Assembly (NCBI GenBank): GCA_018267575.1
Contig: JAFDYF010000051.1
Coordinates: 1-64,000 of the forward strand
Direction of reading: 5' to 3'
Length of the DNA stretch: 64,000 nt
Source of the DNA: Bacteroidota bacterium
GTDB lineage: Bacteria; Bacteroidota; Bacteroidia; Chitinophagales; Chitinophagaceae
The notes beneath the pieces were generated by a model. That model did no database searches and was not told the origin of the DNA. It was given only the letters and a program-made list of their open reading frames with translations. This document shows positions 1 through 64,000 of the stretch, in pieces. A program made the position numbers and the translations under genes. Position 1 is the first letter of the stretch, and each line of letters opens with the position of its first letter.

Positions 1-450
1 TTCCTTGATAGGTTCAACATCGGCTAAAGTATTTTTTAATAGCACAACACGTTAAGGATTAAATAAAATTCCGAATACAAGAATTTTATTTAAGCGCATT
101 TAAAAATCTTACTGGATATAAATTGAATTTATAGAACCATTTGATGACAAAATGATTTCCTGTCCATTTTTCCAAAAGATTAGAGCATTGTTGCCACCAT
201 TAACTGGCACTAATGGAATTTGTCTCAGCGAGGTCTTCCGCTCCATAGTTTAAACTAGAAGGAATCAACACGGAGACCCCGCGCAATCAAATATTCTTCT
301 CGGGTAGTATTTTAAACAACCAAACAGATTAAACTTGTTAGATTTTTTACATTATATAAATTGGATTGCCATGTGAAAAGGATTGTGCTTCGAAAAATAA
401 TAATTTCTTGCTTACTTTTATGAACCTAATAATATAAATTCTCAAATCGA
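1..450. other. Leader region with a possible 45-residue reading frame
   Basis: No clear gene is seen. On the minus strand positions 246-109 form a short ATG-to-TAA frame of 45 codons whose product has a protein-like end (…FWKNGQEIILSSNG…). It could be a small peptide or the tail of a decayed gene; an in-frame stop lies just upstream of its ATG. The last 100 bases before the first gene are AT-rich and probably hold its promoter, but no full TTTG-N19-TAnnTTTG pair is visible. Confidence 0.25.
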
Positions 451-1428
451 ATGAAAGTATTTATTACAAGGATTATTTCGCAAGCGGGTATTCAATTGAT
501 GAAGAAAAATGGCATTGAATTTACCCAATGGGAGGAAAAAAGAGACCTCACACAAGAGGAATTGATTGCTACTTGTCAAAACTACGATGCATTGATCAGT
601 GTGGGGCAGGATAAGATTGATAAACATTTCTTGAATAGTTGCAAGCATTTGAAAACCGTGGCACAGATGGCTGTTGGTTTCGACAATATTGATATTGCCG
701 AAGCTACTAAATTGAAAATCCCGATTGGCAATACTCCCGGCGTGTTGAGTGCTGCCACTGCCGACACCGCTTTTTTATTGATGCTGGCGGTTTCCCGAAA
801 AGCCATATTCCAACATAAAAGAATCCTCCGGGGCGAATGGGGCTTTTATGAGCCCACCGCGAATCTGGGCATTGAACTGTATGGGAAAACTCTTGGAATC
901 TATGGTTTGGGAAAGATTGGTTTTGAACTGGCAGTCCGATGCCGAAATGCCTATAACATGAAAGTGGTTTATTGCAACCGGAACCCAAATCCATTGGCAG
1001 ATCAGGAATTGGAAGCAAAGAAAATGAGCTTTGATGAATTGTTGGCGCAAAGCGATGTGCTATCTGTAAACACGGCGTTGACCCCGGAGACAAAAGGGAT
1101 ATTCAATTTGGATGCATTCCGTAAAATGAAAAAGAATGCTATTTTCATCAATACAGCAAGGGGTGGTATACATAATGAACCTGATTTGATCAAAGCATTG
1201 GAAGACGGAATGATCTGGGGTGCTGGTTTGGATGTAACCAATCCGGAGCCTATGTTACCCGATAATCCATTATTGGAAATGCCCAATGTAGCGGTATTTC
1301 CACATATTGGCTCTGCAACCGAAGAAACGAGAAATGCTATGTCCAGATTGGCAGCAGAGAATATCGTGGCTGCTTACAAACGGGAGCGGCTGCTCCATTT
1401 GGTAAACCCAGAAGTGTATAATGGATGA
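451..1428 (+). CDS. D-isomer 2-hydroxyacid dehydrogenase (glyoxylate / 2-ketogluconate reductase type)
   Basis: A 325-residue NAD(P)-dependent reductase of the D-2-hydroxyacid dehydrogenase family, full length and cytosolic (no signal peptide). The Rossmann motif GLGKIG lies at about residues 152-157, and the family catalytic triad is intact: Arg237 in NTARGG, Glu266 in TNPEPM and His285 in FPHIGSAT. The family interconverts 2-keto acids and 2-hydroxy acids, for example glyoxylate, hydroxypyruvate or 2-ketogluconate; the substrate cannot be read from sequence. It starts the carbohydrate block and lies 21 bases before a Tat-exported isomerase. Next to a GMC flavoprotein of the gluconate dehydrogenase type, a 2-keto-sugar-acid reductase role is plausible (inference). 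SerA is less likely because no ACT domain is present. Confidence 0.9.
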   Translation: MKVFITRIISQAGIQLMKKNGIEFTQWEEKRDLTQEELIATCQNYDALISVGQDKIDKHFLNSCKHLKTVAQMAVGFDNIDIAEATKLKIPIGNTPGVLSAATADTAFLLMLAVSRKAIFQHKRILRGEWGFYEPTANLGIELYGKTLGIYGLGKIGFELAVRCRNAYNMKVVYCNRNPNPLADQELEAKKMSFDELLAQSDVLSVNTALTPETKGIFNLDAFRKMKKNAIFINTARGGIHNEPDLIKALEDGMIWGAGLDVTNPEPMLPDNPLLEMPNVAVFPHIGSATEETRNAMSRLAAENIVAAYKRERLLHLVNPEVYNG

Positions 1429-1449
1429 TAATCATCTAATAAATAAACC

Positions 1450-2370
1450 ATGATCAAATATTCCAATCGCCGTGAATTTATACGAGCATCCACCTTGCTG
1501 ATGGCATCCACTTTGGCAATCCCTTCCTTTGCTTCGAAAAAGAAAAAGGCATTATTGTCTTTCTCCACCTTGGGTTGCCCAGATTGGAGCTTGGACCAGA
1601 TTATTGAATTTGCTGCAAAACATGACTATAATGGCATAGAAGTGCGTGGCATACAGCGGGAAATGGATTTGACAAAATGCCCGGCATTCAACTCGGCAAC
1701 CAACAGGCAAGCCTATCTGAAAAAAATGGCAGATCAGGGACTTCACTTTGTTGATCTGGGTTCTTCTGCTACCATGCATTTTGCAGACCCTACAGTAAGG
1801 AAAAGGAATTTGGATGAAGGGAAACGGTTTATCGATCTTGCCCAGCAATTGGATTGTCCTTTTGTTCGTGTGTTCCCCAATAATTTGCCCAAGGATCAAG
1901 ACAAAGTGGTAACGATGGACCTGATTGCACAAGGTATCAAAGAACTGGCAGATCATGCAAAGGGTTCAAAAGTCACGGTGTTGATGGAAACCCATGGAGA
2001 TTTGGTAAAAGCCGTCGATATTGAGGAACTGATGCAAAAAGTGAACCACCCAAAAGCGGGGTTGGTATGGGATATTGCGAACATGTGGACCATTACCAAA
2101 GAATCTCCAGCGGAAGTGTATCCCCGGTTGAAAAAGTTTATCCGGCATACCCATATCAAGGATGCTAAACTGAATGGCGATAAAATTGATTATGCATTAC
2201 TAGGACAGGGCGATGTACCTATTTTTGAAGCAATCGATCTTTTGTCAAAAGATGGCTATGTTGGTTATTATAGTTTTGAATGGGAAAAACTTTGGCACCC
2301 AGAGATTGCCGCCCCCGAACTGGCGATCGCCGATTATAGTAAAGTGATGAGAGCGCACTTGGGAGAGTAG
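1450..2370 (+). CDS. Tat-exported sugar phosphate isomerase/epimerase-like TIM barrel
   Basis: A 306-residue AP-endonuclease-2-type TIM barrel (xylose isomerase-like). The N-terminus has a twin-arginine signal (RREFIRA at residues 7-13, hydrophobic stretch to about 28), so the protein should fold in the cytoplasm and work in the periplasm. Likely metal ligands are visible: Glu in METHGD, Asp in WDIANMW, His in HTHIKD and Glu in SFEWEK. Family members isomerise or epimerise free sugars, keto-sugars or inositols, or eliminate from keto-glycosides. The export signal argues against a phosphorylated substrate. It is probably co-transcribed with the dehydrogenase 21 bases upstream. The reaction is unknown. 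Confidence 0.85.
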   Translation: MIKYSNRREFIRASTLLMASTLAIPSFASKKKKALLSFSTLGCPDWSLDQIIEFAAKHDYNGIEVRGIQREMDLTKCPAFNSATNRQAYLKKMADQGLHFVDLGSSATMHFADPTVRKRNLDEGKRFIDLAQQLDCPFVRVFPNNLPKDQDKVVTMDLIAQGIKELADHAKGSKVTVLMETHGDLVKAVDIEELMQKVNHPKAGLVWDIANMWTITKESPAEVYPRLKKFIRHTHIKDAKLNGDKIDYALLGQGDVPIFEAIDLLSKDGYVGYYSFEWEKLWHPEIAAPELAIADYSKVMRAHLGE

Positions 2371-2418
2371 GGAATTGGGGATTGGGGATTGGGGATTGGG
2401 AATTGGGAATTGGGAATT
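2371..2418. repeat. Heptanucleotide tandem repeat (GGGGATT / GGGAATT)
   Basis: Immediately after the stop codon of the isomerase gene, six to seven near-identical 7-base units run head to tail, first TTGGGGA then TTGGGAA variants. It is one of several period-7 tracts found only at gene junctions in this window. No coding potential. Confidence 0.85.
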
Positions 2419-2460
2419 AAATTGAACCAGCAAAACTAAAAAACAATTTTCACTACTTGC

Positions 2461-2540
2461 TATTAACTATTAACCATCAACTATGAACCATCAACCATCA
2501 ACCATTCACTATTGACCATTCACTATTCACTTTATTCACC
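2461..2540. repeat. Heptanucleotide-period tract (AACCATC / TCACTAT variants)
   Basis: The spacer before the GMC gene is built of about eleven degenerate 7-base units such as TAACCAT, CAACTAT, GAACCAT, CAACCAT and TCACTAT. The phase of seven is kept over 80 bases although the unit drifts. It lies 42 bases after the GGGAATT tract and ends about 20 bases before the next start codon. Confidence 0.75.
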
Positions 2541-2560
2541 AACAAACCACAGTCTTACAA

Positions 2561-4261
2561 ATGCCCGCTGATTCTCTTCTCCTAAATAACCAAGCGAAAA
2601 AGAAAAATTCTTATGATGCGATTATAGTTGGCTCCGGTATCACAGGCGGTTGGGCAGCAAAAGAGTTATGTGAAAAAGGATTGAAAGTGTTGTTGCTGGA
2701 GCGTGGTCGTAATCTGGTTCATCCCGATTATCCCACGGCTATAAAAAATCCTTGGGATTTCGAACATCGGCTCAGCCTGAGCAAAGCGGATAAGGAAAAA
2801 CATTTTATTCAAAGCCGGCACTACTCTTTTCGGGAAGATAATAAGCATTTTTATATCAACGATCAGGAAAATCCCTACGAGGAAACCAAACGATTTGATT
2901 GGATCCGTGGCGATATTTTAGGAGGAAGGTCCCTGCTTTGGGCAAGGGCTTGTTACCGTTGGAGCGATCTTGATTTCGAAGCCAATTTGAAAGATGGTCA
3001 TGGCGTAGATTGGCCCATCCGCTACAAAGACATTGCTTCTTGGTATGATTATGTGGAATCCTTCATTGGGGTAAGTGGTAGTGTGGAGCATATCCCTCAA
3101 TTACCGGATGGGATATTTCAACCTTCCTTCGAGATGAATGCGGCGGAAAAGTTTTGTAAAACAAAAATTGAAAGTGTTTTCCCTGACCGAAAACTGATTA
3201 TGGGCAGAACCGCCAATCTCACCAAACTTGTAAAAGGAAGAGGGCAATGTCAGGCACGTGATCTTTGCCATCGTGGTTGTCCTTACGGTGCTTATTTCAG
3301 TACCAATGCCAGCACCATGCCTGCTGCTTATGCCACTGGCAATTTAACGGTCAGGCCTCATTCCTTGGTCAACCGGGTTTTATATGATGAGCAAAAACAG
3401 AGAGCTACTGGCGTGGAACTGATTGATACCGAAACAGGGGAAACCATAGAATTTTTTGCCCAGCTTATTTTTCTGAATGCAGCCACCGTAGCTACTACTT
3501 TTATTTTATTGAATTCTGTTTCATCACGTTTTCCCAATGGGATGGGGAATGCTAGTGACCAGCTTGGTCGCAACCTGATGGATCATCATAAAGGCATTTC
3601 TGTCACGGCCAATGTAGATGGTTTTGAGGACAGTTATTATTTTGGAAGAAGACCAACCCCACTATATATCCCCAGATTCAAGAACGTGGATAAAAAGGAA
3701 ACTGCTTTTCTCCGTGGTTATAATTTCGGGGCCAGTGCATACCGTGGTCGACAGCAGGATAATCAAGAAATCGGGACAGCACTTAAAGATGCTTTGACCG
3801 AACCCGGTGGCTGGCAGATTGGTCTCTATGCATTTGGTGAATGTCTTCCCTATGCGGACAACCGCATTACCTTGAACCATGCAAAAAAAGACAAATGGGG
3901 TCGACCCATTGTGAGCATCAACTGTGAATTCAAAGAGAATGAAAAAAAAATGCATGAAGACATGGAAACAACGGGCCAGCAAATGCTTGAAGCCATTGGC
4001 TTAAAAGATATCAAATCCAATAGCATGATTTCTTTTCCCGGCAATGCCAACCACGAAATGGGCACTGCCCGGATGGGAAAGGATCCCAAAACTTCGGTGC
4101 TCAATAGCTTTAACCAAATGCATGAAGTGAAAAATGTTTTCGTCACCGATGGCTCCTGTATGGTATCGAGTTCCTGTGTAAACCCATCCCTCACTTATAT
4201 GGCGCTTACCGCTAGGGCTTGCGATTATGCGGTGAAGGAATTGAAGAAGAGGAATATTTGA
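2561..4261 (+). CDS. GMC family flavoprotein oxidoreductase (gluconate 2-dehydrogenase-like large subunit)
   Basis: A 566-residue FAD enzyme. The ADP-binding motif GSGITG is at residues 24-29, followed by VLLLERG, the end of the second beta strand. The C-terminal GMC region carries NANHEMGTARMG with the active-site histidine, then VTDGSCMVSSSCVNPSLT. GMC enzymes oxidise an alcohol group of a sugar, sugar acid or glycoside; the closest well-known relatives by pattern are the membrane-bound gluconate/2-ketogluconate dehydrogenase large subunits. It has no signal peptide. Such subunits are usually exported together with a Tat-carrying small subunit, and no such partner gene is seen next to it. 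Electrons could go to the c-type cytochromes encoded downstream (inference). Confidence 0.9.
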   Translation: MPADSLLLNNQAKKKNSYDAIIVGSGITGGWAAKELCEKGLKVLLLERGRNLVHPDYPTAIKNPWDFEHRLSLSKADKEKHFIQSRHYSFREDNKHFYINDQENPYEETKRFDWIRGDILGGRSLLWARACYRWSDLDFEANLKDGHGVDWPIRYKDIASWYDYVESFIGVSGSVEHIPQLPDGIFQPSFEMNAAEKFCKTKIESVFPDRKLIMGRTANLTKLVKGRGQCQARDLCHRGCPYGAYFSTNASTMPAAYATGNLTVRPHSLVNRVLYDEQKQRATGVELIDTETGETIEFFAQLIFLNAATVATTFILLNSVSSRFPNGMGNASDQLGRNLMDHHKGISVTANVDGFEDSYYFGRRPTPLYIPRFKNVDKKETAFLRGYNFGASAYRGRQQDNQEIGTALKDALTEPGGWQIGLYAFGECLPYADNRITLNHAKKDKWGRPIVSINCEFKENEKKMHEDMETTGQQMLEAIGLKDIKSNSMISFPGNANHEMGTARMGKDPKTSVLNSFNQMHEVKNVFVTDGSCMVSSSCVNPSLTYMALTARACDYAVKELKKRNI

Positions 4262-4339
4262 TACTAATAAAAGGATTACTTTGGAAAATTTTATCTGAGT
4301 CTTTAAATATTTGATAATATTTTTTGTGTTTGCTAATGA

Positions 4340-5680
4340 ATGGATATGCAATTAAAATTAATTACCGTTATTGCCGTTTCTGTTTTTATTGCAGTATTGG
4401 CAATCATGATTTATCGCGATATAGGGGTCACCAAACAAAACCCTCGTGACCTTCGCAATCGGGTGGTAGGCGCCAGATTGATAAAAGATGGAAAGTCGCC
4501 CTATTTTTATAAATGGAAAACAGGGGATGGGATGCGTTATTACGATTCTGTCGATTTTAATAATTTGAAAGTTTCGTTGGTTATTACGGCCTCCCCCTTT
4601 TATCTTCAATGTTTTTCCGCAATGGCGGAATGGCCCGAAAGCAGGATCGCTCAATATTGGCTTTGGATAGAATACATACTGTTTGTGATTATCGTGTCAA
4701 TAGCCTTGGTCACCGCCGATTCAACAAAGAGTAGATATCTGGTATTGATTATCGGAATAGCTTTTCTATTGACCGAGGCATGGAAAGTGCATGTTTTTGT
4801 TGGGCAAAACTATTTGGTGATTCCATTTTTGGCCATGCTCTTTTATTTTGCCGTAGAAAAATCAAAAGGGATGGCAGCCGCTTTTCTGGCGGGTTTGCTG
4901 GCAATTTCATTGGTGATGATCCGCCCCAATACGATTTTGTTTTTTCTTCCTTTTCTATTTTTAGTAAAAAGGTTCAATATAAAATATTGGCTTTTCTTCT
5001 TCGCTCCGATTGTAATGATATTATTATTTGAGTTTGGAACTTCTAAAGAACGGGATCTTTGGAAGGATTACCGGGCAAATATTGTAGAGCATGCACGGAT
5101 CACCTTAGGGCTGCCACTGGCTCAACAAAAAAATGACCCTTCGCCAAATTATGTGGAATGGGAGGGAATAAACCAAGCTGACGTTACAAAAGAAAGGGGA
5201 AATAATCCCATCCGGATTTATTCAGAACACGCGAACCCTACTTTGATTGTTGATAAACTTTTCCATTATAAATTATCAGCCACACAATTGCTGCTTTTTT
5301 CGGTGATAGCGTTATTGGCATTAGCCAATGTTTTCTATAAATCGATGGCGGTTGGTCGTGATAAACTGGCATTGCATGAGCTGGCCATTGCCGGTTTTTG
5401 TTTGTATATGCTAACCGATTTGAGCTCGCCAGTTTTGCGTGAACAATATTATTCGATGCAATGGATATTCCCAGTTATGTTGTCAGTTGCTTATTCAAGG
5501 TCTTACAAACAATGGCCTTATTTTTTTATAATGCTCGGTCTTTTATTAAACTGCCTTAACCTTGGTTTTATAAAGATGGAGCATACCATCGGCGAATACT
5601 TAATGTTTTTTGGTTTAATAGCTTTGGTATTGACACGTAAAAAATATTTTTCAAATAGGAACGGCAAAATTGAGACCTGA
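4340..5680 (+). CDS. Polytopic membrane protein, possible GT87/DUF2029-like mannosyltransferase
   Basis: A 446-residue integral membrane protein with about ten hydrophobic segments and short polar loops. An early loop after the first helix contains NPRDLRNRVVGARLIKDG and SPYFYKW, resembling the first periplasmic loop of GT-C glycosyltransferases of the DUF2029/GT87 group (acidic residue after the first helix, 'G..L...G.sPY' pattern). It would use a polyprenyl-linked sugar. The match is by pattern only. It lies 78 bases after the GMC gene on the same strand; a functional link with the sugar-oxidation genes is not evident. Confidence 0.55.
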   Translation: MDMQLKLITVIAVSVFIAVLAIMIYRDIGVTKQNPRDLRNRVVGARLIKDGKSPYFYKWKTGDGMRYYDSVDFNNLKVSLVITASPFYLQCFSAMAEWPESRIAQYWLWIEYILFVIIVSIALVTADSTKSRYLVLIIGIAFLLTEAWKVHVFVGQNYLVIPFLAMLFYFAVEKSKGMAAAFLAGLLAISLVMIRPNTILFFLPFLFLVKRFNIKYWLFFFAPIVMILLFEFGTSKERDLWKDYRANIVEHARITLGLPLAQQKNDPSPNYVEWEGINQADVTKERGNNPIRIYSEHANPTLIVDKLFHYKLSATQLLLFSVIALLALANVFYKSMAVGRDKLALHELAIAGFCLYMLTDLSSPVLREQYYSMQWIFPVMLSVAYSRSYKQWPYFFIMLGLLLNCLNLGFIKMEHTIGEYLMFFGLIALVLTRKKYFSNRNGKIET

Positions 5681-5837
5681 TTAAAAACGTGGGCGATTTT
5701 TTCTATGTAAATCTTCAATACCTGCTGTTTTCTAGTATGAGTTTCATCATATCTGCTTTTGATCTTAGTCATAGTCAACATGCACATATTTATTCAAATT
5801 TGATTAAAACCTAATTCTTCATTTAAAATTTCTTGCC

Positions 5838-6218
5838 ATGAGTTTTACGAACACAGCATCTATAGGAGTTGAACACACAGAATGGATTAATAAACTGGAG
5901 TTTTATAAAAATGATATTGGCATTTTGGAGCAGCGTTTGATGGATATTGCTGGCAGAAACTCCAGTTCTGAGGCAATGGCAGGCATCGAGCATTTCCAAA
6001 ATCAGTTTATCGTACAGCGCAACAATATCGATGAACTCAAACATGCGATCAACGAGAATGTGCATCTGGCTTTTGAGGATGCTATTTCGCATGCCGGCAG
6101 GATTGATGGTGACCGGATTGGCACCCAAAAGAAACTGGAAGTACAAGTAAGGGCTTTTGAGAAGGTGGTCAACGAACTGCGGCAGGAATTCAATCAATAT
6201 GCGGTGAAATGGATGTAG
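5838..6218 (+). CDS. Small helical protein of unknown function
   Basis: A 126-residue, charged, mostly alpha-helical protein without signal peptide or membrane segment. It has no cysteines and no motif I recognise. Two long amphipathic helices are likely (about residues 15-75 and 85-122), so a small helical bundle or dimer is plausible. It starts with ATG 157 bases after the membrane protein gene. Codon use looks like that of its neighbours, so I take it as a real gene. No function is proposed. Confidence 0.6.
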   Translation: MSFTNTASIGVEHTEWINKLEFYKNDIGILEQRLMDIAGRNSSSEAMAGIEHFQNQFIVQRNNIDELKHAINENVHLAFEDAISHAGRIDGDRIGTQKKLEVQVRAFEKVVNELRQEFNQYAVKWM

Positions 6219-6292
6219 GTAGCGTTTGTACTTGAAACATCTTCAAGGCTATTTTATAATCATATCTTAAACTATTTTAGAGATTAGGTAGA

Positions 6293-6312
6293 TGCAAGAT
6301 GGTACAGGATGC
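6293..6312. repeat. 20-base motif shared with 10587-10606
   Basis: TGCAAGATGGTACAGGATGC occurs 84 bases before the DUF1549/DUF1553 gene. The same 20-mer with one change (G to A at position 9) lies upstream of the FG-GAP lipoprotein gene. Both copies are non-coding and upstream of genes of the same block, so a protein-binding site or leader element is possible. Confidence 0.55.
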
Positions 6313-6395
6313 CAGAAGCTATTCTAATTATTAACTTGCTACAGTTAAAAGGATTCGGTCATTGGATCAATAGAATATTTTTTTTACTTTAGTAA

Positions 6396-8918
6396 GTGTT
6401 GAAAAATGTGTTTAAGAACATAACTGGTCGTAAAAAGACCATACTGATTGCTGCGATAATTGTCATTATCTGTACAGTTATTCCTTTTGTGGTTTTTCAA
6501 AGCAATGCCGCACCCTTAACAGTTGCGCCCTCAGATAAACATTCCTTCTGGCTTTGGGGTTTTTTGGGACGAATGCATCCTCTGGCAGTTCATTTTCCTG
6601 TTACATTATTATTATTTGTTGGTCTCCTAGAAGTCTTTACCATTAAAAACTTCAATTCAAAATGGAGACCTACCATCAACTTAATGCTATATGTCGGCGC
6701 AGGGTCCGCTTTACTGTCTGCGTTGCTTGGCTTGATGTTGGCTAATATAGAAGACTATGGGGCGGGAAAAGTAGCACTTCATCAATGGTTGGGGATCGGT
6801 ACCGCGATTTTTGCGATGGCAACAGCCTATCTACACTATTTAATTGTAAAAAAGGACAAGCTGGATTTTGTTAGGTCCTATCGGGGTTTTGTTTTCTTTA
6901 CTGCTATTGCGGTATCTATTGCCGGACATTATGGGGCGTTATTAACTCACGGTGATGACTATCTAAGTAGCACCTTGCCTTGGAGCAGTGATTATGGAAA
7001 TAAGGAAAAAGGCAAATTGGCCTTAGCCACACTGAAAACGACCAACGCAGGTTCTTTCACTCCCGAACAGCAATTGCAGATATACACAGAAGTGAGGACC
7101 ATTTTTGCACATAACTGTTACACTTGTCATAGTGTGGAAAAAGTAAAAGGTGACTTACGGCTGGATGTAAAAAAGTTTGCTTTCCGTGGTGGCAAGTCGG
7201 GCAAGGATATCCTTCCCGGAAACCCAAAGGAAAGTGAGATCATGCGGCGATTGACATTGCCAAGGGAACATAAAGAAGCGATGCCCTCCAAAGGAAAAAA
7301 ACTCACTGATGATGAAATTGCGATGATCGGTCTTTGGATCGAAAAGGGTGCGGTTTGGCCCGATGTGGCCGATCAAAAAATCGCATTTAGGGTTGCTAAA
7401 TTGGAGCCGAGGATGCCAACACTTCCGGCAGCAACCAATGGGCTAAGCAATCCAGTTGATTTATGGGTGAACAATTATTTTGGGCAAAAGAAAATCACTT
7501 GGCCACAAACAGTGGATGACCGTACTTATTTAAGAAGAATATACCTTGATATCATTGGGTTCTTGCCATCGCCTGAGGAACTAGATAGTTTTTCGCATGA
7601 TAATCGACCCGATAAGCGTGCTATTTGGGTAAGACAACTACTAAACAGAAATGATGATTATGCCATCAACTGGCTTACGTTCTGGAACGATGAGTTGAGG
7701 AACGATTACACCGGCACGGGTTATATCACACAAGGGCGTTATGCAATAACTGATTGGCTCTACAAATCGCTGAGTACTAATAAACCCTACGACCAATTTG
7801 TAAGGGAATTGATCAGTCCCGATTCTTCATCGATGGGATTTATCAAAGGGATTAAATGGCGTGGGGTTGTCAATTCTAGCCAAAGTACCGAGATGCAGGC
7901 TGCCCAAAATGTGGCCCAGGTTTTTTTGGGACTAAACTTAAAATGTGCCTCTTGCCATAACAGTTTTATCAGCGATTGGAAACTGGATGATGCCTATGGA
8001 TTTGCCAATATTTTTTCTGATACCACGATGACCATTAACCGTTGCGACGTGCCAACGGGTAGAAAAGCAAGCACTAGGATGCTTTGGAAACAATTGGGTA
8101 CAATAGATAGCGCTGCTAAAACAGAAGAGAAATTAAAGCAACTGGCCAACAACCTCACCAAACCAGAAGACGGCCGCTTATATAGAACCATTGTGAACAG
8201 AATATGGGCGCAACTCATGGGTCGTGGTATTATTGAGCCGGTGGATATGATGGACAATGAACCTTGGAGCCAGGATTTGTTGGATTGGATGGCATCCAAT
8301 TTTGTGAATTCCAAATATGACCTGAAAGAATTGATTTACTTAATCACGACTTCCAAAACCTATATGCTCCCTGCCGTGGGGATGAAGGATGCCAGCAAGA
8401 TCATTTCAAAAGATTATGAATTCAAGGGTATGTTGAGCAGACGGATGTATGCAGAACAGTTCTCGGATGTGGTCAGCAAGTTGATTGAGCCGATTTTCCC
8501 CGATTCTACGATAGTCTATGACCCTTATAAAAAATTGGGTTTGGAAAAACCAATTGATTTTTTTGCAAGGGCCTCATTGGTTGCGAATAACCGTTTTCTA
8601 ACCGCATTGGGTAGGCCTAACCGTGAAACGGTTTCTACGACGAGGGATTCAAGGGCTAATTTATTGCAGGCACTAGAAGTGACCAATGGCAGTCGTTTTA
8701 ATGAAGCGCTTAAGATCGGTGCGGAAAACTGGAAGAAAAAATATAAGGATGATAATCTAATAATTAAGGAAATTTACAGAAGGGCTTTGAACCGTGAACC
8801 AAATGGTCATGAATTTGATACCGCAAAAAAAATGTTGAATCAGTCAAAAGGCACGGAAGGTATTCAGGATTTGTTCTGGGCGGTGGTATTATTGCCGGAG
8901 TTTCAGATTATCAATTAG
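6396..8918 (+). CDS. Membrane-anchored cytochrome c with DUF2231, DUF1549 and DUF1553 domains
   Basis: An 840-residue protein. After an N-terminal helix (about residues 15-35) comes a DUF2231-like membrane domain (HPLAVHFP, three to four helices to about residue 185). A Planctomycete-type cytochrome domain follows, with heme motif CYTCH at 241-245. DUF1549 and DUF1553 then fill residues 350-835, with a second CxxCH (CASCH, 517-521) in the usual place in DUF1549. DUF1549/1553 proteins are common in Planctomycetes and some Bacteroidota, nearly always beside DUF1501, but their reaction is not established. The start is GTG at 6396; an ATG start would lose the anchor helix. It should sit in the inner membrane with its heme domains in the periplasm. 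Confidence 0.88.
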   Translation: MLKNVFKNITGRKKTILIAAIIVIICTVIPFVVFQSNAAPLTVAPSDKHSFWLWGFLGRMHPLAVHFPVTLLLFVGLLEVFTIKNFNSKWRPTINLMLYVGAGSALLSALLGLMLANIEDYGAGKVALHQWLGIGTAIFAMATAYLHYLIVKKDKLDFVRSYRGFVFFTAIAVSIAGHYGALLTHGDDYLSSTLPWSSDYGNKEKGKLALATLKTTNAGSFTPEQQLQIYTEVRTIFAHNCYTCHSVEKVKGDLRLDVKKFAFRGGKSGKDILPGNPKESEIMRRLTLPREHKEAMPSKGKKLTDDEIAMIGLWIEKGAVWPDVADQKIAFRVAKLEPRMPTLPAATNGLSNPVDLWVNNYFGQKKITWPQTVDDRTYLRRIYLDIIGFLPSPEELDSFSHDNRPDKRAIWVRQLLNRNDDYAINWLTFWNDELRNDYTGTGYITQGRYAITDWLYKSLSTNKPYDQFVRELISPDSSSMGFIKGIKWRGVVNSSQSTEMQAAQNVAQVFLGLNLKCASCHNSFISDWKLDDAYGFANIFSDTTMTINRCDVPTGRKASTRMLWKQLGTIDSAAKTEEKLKQLANNLTKPEDGRLYRTIVNRIWAQLMGRGIIEPVDMMDNEPWSQDLLDWMASNFVNSKYDLKELIYLITTSKTYMLPAVGMKDASKIISKDYEFKGMLSRRMYAEQFSDVVSKLIEPIFPDSTIVYDPYKKLGLEKPIDFFARASLVANNRFLTALGRPNRETVSTTRDSRANLLQALEVTNGSRFNEALKIGAENWKKKYKDDNLIIKEIYRRALNREPNGHEFDTAKKMLNQSKGTEGIQDLFWAVVLLPEFQIIN

Positions 8919-9021
8919 CTGTATTGAATCAAGAATGCTAATCAGATCTCAATCAGTGGCTATTAAATCGTAATTCGAGGACTCACTATAGTTGCTGCAC
9001 AAAAAGTTAAAACGAACCAAC

Positions 9022-10449
9022 ATGAAACCTACTTGGAGCAGGCGTGATTTTTTAAAAAACACCAGCGGTGCTACCTTGGCAGCGTTGGCAGCAGGAGCGC
9101 CCATCAGCAGTTTCCTATCTTCCTGCAATGGAAATAAAATTCAATCCAGGGCAGATACCGTTATCCTACTTTGGATGGCAGGAGGCATGGCACATACTGA
9201 TACGTTCGATCCCAAAAAATATACAGCTTTCGAAAAAGGCTTGGATGCCAACAAGGTGCTCAGCACCTTTAAGCCTGTGCCTACGGCGTTGGATCATATT
9301 TATTTTTCAGAAGGTCTCGAGTCTATTGGCAAGGTTTTAAACAGAGGAACGGCAATCCGCTCATATGTTGCGGCTGACTTGGGTCATATCCTTCATTCGC
9401 GCCACCAATATCATTGGCATACCTGTTATGAACCGCCTCAATCCGTAGCTGCACCGCATATTGGCTCATGGATTGCCAAGGAGTTGGGACCAAAGAATCC
9501 CGTGATTCCTGCATTCATTGATATTGGTCAGCGTTTTGATATTGGAGAGGGTGAGGAATTGAAAGCATTTCATACCGCTGGGTTCTTGGGTAATGAATAT
9601 GGGCCTTTTATGATTCCCGACCCAAGTGAGGGATTGGAATCTGTTCGCCCGCCAGAAGGCATGTCTGCCAAAAGATTTGAAAAGCGCAATCAATTATACA
9701 ACGAACTTATTGCCAATGGTCCGGTCGGCGAATTTGGAAGTGATTATCAAAAGGAGTCGCTGAAAAAATCGATGGAGCAAGCTTATATATTATTAAACTC
9801 ACCAGAGGCGCAAGCTTTTGATCTCACCAAAGAGCCAAAAGAAAGCTATGATATTTATAATACTGGCAAATTTGGACTGGGCTGTCTGATGGCCAAAAGG
9901 CTTACTGAACAAGGCGCACGATTTATTAGTGTCACCACGGGCTATGAACCTTTCAAAGGTTGGGATACTCACGAGAATGGCTATACGCGTTTGATCGATA
10001 TGAAAAAGCAGATAGATGGCCCCGTGGCGCAGTTAATAAAAGATTTGGAAAAAACAGGGCATCTCGATCGTACTATGGTGATATTGGCAAGCGAGTTTAG
10101 CAGGGATATGATGGTGGAAGGACGGCCTGGTGCTAAGGTTCAAGAGCAGGTGCAACAGCCTGATGTGATCATGGATATCAAGAATTATGGTATGCACCGA
10201 CATTTTACCGATGGCTGTTCAATCCTGATGTTTGGCGGCGGTATCAGAAAAGGCTATGTATATGGCAAAACGGCAGATGAACGACCTTGTAAAACCATCG
10301 AAAAACCAATCCATATCGATAAAATACATCAAACCATTTATCATGCACTTGGCATAGCAGAGGATACGCATTATACTATTGAAAAGCGTCCATTCTATAC
10401 CACACCAGATGGATTGGGGAAACCTGAAATGGAACTTTTTGGCACCTGA
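9022..10449 (+). CDS. DUF1501 family protein, Tat-exported
   Basis: A 475-residue protein of the alkaline-phosphatase/sulfatase-like superfamily (DUF1501). I choose ATG 9022 rather than the upstream TTG at 8992 because it places the twin-arginine signal SRRDFLK at residues 6-12. After the signal region the sequence has SCNG, so a lipid-anchored form is possible. Family landmarks are ILLWMAGGMAHTDTFDPK near the N-terminus, GWDTHENGY and ASEFSRD. Most family members follow a DUF1549/DUF1553 gene, as here (103 bases downstream), and are thought to act with it. The biochemical role is unknown. It is complete and shows no damage. Confidence 0.9.
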   Translation: MKPTWSRRDFLKNTSGATLAALAAGAPISSFLSSCNGNKIQSRADTVILLWMAGGMAHTDTFDPKKYTAFEKGLDANKVLSTFKPVPTALDHIYFSEGLESIGKVLNRGTAIRSYVAADLGHILHSRHQYHWHTCYEPPQSVAAPHIGSWIAKELGPKNPVIPAFIDIGQRFDIGEGEELKAFHTAGFLGNEYGPFMIPDPSEGLESVRPPEGMSAKRFEKRNQLYNELIANGPVGEFGSDYQKESLKKSMEQAYILLNSPEAQAFDLTKEPKESYDIYNTGKFGLGCLMAKRLTEQGARFISVTTGYEPFKGWDTHENGYTRLIDMKKQIDGPVAQLIKDLEKTGHLDRTMVILASEFSRDMMVEGRPGAKVQEQVQQPDVIMDIKNYGMHRHFTDGCSILMFGGGIRKGYVYGKTADERPCKTIEKPIHIDKIHQTIYHALGIAEDTHYTIEKRPFYTTPDGLGKPEMELFGT

Positions 10450-10807
10450 CGAATGTCCCCCTACTGAGTATTACTATTACGAAGAAGAGATATCCACTTT
10501 GTTTTAGGCCTTTATATCTCCTAGTTATTTTTTATATCTTTCCAATATAAAAATATCGGAAACAGTAAATTCTTTCGGTTTCCTTTTGCAAGATAGTACA
10601 GGATGCATAAAACAGAGCAAATCTCTAAATTGCTTTGTCAGAAACCGATAATATCGAGCTGTTCGTGTCTCTAATTTGTTGGGTACTATTCATTTTAAAA
10701 TTGCCAGCCATGCTTGAAAAAAGGAAGACCTGTCAGCTACAGGCAAAAAAGCAGCTTGTTTTCTTTCCGCCCTATAGTTTTCATCTTTTTTCTCTTCAAT
10801 ACTTGGC
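10450..10807. other. Intergenic spacer with the second shared 20-base motif
   Basis: A 358-base AT-rich gap without a convincing gene. It contains TGCAAGATAGTACAGGATGC at 10587-10606, the partner of the motif at 6293. No strong terminator hairpin follows the DUF1501 gene. A frame from 10714 overlaps the next gene and is not supported. Confidence 0.6.
10587..10606. repeat. 20-base motif, second copy
   Basis: TGCAAGATAGTACAGGATGC, 19 of 20 bases identical to 6293-6312. It lies 202 bases before the FG-GAP/VCBS lipoprotein gene, in the same orientation as the first copy. Confidence 0.55.
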
Positions 10808-11947
10808 ATGAAGAAACGGGTCATCATTCTTGCAGGTTTGGTTGTTTGGGCAATTTTATCTTGTCATCCAATTACCGTACTAAAATTCCGAAAGCAATTG
10901 ATTGCTTCCGAAAGTTTTGAATCGGTTGGCGTATTCGATGTCAATGGGGATCATCATTTGGATATTGTATCTGGTTCTTATTGGTATGAAGGGCCTGATT
11001 TTTTGAATAGACATTTTATTGGTCCGGTTAAAAGAGTAGGAGAGTACTATGATGATTTTTCAACCATCCCAATGGATGTGAACGGCGATGGTAAAATGGA
11101 TTTTATTACGGGTGGCTGGTTTGATGGTACATTACGTTGGCGCGAAAACCCTGGTAATGATACTGAATGGCCATTACATGATATTGCTGTTACTGGAAAT
11201 ATTGAAACCACGAGGGCTTGGGATATTGATGGCGATGGATTTGAAGAAATTGTCCCCAACACACCGGGGAAACCACTTGCTTATTTTACCTTACTGAAAG
11301 ATAAGGATGGCAAAGCGAAAGGCCAGTTTTCACGTATACAAGTAGCCGAAAAGCAGAGGCATGGTTTGGGCTTTGGCGATATCAATGGGGATGGGAGAGG
11401 TGATTTTATCGTTTCCGATGGTTGGATAGAAGCACCTGCCGATCGGGCAAACCAGCCTTGGGTAAAGCATGGCGGTTTTGATTTGGGCGATGCCAGCGTA
11501 CCCATCATTGTTGCCGATGTGAACCATGACGGGTTTAACGATCTGATCGTTGGTCAAGCGCATGGTTATGGACTTGATTGGTACGAACAAAAACGTGATG
11601 GGAAATCCATCAAGTTTGTAAAACATCCCATCGATCCCAATAACTCACAGTATCATACCATGGCCTGGGTAGATTTGGATAATGATGGACAAATGGAATT
11701 GATTACAGGAAAACGGTATCGGGCACATAATGGACATGACCCCGGCGCCAATGACAACTATGGGCTATATTATTTTAAATGGAACGGTGAGTCCTTTACC
11801 AAAAATCCCATCAGCTATGGGTCTTTTGGTAAGGCAAAGGGAACGGGTTTGTATTTTTCGGTGGCAGATTTGCACAACACGGGGAGAAAAGATATAGTGG
11901 TGGCGGGTAAAGATGGGCTTTATGTATTTAATAATGAGGTGCCTTAG
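10808..11947 (+). CDS. FG-GAP/VCBS repeat lipoprotein
   Basis: A 379-residue exported protein. The N-terminus is a lipoprotein signal ending AILSC (Cys19). The body is a seven-bladed-propeller type repeat protein: calcium-binding loops of the form D-x-N/D-G-D are repeated throughout (FDVNGDHH, MDVNGDGKMD, WDIDGDGFEE, GDINGDGRGD, ADVNHDGFND, VDLDNDGQME). FG-GAP/VCBS propellers bind ligands or partner proteins and are not usually catalysts. Lying between DUF1501 and a cytochrome propeller, it may be a carbohydrate-binding or scaffold part of the envelope complex (inference). The product is full length. Confidence 0.88.
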   Translation: MKKRVIILAGLVVWAILSCHPITVLKFRKQLIASESFESVGVFDVNGDHHLDIVSGSYWYEGPDFLNRHFIGPVKRVGEYYDDFSTIPMDVNGDGKMDFITGGWFDGTLRWRENPGNDTEWPLHDIAVTGNIETTRAWDIDGDGFEEIVPNTPGKPLAYFTLLKDKDGKAKGQFSRIQVAEKQRHGLGFGDINGDGRGDFIVSDGWIEAPADRANQPWVKHGGFDLGDASVPIIVADVNHDGFNDLIVGQAHGYGLDWYEQKRDGKSIKFVKHPIDPNNSQYHTMAWVDLDNDGQMELITGKRYRAHNGHDPGANDNYGLYYFKWNGESFTKNPISYGSFGKAKGTGLYFSVADLHNTGRKDIVVAGKDGLYVFNNEVP

Positions 11948-12036
11948 TAGGGATCAATAAATTTTGGATCACAGTTTTAAATAATGGAAGTCCACATTAA
12001 CTTTCATGCGATTTAATTGAAAATAAAACAAGACTT

Positions 12037-14718
12037 ATGATGATGAACAACCCCAAACATTACCTGAAATTGTTTTTTGCCTTTTTACTGATGGCGGCTG
12101 TTTCCTGTACCAACAAAAATGGTTCTGATACAAAAGCGTCTTTAGACCCCAAAGTGGCTAAACTAAAATTGCCCGAAGGTTTCCATGCCGACCATTTGTA
12201 TAGCCCAGGGTTGAATGACCAAGGCTCTTGGGTGGCCATGACCTTTGATGATAAAGGAAGGATGATTGCTTCCGATCAGTATGGCAACTTGTATCGTCTC
12301 ACCATTCCTCCCATTGGTGCAGATACGGCTACTAACAAAATAAAAGTGGAGCCCTTGATTGTTAAAAAAATCGGGGATACCGCAAAAATAAAAATGGGGT
12401 TTGCGCATGGATTGCTTTTTGCATTCAATAGCCTGTATGTGATGGTGAACGATGAAGGGGACACGGCAAAATCGCAACACAGTGGGCTTTACCGTTTGGA
12501 AGATACAAATGGCGATGACCAATTTGATAAAGTAACTCTTTTGAAATCCTTGAATGGCAATGGGGAGCATGGTCCGCATAGTATTGTATTATCGCCGGAT
12601 AAAAAATCCATTTATGTGATTGCAGGAAATATGACACAGATCCCAAAGATGGATGTGTATAAAGCACCACCACCCGCTTGGTATATTGATAACCTCATGC
12701 CATTGATCCGGGATCCAAACGGTCATGATAACGGGGTGGATGCCCATGGTGGTTGGATTGCTCATTTGCAGCCCGATGGCACTCATTGGGAGTTGATTGC
12801 AAATGGCTTCCGCAATCCTTTTGATCTTTGCTTCAACGATGCTGGTGATATGTTTACTTGGGATTCTGATATGGAATGGGATTTCGGTCTTCCTTGGTAT
12901 CGCCCCATTCGTATTTGTCAAGTGAGTAGTGGAGCTGAATTTGGTTGGAGACCGGGAACGGATAAATGGTCTCCTTCTTTCCCCGATAATCTGCCCCCTA
13001 CCTTAAATATAGGTCAGGGATCGCCAACCAGTTTTTTTAATGGACATAATGCCCATTTCCCAGAAAAATATAGAAAATCATTGTTTGCTTTTGATTGGAG
13101 CTTTGGTATTATCTATGCCATTCAGCCCGAGGCCGATGGCGCAAGTTATAAAACCAAAGGGGAAGAATTTGTATCCGGTTCTCCATTGCCGTTGACCGAC
13201 GGGCAGATAGGACCTGATGGGGCACTTTATTTTCTTACCGGTGGTCGGAGATTAGAGTCAGACCTCTACCGTGTTTATTATGGAGACAATTCAGGCAATA
13301 CAGAATCTCTTGCAGCGGTGGAACTGAACGAAAGCCAAAAAACCCGCAGAAAATTGGAAGAATATCAAGGTGAACCTAAAGCGGGTGCTATTGATTTCGC
13401 ATGGCCTTATCTGAAAAGTGAAGACCGCTTTATCCGTTTTGCGGCTAGGATTGCGGTTGAGAACCAACCAGTGAGCGAATGGAAGGAAAAAGCACTGAAT
13501 GAAAAGGACCCTGTGACCCTTACACAAGCGATGTTGGCATTGGCAAGGCAAGGAAAGCCTGATATGAGAGACAAGGCTCTTCTAGCACTAACAGCTGTTG
13601 ATTTTGCAAAACTGTCTGCATCACAGCAGATTGATTTGACCCGTGCTTTTGAATTACTGATCGCTCGTTTGGGAATGCCCGGTAAGGAAGCCAAGGAAAA
13701 AGTTGCGGCTTATTTGAATCCTTATTTCCCTGCAAGTTCGAATGAGCTTAACCGTGAATTGGTAAAAGTATTGGTATATATAGATGCGCCTCAGTCAGTG
13801 GAAAAAACAATGGCGCTACTCAATACGGCAAAGGACGATAGTACTACCAATCAGAATGCATTGACCAATTCTTCTGACTTGATTATGCGCAATCCTCAAT
13901 ATGGGATGGACATTGCGGGGATGCTCTCCAAAGTGCCACCACAGCAACAAACTTTTTATGCGGTTGTTTTGAGCCAGGCAAAAAATGGATGGACCCCCGA
14001 GCTTCGAGAAAAATATTTCAAATGGTTCTATACTGCCTTTGGTTATAAAGGTGGTCATAGTTTTGTTGGCTTTATTGATTTGGCCAGAAAGAATGCGTTG
14101 AAGAATGTTCCTAAGGATAAATTTGCTTACTACAATACCATTTCAGGTGATTCGATCGTGTCTATATCAGGAACTGATTTGACCAAAACTAGCCAGCAAC
14201 CAAAAGGACCAGGCAGGGATTGGGAAATTGATTCTGCCATGAAGTATGTGGATAGCGGAATGGTAAACCGCGATTTCGAAAATGGTAAAGCCATGTTTGC
14301 CGCTTCGCTTTGTATTTCCTGTCATACCATGCGTGGCGAGGGTGGGGTAGCTGGGCCAGACCTAACGCAATTGGGCACACGCTTTTCCTATCATGATATG
14401 TTGGAGTCGATCATAGACCCGAGCAAAACGATATCGGACCAGTTTGGTTCTACCGTGTTTAATTTAAAAGCTGGAGGCTCCATCGTGGGAAGGATCATCA
14501 GTCAGGACGGTGATAAATATGTGATTTCGCAAAACCCATTTGCGCCAAGAGTTACACGTGATGTGTTGAAAAAAGATGTTGCAAGCACACGTATTTCTGA
14601 AATATCACCGATGTTGCCGGGTTTGATCAATCGCCTGAACCCAGAAGAACTGAAGAACTTGCTTGCCTATTTAAAAGCAGGTGGTGATCCGAACAATGAG
14701 ATTTTTAAAAAGAAATAA
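12037..14718 (+). CDS. Beta-propeller dehydrogenase-like lipoprotein with HEAT region and C-terminal cytochrome c
   Basis: An 893-residue lipoprotein (signal ending AAVSC, Cys24). Residues about 45-415 resemble the soluble glucose dehydrogenase/PQQ-type six-bladed propeller in membrane-bound dehydrogenase-like proteins (KLPEGFHADHLY, NGFRNPFDLCFN, WRPGTDKW). Residues about 440-700 are helical and HEAT-like. The C-terminus is a heme-binding domain with CISCH at 759-763 and PDLTQLGTR. This layout is known from Planctomycetes and Bacteroidota. PQQ use is unproven. It is likely an electron donor or acceptor partner for other proteins of the block in the periplasm or on the outer membrane. Three consecutive ATG codons begin the gene. 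Confidence 0.88.
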   Translation: MMMNNPKHYLKLFFAFLLMAAVSCTNKNGSDTKASLDPKVAKLKLPEGFHADHLYSPGLNDQGSWVAMTFDDKGRMIASDQYGNLYRLTIPPIGADTATNKIKVEPLIVKKIGDTAKIKMGFAHGLLFAFNSLYVMVNDEGDTAKSQHSGLYRLEDTNGDDQFDKVTLLKSLNGNGEHGPHSIVLSPDKKSIYVIAGNMTQIPKMDVYKAPPPAWYIDNLMPLIRDPNGHDNGVDAHGGWIAHLQPDGTHWELIANGFRNPFDLCFNDAGDMFTWDSDMEWDFGLPWYRPIRICQVSSGAEFGWRPGTDKWSPSFPDNLPPTLNIGQGSPTSFFNGHNAHFPEKYRKSLFAFDWSFGIIYAIQPEADGASYKTKGEEFVSGSPLPLTDGQIGPDGALYFLTGGRRLESDLYRVYYGDNSGNTESLAAVELNESQKTRRKLEEYQGEPKAGAIDFAWPYLKSEDRFIRFAARIAVENQPVSEWKEKALNEKDPVTLTQAMLALARQGKPDMRDKALLALTAVDFAKLSASQQIDLTRAFELLIARLGMPGKEAKEKVAAYLNPYFPASSNELNRELVKVLVYIDAPQSVEKTMALLNTAKDDSTTNQNALTNSSDLIMRNPQYGMDIAGMLSKVPPQQQTFYAVVLSQAKNGWTPELREKYFKWFYTAFGYKGGHSFVGFIDLARKNALKNVPKDKFAYYNTISGDSIVSISGTDLTKTSQQPKGPGRDWEIDSAMKYVDSGMVNRDFENGKAMFAASLCISCHTMRGEGGVAGPDLTQLGTRFSYHDMLESIIDPSKTISDQFGSTVFNLKAGGSIVGRIISQDGDKYVISQNPFAPRVTRDVLKKDVASTRISEISPMLPGLINRLNPEELKNLLAYLKAGGDPNNEIFKKK

Positions 14719-14732
14719 AACCAGATGACATA

Positions 14733-14770
14733 AATAGTGAAAGGTGAACTTCTATTCGCCTTTCACTATT
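14733..14770. terminator. Hairpin between the cytochrome lipoprotein and DUF4432 genes
   Basis: Arms AATAGTGAAAGGTGAA (14733-14748) and TTCGCCTTTCACTATT (14755-14770) pair over 16 bases with one G-T style mismatch and a 6-base loop. No long T run follows, so it may attenuate or stabilise rather than terminate. The right arm continues as a period-7 tract (TCACTAT TCACTTT). Confidence 0.5.
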
Positions 14771-14800
14771 CACTTTAAAAAGCAAGCCCTCATTAGCATC

Positions 14801-15826
14801 ATGAACCAAGAACCCTGGCATAATAAAATTTCAAACCCAGCACAATTAGGTGGGATTGAAACGTCAGTACTTGATAATGGGGCTGGCCGAGGAGTTAGAG
14901 TGGTCTGGGTAAATACGGGTACAGGTCTCCGTTATAAACTAGTATTGGATAGGGCAATGGATATTGCGGATGCATTTTTTAACCAGCATAGTTTGGCTTG
15001 GTTGAGCCATCTGGGAATTACAACTCCTCAACCCATATCAGATAAAGGGATTGATTGGATCAAAACCTTTGGGGGCGGCATGTTGGTGACCTGTGGTCTC
15101 GATCATATTGGAGGACCAGAAGCGGATTCATTTGGTGAACGGGGGCTTCATGGTGCTATCAGTAATACAGCAGCCGAGATAGAATCGATCATACAACCCG
15201 ATCCATTATCGGGAAAGATGGAAATGAGCATCACGGGTATCATGAAGCAATCGCAGCCATTGGGTACAAGGCTTGAACTGAGAAGAACCATTTCAGGTAC
15301 ACTTGGACTAGCCTCCATAAAAATTCATGATGAAGTGATTAACCGGGGAAATACAAAAGCGCCCCATATGCTGCTTTATCATTTTAATTTCGGTTGGCCC
15401 TTGGTGGATGAAGGCACCGAAATTTTATGGGACGGTAATTGGACACCAAGAGAATCTGGAGAAAAGAATAAAATATTCAAGCAAGGGAATGATTTTCATA
15501 AATGTCTTGCGCCATTGGATGACCATAGTGGGGGTGGGGAAGAGGCAGTATTCATTGATGCGCAGGCTAATGCTGCTGGTGAATGCGAGTGTGGTTTGCG
15601 CAATGATAAATTGGGATTATCGCTTGCCATCAAATTTCAAAAAAAGCAATTGCCTTGGTTGACCAATTGGCAACATTTCGGTAAGGGGGAATATGTAATC
15701 GGATTGGAACCCGGCACAAACCCACCAATCGGTCAGGCAAAAGCTAGAGCTAGCAATGAATTATTGTTTTTAGAACCGGGGGAGAAAAAGGTTTATGATA
15801 TTGAGCTGAGGGTTGGGAATTGGTAG
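14801..15826 (+). CDS. DUF4432 family aldose 1-epimerase-like protein
   Basis: A 341-residue cytosolic protein with the galactose-mutarotase beta-sandwich fold (DUF4432). The upstream TTG frame from 14744 is only a spacer hairpin, so I use ATG 14801 (MNQEPWHNKI). Family landmarks are LDRAMDIADAFF near residue 50, GGGMLVTCGLDHIGGP near 105, HMLLYHFNFGWPL with likely sugar-contacting His residues, and GLEPGTNPPIGQ near the C-terminus. Relatives epimerise or isomerise free aldoses or keto-sugars; the exact reaction is not established for the family. It begins the cytosolic half of the block: epimerase-like, cupin, TIM barrel and Gfo/Idh enzymes in a row. Confidence 0.85.
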   Translation: MNQEPWHNKISNPAQLGGIETSVLDNGAGRGVRVVWVNTGTGLRYKLVLDRAMDIADAFFNQHSLAWLSHLGITTPQPISDKGIDWIKTFGGGMLVTCGLDHIGGPEADSFGERGLHGAISNTAAEIESIIQPDPLSGKMEMSITGIMKQSQPLGTRLELRRTISGTLGLASIKIHDEVINRGNTKAPHMLLYHFNFGWPLVDEGTEILWDGNWTPRESGEKNKIFKQGNDFHKCLAPLDDHSGGGEEAVFIDAQANAAGECECGLRNDKLGLSLAIKFQKKQLPWLTNWQHFGKGEYVIGLEPGTNPPIGQAKARASNELLFLEPGEKKVYDIELRVGNW

Positions 15827-15927
15827 TTTGGAATTGGGACTTGTTGTTTTGATTTTATATTTAAATGGAGATTAAGAAGGGGTATTAATACTGGCCAACG
15901 ATAAACTTAAAAATAAAATTCTCAGAA

Positions 15928-17139
15928 ATGTATACATCTAGCATTGCTGCCAAAGCCCTTGAACAAGGAAAAGGGATCCTGCGTTTAGCACCCACCTGGG
16001 TACCCCGTTCATTTTGTGTGCCGGGAAGGAGGATTAAATTGCATCCAGATGATTATTATGTATTGGGTGGCCAACGGGGAGGTATAGACGAAAGATGGTT
16101 TTCTTCCACCACGCCTGCCAAAAACGGGCCGCTTACGGGGGAGAATGAAGGATTGAGCCCCATTGTTTTTAACGATAATGGAAAAGAAATACAAATACTC
16201 TTAAGGGATGCAGTTGATGAACTAAAAGGCGAATTGATTGGCGCCCGTTTATGGAACGAGCATAAAAGCTGGCCCATGTATTCCAAGTTTTTTGACAACA
16301 TGGGGCCGCTGCCACACCATATCCATCACAATGATGAGAAAGCGGCATTGATTGGCCAAAAGGGCAAACCCGAAGCTTATTATTTCCCTCCGCAGGTAAA
16401 TAACCACGGCGGCGATTTTCCCTATACATTTATGGGCATTGCTCCCGGTACTACTAGGGATCAAATACGTGAGTGCTTGGTCAATTTTACCAAGGGCGAT
16501 AATAAGATTACCAGTTACTCGCAAGCCTATCGCTTGGATCCCGGCACGGGTTGGGATGTGCCACCAGGCCTGCTGCATGCACCAGGCAGTATGTGCACGT
16601 ACGAACCACAAAAAGCATCCGATGTTTTTGCGATGTACCAATCCTTGGTGAATGAAGCCATCATTCCAGAAGAATTATTATGGAACGGTACACCCAAAGA
16701 AAGTATCGGTGATTATGAAGCTTTGCTGGATGTGATCGATTGGGAATTGAACTTAGATCCCAATATGATGCAGCACCGTTTCATGTCACCTAAGCCCGTG
16801 AGACCTTTAGATCAAATGAAAGCACAGGGCTATATTGAAAATTGGATTTGCTATAAATCTGAATCCTTTGGTGCAAAAGAACTGACTGTATTGCCCGGTG
16901 CGACTGTTACTATTAAAGACAGTGCAGCCTATGGTATGATCATGATGCAAGGGCACGGCAAAATGGGTGTATGGGATATTGAAACACCCTCATTGATCCG
17001 TTATGGACAATTGACCAACGATGAATTTTTTGTGTGTGAATCGGCCGCCAAGGAAGGAGTAAAAATTGTAAATTTATCAACCACGGACCCAATTGTGATG
17101 CTGAAACATTTTGGGCCGAAAAACCCGGATATGGCATAG
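15928..17139 (+). CDS. Class I phosphomannose isomerase-like cupin protein
   Basis: A 403-residue cytosolic two-cupin protein. A metal-binding signature is visible in LPHHIHHND with several His, followed by a Glu in KPEAYYF; this fits the zinc site of mannose-6-phosphate isomerase-type cupins. A further motif, DVPPGLLHAPGS, matches the second half of the site. True ManA proteins isomerise mannose-6-phosphate and fructose-6-phosphate, but this branch lacks close overall similarity and its substrate is unknown. It lies 101 bases after the DUF4432 gene and 94 bases before a TIM-barrel isomerase gene, suggesting successive steps on one sugar. Confidence 0.8.
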   Translation: MYTSSIAAKALEQGKGILRLAPTWVPRSFCVPGRRIKLHPDDYYVLGGQRGGIDERWFSSTTPAKNGPLTGENEGLSPIVFNDNGKEIQILLRDAVDELKGELIGARLWNEHKSWPMYSKFFDNMGPLPHHIHHNDEKAALIGQKGKPEAYYFPPQVNNHGGDFPYTFMGIAPGTTRDQIRECLVNFTKGDNKITSYSQAYRLDPGTGWDVPPGLLHAPGSMCTYEPQKASDVFAMYQSLVNEAIIPEELLWNGTPKESIGDYEALLDVIDWELNLDPNMMQHRFMSPKPVRPLDQMKAQGYIENWICYKSESFGAKELTVLPGATVTIKDSAAYGMIMMQGHGKMGVWDIETPSLIRYGQLTNDEFFVCESAAKEGVKIVNLSTTDPIVMLKHFGPKNPDMA

Positions 17140-17212
17140 GGAAGGTAGAAGGTTTAGGGTTTAAGGCATAAAGAAGACCCTACACCCCAAACCTTATACC
17201 TCACACCTTTCA
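17140..17212. repeat. Period-7 tract that folds into a hairpin
   Basis: The spacer after the cupin gene consists of 7-base units on one arm (AAGGTAG AAGGTTT AGGGTTT AAGGCAT) and complementary units on the other (CCCCAAA CCTTATA CCTCACA CCTTTCA). AAGGTTTAGGGT at 17149-17160 pairs with ACCCCAAACCTT at 17184-17195 with one mismatch. Confidence 0.7.
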
Positions 17213-17233
17213 TTAATGCACTAAACACTTTTT

Positions 17234-18262
17234 ATGAACAATAATTATCCAAAACTCCACAATGCCACCTGGCCTGGCATTGTAGGCAAAGGTCCTGATT
17301 CGGAGCCTGTCATTTCGTTTGATACCATGTTGGAAAAAACAGCTGCCGCCGAAGTGAATGGGATAAAATTTGATGGTATCGATATCGGTCTTTTTGACCC
17401 GCATATCGATCTGGACATGAGCGATGATGGCATCAAAAAACTCGCTGATAAAGTTTCTTCATTGAACTTGGAAATTGGTTCCTTGGTGGCGCCCATCTGG
17501 GGTGGTCCTGCCATGGGCAGTAAAGAAGAGCGGGAGGTGTTTGTGGATATGGTGCGCAAAGCTTCCCGCTTTGGAAAAAAATTACGTGAGTTGGGGGTTC
17601 GTCCCAATGGAGTGGTTCGTATCGACTCTGCGAGCAAGCCTGAACTCTGGGCCAAAGATCCCGTCAACAATACCAAACTGATTGCAGCTACTTTTCGCGA
17701 AGCTTGCGATGTGGCTGCCGAGTATGGCGAAAGACTTGCCGCCGAAGGCGAAATTTGTTGGGGTGGCATGCACAGTTGGAAAGCAATGATCGATACCTTG
17801 GAAGCGGTGGACAGAAAAAATATCGGATTCCAGGCCGACATGGCGCATACTTTATTATACCTACTCGGCACGAATAGTCCGGAAGATAGGATACTGCCAA
17901 AAGATTTCGATTGGAAAGATCGTGCAACCTTGGAACAAGGATTGAAAAAATTGACGGATGCCTTGCGTCCATGGACCATCGATTTTCATGTTGCACAAAA
18001 TGATGGTACTGTTTTCGGTTCAGGATCTCATGATAAAACCGGCCGCCATTGTCAGGCATTGGATCCCAATGGAAAATTGGATATTGCCCATGATGCTGGC
18101 TATTGGTTGCGAAATGAAAAAGGCGAATTGACAAAAGCGTTTAGGCATATCTGTTGGGATGGTTGCATGTTCCCCAATGAAGTGATGATGAAGCAACAGA
18201 CCTGGAACGATATCCTAGGCGTGATGATCAAAGTGCGTGAACAGCATGGATGGAAAGAGTAG
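17234..18262 (+). CDS. Sugar phosphate isomerase/epimerase-like TIM barrel (cytosolic)
   Basis: A 342-residue AP-endonuclease-2-type TIM barrel without signal peptide, longer than the typical 280-residue member. Probable metal ligands are Glu in [10 protein letters not shown], Asp in QADMAHT, His in IDFHVAQND and an acidic residue in CWDGCMFPN. Members of this superfamily isomerise or epimerise ketoses, keto-glycosides and inositols. Being next to a Gfo/Idh oxidoreductase it may act on an oxidised sugar. The opposite strand carries a 244-codon open frame that I regard as a shadow. It is followed by a 106-base spacer with CTCTGTG-type repeats. Confidence 0.85.
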
Positions 18263-18368
18263 GAAAAATCTTACAGAGAAACATTCTCTAAATTTTTCCC
18301 TTTAACCTCTGTGCATACCTCCGTCCCCTCTGTGGTAAAAAAGCAAATTGAAAATTTAAACTTTCCAT

Positions 18369-19526
18369 ATGTCAAAAAAAGAATTGAGAATTGGTTTGAT
18401 TGGCACTGGCTTTATGGGCAGGACCCATTCCAATGGATATAATCGGGTGTCCAATTTTTTTCCCGAGCTGGTATACAAGCCTGTTCTAAAAGCGGTTTGT
18501 TCCCGTAACGAAGAAAAAGTAAAAGCCTTCGCTGAACAATGGGGCTATGAATCTTACGAAACAGATTGGAAAAAACTAATTGCCCGAAACGATATCGATG
18601 CTGTTGATATCTGCACACCCAATGATACCCATGCTGAAATCGCGATAGCTGCTGCCGTTGCAGGGAAAATGATTCTTTGTGAAAAGCCTTTGGCTAGAAC
18701 TTTGGCAGAAGCGCAAAAAATGGTAGATGCAGTCACAAAAGCAAAAGTGAATAATACGGTTTGGTATAATTATCGTCGACTTCCCGCTGTGACATTGGCA
18801 AAAAATATTGTGGCTTCTGGAAAGCTTGGTAAAATTTTTCATTACCGCGCCAATTTTTTACAGGACTGGACCATCAATGCCGATGTGCCACAAGGCGGTG
18901 CTGGCACTTGGCGTTTGGATGTGGATGCCGCAGGCTCTGGTGTTACTGGCGATTTGTTGGCACATTGTATCGACACGGCTATGTGGTTGAATGGTGCCAT
19001 CAAGGATGTTTCTGCGGTTACCGAAACTTTTGTGAAGCAGCGCATGCACCAACTCACAGGCAAGGTTCAGCAGGTAGGCATCGACGATGCTTGTATCTTC
19101 CATTGTCATTTCGATAATGGCTCATTGGGTCTGTTCGAGTCCACCCGTTATGCAAGAGGCCATAAAGCTTTGTACACTTTTGAAATCAATGGCGAGCATG
19201 CTTCTATCCGTTGGGATCTGCACGACTTGAACCGATTGGAATATTTTGATCATCGTGATGAGTCCATCGTTCGTGGCTGGCGCTCCATTCATGTCACCGA
19301 CGGCGACCAACCCTATATGGACAAATGGTGGGTGCCGGGTTTGGGCATCGGCTATGAACATAGTTTTGTTCATCAGGTTGCCGATTTTTTGAAAAGCCTT
19401 GAAACGGGCAAGCCTTGTGGGCCCACGTTCAAGGATGCATTGGAGACACAAAAAGTTTGCGAAGCGGTGATTGATTCAGCCAATTCAAAAGCTTGGAAAG
19501 AAACAGGAGTCGAGTGGGTGATGTAG
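18369..19526 (+). CDS. Gfo/Idh/MocA family NAD(P)-dependent oxidoreductase
   Basis: A 385-residue cytosolic dehydrogenase. The Rossmann motif [12 protein letters not shown] lies at residues 9-20, the family motif CEKPLA at about 104-109, and the catalytic Asp/His pair appears in [14 protein letters not shown] (D-x3-H). The family oxidises or reduces hydroxyl groups of sugars, inositols and glycosides; in the 3-keto-glycoside pathways of Bacteroidota it produces or removes the 3-keto group. No Tat signal is present, unlike many relatives in such loci. A DUF1080 lipoprotein gene follows 133 bases later, which supports a keto-sugar pathway (inference). Confidence 0.92.
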
Positions 19527-19659
19527 GTTGATTGGTTGACATTTTCGACCTGTTCTGTATTTGGTTTTGACATTTAATCGTGAATTAAAAAATCCCAGAA
19601 ATCCCAATAATCTCAACAATCCCAGTTCAGACCATTTTTTTAAACCCAAACAATTATAT

Positions 19660-20439
19660 ATGCATAGTCTCAAATTATTGATGCGGTACTGTCTTCTGTT
19701 TTCTTTGCCATTGGCTTTTATAATGACAGGCTGCAATTCCCCCAGCGCCTCTTCAGATAAATCCACGGATAGCAGTTCTGTAAAAGACAAAGATGGTTTT
19801 GTTCAGATGTTCGATGGCAAAACCTTGAACGGATGGGAGGGTGATACTTCTATCTGGAAAATGAAAGATGGTATCGTTACTGGACAAGCCGACTCGCCTT
19901 TGACATTGAAAGCAAATACCTTTTTGATTTGGGCAAAAGAAAAACCCAGTGATTTTGAGTTAATCACGGATTATAGGATCAGCAAAGGCGGCAATAGTGG
20001 TATCCAATACCGGAGCGATACCGTTACAGGTGTTCCTTTTGGTTTGAAAGGTTATCAGGCCGATATTGATGGGGAAAATAATTATACCGGTCAGAACTAT
20101 GAAGAACGTGGACGCTCAACACTTGCATATCGGGGGCAAAAAGTCACCATTCCCTATACCAAAGATGGGCATAGTGTGAACAATGCATGGTCCGCCATGG
20201 TGGTAGATAGTTCGTTGGGAAATATCGATTCTCTAAAAACAAAAATCAATGATGGTTGGAACGAATGTCATTTGGTGATCAAAGGAAACCATTTGCAACA
20301 TTATATCAATGGGGTATTGATGAGCGATGTGATCGACAACGACACGGCCAACCGAAAAATGTCCGGTCTTATTGGTTTGCAGATCCATGCAGGTCATGTG
20401 ATGAAAGTGGAATATAAAAATATGCGGATAAAAGAATAA
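19660..20439 (+). CDS. DUF1080 (3-keto-glycoside hydrolase family) lipoprotein
   Basis: A 259-residue lipoprotein. I use ATG 19660 because it gives a proper signal ending IMTGC; the open frame back to TTG 19561 is spacer-like. The concanavalin-like DUF1080 domain (PF06439, 3-keto-disaccharide hydrolase family) spans about residues 45-258, with FDGKTLNGWEG at its start, GGNSGIQYRS, GYQADIDG and GLQIHAGH at its end. Characterised family members cleave glycosides whose sugar carries a 3-keto group. It should act in the periplasm or at the outer membrane. A second DUF1080 gene faces it on the other strand. Confidence 0.9.
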   Translation: MHSLKLLMRYCLLFSLPLAFIMTGCNSPSASSDKSTDSSSVKDKDGFVQMFDGKTLNGWEGDTSIWKMKDGIVTGQADSPLTLKANTFLIWAKEKPSDFELITDYRISKGGNSGIQYRSDTVTGVPFGLKGYQADIDGENNYTGQNYEERGRSTLAYRGQKVTIPYTKDGHSVNNAWSAMVVDSSLGNIDSLKTKINDGWNECHLVIKGNHLQHYINGVLMSDVIDNDTANRKMSGLIGLQIHAGHVMKVEYKNMRIKE

Positions 20440-20462
20440 TAGTTGAATTTTTGAATACCCCC

Positions 20463-20500
20463 AAACGAAGAAGCCAGCTATATAGCTGGCTTCTTCGTTT
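20463..20500. terminator. 38-base perfect palindrome, bidirectional terminator
   Basis: Arms of 19 bases, AAACGAAGAAGCCAGCTAT and its exact complement, sit between two convergent DUF1080 genes (24 bases after one stop codon, 41 bases after the other). Position and symmetry fit a shared intrinsic terminator, although the T runs on either side are short (GTTT). Confidence 0.75.
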
Positions 20501-20507
20501 GATCTGT

Positions 20508-20537
20508 ACATGGTCTGACATTTCAGGTCCGACCATT
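20508..20537. repeat. GGTCTGAC-type imperfect hairpin
   Basis: ATGGTCTGAC (20510-20519) and GTCCGACCAT (20527-20536) form a 10-base stem with one mismatch and a 7-base loop. The arm ACATGGTCTGAC is identical to part of the long hairpin at 48302-48342, so the two belong to one repeat family. Confidence 0.55.
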
Positions 20538-20541
20538 CCAA

Positions 20542-21180
20542 TTAATCCGGCAATACTTTTACCATAATATTTTTAAAATGAACCTCGCTTTTGGGGTCAT
20601 GGCCCTGTAAGGCAAAAGTACCATCGGATATCTTCCTTCCGGGATGGTTTTCGGGCGGAGTGTACCCCTCTGGTTCTGTATAATCCACTACTGTTTTATC
20701 GTTTATTTTAATGATGACATGTTTGCCAACCACCTTCACATACTCGGTGAACCATACCATATCCTTTACATATACTTCCTTGATATCAACAATATCATAA
20801 AGACTTCCAGTTCTCTTCCAATCAGAGTGGGAATTGTTTACCTGCACTTCAAACCCGTCGTCAGGGAAACCTGATTCTTGATACTTGGTATGAAAATAAA
20901 TCCCTGAATTGGCGCCTGGATAGGTCATCACATCGGCTTTCAATTCAAAATTTTTGAAATCATGGTTTTTATAATCCCCCATATAAAACAAATGGGCAGT
21001 AGGGCCATGCACCACTATCTGGCCATCCTGAACAGAAAAGGTTTGTGCGTTGTTGCCGACTTTCCATCCATTAAGGGTTTTGCCATCAAAAAGGGAAACC
21101 CATCCATGTTTGCTTTTTGTAAAACTAGTTAGCGTTAGGATGATTACGACAACGGTGCTGAAGACTGATATTCTTTTCAT
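20542..21180 (-). CDS. DUF1080 (3-keto-glycoside hydrolase family) exported protein
   Basis: A 212-residue protein with a Sec signal peptide (first 22 residues, no lipobox cysteine) and one DUF1080 domain: LFDGKTLNGWKV near residue 31, GANSGIYFHTKYQ and GFEVQVNN in the middle, ALQGHDPKSEVHFKNIMV at the C-terminus. It is convergent with the DUF1080 lipoprotein on the plus strand and shares with it the family architecture but not close identity. It probably acts on a related keto-glycoside in the periplasm. It is transcribed alone, away from the 613-base gap before the sigma factor gene. Confidence 0.88.
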   Translation of the reverse strand: MKRISVFSTVVVIILTLTSFTKSKHGWVSLFDGKTLNGWKVGNNAQTFSVQDGQIVVHGPTAHLFYMGDYKNHDFKNFELKADVMTYPGANSGIYFHTKYQESGFPDDGFEVQVNNSHSDWKRTGSLYDIVDIKEVYVKDMVWFTEYVKVVGKHVIIKINDKTVVDYTEPEGYTPPENHPGRKISDGTFALQGHDPKSEVHFKNIMVKVLPD

Positions 21181-21793
21181 AAATGTAAATTGTTTAGATG
21201 TTTATACAATTGGTTTTAGGAGTATAATACAGCATTTAAATGTAGTGAAAATATTAGGTACCCAAAATAAAATTAGGTGAATGGTATGTATTTATACAGC
21301 AGGACAAGTTTGGTCGTTTTTTATAAAGAAATAGGGCACCAATATTCCGCAGCGTTTTTAATGATCGCTGTTTATCGGGCCGGTTGTTTTATATGCTTGT
21401 ATTCGATCAATATGGTTATTATGGGCTTCTACCGCAGTGATTGGCAATGCACTTAGAAATGGGTCTATTGATTTTGGCAATATCCCTTTTTAGACCAGAT
21501 TCAATGGAAGGCCTTGTGTTTTGGGAAAACTGTTACTAATGACACTTTGCATCAGCGTCCTTAAATTCTATCGCATTTTCACCGTTCTGGTTAACCGAAA
21601 TTTTGTTTCACCCCCCCCCTTTGGTTCAATTCAAACGAAATGTTATAGGTTAAAAATATTTTGCCCATTTCCTCCTTTTTTTTATGACATAGAAGAGCGG
21701 TAGATAGTTTTGACTTTACAAAATAATTTCATTTTATATGCTATTATCCAAGTGCTCCATTTCTTTATATTTACAAACAAATTAGCTGACGGA
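21181..21793. other. Divergent intergenic region with a nine-C tract
   Basis: A 613-base AT-rich region between divergently transcribed genes. It should contain both promoters. A run of nine C residues stands at 21611-21619, unusual in this AT-rich sequence. A TATATTTA box (about 21767-21774, one base off the TAnnTTTG consensus) lies shortly before the sigma factor start. No gene is supported; the TTG-started extension of the sigma factor from 21710 is not. Confidence 0.5.
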
Positions 21794-22366
21794 ATGGAAA
21801 AAAAGTTGACAAGCACTGATCCCAAAAAATGGTTAGATCAATATGGTGACCTTCTTTTACAATACACGCTACCAAGGGTAAACGATAAAGAATTGGCCGA
21901 GGATCTTGTGCAGGAAACCTTTCTATCTGCATTGAAAGGGCTTAGCGGGTACAAAGGCGAAGCCTCAGAAAAAAATTGGATCTTTGCTATACTCAAGAAT
22001 AAAATAATTGACCATTACCGGAAAAAAGCGGCGAATAGGGAGATTTTGGAATTGCCTAACCTGAATGAGGGGCAAGAAGATTGGTTTGATGAAACGGGTT
22101 CTTGGATAACCCAAAGAGCCCCCCATGATTGGCATGAGACCGAGAACCCATTGGAAAGGAAAGAACTGCAAAAAATAATCAACTGGTGCAAAAAAAACCT
22201 AAAGCTTTTGCAGCAACAAGTGTTCACACTTAAATACATGGAAGATTTGAAATCAGAAGAAATTTGTAAGGTTTTGAATATTACTACGTCAAACTATTGG
22301 GTGCTTATCCATAGAGCCCGATTGCAGATGCGTGATTGTGTAGAAAAGAGCTTCTTAAAAAATTGA
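21794..22366 (+). CDS. ECF-like sigma-70 factor
   Basis: A 190-residue sigma factor from ATG 21794; the open frame extends upstream to TTG 21710, but that part is hydrophobic and not sigma-like. Region 2 is visible in ELAEDLVQETFLSALKGL and WIFAILKNKIIDHYRKK, and region 4 in QQQVFTLKYMEDLKSEEICK followed by TSNYWVLIHRARLQMRDCV. The long linker with WITQRAPHDW resembles a sigma subfamily often paired with a small anti-sigma protein. The next gene starts two bases after the stop codon and encodes such a partner. It probably controls the following thioredoxin/YceI genes (inference). Confidence 0.9.
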   Translation: MEKKLTSTDPKKWLDQYGDLLLQYTLPRVNDKELAEDLVQETFLSALKGLSGYKGEASEKNWIFAILKNKIIDHYRKKAANREILELPNLNEGQEDWFDETGSWITQRAPHDWHETENPLERKELQKIINWCKKNLKLLQQQVFTLKYMEDLKSEEICKVLNITTSNYWVLIHRARLQMRDCVEKSFLKN

Positions 22367-22368
22367 GC

Positions 22369-22629
22369 ATGAGAAAATTCATGATGAAATACCTAATGGT
22401 TAACTGCCGTGAGGCCACCATGTTGATGACAAAAAAAGAAGAAGGCAAGATTTCCTTCCGAGAAAAGCTGAGCCTGATGTTGCATACTTCTATGTGTTCG
22501 TTTTGTAGGAGATTTGAAAAACAGACTACTACCATTGGCTCCGAATCCAAGCATGTGCATGCAGAAGGTGACCAGTTAACTGCTTCTTCCAGGGAAAAGA
22601 TTGAAAGGATTTTAGATGTAAATAGCTAA
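22369..22629 (+). CDS. Small zinc-finger anti-sigma factor
   Basis: An 86-residue protein starting two bases after the sigma factor stop codon. It carries NCREATMLM near the N-terminus and the ZAS-type motif HTSMCSFC (H-x3-C-x2-C), which in anti-sigma factors of the RsrA/ChrR type binds zinc and responds to redox state. There is no membrane segment, so it is a soluble cytosolic regulator. ATG 22369 is preferred; the frame is open further upstream inside the sigma gene. With thioredoxin-fold proteins downstream, a thiol-oxidation switch is a reasonable reading (inference). Confidence 0.8.
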   Translation: MRKFMMKYLMVNCREATMLMTKKEEGKISFREKLSLMLHTSMCSFCRRFEKQTTTIGSESKHVHAEGDQLTASSREKIERILDVNS

Positions 22630-22769
22630 GCGGAACCTTGATTTTCCTAATTGACTTCATATGTTTTAACATTTGGTTTATTTTGCCACCACCTACATTT
22701 GGTTTTTCTCAGTTTCTTTTAAAGGAATTGTAAGGTATCGATGACAAGTCCGACTAAACAAATAAAATC

Positions 22770-23168
22770 ATGAAAAAGACATTCTTGTTTTTGGCTTTAT
22801 GCCTGATCAGTGCTACAAGCCTGTTTTCCCAATCGGATAAAAAATTGGTCGTGATGATTACAAGAGCCAATTGGTGCCCAACATGCAAGGCCAATGAGAG
22901 CAAAATCAAAACAGGCCTGATTCCTGCCTATAGCGCTTCAAAGGATATTGAGGTGGTTTTGAATGATGTTACCAATAGAAGGTCAAAAGCCAGATCTAAG
23001 CCCCTGTTGGAAGCGGCACATGTTTATCCAATCGCAGAAAAGGAACTGGCAACAGGTACGGTTTTACTGATCAATCCTGCAACTGGGGCCATACTCCGGA
23101 AAATGTATGTTTCCGACTCTTTGGAGGAATTGAAAAAGGGCATTGATGAAGCGCTAAGCAAATCATAA
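22770..23168 (+). CDS. Exported thioredoxin-fold protein (CPTC)
   Basis: A 132-residue protein with a Sec signal peptide ending at about residue 20 (LFSQ). A thioredoxin-like active site CPTC follows in RANWCPTCKANE (about residues 35-38). The usual cis-proline is less clear, and the central part is rich in Arg/Lys (NRRSKARSKP). It should be a periplasmic disulfide oxidoreductase or reductase. It lies 140 bases after the anti-sigma gene and 25 bases before the reading frame of a second thioredoxin, suggesting co-transcription. Confidence 0.8.
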   Translation: MKKTFLFLALCLISATSLFSQSDKKLVVMITRANWCPTCKANESKIKTGLIPAYSASKDIEVVLNDVTNRRSKARSKPLLEAAHVYPIAEKELATGTVLLINPATGAILRKMYVSDSLEELKKGIDEALSKS

Positions 23169-23217
23169 TGCCCGAGGTTGAACAAAGAAAAATTTGATGA
23201 GATTTAAAGGAGTAAAT

Positions 23218-23670
23218 ATGAAAATAGTTGTTCCCCTATTGCTTGTTTTAGCTGGGGTGTTTTTATATTGGCACCACTATCGTTATGATGACTATAACCC
23301 AGAAGGGAAAAGGCAAGGGATACAATTCATTGTGGGTGATTGGAACAAAGCTTTGGCTGAAGCCAAAAAGCAGAACAAACCCATTTTTATGGATGCCTAT
23401 ACTTCTTGGTGCGTCTATTGCAAACAATTAAAAAGAGAGACTTTCCCGAACCAAGAAACGGGTGAGTTTTTCAACCAACATTTTATTAATGTAGCCATTG
23501 ATATGGAGAAGGGTGATGGTCCAGCACTCAGCAACAAATATGCTGTTGAATCTTATCCAACGCTTATCATATTGGACAGTAATGGCAATGTGATTAGCAA
23601 AGATACAAGAGGCTTTATCAACCCTTCTGAATTGTTGGCCTTCGGTAAAGCTAGCTTGGGTATAAAATAA
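23218..23670 (+). CDS. Membrane-anchored thioredoxin-family protein (CVYC)
   Basis: A 150-residue protein with an N-terminal hydrophobic helix (residues 3-20) and a thioredoxin fold of the DUF255/DsbD-C type: DAYTSWCVYCKQLKRETF carries the CVYC active site, and VESYPTLIILD supplies the cis-proline. It probably faces the periplasm. I use ATG 23218 because AAAGGAG stands 5 bases upstream, a rare clear ribosome-binding site in this window; TTG 23194 and ATG 23197 are alternatives in the same frame. It may pass electrons to the neighbouring CPTC protein. Confidence 0.85.
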   Translation: MKIVVPLLLVLAGVFLYWHHYRYDDYNPEGKRQGIQFIVGDWNKALAEAKKQNKPIFMDAYTSWCVYCKQLKRETFPNQETGEFFNQHFINVAIDMEKGDGPALSNKYAVESYPTLIILDSNGNVISKDTRGFINPSELLAFGKASLGIK

Positions 23671-23807
23671 TCAATCAAAAAGTTGGGATTCTTGGCTGCT
23701 GGCGTATCATTTTCGCTGCTTTTAAAACAGTTATTGGCTGAAATCAGGTTCTAGATAATCAGCGTAATCATTGAAAAATCATAAATAAAAATAACAAGCC
23801 TTTCAAG

Positions 23808-24215
23808 ATGGTCATAGATTCTATTTTTTATTCTCAAAATAAGCCAATCAAAAAGATTGCCTTATTGCTAACAATCCCTTGTGCCATTGTGCCTATCATG
23901 ATGGCCACCGCTGGTATCATGAGCATCCCATTTTCCCCTATTTTTTTTCGGTATGATTTTATTCTATTTGGCATCCTGTATTTATGGTATGCCTTTGGTC
24001 TGCTATTGTCATGGCGAGTTCATCGCCATTGGATACCCATTTCGTTTTTCCTATGCCATGTGGGTTTATTGTTTTCTTTTGACTATTTCAAGCAATCTGA
24101 TTGGATTGCTTATGCCACTATTGCATCCATCATAGCCACTTCTTTAAGTAACCAATATTTTCGTTTGGGTTCTTTCGAATGCACGGAATGTAACTATTGC
24201 CCTCCTCGAAAATAA
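23808..24215 (+). CDS. Four-helix membrane protein with Cys-rich tail
   Basis: A 135-residue integral membrane protein with four hydrophobic segments (about residues 17-38, 45-68, 75-92 and 98-115). The last residues form FECTECNYCPPRK, a C-x2-C-x2-C cluster that could bind a metal or take part in thiol exchange. I do not recognise the family; a MerC-like transporter was considered, but the cysteines are in the wrong place. Its position between thioredoxins and YceI supports a redox or metal role (inference). Confidence 0.65.
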   Translation: MVIDSIFYSQNKPIKKIALLLTIPCAIVPIMMATAGIMSIPFSPIFFRYDFILFGILYLWYAFGLLLSWRVHRHWIPISFFLCHVGLLFSFDYFKQSDWIAYATIASIIATSLSNQYFRLGSFECTECNYCPPRK

Positions 24216-24270
24216 TTGATTGAAATTGCTGTAAGGTATTTTGTCAGCACCCGTCTTTAAAATAAAAATT

Positions 24271-24837
24271 ATGAAAAAGGCTATTCTTTCTCTAACATTG
24301 GTTTCATCAATTGTTTTTGCTGTGAATGCACAAAACAGATATATTACAAGAACCGGGCAGGCTACCATTTTTTCTCATACCGTGGCGGAAGATATTACCG
24401 CAACCAACAATACGGTTACGGGTATCATCAATCCCAGTACGGGGGAAGTGGCTATTGCTGTGCCTGTACAAAGTTTCCAATTTGAAAAGGCATTGATGCA
24501 AGAGCATTTCAATAGTCCACATTTCATGGACTCTAAACAGTTCCCCAGAATAACTTTAAAGGGAAAGATTAACAACCTCTCGGCTGTCGACTTTACTAAA
24601 AACGGGAAATATGCAGTAGATGTAACGGGTGACCTAACGATTAGGGGTACCACAAAGCCAGTTACCGAAAAGGCCAATATTGAAATCAATAATGGCAAAG
24701 TCACGGTAACGAGCAAATTCATTGTAAAAGAAATCGGTTCCTATGGGGTGGGCAAGCCCAAGGGCAGTAAAAAGGATAATGTGTCTGATGATATTCAAGT
24801 TACTTATGTAGGTAGTTATGAGAAAGGAGATGAATAA
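24271..24837 (+). CDS. YceI family lipid-binding periplasmic protein
   Basis: A 188-residue protein with a Sec signal peptide ending VNAQ, starting at ATG 24271. The lipocalin-like YceI barrel is recognised by the pattern of alternating strands, MQEHFNSPHFMDSKQFPRIT, KYAVDVTGDLTIRGTTKPV and a C-terminal strand. YceI proteins bind long-chain isoprenoids such as polyprenyl quinones in the periplasm and are often induced by stress. Together with thioredoxins and an ECF sigma factor it fits an envelope-stress regulon. A terminator-like hairpin follows 12 bases after the stop codon. Confidence 0.9.
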   Translation: MKKAILSLTLVSSIVFAVNAQNRYITRTGQATIFSHTVAEDITATNNTVTGIINPSTGEVAIAVPVQSFQFEKALMQEHFNSPHFMDSKQFPRITLKGKINNLSAVDFTKNGKYAVDVTGDLTIRGTTKPVTEKANIEINNGKVTVTSKFIVKEIGSYGVGKPKGSKKDNVSDDIQVTYVGSYEKGDE

Positions 24838-24849
24838 GCATAAGTAGTG

Positions 24850-24877
24850 CCGGGGGTATTTATATATCCCCGGTTTT
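24850..24877 (+). terminator. Intrinsic terminator after yceI
   Basis: CCGGGGGTATTTATATATCCCCGG followed by TTTT is shown here as two parts: stem CCGGGG (24850-24855) pairs with CCCCGG (24868-24873), an AT-rich inner part can extend it, and TTTT follows. It ends the ECF/thioredoxin/YceI unit. Confidence 0.75.
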
Positions 24878-24910
24878 CAAAGTCTGATTGATAACCCAAA
24901 TATTTGTTGA

Positions 24911-25447
24911 ATGGAAATTCTAAAAGCAGTACCGACTATTTTTGAACTTTTGGAAGATGCATTGTGCCAGCTTACGGATGAACAATATGCCCAGAAAATA
25001 GATTTGCTTTCTGATGCCAGTATTGGTCAGCATGTAAGACATATTGTGGAAATGTTTGTATGCATGCAAAACGGTTATTTGTCAGGAACAGTGAATTATG
25101 AGAACCGTAAAAGAGATTTTGTGATTGAGCATGATAAAGCGGCGGCGATTGCTTTAATGAGCGATATATGTGCAAACCTGTATGATGATAATAAAGAAAT
25201 ATTGCTCGAGGCCGGGTTTGATGAACATAGCCATGCGCTGAACAAAATCCCAAGTAATTATTTTCGGGAAATTGCGTATAACCTAGAACATGCCATTCAC
25301 CATATGGCTTTGATTAAAATAGGCATCCATGAGGTCGCTAATGTAACATTGCCAAAATCTTTTGGTGTGGCTTCCTCTACATTGAAGTACTGGAAACAAA
25401 ACCCAATCAATAGTAATGTGTACGCGGCAACCGATACTGGGAAATAA
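24911..25447 (+). CDS. DinB/YfiT-like metal-dependent protein
   Basis: A 178-residue cytosolic four-helix-bundle protein. The DinB-type metal ligands are likely His in SIGQHVRHIVEM near residue 38 and two His in NLEHAIHHMALIKIG near residue 133. The superfamily contains thiol transferases (bacillithiol, mycothiol) and many proteins of unknown activity. It lies 73 bases after the yceI gene, behind its terminator, and converges with a histidine kinase gene 35 bases away. A thiol-transfer role would fit the redox neighbours, but this is inference. Confidence 0.75.
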   Translation: MEILKAVPTIFELLEDALCQLTDEQYAQKIDLLSDASIGQHVRHIVEMFVCMQNGYLSGTVNYENRKRDFVIEHDKAAAIALMSDICANLYDDNKEILLEAGFDEHSHALNKIPSNYFREIAYNLEHAIHHMALIKIGIHEVANVTLPKSFGVASSTLKYWKQNPINSNVYAATDTGK

Positions 25448-25482
25448 CCTAATGAATCGGGAGAACAAATATAATATAAGGA

Positions 25483-26901
25483 TTATCTTTTTTGGATTAA
25501 AAAACTACTAGCATCGGGGAGCGTTATACTAAAAGTGCTGCCCTTATTGGTTGAAGAGGCTAGTTTGAGGCTTCCCTTATGTAATTTGATGATTTGCTGG
25601 GTAAGGGAAAGACCTAATCCAAATCCTTGGTTGGGATTGCCATCATCTACTCTATAGAATGGCTGAAAAATATTTTCCTTTTCTTCTTCAGCAATGCCTT
25701 TGCCATTGTCTTTTATATGAATAAGCAGGCTGTGGTTATGGTAGGTCAGGCTAACGGCAGCCTGATGGTCGTCTGAATATTTACAGGCATTGATAACTAT
25801 ATTTCTGATGGCGGTTGACAATAACTGTTCATTGCCAAACACAAATAGTTTTTCTTCTTCTTCTGGCAAATCCTCAAAGGACAGTTTTACTAAGTATGAT
25901 TCGTTTAGCTTGCTCATCTCGCCGGGCAATGCGAGCAATATTTCATCAATCCTTACCAGATCGATCTCTAGACCACCCGGATCCCCAGAGGTTCTTGCAA
26001 ATTCCAACAGGGTTTGTGTAAGCTTACCCAATCTATATACATCCTGGTACACTGACTTCATCACGTTCCGGTATTCTTGGGCCTCACGGTCGCGGTTAAG
26101 CGAAATTTCCAGTTGACTGGAAATGGAAGTCAGAGGGGTGAGCAGTTCATGGGATGCATTGGAGATAAAACGGCGATGTACATCAAAACTCTCTTGCAGA
26201 CGGTTTAATAGTTTGTTGAGCGTGGTTGCCAGATATTCCCATTCATCCTTCCCCTTGCTGGTCTTGATTCTTTCTTCCAAGTTTTGTACAGAAATCTTGT
26301 TCACATTGTCTGCAATCTTTCTAAGAGGCACCAATAACCTTTTTGAAAAAAAATAGCCCGCAATCAGGGCAATTAAAATGCCCCCTGCAAAGGAGGATAT
26401 GAGGATCACTTTGAGTTGTTGCAGTTTTTTTTTGCCCTCCATGTCATACGCAGCGGCAATCATGATCACTTCAAACCCCTGGTCTTTGAAATAATGTGCA
26501 ACCCCCTCACGATTGCCTTCGGTAAAATAGATATCTTTTCCGGGTTTGGTTTTGTCAAGAATGGATTTGCTGAAAAGCATCGTGTCCGACTTTAGGTCGC
26601 TATAAATGTATTTTCGTTGCCCAGAACGGGTATAGGCCTGTACGGTTTTGTTTTTCATGGCAAGTATGGTGGAGGCATCTATTTTCAGCATCAACCGTTG
26701 ATCAAAAACAGCAGACTGGCTCAACAATTTTCCGGTGGTAACACTCCAATTGGTTAAGCGGGTCCTCATGTTATTTACCCGATAGGTGTAGGAGAAATAA
26801 TACACAGAGCCACATACCAACATGAGTATAGCAAGCACGATGACGGCAAAAAGTAATGTTATTTTTATTCTTACTGACATGGTCGATAACAATATGGGCA
26901 T
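25483..26901 (-). CDS. Membrane sensor histidine kinase
   Basis: A 472-residue kinase with two membrane helices (about residues 10-35 and 166-188) enclosing a periplasmic sensor of about 130 residues, a HAMP segment, an H-box SNASHELLTPLTS near residue 250, an N-box NIVINACKYSDD, and G-boxes DNGKGIAEE and FGLGLSL. It is of the classic CusS/QseC layout. The start may be Met1 or Met8 (26880). It forms a two-component system with the OmpR-type regulator encoded upstream on the same strand; the signal is unknown. Transcription comes from the regulator side, with 157 bases between the genes. Confidence 0.93.
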   Translation of the reverse strand: MPILLSTMSVRIKITLLFAVIVLAILMLVCGSVYYFSYTYRVNNMRTRLTNWSVTTGKLLSQSAVFDQRLMLKIDASTILAMKNKTVQAYTRSGQRKYIYSDLKSDTMLFSKSILDKTKPGKDIYFTEGNREGVAHYFKDQGFEVIMIAAAYDMEGKKKLQQLKVILISSFAGGILIALIAGYFFSKRLLVPLRKIADNVNKISVQNLEERIKTSKGKDEWEYLATTLNKLLNRLQESFDVHRRFISNASHELLTPLTSISSQLEISLNRDREAQEYRNVMKSVYQDVYRLGKLTQTLLEFARTSGDPGGLEIDLVRIDEILLALPGEMSKLNESYLVKLSFEDLPEEEEKLFVFGNEQLLSTAIRNIVINACKYSDDHQAAVSLTYHNHSLLIHIKDNGKGIAEEEKENIFQPFYRVDDGNPNQGFGLGLSLTQQIIKLHKGSLKLASSTNKGSTFSITLPDASSFLIQKR

Positions 26902-27058
26902 TTCTAAATTTAAAGAACCATTCTATAGAATGTCCGGTTTAACCTTAATTTAGCTTTGTGTTACAAATGTTTAAACTTTTGCCCATTCACGGTTTGCCAT
27001 AACCTGAAACTTCATTCTCAAATATTCTTAGGCAATCATGGAAATCAAAACCAAGGGG

Positions 27059-27751
27059 TTAGTGATCTTGAAGCATGTACCCCATCCCTATATGGGTATG
27101 GATAAGTTTTTCCTCAAAATGTTTGTCGATTTTATTCCTCAGATAGCTAACATAAACATCAATGACGTTGGTGTTTGATTGAAACCCCATATCCCATACA
27201 TTTACGGCAATATCTGCCCGTGAAAGCATACGGTTCTTGTTGCGCATAAAATATTCGAGCAACTGAAATTCTTTTGCTGTAAGGTTTATTTTTTTCCCTG
27301 CCCTTTTTACATCTTTATTTTCTAGGTTCATCTCGAGGTCGGCTGCATGGAGCATATTCCCTACCGGCATTGTTTCTGCATGGCTTCTTTTAAACAAAGC
27401 CCTAATTTTCATTAACAACTCGCGGAATTCAAATGGCTTTACCATGTAATCATCCGCACCTGCATTATAGCCATCGATTTTATCATTTAGAGTGCTCATG
27501 GACGTTAGCATGATCACCATCAGGTTATTGTTCTTTGAACGGATATATTTGCACAGGTCAAAACCATTGACACCCGGTAAGTTAATATCCAGAATGATTA
27601 ATTCGTAACTATGAGTGTCAATCAGTTTTCGGGCGATATACCCATCATAAGCCACTTCCGTGTAGTAGCCTTGTTCGGTAAGACCCACCTGGAGTGTGTC
27701 GGCAATTTTTTTTTCATCCTCAACAACTAGTATTTTCTTTTCCCCTGACAT
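27059..27751 (-). CDS. OmpR/PhoB-type response regulator
   Basis: A 230-residue regulator. The receiver domain has the acidic pocket VVEDE, the phosphorylated Asp55 in LIILDINLPG and the conserved Lys in MVKPFEF. A winged-helix DNA-binding domain follows (LTAKEFQLLEYFMRN, NVIDVYVSYLRNKID). It is the first gene of the two-component operon and pairs with the kinase gene downstream. It is divergent from a universal stress protein gene, and the 185-base gap between them must hold both promoters, so that gene is a possible target. Confidence 0.94.
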   Translation of the reverse strand: MSGEKKILVVEDEKKIADTLQVGLTEQGYYTEVAYDGYIARKLIDTHSYELIILDINLPGVNGFDLCKYIRSKNNNLMVIMLTSMSTLNDKIDGYNAGADDYMVKPFEFRELLMKIRALFKRSHAETMPVGNMLHAADLEMNLENKDVKRAGKKINLTAKEFQLLEYFMRNKNRMLSRADIAVNVWDMGFQSNTNVIDVYVSYLRNKIDKHFEEKLIHTHIGMGYMLQDH

Positions 27752-27936
27752 ATTGCATAATGGAGCGGCTTGAAAATTGATTTAAATAACACCGCTATAA
27801 TATAAGGCAAATTACATAATCTGTGTGGCAAAAGGAATGTTAAAAAGAAATAACAATTTCTAATCTATTTCTAATCCCGGCTTAATGCCTTACTAATAAT
27901 GGGCATGCATATTTGGGTTGTAATTAATGAAACAAA

Positions 27937-28770
27937 GTGGTGTCTGCATTTAGAAATATACTGTTACCCGTTGACTTTACTTCCAATACCCATATAGCTA
28001 TAAAACGTGCGATTGACCTTGCCGAGCCCGATGAGTCGGTGATACACCTGTTGCATATTTCAAAAGCGAATGCAAAGGAAGCCACCGCTGATTCAAGGGA
28101 CTGGGCAAGACTGAAGGATTTCAAAAGATTCCTAGAGAATTCGATTAGGGGTGTAAAAATCCTTATAGAAATATATAAATGCGATTCCATTGAGAAAGGG
28201 ATTGTTCAAAAGGCCATGGAGAAAAAGCCGGAGCTGATTATCATTGCCAGGAATAAAGGAAGGCGTTTTCTCGTGTTGACAAAAAGAATATCTCCGGCCC
28301 GGATAGCCAAATTGTCGCATGTACCGGTGCTGACGATCAAGCCCGGTTCTGACGACAGAAAGATAAGGTCCATTGTAGTGCCGTTTAGGTCGGTGATTCC
28401 GAAAGACAAATTAAATGTATTGGTGCCTTTGGTTTGGAAAAGAAAAACCACTGTTTTTTTGGTTGCCATGCAAAATGAGTTGAAGGATTTTGAATTGGGG
28501 GATACATCCGTTTCGCATACGCTCATTGAAACCTACCGCTTACTAAAGGAGGATGTGAATTGCCAGATTGTACATAAGCTTATTAGTGGGAGCAATTTTG
28601 CTAAGTCCATGCTCCGCTTCGCAGAATCCGTGGGAGCTGATGTGTTGCTGGTGAATCCAGACGAAATTAGGGTTTCTGCATTAGGCAAATTGGATATTTC
28701 AGATATGCTGGAGAAAAATTCGAAGATGCAATTGTTGACGATTGCCCAAGAAGCTCAGGTTGTTTTATAA
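27937..28770 (+). CDS. Universal stress protein, tandem domain
   Basis: A 277-residue cytosolic protein starting at GTG 27937 (or the next GTG, 27940). The first USP domain (residues 6-135) begins NILLPVDFTSNTH and ends with the nucleotide-binding stretch ARNKGRRFLVLTKRISPARI and VPVLTIKPG. The second half has the same fold outline (SIVVPFRS, ADVLLVNP) but has lost the G-x2-G-x9-G signature. Family members bind ATP or act as stress chaperones. It is divergent from the response regulator gene. Confidence 0.82.
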   Translation: MVSAFRNILLPVDFTSNTHIAIKRAIDLAEPDESVIHLLHISKANAKEATADSRDWARLKDFKRFLENSIRGVKILIEIYKCDSIEKGIVQKAMEKKPELIIIARNKGRRFLVLTKRISPARIAKLSHVPVLTIKPGSDDRKIRSIVVPFRSVIPKDKLNVLVPLVWKRKTTVFLVAMQNELKDFELGDTSVSHTLIETYRLLKEDVNCQIVHKLISGSNFAKSMLRFAESVGADVLLVNPDEIRVSALGKLDISDMLEKNSKMQLLTIAQEAQVVL

Positions 28771-28822
28771 TAGATAAGAAATGGGAAGATGCCTTAGATA
28801 GATTTGGTAAATATAGATACTG

Positions 28823-30022
28823 ATGGATATGAAGAAAATCTTGTTGCCTGTTCTTGGAGTATTGATTGGTGTTGCTGGATTTGCTCAAAGCAAGGATACA
28901 TTGGACACAGGGAAATCGGTGAGGGAAAAGGTGCTTGCAGATATTCAGTCAACATTGGAGAAGAAGACAAAGGCGATTGACTCAACCATGTTGAAGCTGG
29001 ATCAAAAAGTAGATAGTTTGGACCTTTCCATTCGGGTAACCAGCAATGCCAGGGAAAAAGCAGATAAGTTGTTTGATCGGGTGCAGGCATTGGAGGATAA
29101 GCAAAAAGCGATCGAGCAAAATGAACTGAATATTTTTCAAGCCAATTATCAAGCGGCGGTGGTGAACCTGGTTTATATGGATCGTGAAATTAAGCCAGTG
29201 GTTTTGTTCAAGACCTCCAAAGAGTTCTTTGAGTTGCTGACAGAAACGACCAACCCTACCTATTATCCTGGGTACAATGACTGGTACAAACAATTTCATG
29301 AGTTTGTCGAAAAAAATAAAAAATCCAGTGTTTCACTAACTGTATTTTCCAATATGGTTAATTACACAAGCACTGTTGCCAGTTCCATACCCTTGGGTGG
29401 TCCGGTTACCGTGTTGTTTTTTTCTGGGCTTGAAACTTATATTAATTCCTTGGGCAAAAAGAAAAAGGAGCTTCGCGATCAAAGTGAGAAGATGTTTGAG
29501 CTTACAGCCAAGCTCAGCCAGTTTGTGCACGATAAAAGCGATGTGGAACATGATTGGCAAACGATTACCAAGGAACTCAGTGAGATGCATACCCATTACG
29601 ACACCGTGCTGTATCAGAACCTAAAGTCGCTTGGCATATCTCCTGAAGAGTTTGATCAAAGGTTCAATAAGGAGAGTGATGCGGAAAAGAGGTACGCTTA
29701 TATCACCGAAATCCGGAAAAAGGCTTCGGAATTGGTAGCGTCACAAAAAGCCTTGCAGCCGAAGGATTGGAAAGAAAATATTTATTTTTCACTCATGGAT
29801 GTGCAATCTCTGAAACTACGATTTGGTCAAATTACTTTCCGCATGAGTGAAAATATGGATGAATATCAGCAATTGCTGAAAAAGTATGCAAAAGATCCGG
29901 TGATCGGCGAAAAGGTCAGCACGCTTCAGAAAAAATTGAACGAACTGAAAGAGGTTTTCGACAATGCATTCAACCCTTTGGACTACTTGCATTCTGCTAC
30001 CAGAATGTATAAAGTAACTTGA
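28823..30022 (+). CDS. Exported coiled-coil protein of unknown function
   Basis: A 399-residue protein with a Sec signal (MKKILLPVLGVLIGVAGFAQ, starting at Met1 or Met3). The rest is strongly alpha-helical, with heptad-like stretches at about residues 30-110 and 225-385. A hydrophobic stretch SIPLGGPVTVLFFSGL near residue 190 could be a membrane-inserting hairpin. I recognise no family. A TAGATTTG box at 28799-28806 suits a promoter of its own. It lies 49 bases before an OmpA-family lipoprotein gene, so a role at the cell envelope is likely (inference). Confidence 0.65.
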   Translation: MDMKKILLPVLGVLIGVAGFAQSKDTLDTGKSVREKVLADIQSTLEKKTKAIDSTMLKLDQKVDSLDLSIRVTSNAREKADKLFDRVQALEDKQKAIEQNELNIFQANYQAAVVNLVYMDREIKPVVLFKTSKEFFELLTETTNPTYYPGYNDWYKQFHEFVEKNKKSSVSLTVFSNMVNYTSTVASSIPLGGPVTVLFFSGLETYINSLGKKKKELRDQSEKMFELTAKLSQFVHDKSDVEHDWQTITKELSEMHTHYDTVLYQNLKSLGISPEEFDQRFNKESDAEKRYAYITEIRKKASELVASQKALQPKDWKENIYFSLMDVQSLKLRFGQITFRMSENMDEYQQLLKKYAKDPVIGEKVSTLQKKLNELKEVFDNAFNPLDYLHSATRMYKVT

Positions 30023-30071
30023 TAACATTTAATTTAAATCAAATCGACTCACATAAATAAAAACAAAAGTT

Positions 30072-30947
30072 ATGCGTATTAGAAACATGGCGTGGGCTGC
30101 AGTTTTACCGATAATGCTGGCCTCATGCGTTAGTAGCAAAAAATTTAAATCGCTCCAGTCAAAATATGATGAGCTCAGCAAGGCCAATACCTCATTACAA
30201 AACGATCTGAAAGATTGCAAGGATAAAAAAACGGCCTGTGAAACGGCACTCAGCACCAAAGGGACCAATGATCAGGCCGCTATAGATGCGCTTAAAAAGC
30301 AGCTTGATTTCTATAAGCAGAATAATACGCAGGCTTTAAAGCAATTGGAAGACCTTTCGGTTATTTCCAGCGCCCAAGCACAGAGCATCAACCAATCGCT
30401 GCAAAACATAGGTGCCAAAGACAACTATATTCACGACTTGCAGTCTGAGCTTGCGCATAAAGATTCTTTGAACATGGCTTTAGTAAACAATTTAAAAGGA
30501 GCTATCGGAGATTTGAACGACAAGGATATCAACATTAAAGTTGATAAGGATGTGGTGTACATTGATATTTCCGATAAGCTCCTTTTTAACAGTGGCAAGT
30601 ACAATGTTACTTCAAAAGCACAAAAGGTTTTGGGCAAGGTTGCCAAGGTGCTGAAGAACCAGCCTAATATTGAATTTATGGTAGAAGGGCATACGGATAA
30701 TGTGCCTTACCGTGCAGGTGTACTGTTGGACAATTGGGACCTTTCGGTTAAAAGGGCTACTTCAGTGATCCGGATCCTTCAATATAAATATGGGTTACAA
30801 CCCTCTCATATGGCTGCTGCCGGCCGCAGTGAATACTTGCCTGTTGAAACGAATAGCACCGCTGCAGGAAGAGCTGCCAACCGTCGCACCCGTATCATCA
30901 TCCTACCACAGCTCGACCAGTTCTTTAAGCTATTGGAAAATAAATAG
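30072..30947 (+). CDS. OmpA-family lipoprotein with coiled-coil linker
   Basis: A 291-residue outer-membrane lipoprotein: lipobox LASC with Cys19, a helical coiled-coil section (residues 25-135) and a C-terminal OmpA/MotB domain (about 155-280). The peptidoglycan-binding residues are recognisable in VEGHTDNVPY and the Asp/Arg pair in NWDLSVKRA; GRAANRRTRI ends the domain. It tethers the outer membrane to peptidoglycan. It follows the coiled-coil exported protein gene by 49 bases and ends at a strong terminator 44 bases after its stop codon. Confidence 0.9.
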   Translation: MRIRNMAWAAVLPIMLASCVSSKKFKSLQSKYDELSKANTSLQNDLKDCKDKKTACETALSTKGTNDQAAIDALKKQLDFYKQNNTQALKQLEDLSVISSAQAQSINQSLQNIGAKDNYIHDLQSELAHKDSLNMALVNNLKGAIGDLNDKDINIKVDKDVVYIDISDKLLFNSGKYNVTSKAQKVLGKVAKVLKNQPNIEFMVEGHTDNVPYRAGVLLDNWDLSVKRATSVIRILQYKYGLQPSHMAAAGRSEYLPVETNSTAAGRAANRRTRIIILPQLDQFFKLLENK

Positions 30948-31454
30948 ATTATTGATAATCTTCTATGTGGTCTTCTGGTTTTGGTGTTTGCAAGGGCTTA
31001 TGAAATGCGGTTTTCATAAGCCCTTTTTTTATTTTTTTGAATGGGGTTCATAATAGCAATTCGCTCTGGCCTATCCTTGACCTATACAAATCATCCTTTG
31101 AATTGCTGTTGATTAAGCAATTGGGCAACAAATAGATTCTGACGAAACACTGCTCGAAATGTTTTCTCGAGATGGAAGACGGCCGGCTAGCCTGATAGCT
31201 TAACTTCCCATACACGCTTACCTTTTTAGTGGTATAGGCTGTACAATTTTTAGGCATAGAATAAATTTAGAAAGGTAAAAAAGATTATTTCCACCCAATT
31301 AATGATGAACCCGTTTTAGGAATGTTTGTTTTCGATAACCTATTATAGGAAGATTTGAGAAAATTGATTTTGGAAGATGTTAATCCAGTTGATCAATAAA
31401 ACAAAAATTAATGGCAGGAACTTATTTCATTCCATCATTTTTTCGATTCATCAT
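30948..31454. other. Intergenic region between convergent OmpA and sigma genes
   Basis: 507 bases. Apart from the terminator I see no gene. A 69-codon ATG frame on the minus strand (31257-31048) has no known motif, no convincing promoter and unusual composition; I leave it unannotated. Confidence 0.5.
30992..31028 (+). terminator. Intrinsic terminator after the OmpA-like gene
   Basis: AAGGGCTTATGAAA (30992-31005) pairs perfectly with its complement at 31012-31025 around a 6-base loop and is followed by a run of T. This is one of the clearest terminators in the window. Confidence 0.9.
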
Positions 31455-32060
31455 CTAATTGCTTTGTGCCGCAATAAATAACAACAAGGCTACTTTGGCT
31501 TCCGCGGATTTGTTGAGATAGATCTTAATATGATGGAGTGCGTGTGTAAGATGGTTTTTGACCGTCTTCTCCGATATTTGTAAGAGGGCAGCAATTTCAT
31601 GGTTTTTCAAACCTTGTTGTCTGCTCAATTGGTAAACAGTTTTTTGTTGTTGCGTTAGCGACCCTATGGCCAATTGGATTGTTTTTTCAGTTTGGTGCAA
31701 GTCGAGCAGCTCTTCTGTGTTGTTGCTGTTTGTTGGTATATATTGTGCTGCTGTTTTAACCAATTGTGTATCATTTGCCAGCTTCTTGAGATAATTGACG
31801 CTCCGATTTGCAGCCATCCGGAATATATAGGATCGATGGTTTTCAACCTGGCTCATATTCTCCTTGCTGGTCCACAACTTGATAAATAGTTCCTGTACAA
31901 TCTCCTCTGCAGCAAGCGCTGATCGAGTCAGTTTGAAGATAAATGGGTATATAAAAGGTTCATAATAGGCGAAGATTTTGGTGAATGCTTGCTCATCCCC
32001 CTTGCTCATACAATTAAATAATTCTTTCTCATTTTCCAATATGGCAGCAGGTTCACTCAT
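31455..32060 (-). CDS. ECF sigma factor of a SusCD locus
   Basis: A 201-residue ECF sigma factor of the Bacteroidota SusCD-associated group. Region 2 is in FTKIFAYYEPFIYPFIFK and AAEEIVQELFIKLWTS, and region 4 in QQKTVYQLSRQQGLKNHEI and SEKTVKNHLTHALHHIK. It is divergent from a FecR-type anti-sigma gene 234 bases away, which is followed by SusC and SusD genes. In such loci substrate binding at SusC is relayed through FecR to free the sigma factor, which then transcribes susC/susD. The region between sigma and FecR genes shows no perfect TAnnTTTG box. Confidence 0.92.
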   Translation of the reverse strand: MSEPAAILENEKELFNCMSKGDEQAFTKIFAYYEPFIYPFIFKLTRSALAAEEIVQELFIKLWTSKENMSQVENHRSYIFRMAANRSVNYLKKLANDTQLVKTAAQYIPTNSNNTEELLDLHQTEKTIQLAIGSLTQQQKTVYQLSRQQGLKNHEIAALLQISEKTVKNHLTHALHHIKIYLNKSAEAKVALLLFIAAQSN

Positions 32061-32294
32061 GAAGTGTTTTTGGTTTATATGACATTCTCTGAATAATAAA
32101 GAGCGTAAGTCATTCTCAAAAGCTGCATCTGTCTCAATTTTTAATATTCTGCAATCAAAGTTATAATGATTGTGGAAATATCTAAAAGTCCTTACCTCGG
32201 CTGGGACTTTTTTTTCTGAGAACTGTCTTATACAAAACTAGAAAATATTTTTAAAAAGTATTTAGCAAAATAATTATTGAACTTGTTATTTTAA

Positions 32295-33515
32295 ATGGAT
32301 AATATAAAACACAGGCTTTCTTATCTGATTGAGCGATATATCAATCAATTCTCCTCAAAAGAAGAAGAGAGAGAAATGTTTGAGTTGATCAATAATGGCG
32401 GGGATGACCAAGTTGAGCAGCTATTGATGGAAATGCTGGAGAACAGCACAGCTCACTACGATGAGGAAAGGATGCATCGGTTGTTGGCAAATATATTGGC
32501 AAATGGAAAAGCATCTGTGGATGAAGTAGATATGCGCGGTAAAAAGCCAGCCCATCTTATTCAGCTATTCCGAAAGTATAGAGTAGCGATAGCGGCCATC
32601 CTCATTTTGTTCATTTCTATTTCTGGGTACTTTTTATTTATTAAAAAGGGAAGGAATGAATCGCCTGTTTCTTTAATAAAGAACAAGGGGAGCGGGGCAA
32701 AAGAAATATCACCTGGAGGCAACAAGGCCATGTTAACCTTGACAAATGGGCAAACCATTGGACTAGATAGCGCAGCCAATGGCTTATTGGCTATGCAAGG
32801 AGCTGCAAAGGTTATAAAGCTTGCAAATGGACAACTAGAATACCATGTTGTTAATAACCCCAACAATGCAATTTCCTATAACATAATGACGACACCCAGG
32901 GGGGGACAATACAAACTCCGATTGCCGGATGGCACCGATGTATGGTTGAATGCAGCATCCTCCATTCGCTATCCTACCGCTTTTGTAGGAAATCAGCGAA
33001 AGGTGGAAATAACCGGTGAAGCTTATTTTGAGGTTGCCAAAAATAAGGCAATGCCATTTTTTGTAGAAATTGGCGGGGCTGAAATAGAAGTATTGGGCAC
33101 CCATTTTAATGTAAATGCTTATGCTGATGAAGCATCTATCAAAACCACTTTGCTCGAAGGAAGTGTAAAGGTGAAAAAAGGCGATAAGGAAATTGCAATT
33201 GCCCCTGGCCAACAAGCCATAGTCAGCACAAGTGGATTGCTAACAAAAATCAATGATGCGGATGTGGAAGAAGCGGTTGCCTGGAAAGATGGTTTTTTCC
33301 AATTTCACCAAGCGGATATCCAAAGTATCATGCGGCAGATTTCAAGATGGTACGATGTGGATATAAAATATCAGGGGAAAATCCCAGAAAGAAAATTTGA
33401 AGGAGAGATATCCAGGGACTTGAACCTGTCGCAAATGTTGCATGTGTTGGACATGAGCAATATCGATTTTAGGTTGGATGGGAGGGTCCTGATCATTGAG
33501 CCGAACAAAAATTAA
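32295..33515 (+). CDS. FecR-family anti-sigma factor
   Basis: A 406-residue inner-membrane protein. Residues 1-93 are cytosolic and bind the sigma factor; one helix (about 96-115) crosses the membrane; a FecR domain (about 200-300, with TPRGGQYKLRLPDGTDVWLN and GEAYFEVA) and a C-terminal DUF4974 domain (about 335-402) lie in the periplasm and contact the signalling domain of the SusC protein. The next gene encodes a SusC with an N-terminal STN domain, the expected partner. All domains are intact. Confidence 0.93.
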   Translation: MDNIKHRLSYLIERYINQFSSKEEEREMFELINNGGDDQVEQLLMEMLENSTAHYDEERMHRLLANILANGKASVDEVDMRGKKPAHLIQLFRKYRVAIAAILILFISISGYFLFIKKGRNESPVSLIKNKGSGAKEISPGGNKAMLTLTNGQTIGLDSAANGLLAMQGAAKVIKLANGQLEYHVVNNPNNAISYNIMTTPRGGQYKLRLPDGTDVWLNAASSIRYPTAFVGNQRKVEITGEAYFEVAKNKAMPFFVEIGGAEIEVLGTHFNVNAYADEASIKTTLLEGSVKVKKGDKEIAIAPGQQAIVSTSGLLTKINDADVEEAVAWKDGFFQFHQADIQSIMRQISRWYDVDIKYQGKIPERKFEGEISRDLNLSQMLHVLDMSNIDFRLDGRVLIIEPNKN

Positions 33516-33655
33516 TTTTTTAAATAAAAGAAAGAGCACAGCAGTTGGTGAACGAAAACCGCTCCGGCTGGAACCCGGAGCGGCGAGTAGTTCGGCTAAT
33601 GCTTATACAATCCTGGTGGGCTGTATTATTTATTAACCAAACTAAATTTGAAACA

Positions 33656-36600
33656 ATGCAATTTACGAATGCTTGTCATTTTTTGCATCAGAAGCAAAAA
33701 ATTTTTGCCAAAACATTATTGATCATGAAACTAACGGCTATCCTATTGGTTGCCTTTTGTTTACAGGTAAAGGCAGATGCCTATGGTCAAAAGACCATTT
33801 CCATTTCTGTAAAAAACGAAAGCCTAAAAAAAGTGTTCAAGGAAATAAAGCTGCAATCTGGGTATGTGTTTTTTTATGATTATAAATTACTCGCAAATGC
33901 AAAGCCTGTAACGATTGATTTTAAGGATAAAACTATAGAGGACGCATTGGGCCAGTGCCTGAAAGGTCAATCCATTGACTATGGTATCGTTGGCAAAACA
34001 ATTATTTTGAAACAAAAGCAGGGGGAGGCTCAAAATACGGAAACCCTGCTTGATGCAGCAATAAATGAAGTGAAAGGGAAGGTTACCGATGAAAAAGGGG
34101 AGCCACTCGTAGGGGCAAGCGTCACTGTCAAAGGCACTAACAAAGGCACGACCGCTGATGCCCAAGGAGAGTTTAAGATTCAGGCTAACAAAGGGGATGT
34201 GCTGGTGGTTTCTTTTTTGGGATATAATAGTTCTGAAATTATTGTAACAAGCCAAACCAATATAAAAGTTTCCCTTCAACCGCATATTAAAGAGGCCGAC
34301 CAGGTAGTAGTGGTTGGTTATGGAACTACTACCAGAAAAAACCTTACAACGGCAATAGCTAAAATTGACCCCAAAGTGATTCCTCAGGCTGCAAACAATT
34401 CACTGGCGCAGTTACTTTTCGGAAGGGCTGCTGGATTGCAGGCCGTTCAGCAAAGTGCAGAGCCGGGTGGGAACATCTCCTTATCCATTAGGGGGCGTGG
34501 GGCACCTTTGATTGTTGTGGATGGTGTTGTGATGCCCTATGATGGTTTGGAACCCGACAATGGAACCATTGGCGTTAATTTGAATGGGGTACATCGTGGT
34601 GGCTTCGAAGGTATCAATCCTGATGATATAGAATCGATTGAAGTGTTGAAAGATGCAAGCGCCGCAATTTATGGTGTTAATGCGGCAAATGGGGTAATAT
34701 TGATCACCACAAAAAAAGGAAAGTCTGGGAAAATGAACTTGTCGTACGATGGGAGCTATTCCATGTCAAGAAACATGAAATATCTACAACCATTAACTGC
34801 CAGTAATTACATGAATTATTTTGACCAGCTTTCACTCGACAAATATCTTATCGACAATAAAATGGCTCCTTTTGGGCCTAATGCAGCTTCAGGTTTTGTT
34901 CCAAAGTATTCTCAACAAGATATAGGCAATGCAGGGGTTGGTACGAATTGGCTCGATCAGGTTTTGAGGGATGGCTCTATAACCAATCATACTTTGGCGG
35001 CTAGCGGAGGGAGCGATAAGGTTGTTTATTATTTGTCCGGAAATTATTTTGATCAGGTCGGCACTGTTAAAAACTCTGGGCTCCAAAAATATTCAGGAAG
35101 GATGAACATTTCTGCAAGCCCCTCAAAATTTATTACCCTAAACGGTAGCCTTATTGCTGCTAGGAATAATTTTTTGAATTCCACTGCGGGCTGGCAAACC
35201 GGGGGATCGGGTTCTCAGGGTTTTGGAGCTTTGCAAGCGGCTTTGGCTTACCCTTCCTCTGTGCCAGTTAGGGATTCTTCAGGGAAATATACCTTGTTCA
35301 ATATTACGGGCAATCCCGTATCCATGCTCGATATACAAGACCAAACCCAATACAGTTCATTGTTTGCTACAGGATCGGTTGATTTGAACTTTATCCCTGG
35401 GGTATTGACTGGCCATGTTTTATATGGTAACAATTCTGAAAACTCCACAAGAAGTTTTTTCATCCCATCCACTACGTTTTATTTTCAACAGTTCCGTGCA
35501 AGGGGTTCGTGGACGGAAGCCTATCGCCAAAATCAAACGATGGAAGCAACAATGACCTTTAAAAAAAGATTTTGGGGCAATAAGCTGAATATGGATGCGG
35601 TAGCTGGGATGGGGCAATACATTTACAACGACTATGGGTTTACCGCACAAGGAGCAGATATGAAGGATGCGATTGGGGTTACCGCATTGCAAACAGCGAC
35701 TGGTACCTCTGTTGGAATCAGCTCCTTTCAAGATTATAACAAAACGCGTTCTTATTTTGCTAGAGGTTCTTTTGATATACTTGATAAATATGTGTTGTCG
35801 CTGACATACCGTTATGATGGTTCCAGCAATTTTTTCCCACAATCCAAATATGCTGGTTTCCCTTCTGCCTCGGTTGCATGGAAATTATCCAACGAGCCCT
35901 TCCTGCAAAAAATAAAATCCATCAATTTGCTTAAAATCCGTGGTAGCATTGGCATCACCGGTCTGACAAACGGAGCACTCGCTTATGGCGCATTTCGCCC
36001 TGATGTTTCCATCATCACTTTCAATGATGGGTCTGCACAACATGTTGCCTATTATCTTTCTTCTCTGGACCAACCCAACCTGACATGGCCAAAAACTGTA
36101 AACAAAAATATTGGGTTGGATTTTTCATTACTAAAAGACAGAGTTTCTGGTTCTATTGATTTTTTTCACGATGATTTTACCCGGATTTTGACATCGGACA
36201 ATACGGCTCCTTTGTCCTTTATTCCTACCCATTTGATAAATGCAGGTCATCAGGTGAGAAAAGGGTATGAGGTGAATATTAATACAGTAAATATAAAATC
36301 TGCAAATGGCTTTGAATGGAATACCATCTTAAACGTGTCCCATGTGGATTTTTACTGGCAGCAACGGTTCCCCAACGCCGACTTGCCCTCCTATGCAAAA
36401 GTGAATGATCCCGTCAATTCGATTTATGTGTACAAAACAAGCGGAATTTTACAGGTTGGTCAAACAGCACCGTCATGGCAACCCGTAAATGCCCAAATGC
36501 CAGGCGCTCCCATTTTTGTGGATGTGAATGGGGATAAGAAACTCGACTCTGCAGATGTGGTAAGGTATAACTACGACCCGAAAATTAGTATCGGCCTCGG

Positions 36601-37072
36601 GAATACTTTCCGGTACAAAAACATTGACCTGACCATTTTTCTTTACGGACAGTTCGGAGGCTATAATTATAATTATCTCACTTTATGGAGCGATCCAGCC
36701 AGTTTTATTGCTGGTACACAAAGTGGAATCGAACAAATTAAAAGCGTTTGGACCACTACCAACACCAAAGGGACATTGCCTGGCGTAGCGTATAATGAAT
36801 CGGCTCTTGGTTTGCTTACAGGGGTTGATACCCGTGTCCAAAGCACCAATTTTGTTCGGTGCAGAAATATAACATTGGGGTACACACTAAACCCAAAGGC
36901 ATTCAAAATGCTTTTTAAAAGTTTGCGCTTGTATTTTGATGCACAAAATCCTTTTATCGTTACCAATTACAAGATAGCAGACCCAGAGGTTCAAGCGGTA
37001 AATGTGAAAGGCGGACCCGCTCCTTACCCCATGACAAGGATTTTTTCATTTGGAATTAATGCTCATTTTTAA
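33656..37072 (+). CDS. SusC/RagA-type TonB-dependent outer-membrane transporter
   Basis: A 1138-residue transporter from ATG 33656; ATG 33725 (MKLTAILL) would start directly at the signal peptide, and a TAAATTTG box at 33643-33650 leaves both possible. After the signal come an STN domain (about residues 45-120), which talks to FecR, a carboxypeptidase-D-like domain (VKGKVTDEKGEPLVGASVTV), the TonB box region, the plug (SIRGRGAPLIVVDGV, IESIEVLKDASAAIYGVNAANGV) and a 22-strand barrel. It imports a large nutrient with its SusD partner, encoded next. The substrate is unknown since no degradative enzyme accompanies it. Confidence 0.95.
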   Translation: MQFTNACHFLHQKQKIFAKTLLIMKLTAILLVAFCLQVKADAYGQKTISISVKNESLKKVFKEIKLQSGYVFFYDYKLLANAKPVTIDFKDKTIEDALGQCLKGQSIDYGIVGKTIILKQKQGEAQNTETLLDAAINEVKGKVTDEKGEPLVGASVTVKGTNKGTTADAQGEFKIQANKGDVLVVSFLGYNSSEIIVTSQTNIKVSLQPHIKEADQVVVVGYGTTTRKNLTTAIAKIDPKVIPQAANNSLAQLLFGRAAGLQAVQQSAEPGGNISLSIRGRGAPLIVVDGVVMPYDGLEPDNGTIGVNLNGVHRGGFEGINPDDIESIEVLKDASAAIYGVNAANGVILITTKKGKSGKMNLSYDGSYSMSRNMKYLQPLTASNYMNYFDQLSLDKYLIDNKMAPFGPNAASGFVPKYSQQDIGNAGVGTNWLDQVLRDGSITNHTLAASGGSDKVVYYLSGNYFDQVGTVKNSGLQKYSGRMNISASPSKFITLNGSLIAARNNFLNSTAGWQTGGSGSQGFGALQAALAYPSSVPVRDSSGKYTLFNITGNPVSMLDIQDQTQYSSLFATGSVDLNFIPGVLTGHVLYGNNSENSTRSFFIPSTTFYFQQFRARGSWTEAYRQNQTMEATMTFKKRFWGNKLNMDAVAGMGQYIYNDYGFTAQGADMKDAIGVTALQTATGTSVGISSFQDYNKTRSYFARGSFDILDKYVLSLTYRYDGSSNFFPQSKYAGFPSASVAWKLSNEPFLQKIKSINLLKIRGSIGITGLTNGALAYGAFRPDVSIITFNDGSAQHVAYYLSSLDQPNLTWPKTVNKNIGLDFSLLKDRVSGSIDFFHDDFTRILTSDNTAPLSFIPTHLINAGHQVRKGYEVNINTVNIKSANGFEWNTILNVSHVDFYWQQRFPNADLPSYAKVNDPVNSIYVYKTSGILQVGQTAPSWQPVNAQMPGAPIFVDVNGDKKLDSADVVRYNYDPKISIGLGNTFRYKNIDLTIFLYGQFGGYNYNYLTLWSDPASFIAGTQSGIEQIKSVWTTTNTKGTLPGVAYNESALGLLTGVDTRVQSTNFVRCRNITLGYTLNPKAFKMLFKSLRLYFDAQNPFIVTNYKIADPEVQAVNVKGGPAPYPMTRIFSFGINAHF

Positions 37073-37076
37073 AATC

Positions 37077-38573
37077 ATGTTTATGAAAATAAAATATTTT
37101 TCAATCTTCATCTCTTTGTTGATTGCAACTACCGGCTGCAAAAAAAATTTTGGGCCAAAGATATATGGTTCACTTACGCCTACTAATTTCCCACAAACTG
37201 TTTCAGATTATGAATCTTATATGCTGGATGTGTATAAGCCTTTTCAGGCAAAATGGGGTTATCCCAATCCAACCGGTTTTCAGTTTGTGTTCAATGGCTA
37301 TGAATATTGTGACATACAGCTCAATGATGCAACCTCCGATCACATTGCCCACTTTCCTGAATGGGGCGCTTTCTTTGACTTCTTCAGTGCCGCCAATTTC
37401 AATTTCCTAATTACACAGGGGAGGAGCAGCCATTTTGAAAAAGTGCGTTTTGTCACTTTCATCACAAAGGTTATTAGTGACTTGGAAAACTCAAATATCA
37501 ATAACGCAATAAAAAACGAATTTATCGGGGAAGCTAAAATGGCAAGGGGTTGGTTGATGTACCATTTGCTCACGATGTATGGTCCTGTTCCGGTAATCAC
37601 CGACCCATCTAAAATTGGCACGGCTGCGGAATCGCAAATGTTGCGCCCATCGGAGGCTGATTTTGCAAAACAGATTGCACAGGATTTACAGGATGCGGCC
37701 AACGATCTTCCCCGGGATCAAACTGAGTATGGAAGGTTCAACAAAGGAGGTGCCTTGGTGGTGTTGATGCGATTGTACCTCTACGAAAAGGATTATGTCG
37801 ATGCCGAAAAAGTAGGTAGGCAAATTTTGACGATGGGATACAGCTTGGTGCCCAACTATATGAGTTTGTTTACTGAAAAAACCGAGCGTAATAATGAAAC
37901 CATCTTGGCTGTATCGGTGGACCCCAATGCCGATGGCAATGACCCACACGGGAACATGAACGCTTGGTCTTACTATTGTTACCCTGCAGATTTTCAAGGC
38001 CATGTTCAAAAAGGTGGGTGGGCAAGCCCAAACGGTGCGTTTACTGCTACTTGGGCATTTTATAAATCATTTGATCCAAATGATACTAGGAGGCAAATGC
38101 TTATACCCTCTTATATAAACATGTCTGGACAGGTAAGGGATAGCAGCAATATGAGAGGCCCTGTGATCATGAAATATCCTGATGATGATGTGAACACTGC
38201 TTTTCAAGGAAATGATATTATTCTTGCTAGGTATGCAGATGTGCTCTTGATGTTGGCGGAGGCCATCAATCAAAATAGCGGCCCTACCAGTGAGGCAATA
38301 GGGTTTGTGAACCAAGTCCGCGAACGGGCAGGCATCAGCGACCTCGGTGCATCGGACATTGCGTCCAAGGAATCATTTGATGATGCTATTTTGAGGGAAG
38401 AAGGATGGGAATTGTTTTTTGAAGGGCAAAGAAGAATTGAATTGATAAGGCATGGGAAATGGCAATCGGCCTTGCAAGCCGCAGGGAAAACACCTGGTCC
38501 TTCATTGTTCCCTGTGCCTCAATATGCACTGGATGAAAGCAAAGGCCAGTTGACACAAACCCCTGGCTATTGA
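37077..38573 (+). CDS. SusD/RagB-type nutrient-binding lipoprotein
   Basis: A 498-residue lipoprotein starting at ATG 37077 (or 37083), a few bases after the SusC stop codon. The signal ends ATTGC. SusD/RagB features are the N-terminal SusD-like part, TPR-like helices (MARGWLMYHLLTMYGPVPVI, YLYEKDYVDAEKVGRQIL) and the C-terminal RagB domain with ADVLLMLAEAINQ, VNQVRERAG and LREEGWELFFEGQRRIELIR. It covers the SusC pore on the cell surface and delivers substrate. A terminator lies about 210 bases downstream. Confidence 0.95.
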   Translation: MFMKIKYFSIFISLLIATTGCKKNFGPKIYGSLTPTNFPQTVSDYESYMLDVYKPFQAKWGYPNPTGFQFVFNGYEYCDIQLNDATSDHIAHFPEWGAFFDFFSAANFNFLITQGRSSHFEKVRFVTFITKVISDLENSNINNAIKNEFIGEAKMARGWLMYHLLTMYGPVPVITDPSKIGTAAESQMLRPSEADFAKQIAQDLQDAANDLPRDQTEYGRFNKGGALVVLMRLYLYEKDYVDAEKVGRQILTMGYSLVPNYMSLFTEKTERNNETILAVSVDPNADGNDPHGNMNAWSYYCYPADFQGHVQKGGWASPNGAFTATWAFYKSFDPNDTRRQMLIPSYINMSGQVRDSSNMRGPVIMKYPDDDVNTAFQGNDIILARYADVLLMLAEAINQNSGPTSEAIGFVNQVRERAGISDLGASDIASKESFDDAILREEGWELFFEGQRRIELIRHGKWQSALQAAGKTPGPSLFPVPQYALDESKGQLTQTPGY

Positions 38574-38782
38574 ATTCATTATGCCCTTGGGAAATTGTTT
38601 TCAAAATAGGTGGGCTTTGCTTTCACTACATGAACTGATTGTTTGGATGGTTTTATTACTAAAGGTTGAATTTGAAAAGCACCATATATAAATTTCCTTT
38701 TGACCTTATGCTTTATAATGAAGCAATAGGTTGATGTTTGAAAACCACGCTTGTTATTCTTTTAGTCATACAAACCAATACG

Positions 38783-38819
38783 CTCAGAAGATTCTAAATA
38801 GCAATCTTCTGAGTTTTTT
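38783..38819 (+). terminator. Intrinsic terminator of the SusCD unit
   Basis: CTCAGAAGATT (38783-38793) and AATCTTCTGAG (38803-38813) form a perfect 11-base stem with a 9-base loop, followed by TTTTTT. Confidence 0.9.
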
Positions 38820-38890
38820 AATCTACGACTCGAAAAATATTTACTCATTTTGAGTTGAGAAAAACTACTGTTCTTTTGAATTCCATCTTT

Positions 38891-38995
38891 AGGTCCTAGC
38901 GGGGTCTGGCGCAGCCGACCTTGCGTAAATAAGTTTGAACTAGGATTTATTTGATTTATTGGATAGATGGAATTGTGAAGGAATTTTTATGATCC
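38891..38995. repeat. Duplicated intergenic element, copy A
   Basis: About 105 bases, starting AGGTCCTAGCGGGGTCTGGC and ending TTATGATCC. It aligns with copy B in the same direction at roughly 80 percent identity by eye, with one 7-9 base gap. It does not encode protein and has no obvious terminal inverted repeats. Confidence 0.85.
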
Positions 38996-39094
38996 CTTTT
39001 TAATTGGGCAGGCATCTGATCATTGGTCAACATCGTTGCGACGCTCCGTTCATCGCTAATATAACTATTGAGCTATGGTTGCGTTCGGTCTTCT

Positions 39095-39153
39095 TGTCTG
39101 ACCGTTTCGGTCTGACATCGTTTGTGGAATTTGTTCTTAGACCTCACAGGTCT
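39095..39153. repeat. GTCTGAC direct pair and AGACCTCACAGGTCT palindrome
   Basis: TGTCTGACCGTTTCGGTCTGAC at 39095-39116 contains two GTCTGAC units around a short ACCG/CGGT stem; 22 bases later stands the palindrome AGACCT-CAC-AGGTCT (39139-39153). Both cores recur in hairpins elsewhere (20508, 48302, 53675). Confidence 0.55.
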
Positions 39154-39274
39154 TTAGCAGCATCACAAAATCATGAAAGTTTTTGCAGGCCTGTTAGCTT
39201 TTTGGGCCAGTTTGGGAATGTCTCTTCCTTGTTTGATCGTCCGATATATATGCAGCCAGAACACAAGTAAATAA

Positions 39275-39514
39275 ATGTATTTAAACCAAACAATTAATAA
39301 TATGGGTAACAACAAAATGAAGCTAGAAGTAGAATGGGAGCATGGTAAAGACTTGGTTGGGGTCATTTTTATTGACCGCCATAATAAATTTCTCCGTGTG
39401 CAAACTGACTTTGCTGGTTTGCTCCGCTCACTAATATCGGACATGTGGTCAATAGAGGATAGCGTTCTGCTAAAAAATGATTTAGGGCTTCTCTCGGGTC
39501 GTCCACATCGGTGA
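39275..39514 (+). CDS. Possible small protein between the two repeat copies
   Basis: A 79-codon frame with ATG at 39275 and a more likely ATG at 39302 (MGNNKMKLEVEW). The product looks protein-like: a charged start, VGVIFIDRHNKFLRVQTDF and LLRSLISDMWSIEDSVLL with alternating hydrophobic residues. I recognise no family. It could be a genuine small gene, or cargo or remnant of an inserted element, as it lies exactly between the two direct copies of the duplicated element. Confidence 0.35.
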   Translation: MYLNQTINNMGNNKMKLEVEWEHGKDLVGVIFIDRHNKFLRVQTDFAGLLRSLISDMWSIEDSVLLKNDLGLLSGRPHR

Positions 39515-39582
39515 GAAGAAAATTTGTCTCCTGTACATTCATAACTAAAGCTATTTCTTCTGTGTTAGTTATATTAAGCCTT

Positions 39583-39678
39583 AAGTCCTAACGGGGTCTG
39601 GCGCAACCGACCCAGCGCAAATAAGTCTGAACTGGGGTTCATTTGATTTATGGGATTGTGAAGGAAACTTTATGATCC
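39583..39678. repeat. Duplicated intergenic element, copy B
   Basis: Second copy of the element, starting AAGTCCTAACGGGGTCTGGC and ending TTATGATCC; 692 bases downstream of copy A in the same orientation. The conserved blocks are CGGGGTCTGGCGCA, CCGACC, AAATAAGT, TGAACT, ATTTGATTTAT and ATTGTGAAGGAA. Confidence 0.85.
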
Positions 39679-40415
39679 TATTTTTTTGCATCCCAGGGAG
39701 ACCTAGTATCCATCCACCAATAGCACAAACTAATAGTTAATCAAGTACATGGTGCAAGTGTGGGGGCAGCGCAATGTGAGTTGGCCAAGCTTGTGCATTA
39801 ATATTATGAATCGTTAGCACTACTTGTCCCGCCAAGAGGGATTCCTGGCACACTAACCATCCAAGCTACAATGCTTGCGCAATGTCCCCACTTTTTTAAG
39901 AAGTCCGCACTAATTGGGGCCTAGCCATATGGCTAATTTCATCTTTTTAAGCGAGAGTAACCTGCTGGAACGTAAAGGCTTGGATACTCATCAGCACATG
40001 GCTCTGCTGCATATCCACGCCAGTGGGGAAAAACATTCTTTTCATAAGCCCAAGAATCCAATATGGGTTTTGGGTATTTTATTGAAACAAGATTAATGCA
40101 TAAATACTTGATTTGATCTAAGAATAACTAGCAGCTTTATTTAGGTACAATCTCCAAGATATGGTTCCTCAAAAAAATCTTAATTAACCGGTTGAAAGAA
40201 TTCTCAAATATTTCTAACATTTTATCATATTCTGCCGTAATATTATATATACCTTAATCCAAAACAATCGAATGAAACGGCATTTTATATATTATTTGTT
40301 TGTTGATTAATTGGAAACCATGTAGCATCTTGGAATTTGGGGTGCTCATCATTTATGAATGGAGACCAGCTTTTACAGGTGAATGGAAATATTCTGACAA
40401 AACAACAAACAAAAA

Positions 40416-40955
40416 TTGACTGATTCTTTATTGATACAAGGTTGTGCCGCTAACGAAAGAAATGCCCAGTTTGCTTTCTACCATAAATATTTTCCTTTTT
40501 TGTCGGGAATCTGTTTGCGCTATGTGTTTCAAAAAGAAGTGACTAGGGAAATCACCAATGATGTTTTTATGAAAATATTTAAACATATCGGAGAGTTTGA
40601 TCCGGAAAAGGGCCAGCTTCTAAGTTGGATGAAAGTAATTGCCGTTCATACCTGCATAGATTATTTGAAATTGAAATCCAGCAAAGAAATTTTATTAAAT
40701 ATAGAGAGACTAACTGAGGGCTCAACCGATGCAATCCCAGCGCATGAACTTATAACGAACGATGTACTCAAATACCTTCAGGTATTGCCAAAAAAGCAGG
40801 CTGTTGTTTTTAATTTATATGTAGTGGAAGGTTATTCGCATGAAGAAATTGGATCAATACTACATATTTCAGCAGGTAATTCAAGGTGGCACTTGTCCAT
40901 TGCCAAACAGAGCTTAAAAAAATTAATGTCGGTAAATGGTTATGCAATAAAATGA
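40416..40955 (+). CDS. ECF sigma factor
   Basis: A 179-residue ECF sigma factor. In-frame ATGs upstream are followed by stop codons, so the start is TTG 40416. Region 2 appears in NAQFAFYHKYFPFLSGICLR and EITNDVFMKIFKHI, region 4 in KKQAVVFNLYVVEGYSHEEI and SAGNSRWHLSIAKQSLKKL. The end overlaps the start of the next gene (ATGA), so the two proteins are translationally coupled and the partner is probably the anti-sigma factor. A TTG start may keep sigma levels low (inference). Confidence 0.9.
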   Translation: MTDSLLIQGCAANERNAQFAFYHKYFPFLSGICLRYVFQKEVTREITNDVFMKIFKHIGEFDPEKGQLLSWMKVIAVHTCIDYLKLKSSKEILLNIERLTEGSTDAIPAHELITNDVLKYLQVLPKKQAVVFNLYVVEGYSHEEIGSILHISAGNSRWHLSIAKQSLKKLMSVNGYAIK

Positions 40956-42559
40956 ACAAAGAATACGATCTATATCAACAATACAAAGATTTGCTCGAAA
41001 AAGCAGAACTAACCCCTCAAACAGAAGATTGGGCGGCCATGGAGCAAATGCTGAACAAAGAATTGCCCATTTCAAACATCCCGAAAGGAAATTTGCTTTC
41101 AAAATTAAATTTTAAATCATTCCTCCTCTTTTCTGTTTTAGCTATTTTAATTTCTATTCCCATATTATATATAAATAGTTCAAAAAATAATGAAAGCAAA
41201 AAGAAAATGGAAGCTACATTTTCAAAGAATTTATCTACTGAAAATAAATCAACGATTAAAGGACTTGCTTTATCATCCAAAAATTTGTTAGCTGCAGAAA
41301 ATAAATCTGAAAGAAAGAAAACAGGAAAATCAGTCAATGATTCTTTTGGCAGACATGCAACTGTTTCTGGTGAAAGTGTTGATAACAGCAAGCCTAATAA
41401 CCCACACAACATCCTAAAATTTGAAATAAAAACGCAGTCAATTCAATCCAAGATTGACAATAAAGCCAACGCAATCAGTAAAAAAAATCAGGAGAAATCA
41501 ATGACTTTGTTAGGCGAATTAAGACAAAAAAATAGTACATACAATTCCAATAAAAGGAAATACGAAACGTCTTCAAATGGTATTGCTATAATTAAAAATT
41601 CTTCTACTAAGTTGAAGAATGGTTCAAAAGACAATGACGGATTTGAGGAAATCGAACCACTAAAAGCGATGGTTCCATCAACGGCTAAAAACATACCCAA
41701 AACTTATCAGATAGAGAAACCTTATTTTAATGATTTGCTGCCCAAAAATGAAATCACTGGGCAAAGCGTAAAACCCCGTATAGATCTTACTAGCAATTGG
41801 CAAAATGCATTGAATAAAACCGATTCTATCCTAACAGTTAAATCCCATAAACGCAAAAAGCAAAAGGATATCTCCGACGCCGTTCAAACGGATGGTATCA
41901 TCAGTGATTATAGAAATAGGGGAAATTATTTAGAGCCATTTTCAATCAAAAAAATGGAATGGGGATTGCAGCTTCCAGCCTTTTTCCCGTACGTTAATAG
42001 AGGAAATGCTGTAATCTGGAATACCTTTTCCCCAGGTTTATATGGGAATTTTGATTTAAATCAAAGCTTTTATTTTGGTTTTGTTGCTATTCCGTTTCAA
42101 AGGATTTCTTTGAGTCAAAATCTCTATTCTGATACAGTTCAATTTCAGAATATCTCAGGCAATTATAGCATTAGCAGTACTTTTTATGCCTACGAAATAT
42201 CAACGTTTTATTTTAGATTTCTTGGCGGTTTTCGGCTGAGTAGTCATTTTAGTGCGGAAATAGGACTTGGTACAAATTTTACTTATCAAAGAAGAATTAT
42301 TTTTCAAACACAAAATGATTCGACTGGATTTTATTCTGCCGGACTTGAAATTGCCACCAGAAGCAACCCCGCTCATCATTATTTTAATACTTTTTCAGCA
42401 TCTGGTAATCTAGCTTTTTATTACAACCTGCATAGATGGAATTTTGGGGTTCAATATACGAAAGGCCTGACCAGTTTTTTGAAAGATGTAAGTTCGAGTG
42501 CATTAATCAATCAATTTGATTTAAGTATAAAATTCAGACTAATCAAAAAAGCCAAATAG
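40952..42559 (+). CDS. Putative anti-sigma / outer-membrane beta-barrel hybrid
   Basis: A 535-residue protein whose ATG overlaps the sigma factor stop codon (ATGA). Residues 1-50 are a soluble acidic-to-basic segment with WAAMEQMLNK, typical of the cytosolic sigma-binding end in such pairs; one helix (about residues 53-72) crosses the inner membrane. A low-complexity Lys/Asn/Ser-rich stretch of about 250 residues follows. The last 200 residues (from MEWGLQLPAFFPYV) alternate hydrophobic and polar residues with aromatic girdles and end FDLSIKFRLI, like an outer-membrane barrel of the PorT type. A protein touching both membranes would relay outer-membrane state to the sigma factor (inference). 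Confidence 0.7.
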   Translation: MNKEYDLYQQYKDLLEKAELTPQTEDWAAMEQMLNKELPISNIPKGNLLSKLNFKSFLLFSVLAILISIPILYINSSKNNESKKKMEATFSKNLSTENKSTIKGLALSSKNLLAAENKSERKKTGKSVNDSFGRHATVSGESVDNSKPNNPHNILKFEIKTQSIQSKIDNKANAISKKNQEKSMTLLGELRQKNSTYNSNKRKYETSSNGIAIIKNSSTKLKNGSKDNDGFEEIEPLKAMVPSTAKNIPKTYQIEKPYFNDLLPKNEITGQSVKPRIDLTSNWQNALNKTDSILTVKSHKRKKQKDISDAVQTDGIISDYRNRGNYLEPFSIKKMEWGLQLPAFFPYVNRGNAVIWNTFSPGLYGNFDLNQSFYFGFVAIPFQRISLSQNLYSDTVQFQNISGNYSISSTFYAYEISTFYFRFLGGFRLSSHFSAEIGLGTNFTYQRRIIFQTQNDSTGFYSAGLEIATRSNPAHHYFNTFSASGNLAFYYNLHRWNFGVQYTKGLTSFLKDVSSSALINQFDLSIKFRLIKKAK

Positions 42560-42879
42560 AACCAAAATTCTTTTACTATTTTCAAGATCATTTATCATTA
42601 GACTTCCTTTTTAAAACTTGAGCATCGAGTTATTAGAATTTAGAGTTTGGCTAAATCGAAAATGGCAGCGATTGGGTATCGTGAAAACACGGAAGCCCAT
42701 TTTCCCACCTAAGCTTGCTGCTATTATTTCTTTCGGAGTGCCATACATTTTTTAGAATCGAATCTTGGGGTATTAAAAATCCAATTAAAGCCCAGTAAAA
42801 ATTTGTAAAAAAAGAAAGACCGGCGAAAAGTAAGAAAAAAAATAACCTCTTGCAGTACAAGAGGTTATTTTCGATTTTG
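42560..42879. other. Spacer before tRNA-Lys, with its terminator
   Basis: 320 bases with no gene seen. The right end contains the terminator of the minus-strand tRNA-Lys gene. Confidence 0.6.
42837..42872 (-). terminator. Terminator of tRNA-Lys
   Basis: Read on the minus strand, AAAATAACCTCTTG and CAAGAGGTTATTTT enclose a 5-base loop and are followed by a run of T. It lies 8 bases beyond the 3' end of the tRNA. Confidence 0.9.
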
Positions 42880-42952
42880 TGATCCCGCTGGGACTCGGAC
42901 CCAGGACCCATACATTAAAAGTGTATTGCTCTACCAACTGAGCTACGGAATC
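42880..42952 (-). tRNA. tRNA-Lys (anticodon TTT)
   Basis: 73 nucleotides fold into a standard cloverleaf: acceptor arms GATTCCG / CGGGATC with one G-T pair, D arm GCTC…GAGC, anticodon stem ATACA / TGTAT with loop CTTTTAA, and T arm CTGGG-TCCGAGT-CCCAG. The discriminator base is A, and CCA is not encoded. Confidence 0.96.
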
Positions 42953-42971
42953 ATCCCGTTTTTTGGGAGTG

Positions 42972-43002
42972 CAAAAATACAGTAAATATCTTTGTACACA
43001 AA
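42972..43002 (-). promoter_or_regulatory. Bacteroidota-type promoter of tRNA-Lys
   Basis: On the minus strand TTTG (43002-42999) and TATTTTTG (42979-42972) stand exactly 19 bases apart, matching the TTTG-N19-TAnnTTTG consensus. The tRNA starts 20 bases downstream. Confidence 0.85.
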
Positions 43003-43075
43003 TTTTTATAAAAATATTTTCAACATCATTTCAATTGTTATCAACATTTCTTTTTTAACGGCAAACCAACTCACT

Positions 43076-43083
43076 TACTTTTG
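43076..43083 (+). promoter_or_regulatory. -7 box (TACTTTTG) before the SDR gene
   Basis: TACTTTTG matches TAnnTTTG and lies 46 bases before the start codon. The upstream -33 box is only T-rich, so this is a moderate call. Confidence 0.5.
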
Positions 43084-43129
43084 TAGTAATAAATAATCCT
43101 TTTGCAATAACAAATAATCGGTTCTCACT

Positions 43130-43936
43130 ATGTCTTTTCTTACTGATAAAGTGGTGGTGGTCACTGGCGGAAGTGACGGCATTGGTCGTGCATTGGTGGA
43201 TGCATTGGTGCCAATGGGCGCTAAAATTGCTACTTGTGCCCGCAACTATGATAAACTGTACAACTTGCAATTGCAATACCCCAATGTATTGTTGCATACC
43301 ATGGCATGCGATGTGAGTGTTGAAAGCGATTGCAAAAGATTTATTGATTCCGTACTGGCTGATTTCGGGCATATTGATATCCTGATTAATAATGCTGGCA
43401 TCAGTATGCGCTCCTTGTTCAGCGATGTGGATGTGGAGGTAATGAAAAAAGTAATGGATGTAAATTTTTTTGGCGCGGTTTATTGTACCAAATATGCTTT
43501 GCCATCTATCATAGAAAGCAAAGGCACCATCTTGGGCATCTCGTCCATTGCGGGATATAGGGGATTGCCCGGTAGGAGCGGTTATTCGGCTAGTAAATTT
43601 GCTTTGCAAGGATGGTTGGAAGCATTGCGTACCGAACTGATACCCGATGGGGTACATGTAATGTGGGCCAGCCCGGGTTTCACGGCTTCGAATATCCGAA
43701 ATGCGGCTTTGAATGAAAAAGGCCAATTACAAGGCGAAAGCCCATTGGATGAAGGAAAGTTGATGACGGCTGAAGAATGTGCCAAACATATCCTTAAAGC
43801 CATCGAACATAAAAAAAGAACCTTGGTGCTCACGGCAAATGGTAAGTTGGGCGTATTCATGAATAAATTTTTCCCATCCTGGTCCGATAAATTGATGTAC
43901 AACCATTTCTTTAAAAACCAAAAACTGATAAAATAG
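43130..43936 (+). CDS. Short-chain dehydrogenase/reductase
   Basis: A 268-residue classical SDR. The nucleotide-binding motif TGGSDGIG is at residues 12-19, the structural motif NNAGIS near residue 87, and the catalytic Ser (GISSIAGYRG), Tyr152 and Lys156 (YSASK) are all present. The C-terminal part (EECAKHILKAIEHKKRTLVL) is like that of SDRs annotated as DltE/retinol-type dehydrogenases of lipid or steroid substrates; the true substrate is unknown. It is probably co-transcribed with the SAM hydrolase-family gene 46 bases downstream. Confidence 0.93.
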   Translation: MSFLTDKVVVVTGGSDGIGRALVDALVPMGAKIATCARNYDKLYNLQLQYPNVLLHTMACDVSVESDCKRFIDSVLADFGHIDILINNAGISMRSLFSDVDVEVMKKVMDVNFFGAVYCTKYALPSIIESKGTILGISSIAGYRGLPGRSGYSASKFALQGWLEALRTELIPDGVHVMWASPGFTASNIRNAALNEKGQLQGESPLDEGKLMTAEECAKHILKAIEHKKRTLVLTANGKLGVFMNKFFPSWSDKLMYNHFFKNQKLIK

Positions 43937-43982
43937 GTTTATCTCATATATTCACCTTTTTTTCTGAATTCTTTTTTCAACA

Positions 43983-44804
43983 ATGGCCTTATTAACCCTA
44001 ACATCTGATATTGGAGCACAGGATTTTCTGGTGGGGGCAGTGAAAGGACAGTTACTGGGCATCGACCCCGATTTCAGGATCATTGATATTTCGCACCAAC
44101 TATCGCCCTTCAACTATACACAGGCGGCCTATATTTGTCGCAATGTGCTGAAAAACTTTCCGCCTTTTACAAGCCATATTATTTTGGTGAACCTGTTTGA
44201 ACAACAACCCAAACAATTATTGCTGGCCTATCATCATGAACAGTATATTTTTTGTGCAGACAATGGCTTGCTTTCGATGATAGTAGAAGGAAGGCCTGAA
44301 ATGATTATTGGGCTGCCATTAGACGATAAGGCTATTAAAAACACGCTCTATTGCGTACAGGTTATTGGGAAGGCCATTCATGATATTTCCCATGGTAAAG
44401 CCTTGCAGCAGATTGGGGTTTCGGATATTATGTACCAGGAGAAAAACCATTTAAAACCCTTACTGGGTGATGGCTGGATGGAAGGCCAGATTATTTTTAT
44501 CGACCATTTTGAGAATGTAACGGTGAACATTACCAGAAATGAATTTGAAGAGCAACGAAAGGGGCGCAAATTCAGGATTGTGTTCAAAAGAGATGAAGTG
44601 ATCGATACCATTCGCGAAACCTATGCTGATGTGCCGGAAGGAGAAAAGCTGGCTCTATTTAACTCTGGCGACTATCTGGAAATAGCAATCAATAAAGGCA
44701 ATGCGGCAGGTCTGTTTGGATTACAGGGCTTTTCAGAGCAATCGCAAAATCAATATTTGCAGAGCCGTTTGTTCTATCAAACGGTGAAGATTTTTTTTGA
44801 ATGA
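43983..44804 (+). CDS. S-adenosylmethionine hydrolase (DUF62, SAM hydroxide adenosyltransferase) family protein
   Basis: A 273-residue cytosolic protein of the fluorinase/chlorinase/SAM hydrolase family. The N-terminal domain begins LTLTSDIGAQDFLVGAVKG with the Asp that holds the ribose, then IIDISHQLSPFN; YIFCADNGLL and IIFIDHFENVTVN are further family motifs, the last opening the C-terminal domain. Members of this branch hydrolyse S-adenosylmethionine to adenosine and methionine; true halogenases have a different halide-site loop. The biological role in non-halogenating bacteria is uncertain. It follows the SDR gene by 46 bases. Confidence 0.9.
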   Translation: MALLTLTSDIGAQDFLVGAVKGQLLGIDPDFRIIDISHQLSPFNYTQAAYICRNVLKNFPPFTSHIILVNLFEQQPKQLLLAYHHEQYIFCADNGLLSMIVEGRPEMIIGLPLDDKAIKNTLYCVQVIGKAIHDISHGKALQQIGVSDIMYQEKNHLKPLLGDGWMEGQIIFIDHFENVTVNITRNEFEEQRKGRKFRIVFKRDEVIDTIRETYADVPEGEKLALFNSGDYLEIAINKGNAAGLFGLQGFSEQSQNQYLQSRLFYQTVKIFFE

Positions 44805-45004
44805 TCTTTTGTTGGCAGGGCGTAGTTGATATAAAAGCCCATGTATACTTTGCACCCGATTTTTGTTGGATGTGTTGCAAGCCGTGGCGTTGTCATTCGG
44901 GTTGCAAGCATCGGAATCTGGTTGTCCTATAAAAGAAATTGATATTTTATATTAAACAACTGATTGTTTTCCCAAAAATTAATCGTTAAAACGGGTCAGC
45001 GGGC

Positions 45005-45034
45005 TTTAACATTATGCTCAGAACCTTATATTTG
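45005..45034 (+). promoter_or_regulatory. Promoter of the DUF2723 gene
   Basis: TATATTTG at 45027-45034 matches the TAnnTTTG consensus 25 bases before the start codon; TTTAAC at 45005 is a partial -33 box at the right distance. Confidence 0.6.
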
Positions 45035-45058
45035 CGGATTCTTTAAAATCAATGCTAT

Positions 45059-48000
45059 ATGAACTATAAAAAGGTGAATAATATTGTCGGCTGGGCGGTA
45101 CTGGTTTTTGCCTGCGCTGTTTATGTGATGACGATGGAGCCTACCGGCAGTTTCTGGGATTGTGGTGAGTTTGTGTCGAGCTGTTATAAGCTCCAGATCC
45201 CGCATCCGCCCGGTGCACCTTTATTCGTACTGATGGGGCGGTTTTTCATCATCCTTTTTGGTGATAACCCGCATACTGCTGCCCGTGGGGTCAATTTCAT
45301 GAGTGCGATTACCAGTGGTTTTGCCATTCTTTTCTTGTTCTGGTCCATTACGCATTTTGCCCGGAAAATTGTGCAAAAGGGAACGGAGCCTTTGGATGGG
45401 CAACAGATGTTTAAGATCATGGCGGCAGGGGTGGTTGGTGCAGTGGCCTATACTTTTTGCGATTCATTCTGGTATAGTGCCGTGGAGGGTGAGGTGTATG
45501 CCTCCTCTGCTTTTTTCACCGCATTGGTTTTTTGGGCGATATTAAAATGGGAAGACAATGCAGAGAAACCGGGTTCGGATAAATGGCTCATTTTTATTTT
45601 TTACATGATGGGTCTTTCCATTGGGGTACATCTGCTGAACCTCTTGACCATCCCTGCGGTGGCCATGGTGTATTATTTCAGGCGCTATAAGCCAACCACC
45701 TGGGGATCTATCATTGCTTTTTTTATCGGCTGTGTACTTACTGGTTTAATATTGAAATTCGTAATCCAATATACCATACAACTTGCAGGCTGGTTCGACA
45801 TCAAGTTTGTGAACAGTTTTAACCTGCCTTTCTTTAGTGGCTTTGCATTTTTCTTTGCCTTGCTGGCAACATTGATTGTGTTGGGAATCCGTTATGCGGT
45901 CAAAAAGAAAATATACTACATGAAGCTGGGGCTATGGAGTCTTGCCTTTATGCTTTTAGGTTATTCCACTTATTTTACAACTACCATACGTTCGAATGCC
46001 GACCCTGCTGTGGATATGTACAATGTGGACAATCCGGTAAGTTTGGAAGGCTATCTGAGCCGCGACCAATATGGCGATTGGCCCATTCTTTATGGGCCTG
46101 ATTTTACGGATAGGCCACCTACTATCGATAAAGGTCCTTTGTATGTAAAGGGCAAAACGAAATACGAAGTAGCCGGAAAAACCCAAGGGCAGGATTGGGC
46201 CAATACCCCTTCTTCCCATTTCTTCCCACGTATGTGGAACAGTAGCAACGATCGTAATGAAATAGATGTATATAAGCAATATGGTGGGTTGAGTGATGGG
46301 GATGTGCCCACCATGGCATCCAATATCAAATACTTTGTTGGGTATCAAGTTTGGGAAATGTATCTGCGTTATTTTTTGTGGAGCTATTCCGGAAAGCAAA
46401 ATGACCTACAGGGATTTGGTAATGTACGTGATGGCAACGCAATCACGGGAATTCCCTTTATTGATAATTACTTTTTGGGCGACCAAAGCAAAATGCCAGA
46501 TAGTATCCATATCAATAATAAGGCCTATAACCGTTTGTTCATGCTGCCATTGATCCTTGGTTTCCTTGGTTTATGGTTTCATTACAATAGGGACAAGAAA
46601 GATTTTTTGATCACGTTGATTTTGTTCTTTTTTACGGGTCTGGCCATCGTCATCTATCTGAATCAGGCGGGGCAGCAGCCACGTGAGCGTGATTATGCAT
46701 TTGCTGGTTCTGAATATGCATTTGCGGTATGGATTGGCTTAGGGGTACTTTGGGTAATGGAAAAATTCCAAAAACTGATCAAAGGGAATATGGGCAATTA
46801 TGCGGCAGCCGGTCTCTGTTTTTTAGCGGTGCCAGTATTGATGGGGCAGCAGGAATGGAATGATCATGACCGTAGCAAAAAAACATTGGCTAGGGACCTG
46901 GCTATAGATTATCTGGAAAGCTGCCCACCCAATGCCATCTTGTTTTCATTTGGTGATAATGATACCTACCCACTTTGGTATGCACAGGAAGTGGAGGGCA
47001 TCCGCCCCGATGTGCGTGTGATGGTCAACAGTTTGTTGGGCACCGATTGGTACATCAACCAACTGCGTTATAAAATAAACCAGAGTGCTCCCTTTGATGT
47101 GATATTTACACCCGAACAAATAGAGGGAAGCCGTCGTGATTATGTTGTGTATAATAAGCTGCCGGGTTTTGATGATAACAAATACTATAATCTATATGAT
47201 CTGTTGAAGAATGTGGTAGGCAGCGATGATACCAAATATTCCACCAACCAAACTGAAGATGGCTCTACCATCAACTTTTTCCCTGTGAAAAAATTCAGTG
47301 TTCCGGTGGATGAGGATTTTGTGAGAAAAAATGGGGTGGTGAACCCGAGCGATAGCGTGGTAAATGAACTACAGATAAATCTGTCGAAGGACAAAAACTA
47401 TCTGTTCAAGAATGATTTGGCCATGTATGCGATTATTGCCGCCAATAAATGGAAGCGTCCCATCTGCTTTACCTCAACCCAAGAACTGAGCTCACTGGGT
47501 CTTGACAAATATGTTAGGTTGAACGGAATGTCTTATCAGTTGGTGCCTGTTGAGAATGGCAATGTGAATAATGACCTGGCCTATAAAAATGTGATGGAGC
47601 ATTTTGCCTATGGGGGCGCAGATAAACAGGGCGTTTATTATGATGAGGAAAACCGCCGTCACCTGAACAGCATCCGGTTGGCACATTCTCAAATAGCCAT
47701 GAGTTTGGTACAGGCAGGGAAAAAAGATTCCGCAATAAAAGTGTTGGAACATTTTGACCAAAATGTGAGGGAATCCAATTTCCCTTATGGGATGACGAGC
47801 AATAGAGGCAATCAACAAAATGCGATCTCTACCAATTTCCTTCAGGCTTGCTATATGGCAGGTGATTTTACACTTGCCAAAAAAGTAGAAGCTTCCGTGA
47901 GAAAAGATCTACAACAACAAATGCGTTATTATAAATCATTGGGCGATGACCCCAATGTGAGCGATGAGCAAATTGCTACCAATGCTTATATGCTGCTGCA

Positions 48001-48202
48001 AGGCAAAGGCGGTAGCCTATCCGACCGACAAATGCAGTTTGTGCAGGATATTTTTACTTCCTACCAAATGTTGATGCGGATAGGGGAATGGGATAAGCAA
48101 TACGGCAAAGATGGCAAACAAGCCCCGGGAACGGAGAAGGCGCCTACCATATTGAATGCGCCGCCACCGGCCCCACAATCGGATTCTAAAGCAAAAAAAT
48201 AG
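45059..48202 (+). CDS. DUF2723 membrane protein, GT117-type protein O-glycosyltransferase-like
   Basis: A 1047-residue inner-membrane protein. The N-terminal half has about twelve membrane helices; the first loop carries EPTGSFWDCGEFVSSCYKL and the pair HPPGAPLF, hallmarks of DUF2723 (GT-C fold, GT117). The second half (from about residue 600) is a large soluble periplasmic domain with SFGDNDTYPLWYAQEVEG and a helical TPR-like end with a Lys/Pro-rich tail. GT-C enzymes use polyprenyl-phosphate sugars, and DUF2723 proteins are proposed protein O-mannosyltransferase-like enzymes of Bacteroidota. It is transcribed alone from a clear promoter. Confidence 0.88.
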   Translation: MNYKKVNNIVGWAVLVFACAVYVMTMEPTGSFWDCGEFVSSCYKLQIPHPPGAPLFVLMGRFFIILFGDNPHTAARGVNFMSAITSGFAILFLFWSITHFARKIVQKGTEPLDGQQMFKIMAAGVVGAVAYTFCDSFWYSAVEGEVYASSAFFTALVFWAILKWEDNAEKPGSDKWLIFIFYMMGLSIGVHLLNLLTIPAVAMVYYFRRYKPTTWGSIIAFFIGCVLTGLILKFVIQYTIQLAGWFDIKFVNSFNLPFFSGFAFFFALLATLIVLGIRYAVKKKIYYMKLGLWSLAFMLLGYSTYFTTTIRSNADPAVDMYNVDNPVSLEGYLSRDQYGDWPILYGPDFTDRPPTIDKGPLYVKGKTKYEVAGKTQGQDWANTPSSHFFPRMWNSSNDRNEIDVYKQYGGLSDGDVPTMASNIKYFVGYQVWEMYLRYFLWSYSGKQNDLQGFGNVRDGNAITGIPFIDNYFLGDQSKMPDSIHINNKAYNRLFMLPLILGFLGLWFHYNRDKKDFLITLILFFFTGLAIVIYLNQAGQQPRERDYAFAGSEYAFAVWIGLGVLWVMEKFQKLIKGNMGNYAAAGLCFLAVPVLMGQQEWNDHDRSKKTLARDLAIDYLESCPPNAILFSFGDNDTYPLWYAQEVEGIRPDVRVMVNSLLGTDWYINQLRYKINQSAPFDVIFTPEQIEGSRRDYVVYNKLPGFDDNKYYNLYDLLKNVVGSDDTKYSTNQTEDGSTINFFPVKKFSVPVDEDFVRKNGVVNPSDSVVNELQINLSKDKNYLFKNDLAMYAIIAANKWKRPICFTSTQELSSLGLDKYVRLNGMSYQLVPVENGNVNNDLAYKNVMEHFAYGGADKQGVYYDEENRRHLNSIRLAHSQIAMSLVQAGKKDSAIKVLEHFDQNVRESNFPYGMTSNRGNQQNAISTNFLQACYMAGDFTLAKKVEASVRKDLQQQMRYYKSLGDDPNVSDEQIATNAYMLLQGKGGSLSDRQMQFVQDIFTSYQMLMRIGEWDKQYGKDGKQAPGTEKAPTILNAPPPAPQSDSKAKK

Positions 48203-48205
48203 ATT

Positions 48206-48238
48206 GAACAAGCCCCGGAAATCCTGGGGCCTTGTTTA
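48206..48238 (+). terminator. Terminator-like hairpin after the DUF2723 gene
   Basis: AACAAGCCCCGGA pairs with TCCTGGGGCCTTGTT with two single-base bulges, starting six bases after the stop codon. Only TTT follows. Confidence 0.55.
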
Positions 48239-48301
48239 TAATACCGATTCTGTTTATATATTAGTCAAATCTTTTAAGCTAATCAGCTTTGGTTGATGGT
48301 T

Positions 48302-48342
48302 ATAGCACATGGTCTGACGGTCTCCGTCAGACCATGTGCTAT
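48302..48342. repeat. Perfect 19-base-stem hairpin with GGTCTGAC core
   Basis: ATAGCACATGGTCTGACGG and its exact complement are separated by only TCT. It lies in a 265-base spacer, about 60 bases beyond a separate terminator-like hairpin, so it is probably a repeat element rather than the terminator. It shares CATGGTCTGAC with 20508-20537. Confidence 0.85.
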
Positions 48343-48446
48343 GTATTCCCAGTCCATTTTTAACCCCAAAACGAAAGCTTAGCCGCATATCATTTCATAA
48401 CAGCACTAAGTTCAAAATAATCTTAACTTCATCAACATATAGTCTG

Positions 48447-48454
48447 TACGTTTG
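48447..48454 (+). promoter_or_regulatory. -7 box (TACGTTTG) before the VWA gene
   Basis: TACGTTTG fits TAnnTTTG and lies 14 bases before the ATG of the VWA gene. The -33 region (TTAA) is weak. Confidence 0.55.
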
Positions 48455-48467
48455 TTAATATTTAATT

Positions 48468-49565
48468 ATGATAGGTTTCCATTTCACCAAATTTGACCCG
48501 AACCAAAAAGGCAAATCGAAATTCGATCAATTGCTGGATCTTTTTATGCAACTACTAAGCTATACCAATGGCGATGTGGGCGAAGCACTTCAATGGATGA
48601 ACCAATTGGACAAGGAATATGACCTCACCAACGAAGAATATGGCATGGGCGATTTTATTGATGAGCTAAAAGACAAAGGGTATATCGATGAAAACAAAGC
48701 ATCCGGCGAAATAAGCATCACCCCCAAAACAGAACAAGGTATACGGAAGCGTTCATTGGAAGAGATTTTCGGCAAACTCAAGAAAACCAAACAGGGCAAT
48801 CATACTACATTTAAACCGGGGCAGGGAGATGAAATGAATCCTGAGACCCGTAGTTTTCAGTTCGGCGATTTATTGGAGCAGATTGATTTTACCGAGTCCA
48901 TCCGAAATGCACAGATCAACCACGGCATTGAAAGTTTTCACATGCAGGAGGATGACCTGAAGATTCGGGAAACGGATTTCAAATCGCAGACATCCACCGT
49001 ACTCATGATCGATATTTCGCACTCCATGATCTTATATGGCGAAGACCGTATCACCCCTGCCAAAAAAGTGGCCATGGCATTGAGCGAACTGATCACCACC
49101 AAATACCCCAAGGACACTTTGGACATTGTGGTATTTGGCAATGATGCTTGGCCGGTCGAAATCAAAGACCTTCCCTTTTTACAAGTAGGGCCTTATCATA
49201 CCAATACCGTTGCTGGTCTAGAAATGGCTTTGGATATTTTGAGAAGGAGAAAAAACCAGAACAAACAGATATTCATGATCACGGATGGGAAGCCTACTTG
49301 TCTAAAAATTGGAAAAAAATATTACAAAAACAGTTTTGGTCTGGATAGGAAGATTACCAACCGCTGCCTTAACTTGGCTGCGCAATGTAAAAAATTAAAG
49401 ATCCCGATCACTACTTTTATGATTGCTAGTGATCCTTATCTTCAACGTTTTGTGAATGAGTTCACCGAAACCAACAATGGCAAAGCATTTTTTGCTTCCT
49501 TGGATAAGTTGGGCGCATTCATATTTCGTGATTTTGAGAGTGGAAAAAGAAAAACAGTATATTGA
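48468..49565 (+). CDS. VWA-domain protein (partner of a MoxR-like ATPase)
   Basis: A 365-residue cytosolic protein. A helical N-terminus of about 170 residues is followed by a von Willebrand factor A domain (about 175-350). The metal-ion-dependent adhesion site DISHS (Asp182, Ser184, Ser186) is intact, and VVFGNDA and MITDGKPT supply the other MIDAS loops. Such proteins work with AAA+ ATPases of the MoxR or chelatase-I type, whose gene follows 231 bases downstream on the same strand. The pair may assemble, insert metal into or remodel a client complex that is not visible here. Confidence 0.88.
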   Translation: MIGFHFTKFDPNQKGKSKFDQLLDLFMQLLSYTNGDVGEALQWMNQLDKEYDLTNEEYGMGDFIDELKDKGYIDENKASGEISITPKTEQGIRKRSLEEIFGKLKKTKQGNHTTFKPGQGDEMNPETRSFQFGDLLEQIDFTESIRNAQINHGIESFHMQEDDLKIRETDFKSQTSTVLMIDISHSMILYGEDRITPAKKVAMALSELITTKYPKDTLDIVVFGNDAWPVEIKDLPFLQVGPYHTNTVAGLEMALDILRRRKNQNKQIFMITDGKPTCLKIGKKYYKNSFGLDRKITNRCLNLAAQCKKLKIPITTFMIASDPYLQRFVNEFTETNNGKAFFASLDKLGAFIFRDFESGKRKTVY

Positions 49566-49796
49566 TGCATTCATCAGAAAGACTATTTTCATTTTCATTG
49601 TTTTAACGATTACTTGTCCTTTCTATTTATAATTTACATCCCATTTATAGTATATTGGATTGTCCTAAGCGGAATTTAGAATGAAAAGGTTTTTGTGGTA
49701 TCGGGTAAGGCATCATAAAGGCTGTAAAATAATTTTATTGAAAAGGGAAAGGGTCAACACAATCAAACATTGTTATATCAAAACATACATCAAAAG

Positions 49797-51326
49797 ATGA
49801 ACATCGAAAAAATTAAGACATTAGGTGAATTAAAGAAAGCAGGTTATAAAAGAAGAACCGTTAAAGAAGAAATTCGGGAGAACCTGATCAAGAAATTGCA
49901 GCATAAGGAACCAACATTTACCAATATCATTGGTTATGACGATACCGTGATACCCGATACCGAAAGAGCATTGCTATCGCGACATAATATTTTGTTCTTG
50001 GGTTTGCGCGGTCAGGCCAAAACCAGGATGGCCCGCCAAATGGTTGACCTGATGGATGCGTATATTCCCTATGTGGCAGGCAGTGAGGTGAACGATGATC
50101 CTTTGCACCCCATATCCAAATATGCCAAAGACCTTATTGCGGAAAAAGGAGACAGTACTGAAATTGCCTGGCTCCACAAAAGCGAACGTTATGGTGAAAA
50201 ATTGGCCACACCCGATGTGAGCGTGGCCGATTTGATTGGGGATATCGATCCCATCAAAGCAGCCAACCTGCGTTTGAATTTTGCAGATGAAAGAGTGATC
50301 CATTTTGGTATCATCCCCAAAAGCAATCGAGGGATTTTTGTGATCAATGAAATACCGGATCTGCAAGCTCGTATTCAGGTAGCGCTTTTCAATATTTTGG
50401 AAGAAGGGGATATACAGATTCGTGGTTTCAAATTGCGCATGCCTTTGGATATTTTATTTGTGTTCACCGCCAACCCTGAGGATTACACGAACCGCGGCTC
50501 TATTGTAACCCCACTGAAGGATCGTATTGAAAGCCAGATATTGACGCATTACCCCAAAAGCATCGAAAATTCCCTAGCCATTACCGAGCAGGAAGCAGAT
50601 GTGTTGGACGAGCAAAAAGCCAAAGTAAAAATCAGTGACCTAATAAAACGCTTGATCGAGCAGGTGGCCTTTGAAGCAAGGGTCAGTGAATTTGTGGACA
50701 AAAAAAGCGGTGTATCGGCCCGGCTTACCATTGCGGCTTATGAAAATGCCATCAGTGCGGCAGAACGCAGGGCCATCGTGAACAAAGAAAAAGAAACCCA
50801 TGTTTGGATGAGCGATCTGGTGGGTATTATTCCTTCCATAACAGGAAAGATTGAATTGGTATATGAAGGCGAGCAGGAAGGCCCGTATCAGGTTGCTTTC
50901 AACTTGCTGGATAAAGCCATCCGCACCCAATTTGTGAATTATTTTCCCAACCCGGAGCAGTTGAAGAAAAAAAGAACAGCAGCCACGGCAAAAGAAGATA
51001 ACCCATTCAAACCCATCACGTCCTGGTTCGATAAGGGAAATCAGATAAACCTCTTTTTCAATACCAAAGACGAGGAGAAAATACAGCAACTATATAAAGT
51101 GGATGGGCTACATTCCCTGATCAAAAAATATTTCAAACATGCCAATGAAAAGGAGACAGCCTTATTGATGGAATTTGTGTTGCATGGTTTGGCCTCTTAT
51201 TCAATGATTAGTAAGAAAATGGTGGAAGGTAGTATCGAGTTCAAAGACCTGATTGGGTCTATGATGAACCTGGGCACCGGTTCATTCTCCAGTGGCGTGG
51301 AGGATGATGCGGATGATTTTAATTAG
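49797..51326 (+). CDS. MoxR/magnesium-chelatase-type AAA+ ATPase
   Basis: A 509-residue cytosolic ATPase from ATG 49797 (MNIEKIKTLG); the frame runs back to 49770. Walker A reads GLRGQAKT (residues 69-76), with Ala in place of the last Gly. Walker B is GIFVINEIPDL, with Asn where Asp is usual but the catalytic Glu kept. FTANPEDYTNRG, LKDRIESQ and an arginine-finger region follow, as in chelatase BchI/MoxR relatives. The C-terminal 180 residues are helical. It is the energy-using partner of the VWA protein. The relaxed Walker B may be normal for this branch. Confidence 0.88.
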   Translation: MNIEKIKTLGELKKAGYKRRTVKEEIRENLIKKLQHKEPTFTNIIGYDDTVIPDTERALLSRHNILFLGLRGQAKTRMARQMVDLMDAYIPYVAGSEVNDDPLHPISKYAKDLIAEKGDSTEIAWLHKSERYGEKLATPDVSVADLIGDIDPIKAANLRLNFADERVIHFGIIPKSNRGIFVINEIPDLQARIQVALFNILEEGDIQIRGFKLRMPLDILFVFTANPEDYTNRGSIVTPLKDRIESQILTHYPKSIENSLAITEQEADVLDEQKAKVKISDLIKRLIEQVAFEARVSEFVDKKSGVSARLTIAAYENAISAAERRAIVNKEKETHVWMSDLVGIIPSITGKIELVYEGEQEGPYQVAFNLLDKAIRTQFVNYFPNPEQLKKKRTAATAKEDNPFKPITSWFDKGNQINLFFNTKDEEKIQQLYKVDGLHSLIKKYFKHANEKETALLMEFVLHGLASYSMISKKMVEGSIEFKDLIGSMMNLGTGSFSSGVEDDADDFN

Positions 51327-51362
51327 TGGAAACCAGTAGTGGAATATACAAATTGGCAAGCA

Positions 51363-52352
51363 TTAATACATCACCACCACATTGAATTTGCCTTCGTCTT
51401 CGCCCAAATCGCTGGCGGCCGCATTGCTGATACGGATGGTTAATCCTTCACTTTCCTTCATATCAGGCAATTGGCCCAACACTTTTGCATAAACGCTTTT
51501 TTGGGTGGCGGGTGCAATTACCTTGATGATGGTGCCAACAGGTACATTATTGATCAGTACATAATATTTTCCATCGTTCCAGCCACTGGTGCTTTTGAAA
51601 GTGCCAGCCAAACCGTTTAATTTATTATTGCCATCGTTGTATTCAGCGGCAAAATAGCCACCATTGAAACGGTTGGTATTGGATGTTGAATTGGTTCTGG
51701 TAAAAATAGGCTTGGCGTTTTCATTGCTCGGCGGGTTGCTAGGTTCTGCCTTTGGTAATTTCTCCAGTGGCTTTTCCTCTGCTTTGATTGGCTTTACAGG
51801 ATCGGGCTTTTGTTGAACAGGTTCGGGTTTACTGGACGACAAGATTGCAACATCTGAATTTCTGACCCCCTCATTGGCCAAATAGGATAAAGAGCTTTTC
51901 ACTTTCAGGTAACCCACGATTAGTTTCATGCCTTCTTTTATCCCATCTTTTTTTATCCGGTTCCATCTTTCCAAATTTACAGAGGGCACTCTGTTATATA
52001 TCGCACTGATGCTGCCCATGGTTTCATTGGCTTCTACCAAATGGTAAACCGGAACAAAGGTTTCGTCTGCATCCTTTTTCCCATTCTGTGAAAAATTGTT
52101 AGCGGTAAGGGGTATCTTCAGTTCTTGACCGATTTTTAAGGAGGCTTCCAAGGTAAGACCATTAAAAGGAGCCAAGTCTCTAGGGCTAATATTATAAATA
52201 CGACCCACGCTATACCAATTTTCTTTGGCAACCACGCTGTGCAGCAGGTATGCTTTCCCAGCTTCTTGGTAAGCAAATAGACTATGGGTTTGCCCTTGGG
52301 AAGTCGCAATGAAAATCAGATATAAAAAAAAGGCTGCAAAAATCTTTTTCAT
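51363..52352 (-). CDS. Exported LysM protein with C-terminal double-psi-barrel-like domain
   Basis: A 329-residue protein with a Sec signal (first 20 residues). Two LysM-type repeats are recognisable (about residues 36-82, ending LKIGQELKIPL, and 98-146, ending IKEGMKLIVGY), then a Pro/Lys/Glu-rich linker (residues 170-215), then about 100 residues with GYFAAEYN, VGTIIKVIAPA and ISNAAASDLG that resemble an RlpA-like double-psi beta barrel. It should bind peptidoglycan in the periplasm; catalytic activity is not established. It is convergent with the ATPase gene, with 36 bases between the stops. Confidence 0.82.
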   Translation of the reverse strand: MKKIFAAFFLYLIFIATSQGQTHSLFAYQEAGKAYLLHSVVAKENWYSVGRIYNISPRDLAPFNGLTLEASLKIGQELKIPLTANNFSQNGKKDADETFVPVYHLVEANETMGSISAIYNRVPSVNLERWNRIKKDGIKEGMKLIVGYLKVKSSLSYLANEGVRNSDVAILSSSKPEPVQQKPDPVKPIKAEEKPLEKLPKAEPSNPPSNENAKPIFTRTNSTSNTNRFNGGYFAAEYNDGNNKLNGLAGTFKSTSGWNDGKYYVLINNVPVGTIIKVIAPATQKSVYAKVLGQLPDMKESEGLTIRISNAAASDLGEDEGKFNVVVMY

Positions 52353-52823
52353 TGAATCATATTTCTGGGTTTCGCCGTTGAAACAAATCTATCGATAAGC
52401 AATAACTCGTCAAGGTAATTTGGCTCAGCCAATCCTAAGGCGCAAAGATGCGGAAATATCTTGCAAAAATTTCATTAAAAAGCTAAAATGGAAGGGGTCT
52501 TGTCTATAAACCGCCACAGTCCTGTAAACAAAAATTTTCGTATTATAAATTTTACCCAATTATATCTATTGGCGGTTTGATGTTTTTTAAAAATAGCTAA
52601 TTGGTTGAAAATCATGTATGCGTCCTTTGCCTCCTGCATTAATACTAAACAAAGCCGATTGCCATTTCAACTGGCGTGGATATGCAGCTAACTCTTTGTG
52701 CGGATGGGTAACCGTGCCATGCTAAAGAGAGCCAATCTTATTGGGCTAATATATTTTCCGGTGTTTAATTTGCAAATGGGTATTTATTATTTAATTTTAG
52801 TATCCAACAAATAAGCCTATTTT
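52353..52823. other. Divergent intergenic region
   Basis: 471 bases between the LysM and lipoprotein genes. It contains a 9-base inverted pair AAACCGCCA (52508-52516) and TGGCGGTTT (52570-52578) and a near-consensus promoter for the lipoprotein. No gene is supported. Confidence 0.5.
52769..52799 (+). promoter_or_regulatory. Promoter of the YD-like lipoprotein gene
   Basis: TTTG (52769-52772), a 19-base spacer and TAATTTTA (52792-52799, one base off TAnnTTTG) stand 25 bases before the start codon. Confidence 0.6.
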
Positions 52824-53576
52824 ATGAAATTCAACCTATTTTTTATTGCCCTTCTTTCCCTTTTGTTTATTTTTTCCTGCTCCAAAGAAAAAAGTTACAG
52901 TGCGTCTAACAGTACCACAAAATTGAAAATGTATATAGAAGATGCCAGAAATTCCTCGCTGAATTCAATCGATACTCAGTATTTGGCGTATGATGCCAAC
53001 AATAGGATAACTGCGATGACCTCAACACAAGGGAAAGAAGTCTACACCTATACTTCCAACAATCAATTTACGCTTGACCTTTATTTGGGTACTACTCTTT
53101 CTATTCATGAACTATTTTTTATAAATAGCAATTCTTTGGTAGATAGTACAAGGCAAGATGACCAAGTTGGCGATACCTCCACAGAAGGTTATTTGTATAA
53201 TGGTAAACAACTGAGCCGAAAAACCATGTATAACTATACGGCAGCAAATGGCTCTCAGATATACACGCAGGAGGATTATACTTATGACAGTAATGGGAAT
53301 TTGGTTAAAGATATTGAATCTGATGGCAGTGGTAATATAAGTATGACCACAACCTATACCTACAATAATTATTCTTTCGTCAATTTATTATCACCTGTCT
53401 TCCTTCCCATCCAGTCCAAAAACCTGCCAGCCACCATGACCCAAAAGGATGGTTCAGGAGGGCTCATTGGGAGTATTGGCTATAGTTATGTTTTTGACAG
53501 TAGCAACCGGCTTATCAAAGAAACAGATTTGGCAAACAATGGCGAGACCGTGGTGAAGACCTATTTGTATTTTTAG
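52824..53576 (+). CDS. Lipoprotein with YD/RHS-like repeats
   Basis: A 250-residue lipoprotein (signal ending IFSC). The body is made of short beta-strand repeats of the YD kind: YDANNRITAM, YTYTSNNQFTL, YLYNGKQLSRK, YTYDSNGNLVKD, YVFDSSNRLIKE. RHS/YD repeats form beta shells or sheets that bind carbohydrate or enclose toxins; this short protein has no toxin tail and resembles the stand-alone DUF4595-like lipoproteins of Bacteroidota, whose function is unknown. It is transcribed alone and anchored to the outer membrane or periplasmic face. Confidence 0.75.
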   Translation: MKFNLFFIALLSLLFIFSCSKEKSYSASNSTTKLKMYIEDARNSSLNSIDTQYLAYDANNRITAMTSTQGKEVYTYTSNNQFTLDLYLGTTLSIHELFFINSNSLVDSTRQDDQVGDTSTEGYLYNGKQLSRKTMYNYTAANGSQIYTQEDYTYDSNGNLVKDIESDGSGNISMTTTYTYNNYSFVNLLSPVFLPIQSKNLPATMTQKDGSGGLIGSIGYSYVFDSSNRLIKETDLANNGETVVKTYLYF

Positions 53577-53674
53577 AATAAAAATTCTAAACTCGCTTGG
53601 TTTGCAGACTGGTTTTATGCCATGCTAATCAAACAAATCAATGACAAACCCGGCGGGAACGCAAGAACGCAATA

Positions 53675-53738
53675 AGACCTCACAGGTCTGCAAAATCATT
53701 GATGATTTTTGTCATGGTGTTGCAGACCTGTGAGGTCT
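53675..53738. repeat. Nested hairpin built on AGACCTCACAGGTCT
   Basis: AGACCTCACAGGTCTGCAA (53675-53693) and its exact complement (53720-53738) form a 19-base stem. Within the left part and loop a second hairpin, AAAATCAT-TG-ATGATTTT (53692-53709), is possible, and the end of each arm is itself palindromic. The same 15-base core stands alone at 39139-39153. Confidence 0.8.
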
Positions 53739-53782
53739 GAGGAAACAGAGCCCCGATTGTGTCCCCGTTTAGTTCTAAAAAC

Positions 53783-53811
53783 TTGAAACCCACGACCAGC
53801 GCGGGTTTCAA
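53783..53811 (-). terminator. Terminator of tRNA-Leu
   Basis: TTGAAACCC and GGGTTTCAA form a perfect 9-base stem with an 11-base loop; on the minus strand GTTTTT follows. It begins three bases after the tRNA. Confidence 0.8.
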
Positions 53812-53813
53812 AG

Positions 53814-53897
53814 TGCGGAAGAGGAGATTCGAACTCCCACAACCTTTCGGTCGCTACCACCTCAAAGTAGTGCGTCTACCAATTTCGCCACCTCCGC
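53814..53897 (-). tRNA. tRNA-Leu (anticodon GAG)
   Basis: 84 nucleotides with a long variable arm (CGACCGAAAGGTTGTG) as expected for leucine. Acceptor arms are GCGGAGG / TTCCGC plus A, anticodon stem CTACT / GGTAG with loop TTGAGGT, T arm GGAGT-TCGAATC-TCCTC region. CCA is not encoded. A TATTTTTG -7 box lies upstream at 53931-53924. Confidence 0.93.
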
Positions 53898-53967
53898 ATC
53901 TGTTCTTTTTGGTTGGGCGGATGCAAAAATAATGTTTTATTGCTTAATCCGGCATCTCTACAACAGA

Positions 53968-55110
53968 TCATTTGCGCAGCACGACACGGAACGTGGTGCC
54001 TTTCCCAATCTCCGATTGTTTGATGAAAAGCTCCCCGTTGTGGTATTGTTCAATGATCCGTTTCGAAAGACTTAGCCCAAGGCCCCATCCTCTTTTTTTG
54101 GTGGTAAAGCCAGGCTTGAACACTTTTTGAATGTTGTATTTCGCAATGCCCTTGCCGGTATCGGAGAGGTCAATAAGCGTTTGTTTCGCTTCTTCCATGA
54201 TATCGATGTGGATTTCACCCTTCCCCTCCATGGCATCGAGCGCATTTTTCAAAAGGTTTTCGATTACCCAATCGAAAAGCGGGGGCGATATCATGGCCAT
54301 GATGGAAGGCTGCTGATGGGTGTCCACCGAAAAATGCACTTTACCGGTAGCCCTTCTGCGGATATAGTCGACCATCAACTGCACTTGGGTCACCAGGTCC
54401 CTTTCCTCCAATTTGGGTTTGCTACCGATTTTGCCGAAACGGTCTGAAACCAATTTGAGACGGTCCACATCTTTCTGTATCTCGTTCACGATTTTTGGGT
54501 CGGTATGGTTTTCTTTTAGCATCTCCACCCAACCCTCCAACGAAGAAACCGGGGTGCCCAATTGGTGCGCTGTTTCCTTGGCCATGCCGGCCCATAATTG
54601 GTTCTGGGTGGCCCTATTGCGGACACTGATGGAATAAATGGTAAAAAAGATGAAAAGGGCCACAATGAAAAGTTGGATCAGTGGAAAATATTTCACCTCC
54701 TCCAGCAGCCGGGTATGGCCATAATAATATCGGTTGGCGATATAGGGACTATCGGATAATACGACCACCACGGGCGAATGCTCGCTTTGGAAGGATCGCA
54801 ATTTTTGGTACAGATAATTTTTGTCGTTGGCCGCTTTGGCGGTATCGAGATTTATAAAACCGCTGATGCTGTCTTTTTCATTGGTCTCGATGATGGGGAT
54901 GGATTGTTGTTCATTGCGGATGAGGTTGGGTAGGGTCAGGTCGGGACTGTTGAGTATGGCCTTACTGGCTGCGACCCATTGCTCCACTTTCTGTTTTTCC
55001 TCCAACTGGATTTTTTTGGTGAGGTAACGGGAATAAAAAATAGTGCCGGTGACGATGCCAATGGCCAGAACTGCCATCAGTGTCCTCCAATTTAGCAAGG
55101 GATGAATCAT
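53968..55110 (-). CDS. Orphan membrane sensor histidine kinase
   Basis: A 380-residue kinase. Two membrane helices (about residues 8-28 and 143-163) enclose a periplasmic domain of about 115 residues without a known sensor motif. The H-box is AKETAHQLGTPVSSLEGW (His near residue 185), the N-box NLLKNALDAME, the G-boxes DTGKGI and GWGLGLSLSKRI. No response regulator gene is adjacent. The variant H-box (HQLGTP rather than HELRTP) is typical of a Bacteroidota subgroup. Confidence 0.92.
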   Translation of the reverse strand: MIHPLLNWRTLMAVLAIGIVTGTIFYSRYLTKKIQLEEKQKVEQWVAASKAILNSPDLTLPNLIRNEQQSIPIIETNEKDSISGFINLDTAKAANDKNYLYQKLRSFQSEHSPVVVVLSDSPYIANRYYYGHTRLLEEVKYFPLIQLFIVALFIFFTIYSISVRNRATQNQLWAGMAKETAHQLGTPVSSLEGWVEMLKENHTDPKIVNEIQKDVDRLKLVSDRFGKIGSKPKLEERDLVTQVQLMVDYIRRRATGKVHFSVDTHQQPSIMAMISPPLFDWVIENLLKNALDAMEGKGEIHIDIMEEAKQTLIDLSDTGKGIAKYNIQKVFKPGFTTKKRGWGLGLSLSKRIIEQYHNGELFIKQSEIGKGTTFRVVLRK

Positions 55111-55772
55111 TCCCCGAATTTATAGAATTAACCCTTTGTGGCGACAATTTAAAAGATGGGGACTGAACAAAATGGGGAGTACCTGTTTTGGCAAGACCCA
55201 TTGCACGAAACTCCCTGGCCTAAAAAGGCCTTCAAAAAAAACCACCCCAAGAGACCTCTATATTTTGGGAGAATCTCAGAAATAAATTATAGGTGTTCAT
55301 TATCCTTTGTGCAAATAAAGTGGGTTTACAAAATCACATAAACTTGAATTTAATTTTAGATAAACAATATAAATGTTTATCATTTTTTTTCAAATTGAAT
55401 GAGTCCAAAATAGCAATACCTGACATTATTACACAATTAGACCAAAAATCAAGTGGCTGGGTTGGAGGGGTAGGAGTGAAGGGCATTGAGTTAAACCACA
55501 TGGAATCGGGCGGGGTAAATAGCGATGTCGTAGCCATGCAAATGGATAAAACCTATGCTAATAAATTTATTAAATTGCAGTCAAAACCATCTATTGAATA
55601 TTGATATGCCTGTCAATTTATTTAGTAACTAATATTATATATAAATTGGTTGGTTTTAAAATTTATATGATTAATTAACTTTAGTTTTTATTTATAAATT
55701 ATATCCCCATTTTTGTATCTATTTTGAATTTTATAAGCCAATCGCATTCTGTAATCATAAAAATATAATTTG
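55111..55772. other. AT-rich divergent region with a doubtful small frame
   Basis: 662 very AT-rich bases between divergent genes. A GTG-started frame of 103 codons (55293-55604) has a protein-like second half (IPDIITQLDQKSSGWVGGVG, GGVNSDVVAMQMDKTYANKF) with no family match; it could be a small gene or a remnant. A 61-codon ATG frame at 55156-55341 has no support. Promoters for both flanking genes must lie here. Confidence 0.35.
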
Positions 55773-56387
55773 ATGATTTTATTAATTGATTATCAATATT
55801 TTTCACCAATTATGTATTATAAAAGTTTGTTTAATTTGTTACATGTTAAATTAGAGCAATATGAAACCTATCAAAAAATGAGTTTTCGTAACCGGGCCAT
55901 CATTTCCTGCGCAAACGGATTGATTAATTTGAGTGTTCCTTTGAAGGATGGAAGAAACCAGCGATCGATCATTAAGGATGTGCAGATTGATAATAAGGCA
56001 AAATGGCAGTCTAGCCATTGGAAGAGTATTGTGTCCTGTTATAACAAATCGCCCTGGTTCGAATTTTATAAGGACGAGCTGATGTTGCTATTTGAAAAGC
56101 GTTTCGATTTTTTAGTAGATTGGGATCTTGCCTGTTTTGAATGGGTGGTGGATAAGTTGGGTTTGGAGGTCGAGATGTCGTTTACGGAAACCTACCAACC
56201 TCATTATGGGGAGGAAGTAATGGATTTTCGGAACAAACTATTGCCAAAAAACTATCAGGATTTTGAGCCTGTGGTCTATCGTCAGGTTTTCGAAAAGGGG
56301 CGGGGCTTTATACCGAACTTATCTATTTTGGACCTATTGTTCTGCGAAGGCAAAAGAGCTAAGGAACTGCTGGCGCCCCATAATTAA
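55773..56387 (+). CDS. WbqC-family protein
   Basis: A 204-residue cytosolic protein starting at ATG 55773 (TTG 55770 in frame). Family features are the N-terminal LLIDYQYFSPIMYY, RNRAIISCANGLINLSVPLK, the Lys/Trp/His stretch WQSSHWKSIVSCYNKSPWF and the C-terminal NLSILDLLFCEG. WbqC-like proteins are linked to O-antigen or glycolipid sugar synthesis in some gene clusters, but the activity is not defined in general. It lies between a histidine kinase and a minus-strand envelope gene block. Confidence 0.85.
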   Translation: MILLIDYQYFSPIMYYKSLFNLLHVKLEQYETYQKMSFRNRAIISCANGLINLSVPLKDGRNQRSIIKDVQIDNKAKWQSSHWKSIVSCYNKSPWFEFYKDELMLLFEKRFDFLVDWDLACFEWVVDKLGLEVEMSFTETYQPHYGEEVMDFRNKLLPKNYQDFEPVVYRQVFEKGRGFIPNLSILDLLFCEGKRAKELLAPHN

Positions 56388-56664
56388 ACAATGACTTTCA
56401 TTATAAAAACTGTTGATTATTCTGATCCTGATACAAATGCGTTCTTCAGTTTAACATGCGTTCTCATTCTGAATTTAAAATTACAAAAAATTGAATATTA
56501 TTTATTTGCCGAGTTTATATCTAATTTAAAATAATTCAAATAGAAAAGAAAGCTGTTTTTAAATAAATATAGAAGACGAGTGTGGGAGGTATATAATACG
56601 GTGTTGATGTTTGATAATCAGAATGTATTGATTTATATCGATGATTTTTATGTAGATAAATGAT

Positions 56665-57675
56665 TTACAGATTTCCCGATTTCTTCTTCTTGGTACTATC
56701 TTCTTTTGACCGGTTTAGTTGGGATTGTTCGTGCAGTTTGTTCTCGTTGATATTGCCATTCTCATCGCGGATGAAATTATCCTTTGGGTATTCCCCATCC
56801 TTCAATTTGGAATCGAAGACTTTGGGCACATGCACCCACTGTCCGTTTACCCATTTAAAGCCCTGAAAATCTCCATCCGGAACATAAGTGTCCTTATATT
56901 TTGGTTGGTCGGTTTCCGATATCAGTTCGTCAAATACAATCATGTTTTTGTCTGGGTCATAATTGAAAGTGGTGCCTGCCTCTTTTTTGAACTCGATATT
57001 ATAACGGTACTGACTAGGTCTTTTTACCGAATCTTCGCCAAATGAAAAATAGGGGCCACCAAAACGGGGTTGGCCAGCATCATTAAAGGTGAGCACCTCC
57101 ATCCATTTTTTTGAACTACTGATGCCATAGTCATCGAAGCCCAGCAGGGTATAATATTTTTTCCCATTAAACTTGTTCAGCAGGATGCGATAATAAATGG
57201 CGCCTATCCAGTTTTTGGGTGTGCGCACGGAGTCGAGTGGGTCGGAGGTAAAATCAGATACATCCATCAATGGGAAAAGTTTCAGCGAACCATCGTTGCT
57301 ACGCATCTGTATTGCACCATGCTGAAAATAGGTAAGGCCATCTTTTTTGAGCTGCCAGGTGAATATGCGGAACGAGCTATCAGGAGCATATAGCCGGGAA
57401 ATGCTACGCAGGGAATCGAAAGGATAATAAAAGGAGTTTTTCAAAACAAGCGCCCTTACCAACATCCGGGTAAAAAGGCTATCGGCCCGGAAACGGTCAA
57501 ACGCTTCCTCTGCAAAAATGATTTTATGGGAAACCGGTTTGATGGAATCTTCCCTTTGCTCGAATTCCTTTATTTGGGCAGGGCTCAGTCGCTGCGCGGA
57601 AGCTTTTTGAATGGGAGTTATAATCATTAAAAAAACCAAGATGGAGAAGCCATTCTTTTTGAGCTTTTGGAACAT
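56665..57675 (-). CDS. Exported protein of unknown function
   Basis: A 336-residue protein from the ATG at 57675 (the frame is open to 57729), with a Sec signal ending SASAQ. The mature part is mixed alpha/beta with many aromatic residues (WKLKKDGL-type stretches, YYTLLGFDDYG, GGPYFSFGEDSVKRPSQYRY) and a Lys-rich C-terminal end (SKEDSTKKKKS). I recognise no known domain; the pattern is that of secreted hypothetical proteins of Bacteroidota. It is the last gene of the minus-strand block, 76 bases after gmhB. Confidence 0.7.
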   Translation of the reverse strand: MFQKLKKNGFSILVFLMIITPIQKASAQRLSPAQIKEFEQREDSIKPVSHKIIFAEEAFDRFRADSLFTRMLVRALVLKNSFYYPFDSLRSISRLYAPDSSFRIFTWQLKKDGLTYFQHGAIQMRSNDGSLKLFPLMDVSDFTSDPLDSVRTPKNWIGAIYYRILLNKFNGKKYYTLLGFDDYGISSSKKWMEVLTFNDAGQPRFGGPYFSFGEDSVKRPSQYRYNIEFKKEAGTTFNYDPDKNMIVFDELISETDQPKYKDTYVPDGDFQGFKWVNGQWVHVPKVFDSKLKDGEYPKDNFIRDENGNINENKLHEQSQLNRSKEDSTKKKKSGNL

Positions 57676-57751
57676 GGGCTTTGCTTGTTTATGGACAAAA
57701 TTACTACTTGAAACGCCAGTGTTTGCCAAACGAAGGAATTACTGTAAAATT

Positions 57752-58309
57752 TTATGCTTTCTGCAAAGCTTTTGCAAAATCGATCAGGCTGTCAAAACTC
57801 AGGTCTATTGCCTCGTGGGGAAGGGCCATATCGGGACTGGTAGTTTTGAGGAAAACGGTGTACATGCCTGCATTACGCCCAAACAACATATCGCTCACAT
57901 TATTGCCAACCATAATGGAGCGGGTAAAATCGATTTGGGGAAAATCTTTTTTTGCTTCCAGAGCCATGCCATGCTGGGGTTTGCGCATGGGATGGTCATT
58001 GTACATGGAGGTATTGAAATATATTTTATCGACCCGGCCACCTGTGCTTTCAATATCGTGCACCATATTTGCATGGAGTTCCAGTAGGTCAGATTCCGTC
58101 ATTAATCCTTTGGCCACACCCCGTTGGTTAGTTGCGACTAAGATGGTGGAAAAAATTTGGGCAAAAATAGCGAGTGCCGCTAATGCCCCATCATAAAAAA
58201 CAAACTCCCCATAATGGTAAACATAGTCGTTCTCCTTTTCGTGATTGATCACTCCATCGCGGTCCAGGAATAATGTCCAGCTTTTGTTTATTTTTTTTAG
58301 ATCCAACAT
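57752..58309 (-). CDS. gmhB: D-glycero-D-manno-heptose 1,7-bisphosphate 7-phosphatase
   Basis: A 185-residue HAD-superfamily phosphatase from ATG 58309; the longer frame to 58393 is made of period-7 spacer. The nucleophile motif FLDRDGVIN (Asp16, Asp18) opens the protein, and ATNQRGVAKGLM and KPQHGMALEA supply the second and third HAD motifs. GmhB removes the 7-phosphate of heptose 1,7-bisphosphate. With HddA, GmhA and HddC encoded just upstream it completes the GDP-D-glycero-alpha-D-manno-heptose pathway. Histidinol-phosphate phosphatase is the other member of the family, but the neighbours decide. Confidence 0.9.
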   Translation of the reverse strand: MLDLKKINKSWTLFLDRDGVINHEKENDYVYHYGEFVFYDGALAALAIFAQIFSTILVATNQRGVAKGLMTESDLLELHANMVHDIESTGGRVDKIYFNTSMYNDHPMRKPQHGMALEAKKDFPQIDFTRSIMVGNNVSDMLFGRNAGMYTVFLKTTSPDMALPHEAIDLSFDSLIDFAKALQKA

Positions 58310-58343
58310 GGTTGTCTTTTTTACCCCAATGAGGAAAGTGGAA

Positions 58344-58460
58344 AGTCGGGAGTCGGTAGTCTGTAGTCGAGAGTCGAGATCGAATACTTCCACTTTTCAA
58401 CCCTTCAACTAATCAACTTCCGGCACAATCCCCAATTCCTTATTACAAATTCCCAATTCC
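58344..58460. repeat. Period-7 spacer tracts
   Basis: GTCGGGA GTCGGTA GTCTGTA GTCGAGA GTCGAGA runs from 58345 with a constant period of seven, followed by TTCAACC CTTCAAC TAATCAA and TTCCCAATTCCC-type units up to the hddC stop codon. It fills the junction between hddC and gmhB. Confidence 0.75.
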
Positions 58461-59165
58461 CTATAAAATCCCCCCAATTTCCATCTGCGCCCTTTCATAA
58501 TCCTCGGGAATGCCAATATCGATAAAATATTCATCCTGCACTGAACCGAACATGCGCCTTTCTTTATATAATCTTTCCAAATAGTCTTTCTCGAAAGAGA
58601 ATTTCGCTGGCAGTGTTTCCTTCAGAAAATGCTCTCTATCTAAAGCGTAGATGCCGCCATTGATAAGACCTTCATCATAATATTTTTTTTCCTGAAAACT
58701 TTTTATGGCTCCATCTTTTTCCAGCACTACCACACCATAGCGGTCAAATTGCTGCATGGGTTTGAGGGAGAGGGTACAATCTGCTTCTGACTTTTCATGC
58801 AAAGAAGAAAGCACCTCCAATTTTATTTTGAAAAGGGTATCGCCATTGAGAGCCAGTACTGTTTTTTCAGTAGCTTGAGTACAGGCCAAACGGATGCCAC
58901 CACCTGTGCCTAGTGGTTCTTCCTCTATGGATAATTGATATTGATCCGGCGAAAGTTCTTTTTGCAAAAAATCTTCAATGGCCTCGTGCATATATCCCAG
59001 TGAAAAGATGAATTGCTCGATTCCCTGGCTTTGGCAATACTGGATCACATAATGCAAAAATGGTCTGCCCGCTACCGGGGCCATGCATTTGGGAAGGTTT
59101 GGCACTGCAGAGCGTAACCTGGTGCCGAGCCCACCTGCTAATATGATTGCCTGCTTGATGCCCAC
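58461..59165 (-). CDS. hddC: D-glycero-alpha-D-manno-heptose 1-phosphate guanylyltransferase
   Basis: A 234-residue nucleotidyltransferase. The start is most likely GTG 59165, which shares its first base with the last base of the gmhA stop codon (TAGTG); frames reaching further back run through gmhA. The nucleotide-binding loop ILAGGLGTRLRS is at residues 8-19, followed by PKCMAPVAGRPFL, GTGGGIR and LNGDTLF with a metal-binding Asp. It transfers GMP (or another nucleotide) to sugar 1-phosphate. The heptose neighbours argue for HddC; mannose-1-phosphate guanylyltransferase is the alternative. Confidence 0.88.
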   Translation of the reverse strand: MGIKQAIILAGGLGTRLRSAVPNLPKCMAPVAGRPFLHYVIQYCQSQGIEQFIFSLGYMHEAIEDFLQKELSPDQYQLSIEEEPLGTGGGIRLACTQATEKTVLALNGDTLFKIKLEVLSSLHEKSEADCTLSLKPMQQFDRYGVVVLEKDGAIKSFQEKKYYDEGLINGGIYALDREHFLKETLPAKFSFEKDYLERLYKERRMFGSVQDEYFIDIGIPEDYERAQMEIGGIL

Positions 59166-59740
59166 TAGGCAAAATATTTTTCTTCTACCAATTGGCAAAT
59201 GATATGGCCAACTAGAATATGGGATTCCTGGATTCGGGGCGTATCGGATGAGGGCACATTGATCAAGTAGTCGCTGCAAGCCTTCATTTTACCACCCGAC
59301 TCACCGGTGAAACCAATGGTCAACAGATTTTTTTCGCGGGCTGTTTCAAAGGCTTGTACAATATTCTTTGAATTTCCAGAAGTGGAAAGCCCAATCAATA
59401 CATCACCGGCATGGGCAATGCCTTTGATCAGTCTGGCATAGACCACATCATAGCTATAATCATTAGCCACGGCCGTAAGATAGGAGGTATTGCAATGCAG
59501 TGCTTCTGCGGGTAGGGCATCGCGGTCTACATAAAACCTGCCCGAAAATTCGGCGGCAAGATGCTGGGCATCGGCGGCGCTGCCTCCATTGCCACAGAAA
59601 TAGATGCGATTGCCTTTTTTAAGGGCCTCTACGATCAGGTCCGAAATTTTTTCAATATTGGCAATCATGGATTCGTCCTGTAGCAGTCTGTTTTTTACGG
59701 CTACCGATTCGCTGATGATGTTTTTTATTTTTTCTTTCAT
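59165..59740 (-). CDS. gmhA: D-sedoheptulose 7-phosphate isomerase
   Basis: A 191-residue SIS-domain enzyme from ATG 59740. It turns sedoheptulose 7-phosphate into D-glycero-D-manno-heptose 7-phosphate. The family signature CGNGGSAADAQHLAAEFSGR is intact, with the catalytic Glu and the zinc-binding His; LSTSGNSKNI and QESHILVGHIICQLVE supply the C-terminal ligands. Length is typical. It is overlapped by one base by hddC and follows hddA after a 168-base spacer with a GCCACTGAT repeat. Confidence 0.93.
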   Translation of the reverse strand: MKEKIKNIISESVAVKNRLLQDESMIANIEKISDLIVEALKKGNRIYFCGNGGSAADAQHLAAEFSGRFYVDRDALPAEALHCNTSYLTAVANDYSYDVVYARLIKGIAHAGDVLIGLSTSGNSKNIVQAFETAREKNLLTIGFTGESGGKMKACSDYLINVPSSDTPRIQESHILVGHIICQLVEEKYFA

Positions 59741-59753
59741 GAGTATTTTTTTA

Positions 59754-59912
59754 GCCACTGATGCACTGATTATATTTTAGAAACATTTTTATTGCCACTG
59801 ATTCACTGACTTTTTTTGAACCAGTTGGTCTTAAGAAACCTAAATTTCTATTTTGAAAAGTATTTTATGGTTTCAGAACTTTAAGCCCCCCACCTTAAAC
59901 CTTACACCTTAT
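59754..59912. repeat. Spacer repeats between gmhA and hddA
   Basis: GCCACTGATGCACTGAT (59754-59770) recurs as GCCACTGATTCACTGAC (59794-59810), 15 of 17 bases the same. Just before the hddA stop codon CCTTAAA CCTTACA CCTTATA (59893-59912) forms another period-7 tract. Confidence 0.7.
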
Positions 59913-60931
59913 ATCGTCCAAGTCATTAATCCATGGTCTACAAATTGATATTGCCGGCAATGGCCACCAAATTTAGACAATGCCTCTGTTACTTGATATT
60001 TAGTGATGCCCGGGCAATAAAAAATCATAAAGCCACCGCCCCCGGCACCGGATATTTTTCCTCCTGTGGCACCAGCCTTCTTGGCTGTTTCATAAATATC
60101 TTCCATAAAACTATTGGAAATGCCTTCCGCCATTTTTCTTTTTTGTTGAAAACCGAAATCGAGTACTTCCCCAATTTCATGCAACCTGCCTTTGAGCAAT
60201 GCCTCTTTCATCAATTGAGCCTGATGCTTGAGTTGGTGCATGGCTTCAATCGATTTTTCTTTTTTGTCCACCACATTGCGGCTTTGCTTCTCGATGATCT
60301 TGGCCGACTCCCGGCTGGTGGCCGTATAATATAGCAACAAGTTATTCTCCAACTCAAAAAGATATTTTTGTTTTACCCGAAGTGGGTTCACGATCACTTT
60401 ATTGTCGGCATAAAATTCCATAAAGTTTACCCCACCAAAAGTGGCTGCATACTGATCTTGTTTTCCACCGGCCATACCCAGATCCACTCTTTCAATTTCA
60501 TAGGCTAGGTGGGCAATATCATATTCTCCCAATGGCAATCGCAGCATTTCGGCAAAGGCACCGATGATGGCAACCACCAAGGTGGAGGAAGTGCCAAGAC
60601 CAGATCCTGCGGGCGCATCCACAAAAGTGGAGAGCTTAAACCCGGTTAACGGCAATGAATACTCTTTTTGGATGCGGTTATACACGCCTTTCAATAGGTC
60701 GAGTTGGCCATTGATGGGCAGTTCATGGCTCCATTCAAAACGCTGTTCCTCTTTTCGGTCGATAGCTTCCAGAATAATAACATTCTCCTGCAATGGTTCG
60801 ATATTGGCCGAGGCAAAAAGTGAAACGGTGGCATTGAGGATAGCACCCCCAAATAAATCGCTGTAAGGGCTCACATCTGTGCCTCCGCCGGCCAGACCGA
60901 TTCGCAAAGGGGCTTTACTTCTGTATATCAT
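59909..60931 (-). CDS. hddA: D-glycero-alpha-D-manno-heptose 7-phosphate kinase
   Basis: A 340-residue GHMP-superfamily kinase. The N-terminal RSKAPLRIGLAGGGTDVSPY is characteristic of HddA and fucose/heptose kinases, the ATP-binding glycine motif is APAGSGLGTSSTLVVA, and motif 3 is ISGAGGGGFMIFY. It phosphorylates heptose 7-phosphate at C1 in the alpha configuration, giving the 1,7-bisphosphate. Its start overlaps the end of the upstream glycosyltransferase gene by 17 bases, so the genes are translationally coupled. A fucokinase role is unlikely given gmhA and gmhB next door. Confidence 0.92.
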   Translation of the reverse strand: MIYRSKAPLRIGLAGGGTDVSPYSDLFGGAILNATVSLFASANIEPLQENVIILEAIDRKEEQRFEWSHELPINGQLDLLKGVYNRIQKEYSLPLTGFKLSTFVDAPAGSGLGTSSTLVVAIIGAFAEMLRLPLGEYDIAHLAYEIERVDLGMAGGKQDQYAATFGGVNFMEFYADNKVIVNPLRVKQKYLFELENNLLLYYTATSRESAKIIEKQSRNVVDKKEKSIEAMHQLKHQAQLMKEALLKGRLHEIGEVLDFGFQQKRKMAEGISNSFMEDIYETAKKAGATGGKISGAGGGGFMIFYCPGITKYQVTEALSKFGGHCRQYQFVDHGLMTWTI

Positions 60932-62054
60932 TGGCTAATGATCTAATGGTTTCAACAAGTTTTTCCCAAGAATATTTTTCTTTTTCAATGCGAAGATGAG
61001 GAATAAAATAATTCCCTCCTAATTCGTAGAAGCGCAAAATGGCTTTCGCAAAGGCCGATGGTTCGGGTTCGGCAACCAAACCCACCTGCTCATGAGGTAC
61101 CAAGAAGGGCAGACCGCCTACATTGGAAACAATCATCGGTTTTTCAAAATGATACGCGAGGGGAGTAACCCCACTCTGTGTGGCATTACGGTAAGGTTGT
61201 ACCACCGCATCTGCGGAGCATAGATAATATTTCACTTCGCTATCGGGAATAAATTGGGTTCTCCATATCAACGAGTCTTTAATATTCAACTGATCGATCA
61301 GGTCGGTATACGGTTTTTCGTCTTCGTAAAACTCACCAGCTACCAGAAGTTTGATTTTTGATTTCCTGATTTCGGTATCGGCCATGGCTTGTAACAGAAT
61401 ATCCAGCCCTTTGTATTTTCTGATAAAGCCAAAGAAAAGAATAATCCTATCCTCTGGGTCAAGCCCCAAATATTTTCTTGCTTCTATTTGGCTAATGATG
61501 TCACCGAAATTATCATAAAGTGGATGGAGAACTTGTTTAGCCGGTTTTATTTTTTCAAAACTTCTCAGGTCCTTCATCACTTTTTCGCTCATGGTGATAA
61601 AGGCATCGCAGCTCTTCAAAAAATATTTGGTGAAGGGGATATCACCAGGACGTTTTTCATGTGGAAGGATATTGTCGGTGATGGCAATGATTTTGGTATG
61701 CCCATTTTTTTTCGCTGTCCTAATAATCTTTCCTAAAGCTGGCCCCATAAAAGGCAGCCAATATCGCACCACCATAATATCAGGTCTTAGTTTGCGGAGG
61801 GTTCTTCCTACCCTCACCCAATTGAGTGGATTGATGGAATTGATTTTTGGGAAGATGCGTAAACCTTCGGGTGCAGGATCTGATGAATATTGGGTAGTGC
61901 CCGGAAAAAGAAAGTCGGGGTATTGAAGGGAAAAGGAATAAATGGAGCAATCATCTCCTTCCGCCAAAAATTCGTTCGCCAACCTTTGGTTGAAAGTGGC
62001 CAGCCCGCCCCTAAGCGGATGTGCAGGACCAATGATGATGATTTTTTTTTTCAT
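60915..62054 (-). CDS. Family 4 (GT-B) glycosyltransferase
   Basis: A 379-residue glycosyltransferase of the GT-B fold. The N-terminal GPAHPLRGGLATFNQRLA binds the acceptor, and the C-terminal half contains LFFGFIRKYKGLDILLQAM and PYRNATQSGVTPLAYHFEKP with the E-x7-E-like donor site, here with Gln-Ser-Gly before the loop. It adds a sugar, probably to a surface glycan, and being overlapped by hddA it may use the GDP-heptose made by this operon (inference). It is the first gene after the terminator at 62070. Confidence 0.88.
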   Translation of the reverse strand: MKKKIIIIGPAHPLRGGLATFNQRLANEFLAEGDDCSIYSFSLQYPDFLFPGTTQYSSDPAPEGLRIFPKINSINPLNWVRVGRTLRKLRPDIMVVRYWLPFMGPALGKIIRTAKKNGHTKIIAITDNILPHEKRPGDIPFTKYFLKSCDAFITMSEKVMKDLRSFEKIKPAKQVLHPLYDNFGDIISQIEARKYLGLDPEDRIILFFGFIRKYKGLDILLQAMADTEIRKSKIKLLVAGEFYEDEKPYTDLIDQLNIKDSLIWRTQFIPDSEVKYYLCSADAVVQPYRNATQSGVTPLAYHFEKPMIVSNVGGLPFLVPHEQVGLVAEPEPSAFAKAILRFYELGGNYFIPHLRIEKEKYSWEKLVETIRSLANDIQK

Positions 62055-62069
62055 TCCGGTTACAAAAAT

Positions 62070-62099
62070 AAAAGTCAGGCCAATGACTGCCTGACTTTT
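62070..62099 (-). terminator. Intrinsic terminator after the GT2 gene
   Basis: On the minus strand AAAAGTCAGGC pairs with GCCTGACTTTT over 11 bases with an 8-base loop, followed by TTTTATTTTTG. It separates the GT2/DUF4199 genes from the heptose operon; a TATTTTTG -7 box overlaps its T run. Confidence 0.85.
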
Positions 62100-62116
62100 A
62101 ATGAATATTTTATCTT

Positions 62117-63058
62117 TTATTCAATCCCCAATTTTTTTTCGATTAGGTAGTTATTTCTGCCGGGGGCGTTTCTGGAAATCAATTCAGCCAAAAAGCCGGA
62201 TAAAAACAGTTGGCTTCCGATGATCATTGCCGTTAATGCAATATAAAAAGGAGGGCGATTGCTGAGCCCAACACCAGGTTCCAACAAACGGGTGATGATC
62301 AAATAAATGCTGATCACGAAACCAATCAGAAAAAATAAAGCACCCCAAGTGCCAAAGAGATGCATCGGGCGTTTGCTGTATTTGCCCACAAAAAGTATGG
62401 AAGCAAGATCGAGTCCGCCGGTGATCAATCGGCCCGTACCAAATTTGGAAACACCATATTTGCGTGGGTTATGTGTTACTACTTTCTCCCCAATCTTTTT
62501 GAACCCGGCCCATTTGGCCAGTAAGGGAATATAGCGGTGCATTTCTCCATATACTTCAATACTCTTCACTACTTTTAAACGATAGGCTTTTAGCCCGCAA
62601 TTAAAATCGTGCAATTTTATTTTGGATACCCTGGAGGTGAACCAATTGAAAAATTTGGAAGGGATGGTTTTGGAAATGGGATCATGCCTCACTTTTTTCC
62701 AACCACTCACGATATCGTATTTATCCTCAATGATCATGCGCCTCAGCTCGGGGATTTCGTCGGGACTGTCCTGCATATCGGCATCCATGGTGATCACCAC
62801 TTCCCCGTGGGCAGCCCGAAAGCCTTCGTTCAATGCGGCCGATTTCCCATAATTGCGTTGGAACTTGATACCCCTGATATTCTCATTGGAAGAACGTAGG
62901 TATTCTATCTGATTCCAAGATTGGTCGGTACTCCCATCATCAATAAAGATGATCTCGTAAGAAAAATGGTTTTCTTTCATCACCCTTTCGATCCATGCGG
63001 TCAGTTCGGGCAGTGATTCGTCTTCATTAAAAACGGGGACTACGACAGAAACATCCAT
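62117..63058 (-). CDS. Family 2 membrane glycosyltransferase (dolichyl/undecaprenyl-phosphate mannosyltransferase-like)
   Basis: A 313-residue GT-A enzyme. VVPVFNEDESLPEL opens the protein, FIDDGSTDQSW and ITMDADMQDSP hold the nucleotide-sugar and metal sites, and the C-terminus has two membrane helices (about residues 232-255 and 270-292). The layout is that of GtrB/DPM1-type enzymes, which move a sugar from its nucleotide to undecaprenyl phosphate for use outside the cytoplasm. The product could feed the GT-C type enzymes encoded at 4.3 and 45 kb (inference). Confidence 0.92.
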   Translation of the reverse strand: MDVSVVVPVFNEDESLPELTAWIERVMKENHFSYEIIFIDDGSTDQSWNQIEYLRSSNENIRGIKFQRNYGKSAALNEGFRAAHGEVVITMDADMQDSPDEIPELRRMIIEDKYDIVSGWKKVRHDPISKTIPSKFFNWFTSRVSKIKLHDFNCGLKAYRLKVVKSIEVYGEMHRYIPLLAKWAGFKKIGEKVVTHNPRKYGVSKFGTGRLITGGLDLASILFVGKYSKRPMHLFGTWGALFFLIGFVISIYLIITRLLEPGVGLSNRPPFYIALTAMIIGSQLFLSGFLAELISRNAPGRNNYLIEKKLGIE

Positions 63059-63068
63059 GCGGCGTTCG

Positions 63069-63590
63069 TTATTTTAGTTGGTTGTCAAATGGCGATGATG
63101 GATTTTTTTTCGCAATGGCAGCACCAATCAGCGAGGCAATGGCTCCCACAATTAAAGTACCCAGCAATACACCACCGATGGTGAATGGAAGAAAAAACTT
63201 TTTGGTCATTTCAAGAGCCTGATCAATGCTGGCTTCAGGAATATTCCCTTTTTCTTCCATTTGCTTTCTGGCCTGTTCAAGCGCCATATCCCGAGTTTCA
63301 GGGAAAATAAAATAAATAGAGATTAATGTATAAATAATCAGAAAACAAGCAACCACCGCACTTGTTTTAAAACCATGGGCAAAACAATTGCCAAATGTAG
63401 TATCACCTTTCAATTGGGACGCATAGCTAATGCAGGCCCAAATAATGGCAGCAACCAACACGAGGGTAGATACCCATGAGAACCATCTTTCCAACTTTAA
63501 ATGGGCAAACCCGCCGATGAGATCAATAACCGCCAGTACAAGGATAATGACTAAGCCTTTGGTTATCGGTGTTGTTATCTTTTGTTCCAT
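63069..63590 (-). CDS. DUF4199 family membrane protein
   Basis: A 173-residue inner-membrane protein with four hydrophobic segments (about residues 10-30, 35-55, 75-97 and 135-160). The pattern of a short first loop and a long amphipathic third loop (ARKQMEEKG…EMTKKFF) matches DUF4199 of Bacteroidota, whose function is unknown. In this phylum it is often encoded next to a GT2 of this type and a dihydroorotase-like protein, as here: 10 bases before the GT2 gene and 25 bases after the dihydroorotase-like gene. Confidence 0.85.
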   Translation of the reverse strand: MEQKITTPITKGLVIILVLAVIDLIGGFAHLKLERWFSWVSTLVLVAAIIWACISYASQLKGDTTFGNCFAHGFKTSAVVACFLIIYTLISIYFIFPETRDMALEQARKQMEEKGNIPEASIDQALEMTKKFFLPFTIGGVLLGTLIVGAIASLIGAAIAKKNPSSPFDNQLK

Positions 63591-63615
63591 ATTGAGTTGT
63601 TTTTGGTTTTGGGGT

Positions 63616-64000
63616 TTAATTCAAAAATAGTTCCGTTCCATTAATAATACCCAATACGCTGCCGGTCAGTTCTTTTCCTATGAAAGGAGTATTCTTTGAT
63701 TTTGATTGAATCTTTTTCTCTTCAATAATGTGCTTATATGAAGGATTGAACAATGTGATGCAAGCGGTTTGTCCTTCCTCGATCACCGGATTTGACAAAC
63801 CAAAAATCTTTCTGGCATTTCCTCCCATTAGTCCAGCAAATCTTTCAGCCCCCAAGGTCGGAAATAAAGTATTAAGAATGGCATAACAGGTTTCCAGTCC
63901 GATCATCCCATATTTTGCATATTCAAACTCCAACACTTTGCTATCATATTCATGTGGGCGATGGTGTGTAGCAATTGAATCAATGGTGCCATCCATCACC
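63616..64000 (-). CDS. Dihydroorotase-like protein, C-terminal part (cut by window edge)
   Basis: The last 128 or so residues of an amidohydrolase; the gene continues beyond the right edge. DGTIDSIATHHRPHEYDSK corresponds to the ATDHAPH active-site segment of dihydroorotase, and GLETCYAILNTLF, ARKIFGL and the final VLGIINGTELF match its C-terminal half. The catalytic Asp of the TDHAPH motif is His here (ATHHRPH), so it may be a pseudo-dihydroorotase of the PyrC-prime type or a branch with altered activity. It is probably the first visible gene of the DUF4199/GT2 unit. Confidence 0.82.
   Translation of the reverse strand, partial: VMDGTIDSIATHHRPHEYDSKVLEFEYAKYGMIGLETCYAILNTLFPTLGAERFAGLMGGNARKIFGLSNPVIEEGQTACITLFNPSYKHIIEEKKIQSKSKNTPFIGKELTGSVLGIINGTELFLN

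Follow-up and report, generated by a model that had tools for sequence, protein, structure and literature searches.

A probable Dma-type pair of an ECF sigma factor and an anti-sigma protein with a putative outer-membrane barrel in a Chitinophagaceae genome

The dual membrane-spanning anti-sigma family of Bacteroidota, called Dma, was published in 2024 (Pardue et al., PNAS, as cited), and Dma2 was published in 2026 (Pardue et al., PMC13088901). According to the latter paper, Dma/Das pairs occur only in Bacteroidota and involve ECF21-type sigma factors; Dma2, which adjoins a Bacteroidota-only ECF21 sigma, is built of an anti-sigma domain, a helix, a long disordered tether and a C-terminal barrel, in this order. 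In the Dma1/Das1 and Dma2/Das2 pairs of Bacteroides thetaiotaomicron the anti-sigma represses the sigma factor, and deletion of the anti-sigma gene works via the cognate sigma (PMC13088901). The roles known for Dma-type pairs in Bacteroides are in vesicles or glycans. In Phocaeicola vulgatus, the M0N98_03760-61 pair consists of a sigma gene upstream of a gene for an unusual anti-sigma of large size, for which a course across the periplasm and a C-terminal outer-membrane barrel are predicted (PMC9308784). Loss of this anti-sigma leads to toxin protection via its sigma factor, and the signal is probably envelope stress (Evans et al. 2022, PMC9308784); the regulon of the pair accounts for longer O-antigen and toxin protection (PMC9308784). 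The earlier note on the DNA analysed here had regarded such a mechanism as undescribed; however, the B. thetaiotaomicron pairs (PMC13088901) and the P. vulgatus pair (PMC9308784) describe the class. The mechanism class was already described in 2024, and the pair reported below is a further example of it, not a new mechanism.

The window, i.e., the whole analysed stretch of 64,000 nucleotides (contig JAFDYF010000051.1, assembly GCA_018267575.1), carries a sigma gene and an anti-sigma gene which we read, with a probability of roughly 0.86, as a Dma-type pair in which one anti-sigma protein links the outer membrane to the sigma factor. The ECF sigma gene lies on the forward strand at positions 40416-40955, begins with TTG and encodes 179 amino acids, with Pfam matches over the cut-off to Sigma70_r2 (E 1.4e-10) and Sigma70_r4_2 (E 1.5e-10). 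The TTG start is reasonable, because it is the earliest start codon after the upstream stop and because the alignment of sigma relatives begins at about query residue 1-6. By its position in the tree the product is Das/ECF21-like: in the maximum-likelihood tree, a branch supported at 98/96 separates the window sigma, its paralogues from the same genome and the named relatives discussed below from FecI-type and other sigmas encoded in the genome. The clade thus delimited also holds the sigma partners of the Bacteroides and Parabacteroides barrel anti-sigmas. The branch order inside it is uncertain, and the window sigma sits on a long branch of 1.3-1.4 changes per column.

The anti-sigma gene (40952-42559, forward strand) encodes a protein of 535 amino acids, and its ATG overlaps the sigma stop codon in the sequence ATGA at 40952-40955. 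Its cytosolic end comprises about 50 residues, and residues 1-43 (40952-41080, forward strand) form a predicted anti-sigma domain on the cytosolic side, which bears the family motif W..M..LL..E.P. A profile of the relatives, built without the window protein, scored this N-terminus at 28.3 bits, while the best of 2000 shuffles reached 9.9. The most hydrophobic 19-residue stretch, residues 56-74 (41117-41173, forward strand; mean Kyte-Doolittle 2.52, the maximum, at position 56), is the single predicted transmembrane helix. Lysines are present on either flank of it, thus the positive-inside rule leaves the topology unsettled. Residues 75-329 (41174-41938, forward strand) form a Lys/Ser/Asn-rich periplasmic tether which, as assessed from composition alone, is probably disordered; between residues 76 and 325 it contains K 15.6%, S 12.8% and N 11.6%, carries a net charge of +20 and has no strand pattern (strand-alternation z = 0.4). 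The anti-sigma contains no Cys, thus it is not a lipoprotein. The whole protein has no match in Pfam or NCBIfam, and a PDB sequence search gave nothing meaningful. FecR and FecR_C domains are absent from it by Pfam, whereas the genome's own FecR genes match strongly. These results agree with the features listed in the earlier note, namely an ECF sigma factor with a TTG start, the ATGA overlap, a short cytosolic end, one helix and about 250 residues of Lys/Asn/Ser-rich linker.

The C-terminal residues 330-535 (41939-42556, forward strand) are a putative outer-membrane beta-barrel, in which about eight strands can be counted by eye. The segment contains F 12.6%, Y 6.8% and K 3.9%, and its alternating-hydrophobicity score of z = 3.2 was equalled by 1 of 1000 shuffles. 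By class, the strand-alternation z amounted to 2.8-3.2 for the window protein and 2.5-4.0 for the Pfam-confirmed barrel paralogues, but did not exceed 1.54 for FecR and other non-barrel partners. In hhalign, the alignment with the barrels of the nearest relatives ran end to end and collinearly over 198 columns and scored 21.1 at a probability of only 13%, whereas the maximum among 300 shuffles was 17.3 and no soluble control exceeded 6.2. Several other divergent members of the family scored 15-26 and others near zero, which makes this an insensitive test. The phenylalanine and tyrosine content, the alternation and the collinear alignment all argue against the first alternative, namely that the protein is an ordinary inner-membrane anti-sigma whose C-terminus is a soluble, beta-rich periplasmic domain that senses the periplasm and is destroyed by proteolysis. 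Some results are in line with such a domain: Pfam found no barrel match in the C-terminus, and an AlphaFold model of residues 325-535 alone, computed from the single sequence without an alignment, had a pLDDT of 28.6 and was not usable. Relatives by sigma clade or anti-sigma domain that have no barrel (L073, L085, L116 and L118) also speak for it. A further point against the Dma-type reading is that HMMER with the barrel profile of the nearest relatives gave E 1.7 for the window protein, equal to the level of shuffles. On balance, we consider the soluble domain unlikely. A likeness of the last hairpin, noted by eye, was set aside, as the window protein scored no better than shuffles in this HMMER comparison. 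The domain order, the sigma clade and the strand pattern favour the reading of the C-terminus as a barrel. The barrel is nevertheless the weakest part of the Dma-type reading, and the comparisons do not establish that it is homologous to any known barrel. Thus, of the 'barrel-like' C-terminus claimed previously, the alternation beyond chance (z 3.2) holds, and the fold itself is not proven.

The same genome, in which 35 sigma region-2 matches were found, contains four other pairs with the same layout (L064, L067, L071 and L074), and in all four the barrel matches OMP_b-brl_2 above the Pfam cut-off. In two further proteins of this genome, at L073 and L085, the tail is short and has no barrel. 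At L116 and L118 as well, this sigma clade or this anti-sigma domain goes with a short tail that lacks a barrel, and the C-terminus of these anti-sigmas appears to be interchangeable. The sigma gene at L096, whose product is close to that of L074, is not followed by any gene recognisable as an anti-sigma. Several other sigma genes are directly followed by genes for FecR proteins, five of which were confirmed by Pfam (L072, L079, L087, L091 and L093).

Outside this genome, for 28 of the 40 nearest sigma matches the next protein has at least 380 amino acids and a helix at about residue 25-75. In the C-termini of these 28 proteins the strand-alternation z has a median of 2.3, and the motif W..M..LLD-E is common to the N-termini. 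Most of their genes begin within 15 bases of the stop codon of the sigma gene, often overlapping it. In sequence records from Bacteroides finegoldii, Parabacteroides distasonis, Bernardetia and Fibrella, genes that come after sigma genes are annotated as 'outer membrane beta-barrel protein' or 'porin family protein'. Their N-termini matched the anti-sigma profile at 14.3-18.7 bits (B. finegoldii L183, 14.3; P. distasonis L185, 18.7; Bernardetia L187; Fibrella L188), and the profile gave no match on B. finegoldii L182 (0.5 bits). The barrels of these named relatives match Pfam OMP families, those of L183 and L185 being above the cut-off for OMP_b-brl_2. Together with the four paralogues, the 28 of 40 sigma matches bear out the earlier suggestion that sigma genes beside such hybrids are recurrent. 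In B. finegoldii (L183:2107-4812) a NigD-like gene is located divergently beside the Dma-type pair, and in P. distasonis (L184) a NigD-like gene lies ahead of a short-tail pair. Some relatives have proteins of 285-346 amino acids (L119, L122, L130, L131 and L134) that carry the anti-sigma motif PP..W..I...LD two or more times and have no barrel.

The pair is solitary in its genomic context: on the upstream side there is a SusC/SusD-like operon with FecI/FecR, and on the downstream side there are an SDR gene and a SAM-hydrolase-like gene, these names being read from the sequences without a family search. The segment 31455-38573, with FecI-like (minus strand), FecR-like, SusC-like and SusD-like genes, resembles an ordinary FecR-type uptake locus. 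It had been supposed that the pair replaces FecR/SusC. However, the window has its own FecI/FecR/SusC/SusD-like set and the genome has further sigma-FecR genes; the pair is an addition to FecR/SusC signalling and no substitute for it. The SDR gene still adjoins the SAM-hydrolase-like gene in 16 same-genus genomes, and the sigma/anti-sigma pair was found upstream of SDR in none of the 16. As the neighbourhood is maintained without it, the pair is accessory. A search of 120 relatives, among them 32 genomes of the same genus, detected no anti-sigma homologue; sigma homologues do occur in these relatives. The scan of genome contigs yielded one distant relative, and the relative at L032 has 24% identity in a poor alignment.

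The long branch of the sigma, the anti-sigma that has no detectable homologue in the genus and the unconserved locus together leave room for decay or altered function. It is conceivable, but in our estimation improbable, that the pair is a lineage-private and recently acquired Dma-type pair whose barrel senses a signal other than those of vesicles or glycans, e.g., phage, toxin or secretion stress. Finally, a decaying or non-functional Dma-type copy with a barrel drifted past recognition, for which the branch length, the undetected anti-sigma homologues and the absence of the pair at this site in 16 genomes of the genus could be cited, is very improbable, because two intact frames persist over 2.1 kb with the ATGA coupling kept, the anti-sigma motif is retained along with regions 2 and 4 of the sigma, the strand alternation is as strong as that of the paralogues, and fast divergence is normal here (P. 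vulgatus anti-sigma orthologues are about 50-70% similar between species, PMC9308784).

Under the Dma-type reading, the N-terminal 45 or so residues would confine the sigma factor to the inner membrane in the resting state, and helix 56-74 would fix the anti-sigma in that membrane. The disordered tether of about 255 residues would span the periplasm, and by its length it may be long enough to hang slack across it, with the C-terminal barrel residing in the outer membrane. A change in the barrel, caused by a ligand or by outer-membrane damage or failed assembly, might then travel along the same polypeptide and release the sigma factor, which would transcribe its regulon; the nature of the signal, the release step and the regulon are all conjectural parts of this scheme. 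The one-protein relay suggested in the earlier note is thus upheld in its architecture, anti-sigma domain and sigma clade, while we infer insertion of the barrel into the outer membrane and binding of the sigma factor. The window pair and its four paralogues in one genome extend one-protein two-membrane signalling beyond the studied Bacteroides species, and the motif W..M..LLD-E could gather pairs whose barrels diverge too far for Pfam.

Among the known systems, the FecI/FecR/SusC system with its TonB-dependent transducer is similar to the relay proposed here in that an event at the outer membrane is passed to an ECF sigma through an inner-membrane anti-sigma. In that system, however, the relay consists of two proteins meeting in the periplasm, whereas the window pair has one; moreover, FecI-type sigmas lie outside the clade of the window pair, and the window anti-sigma has no FecR domain. 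The B. thetaiotaomicron Dma proteins were compared by their published description, and the sequence comparison used the B. finegoldii and P. distasonis relatives. Unlike in B. thetaiotaomicron, the barrel here has no Pfam match, the pair lacks a close third gene downstream on its strand, and no NigD-like neighbour or vesicle link was seen for the window pair. Like Dma1/Das1 and Dma2/Das2, the sigma gene adjoins the anti-sigma gene, and the protein has an N-terminal anti-sigma domain, one helix, a long tether and a C-terminal, here putative, barrel. The P. vulgatus pair M0N98_03760-61 is similar as well: in both pairs the sigma gene lies upstream of the gene for a large anti-sigma that is predicted to cross the periplasm and has a putative C-terminal outer-membrane barrel.
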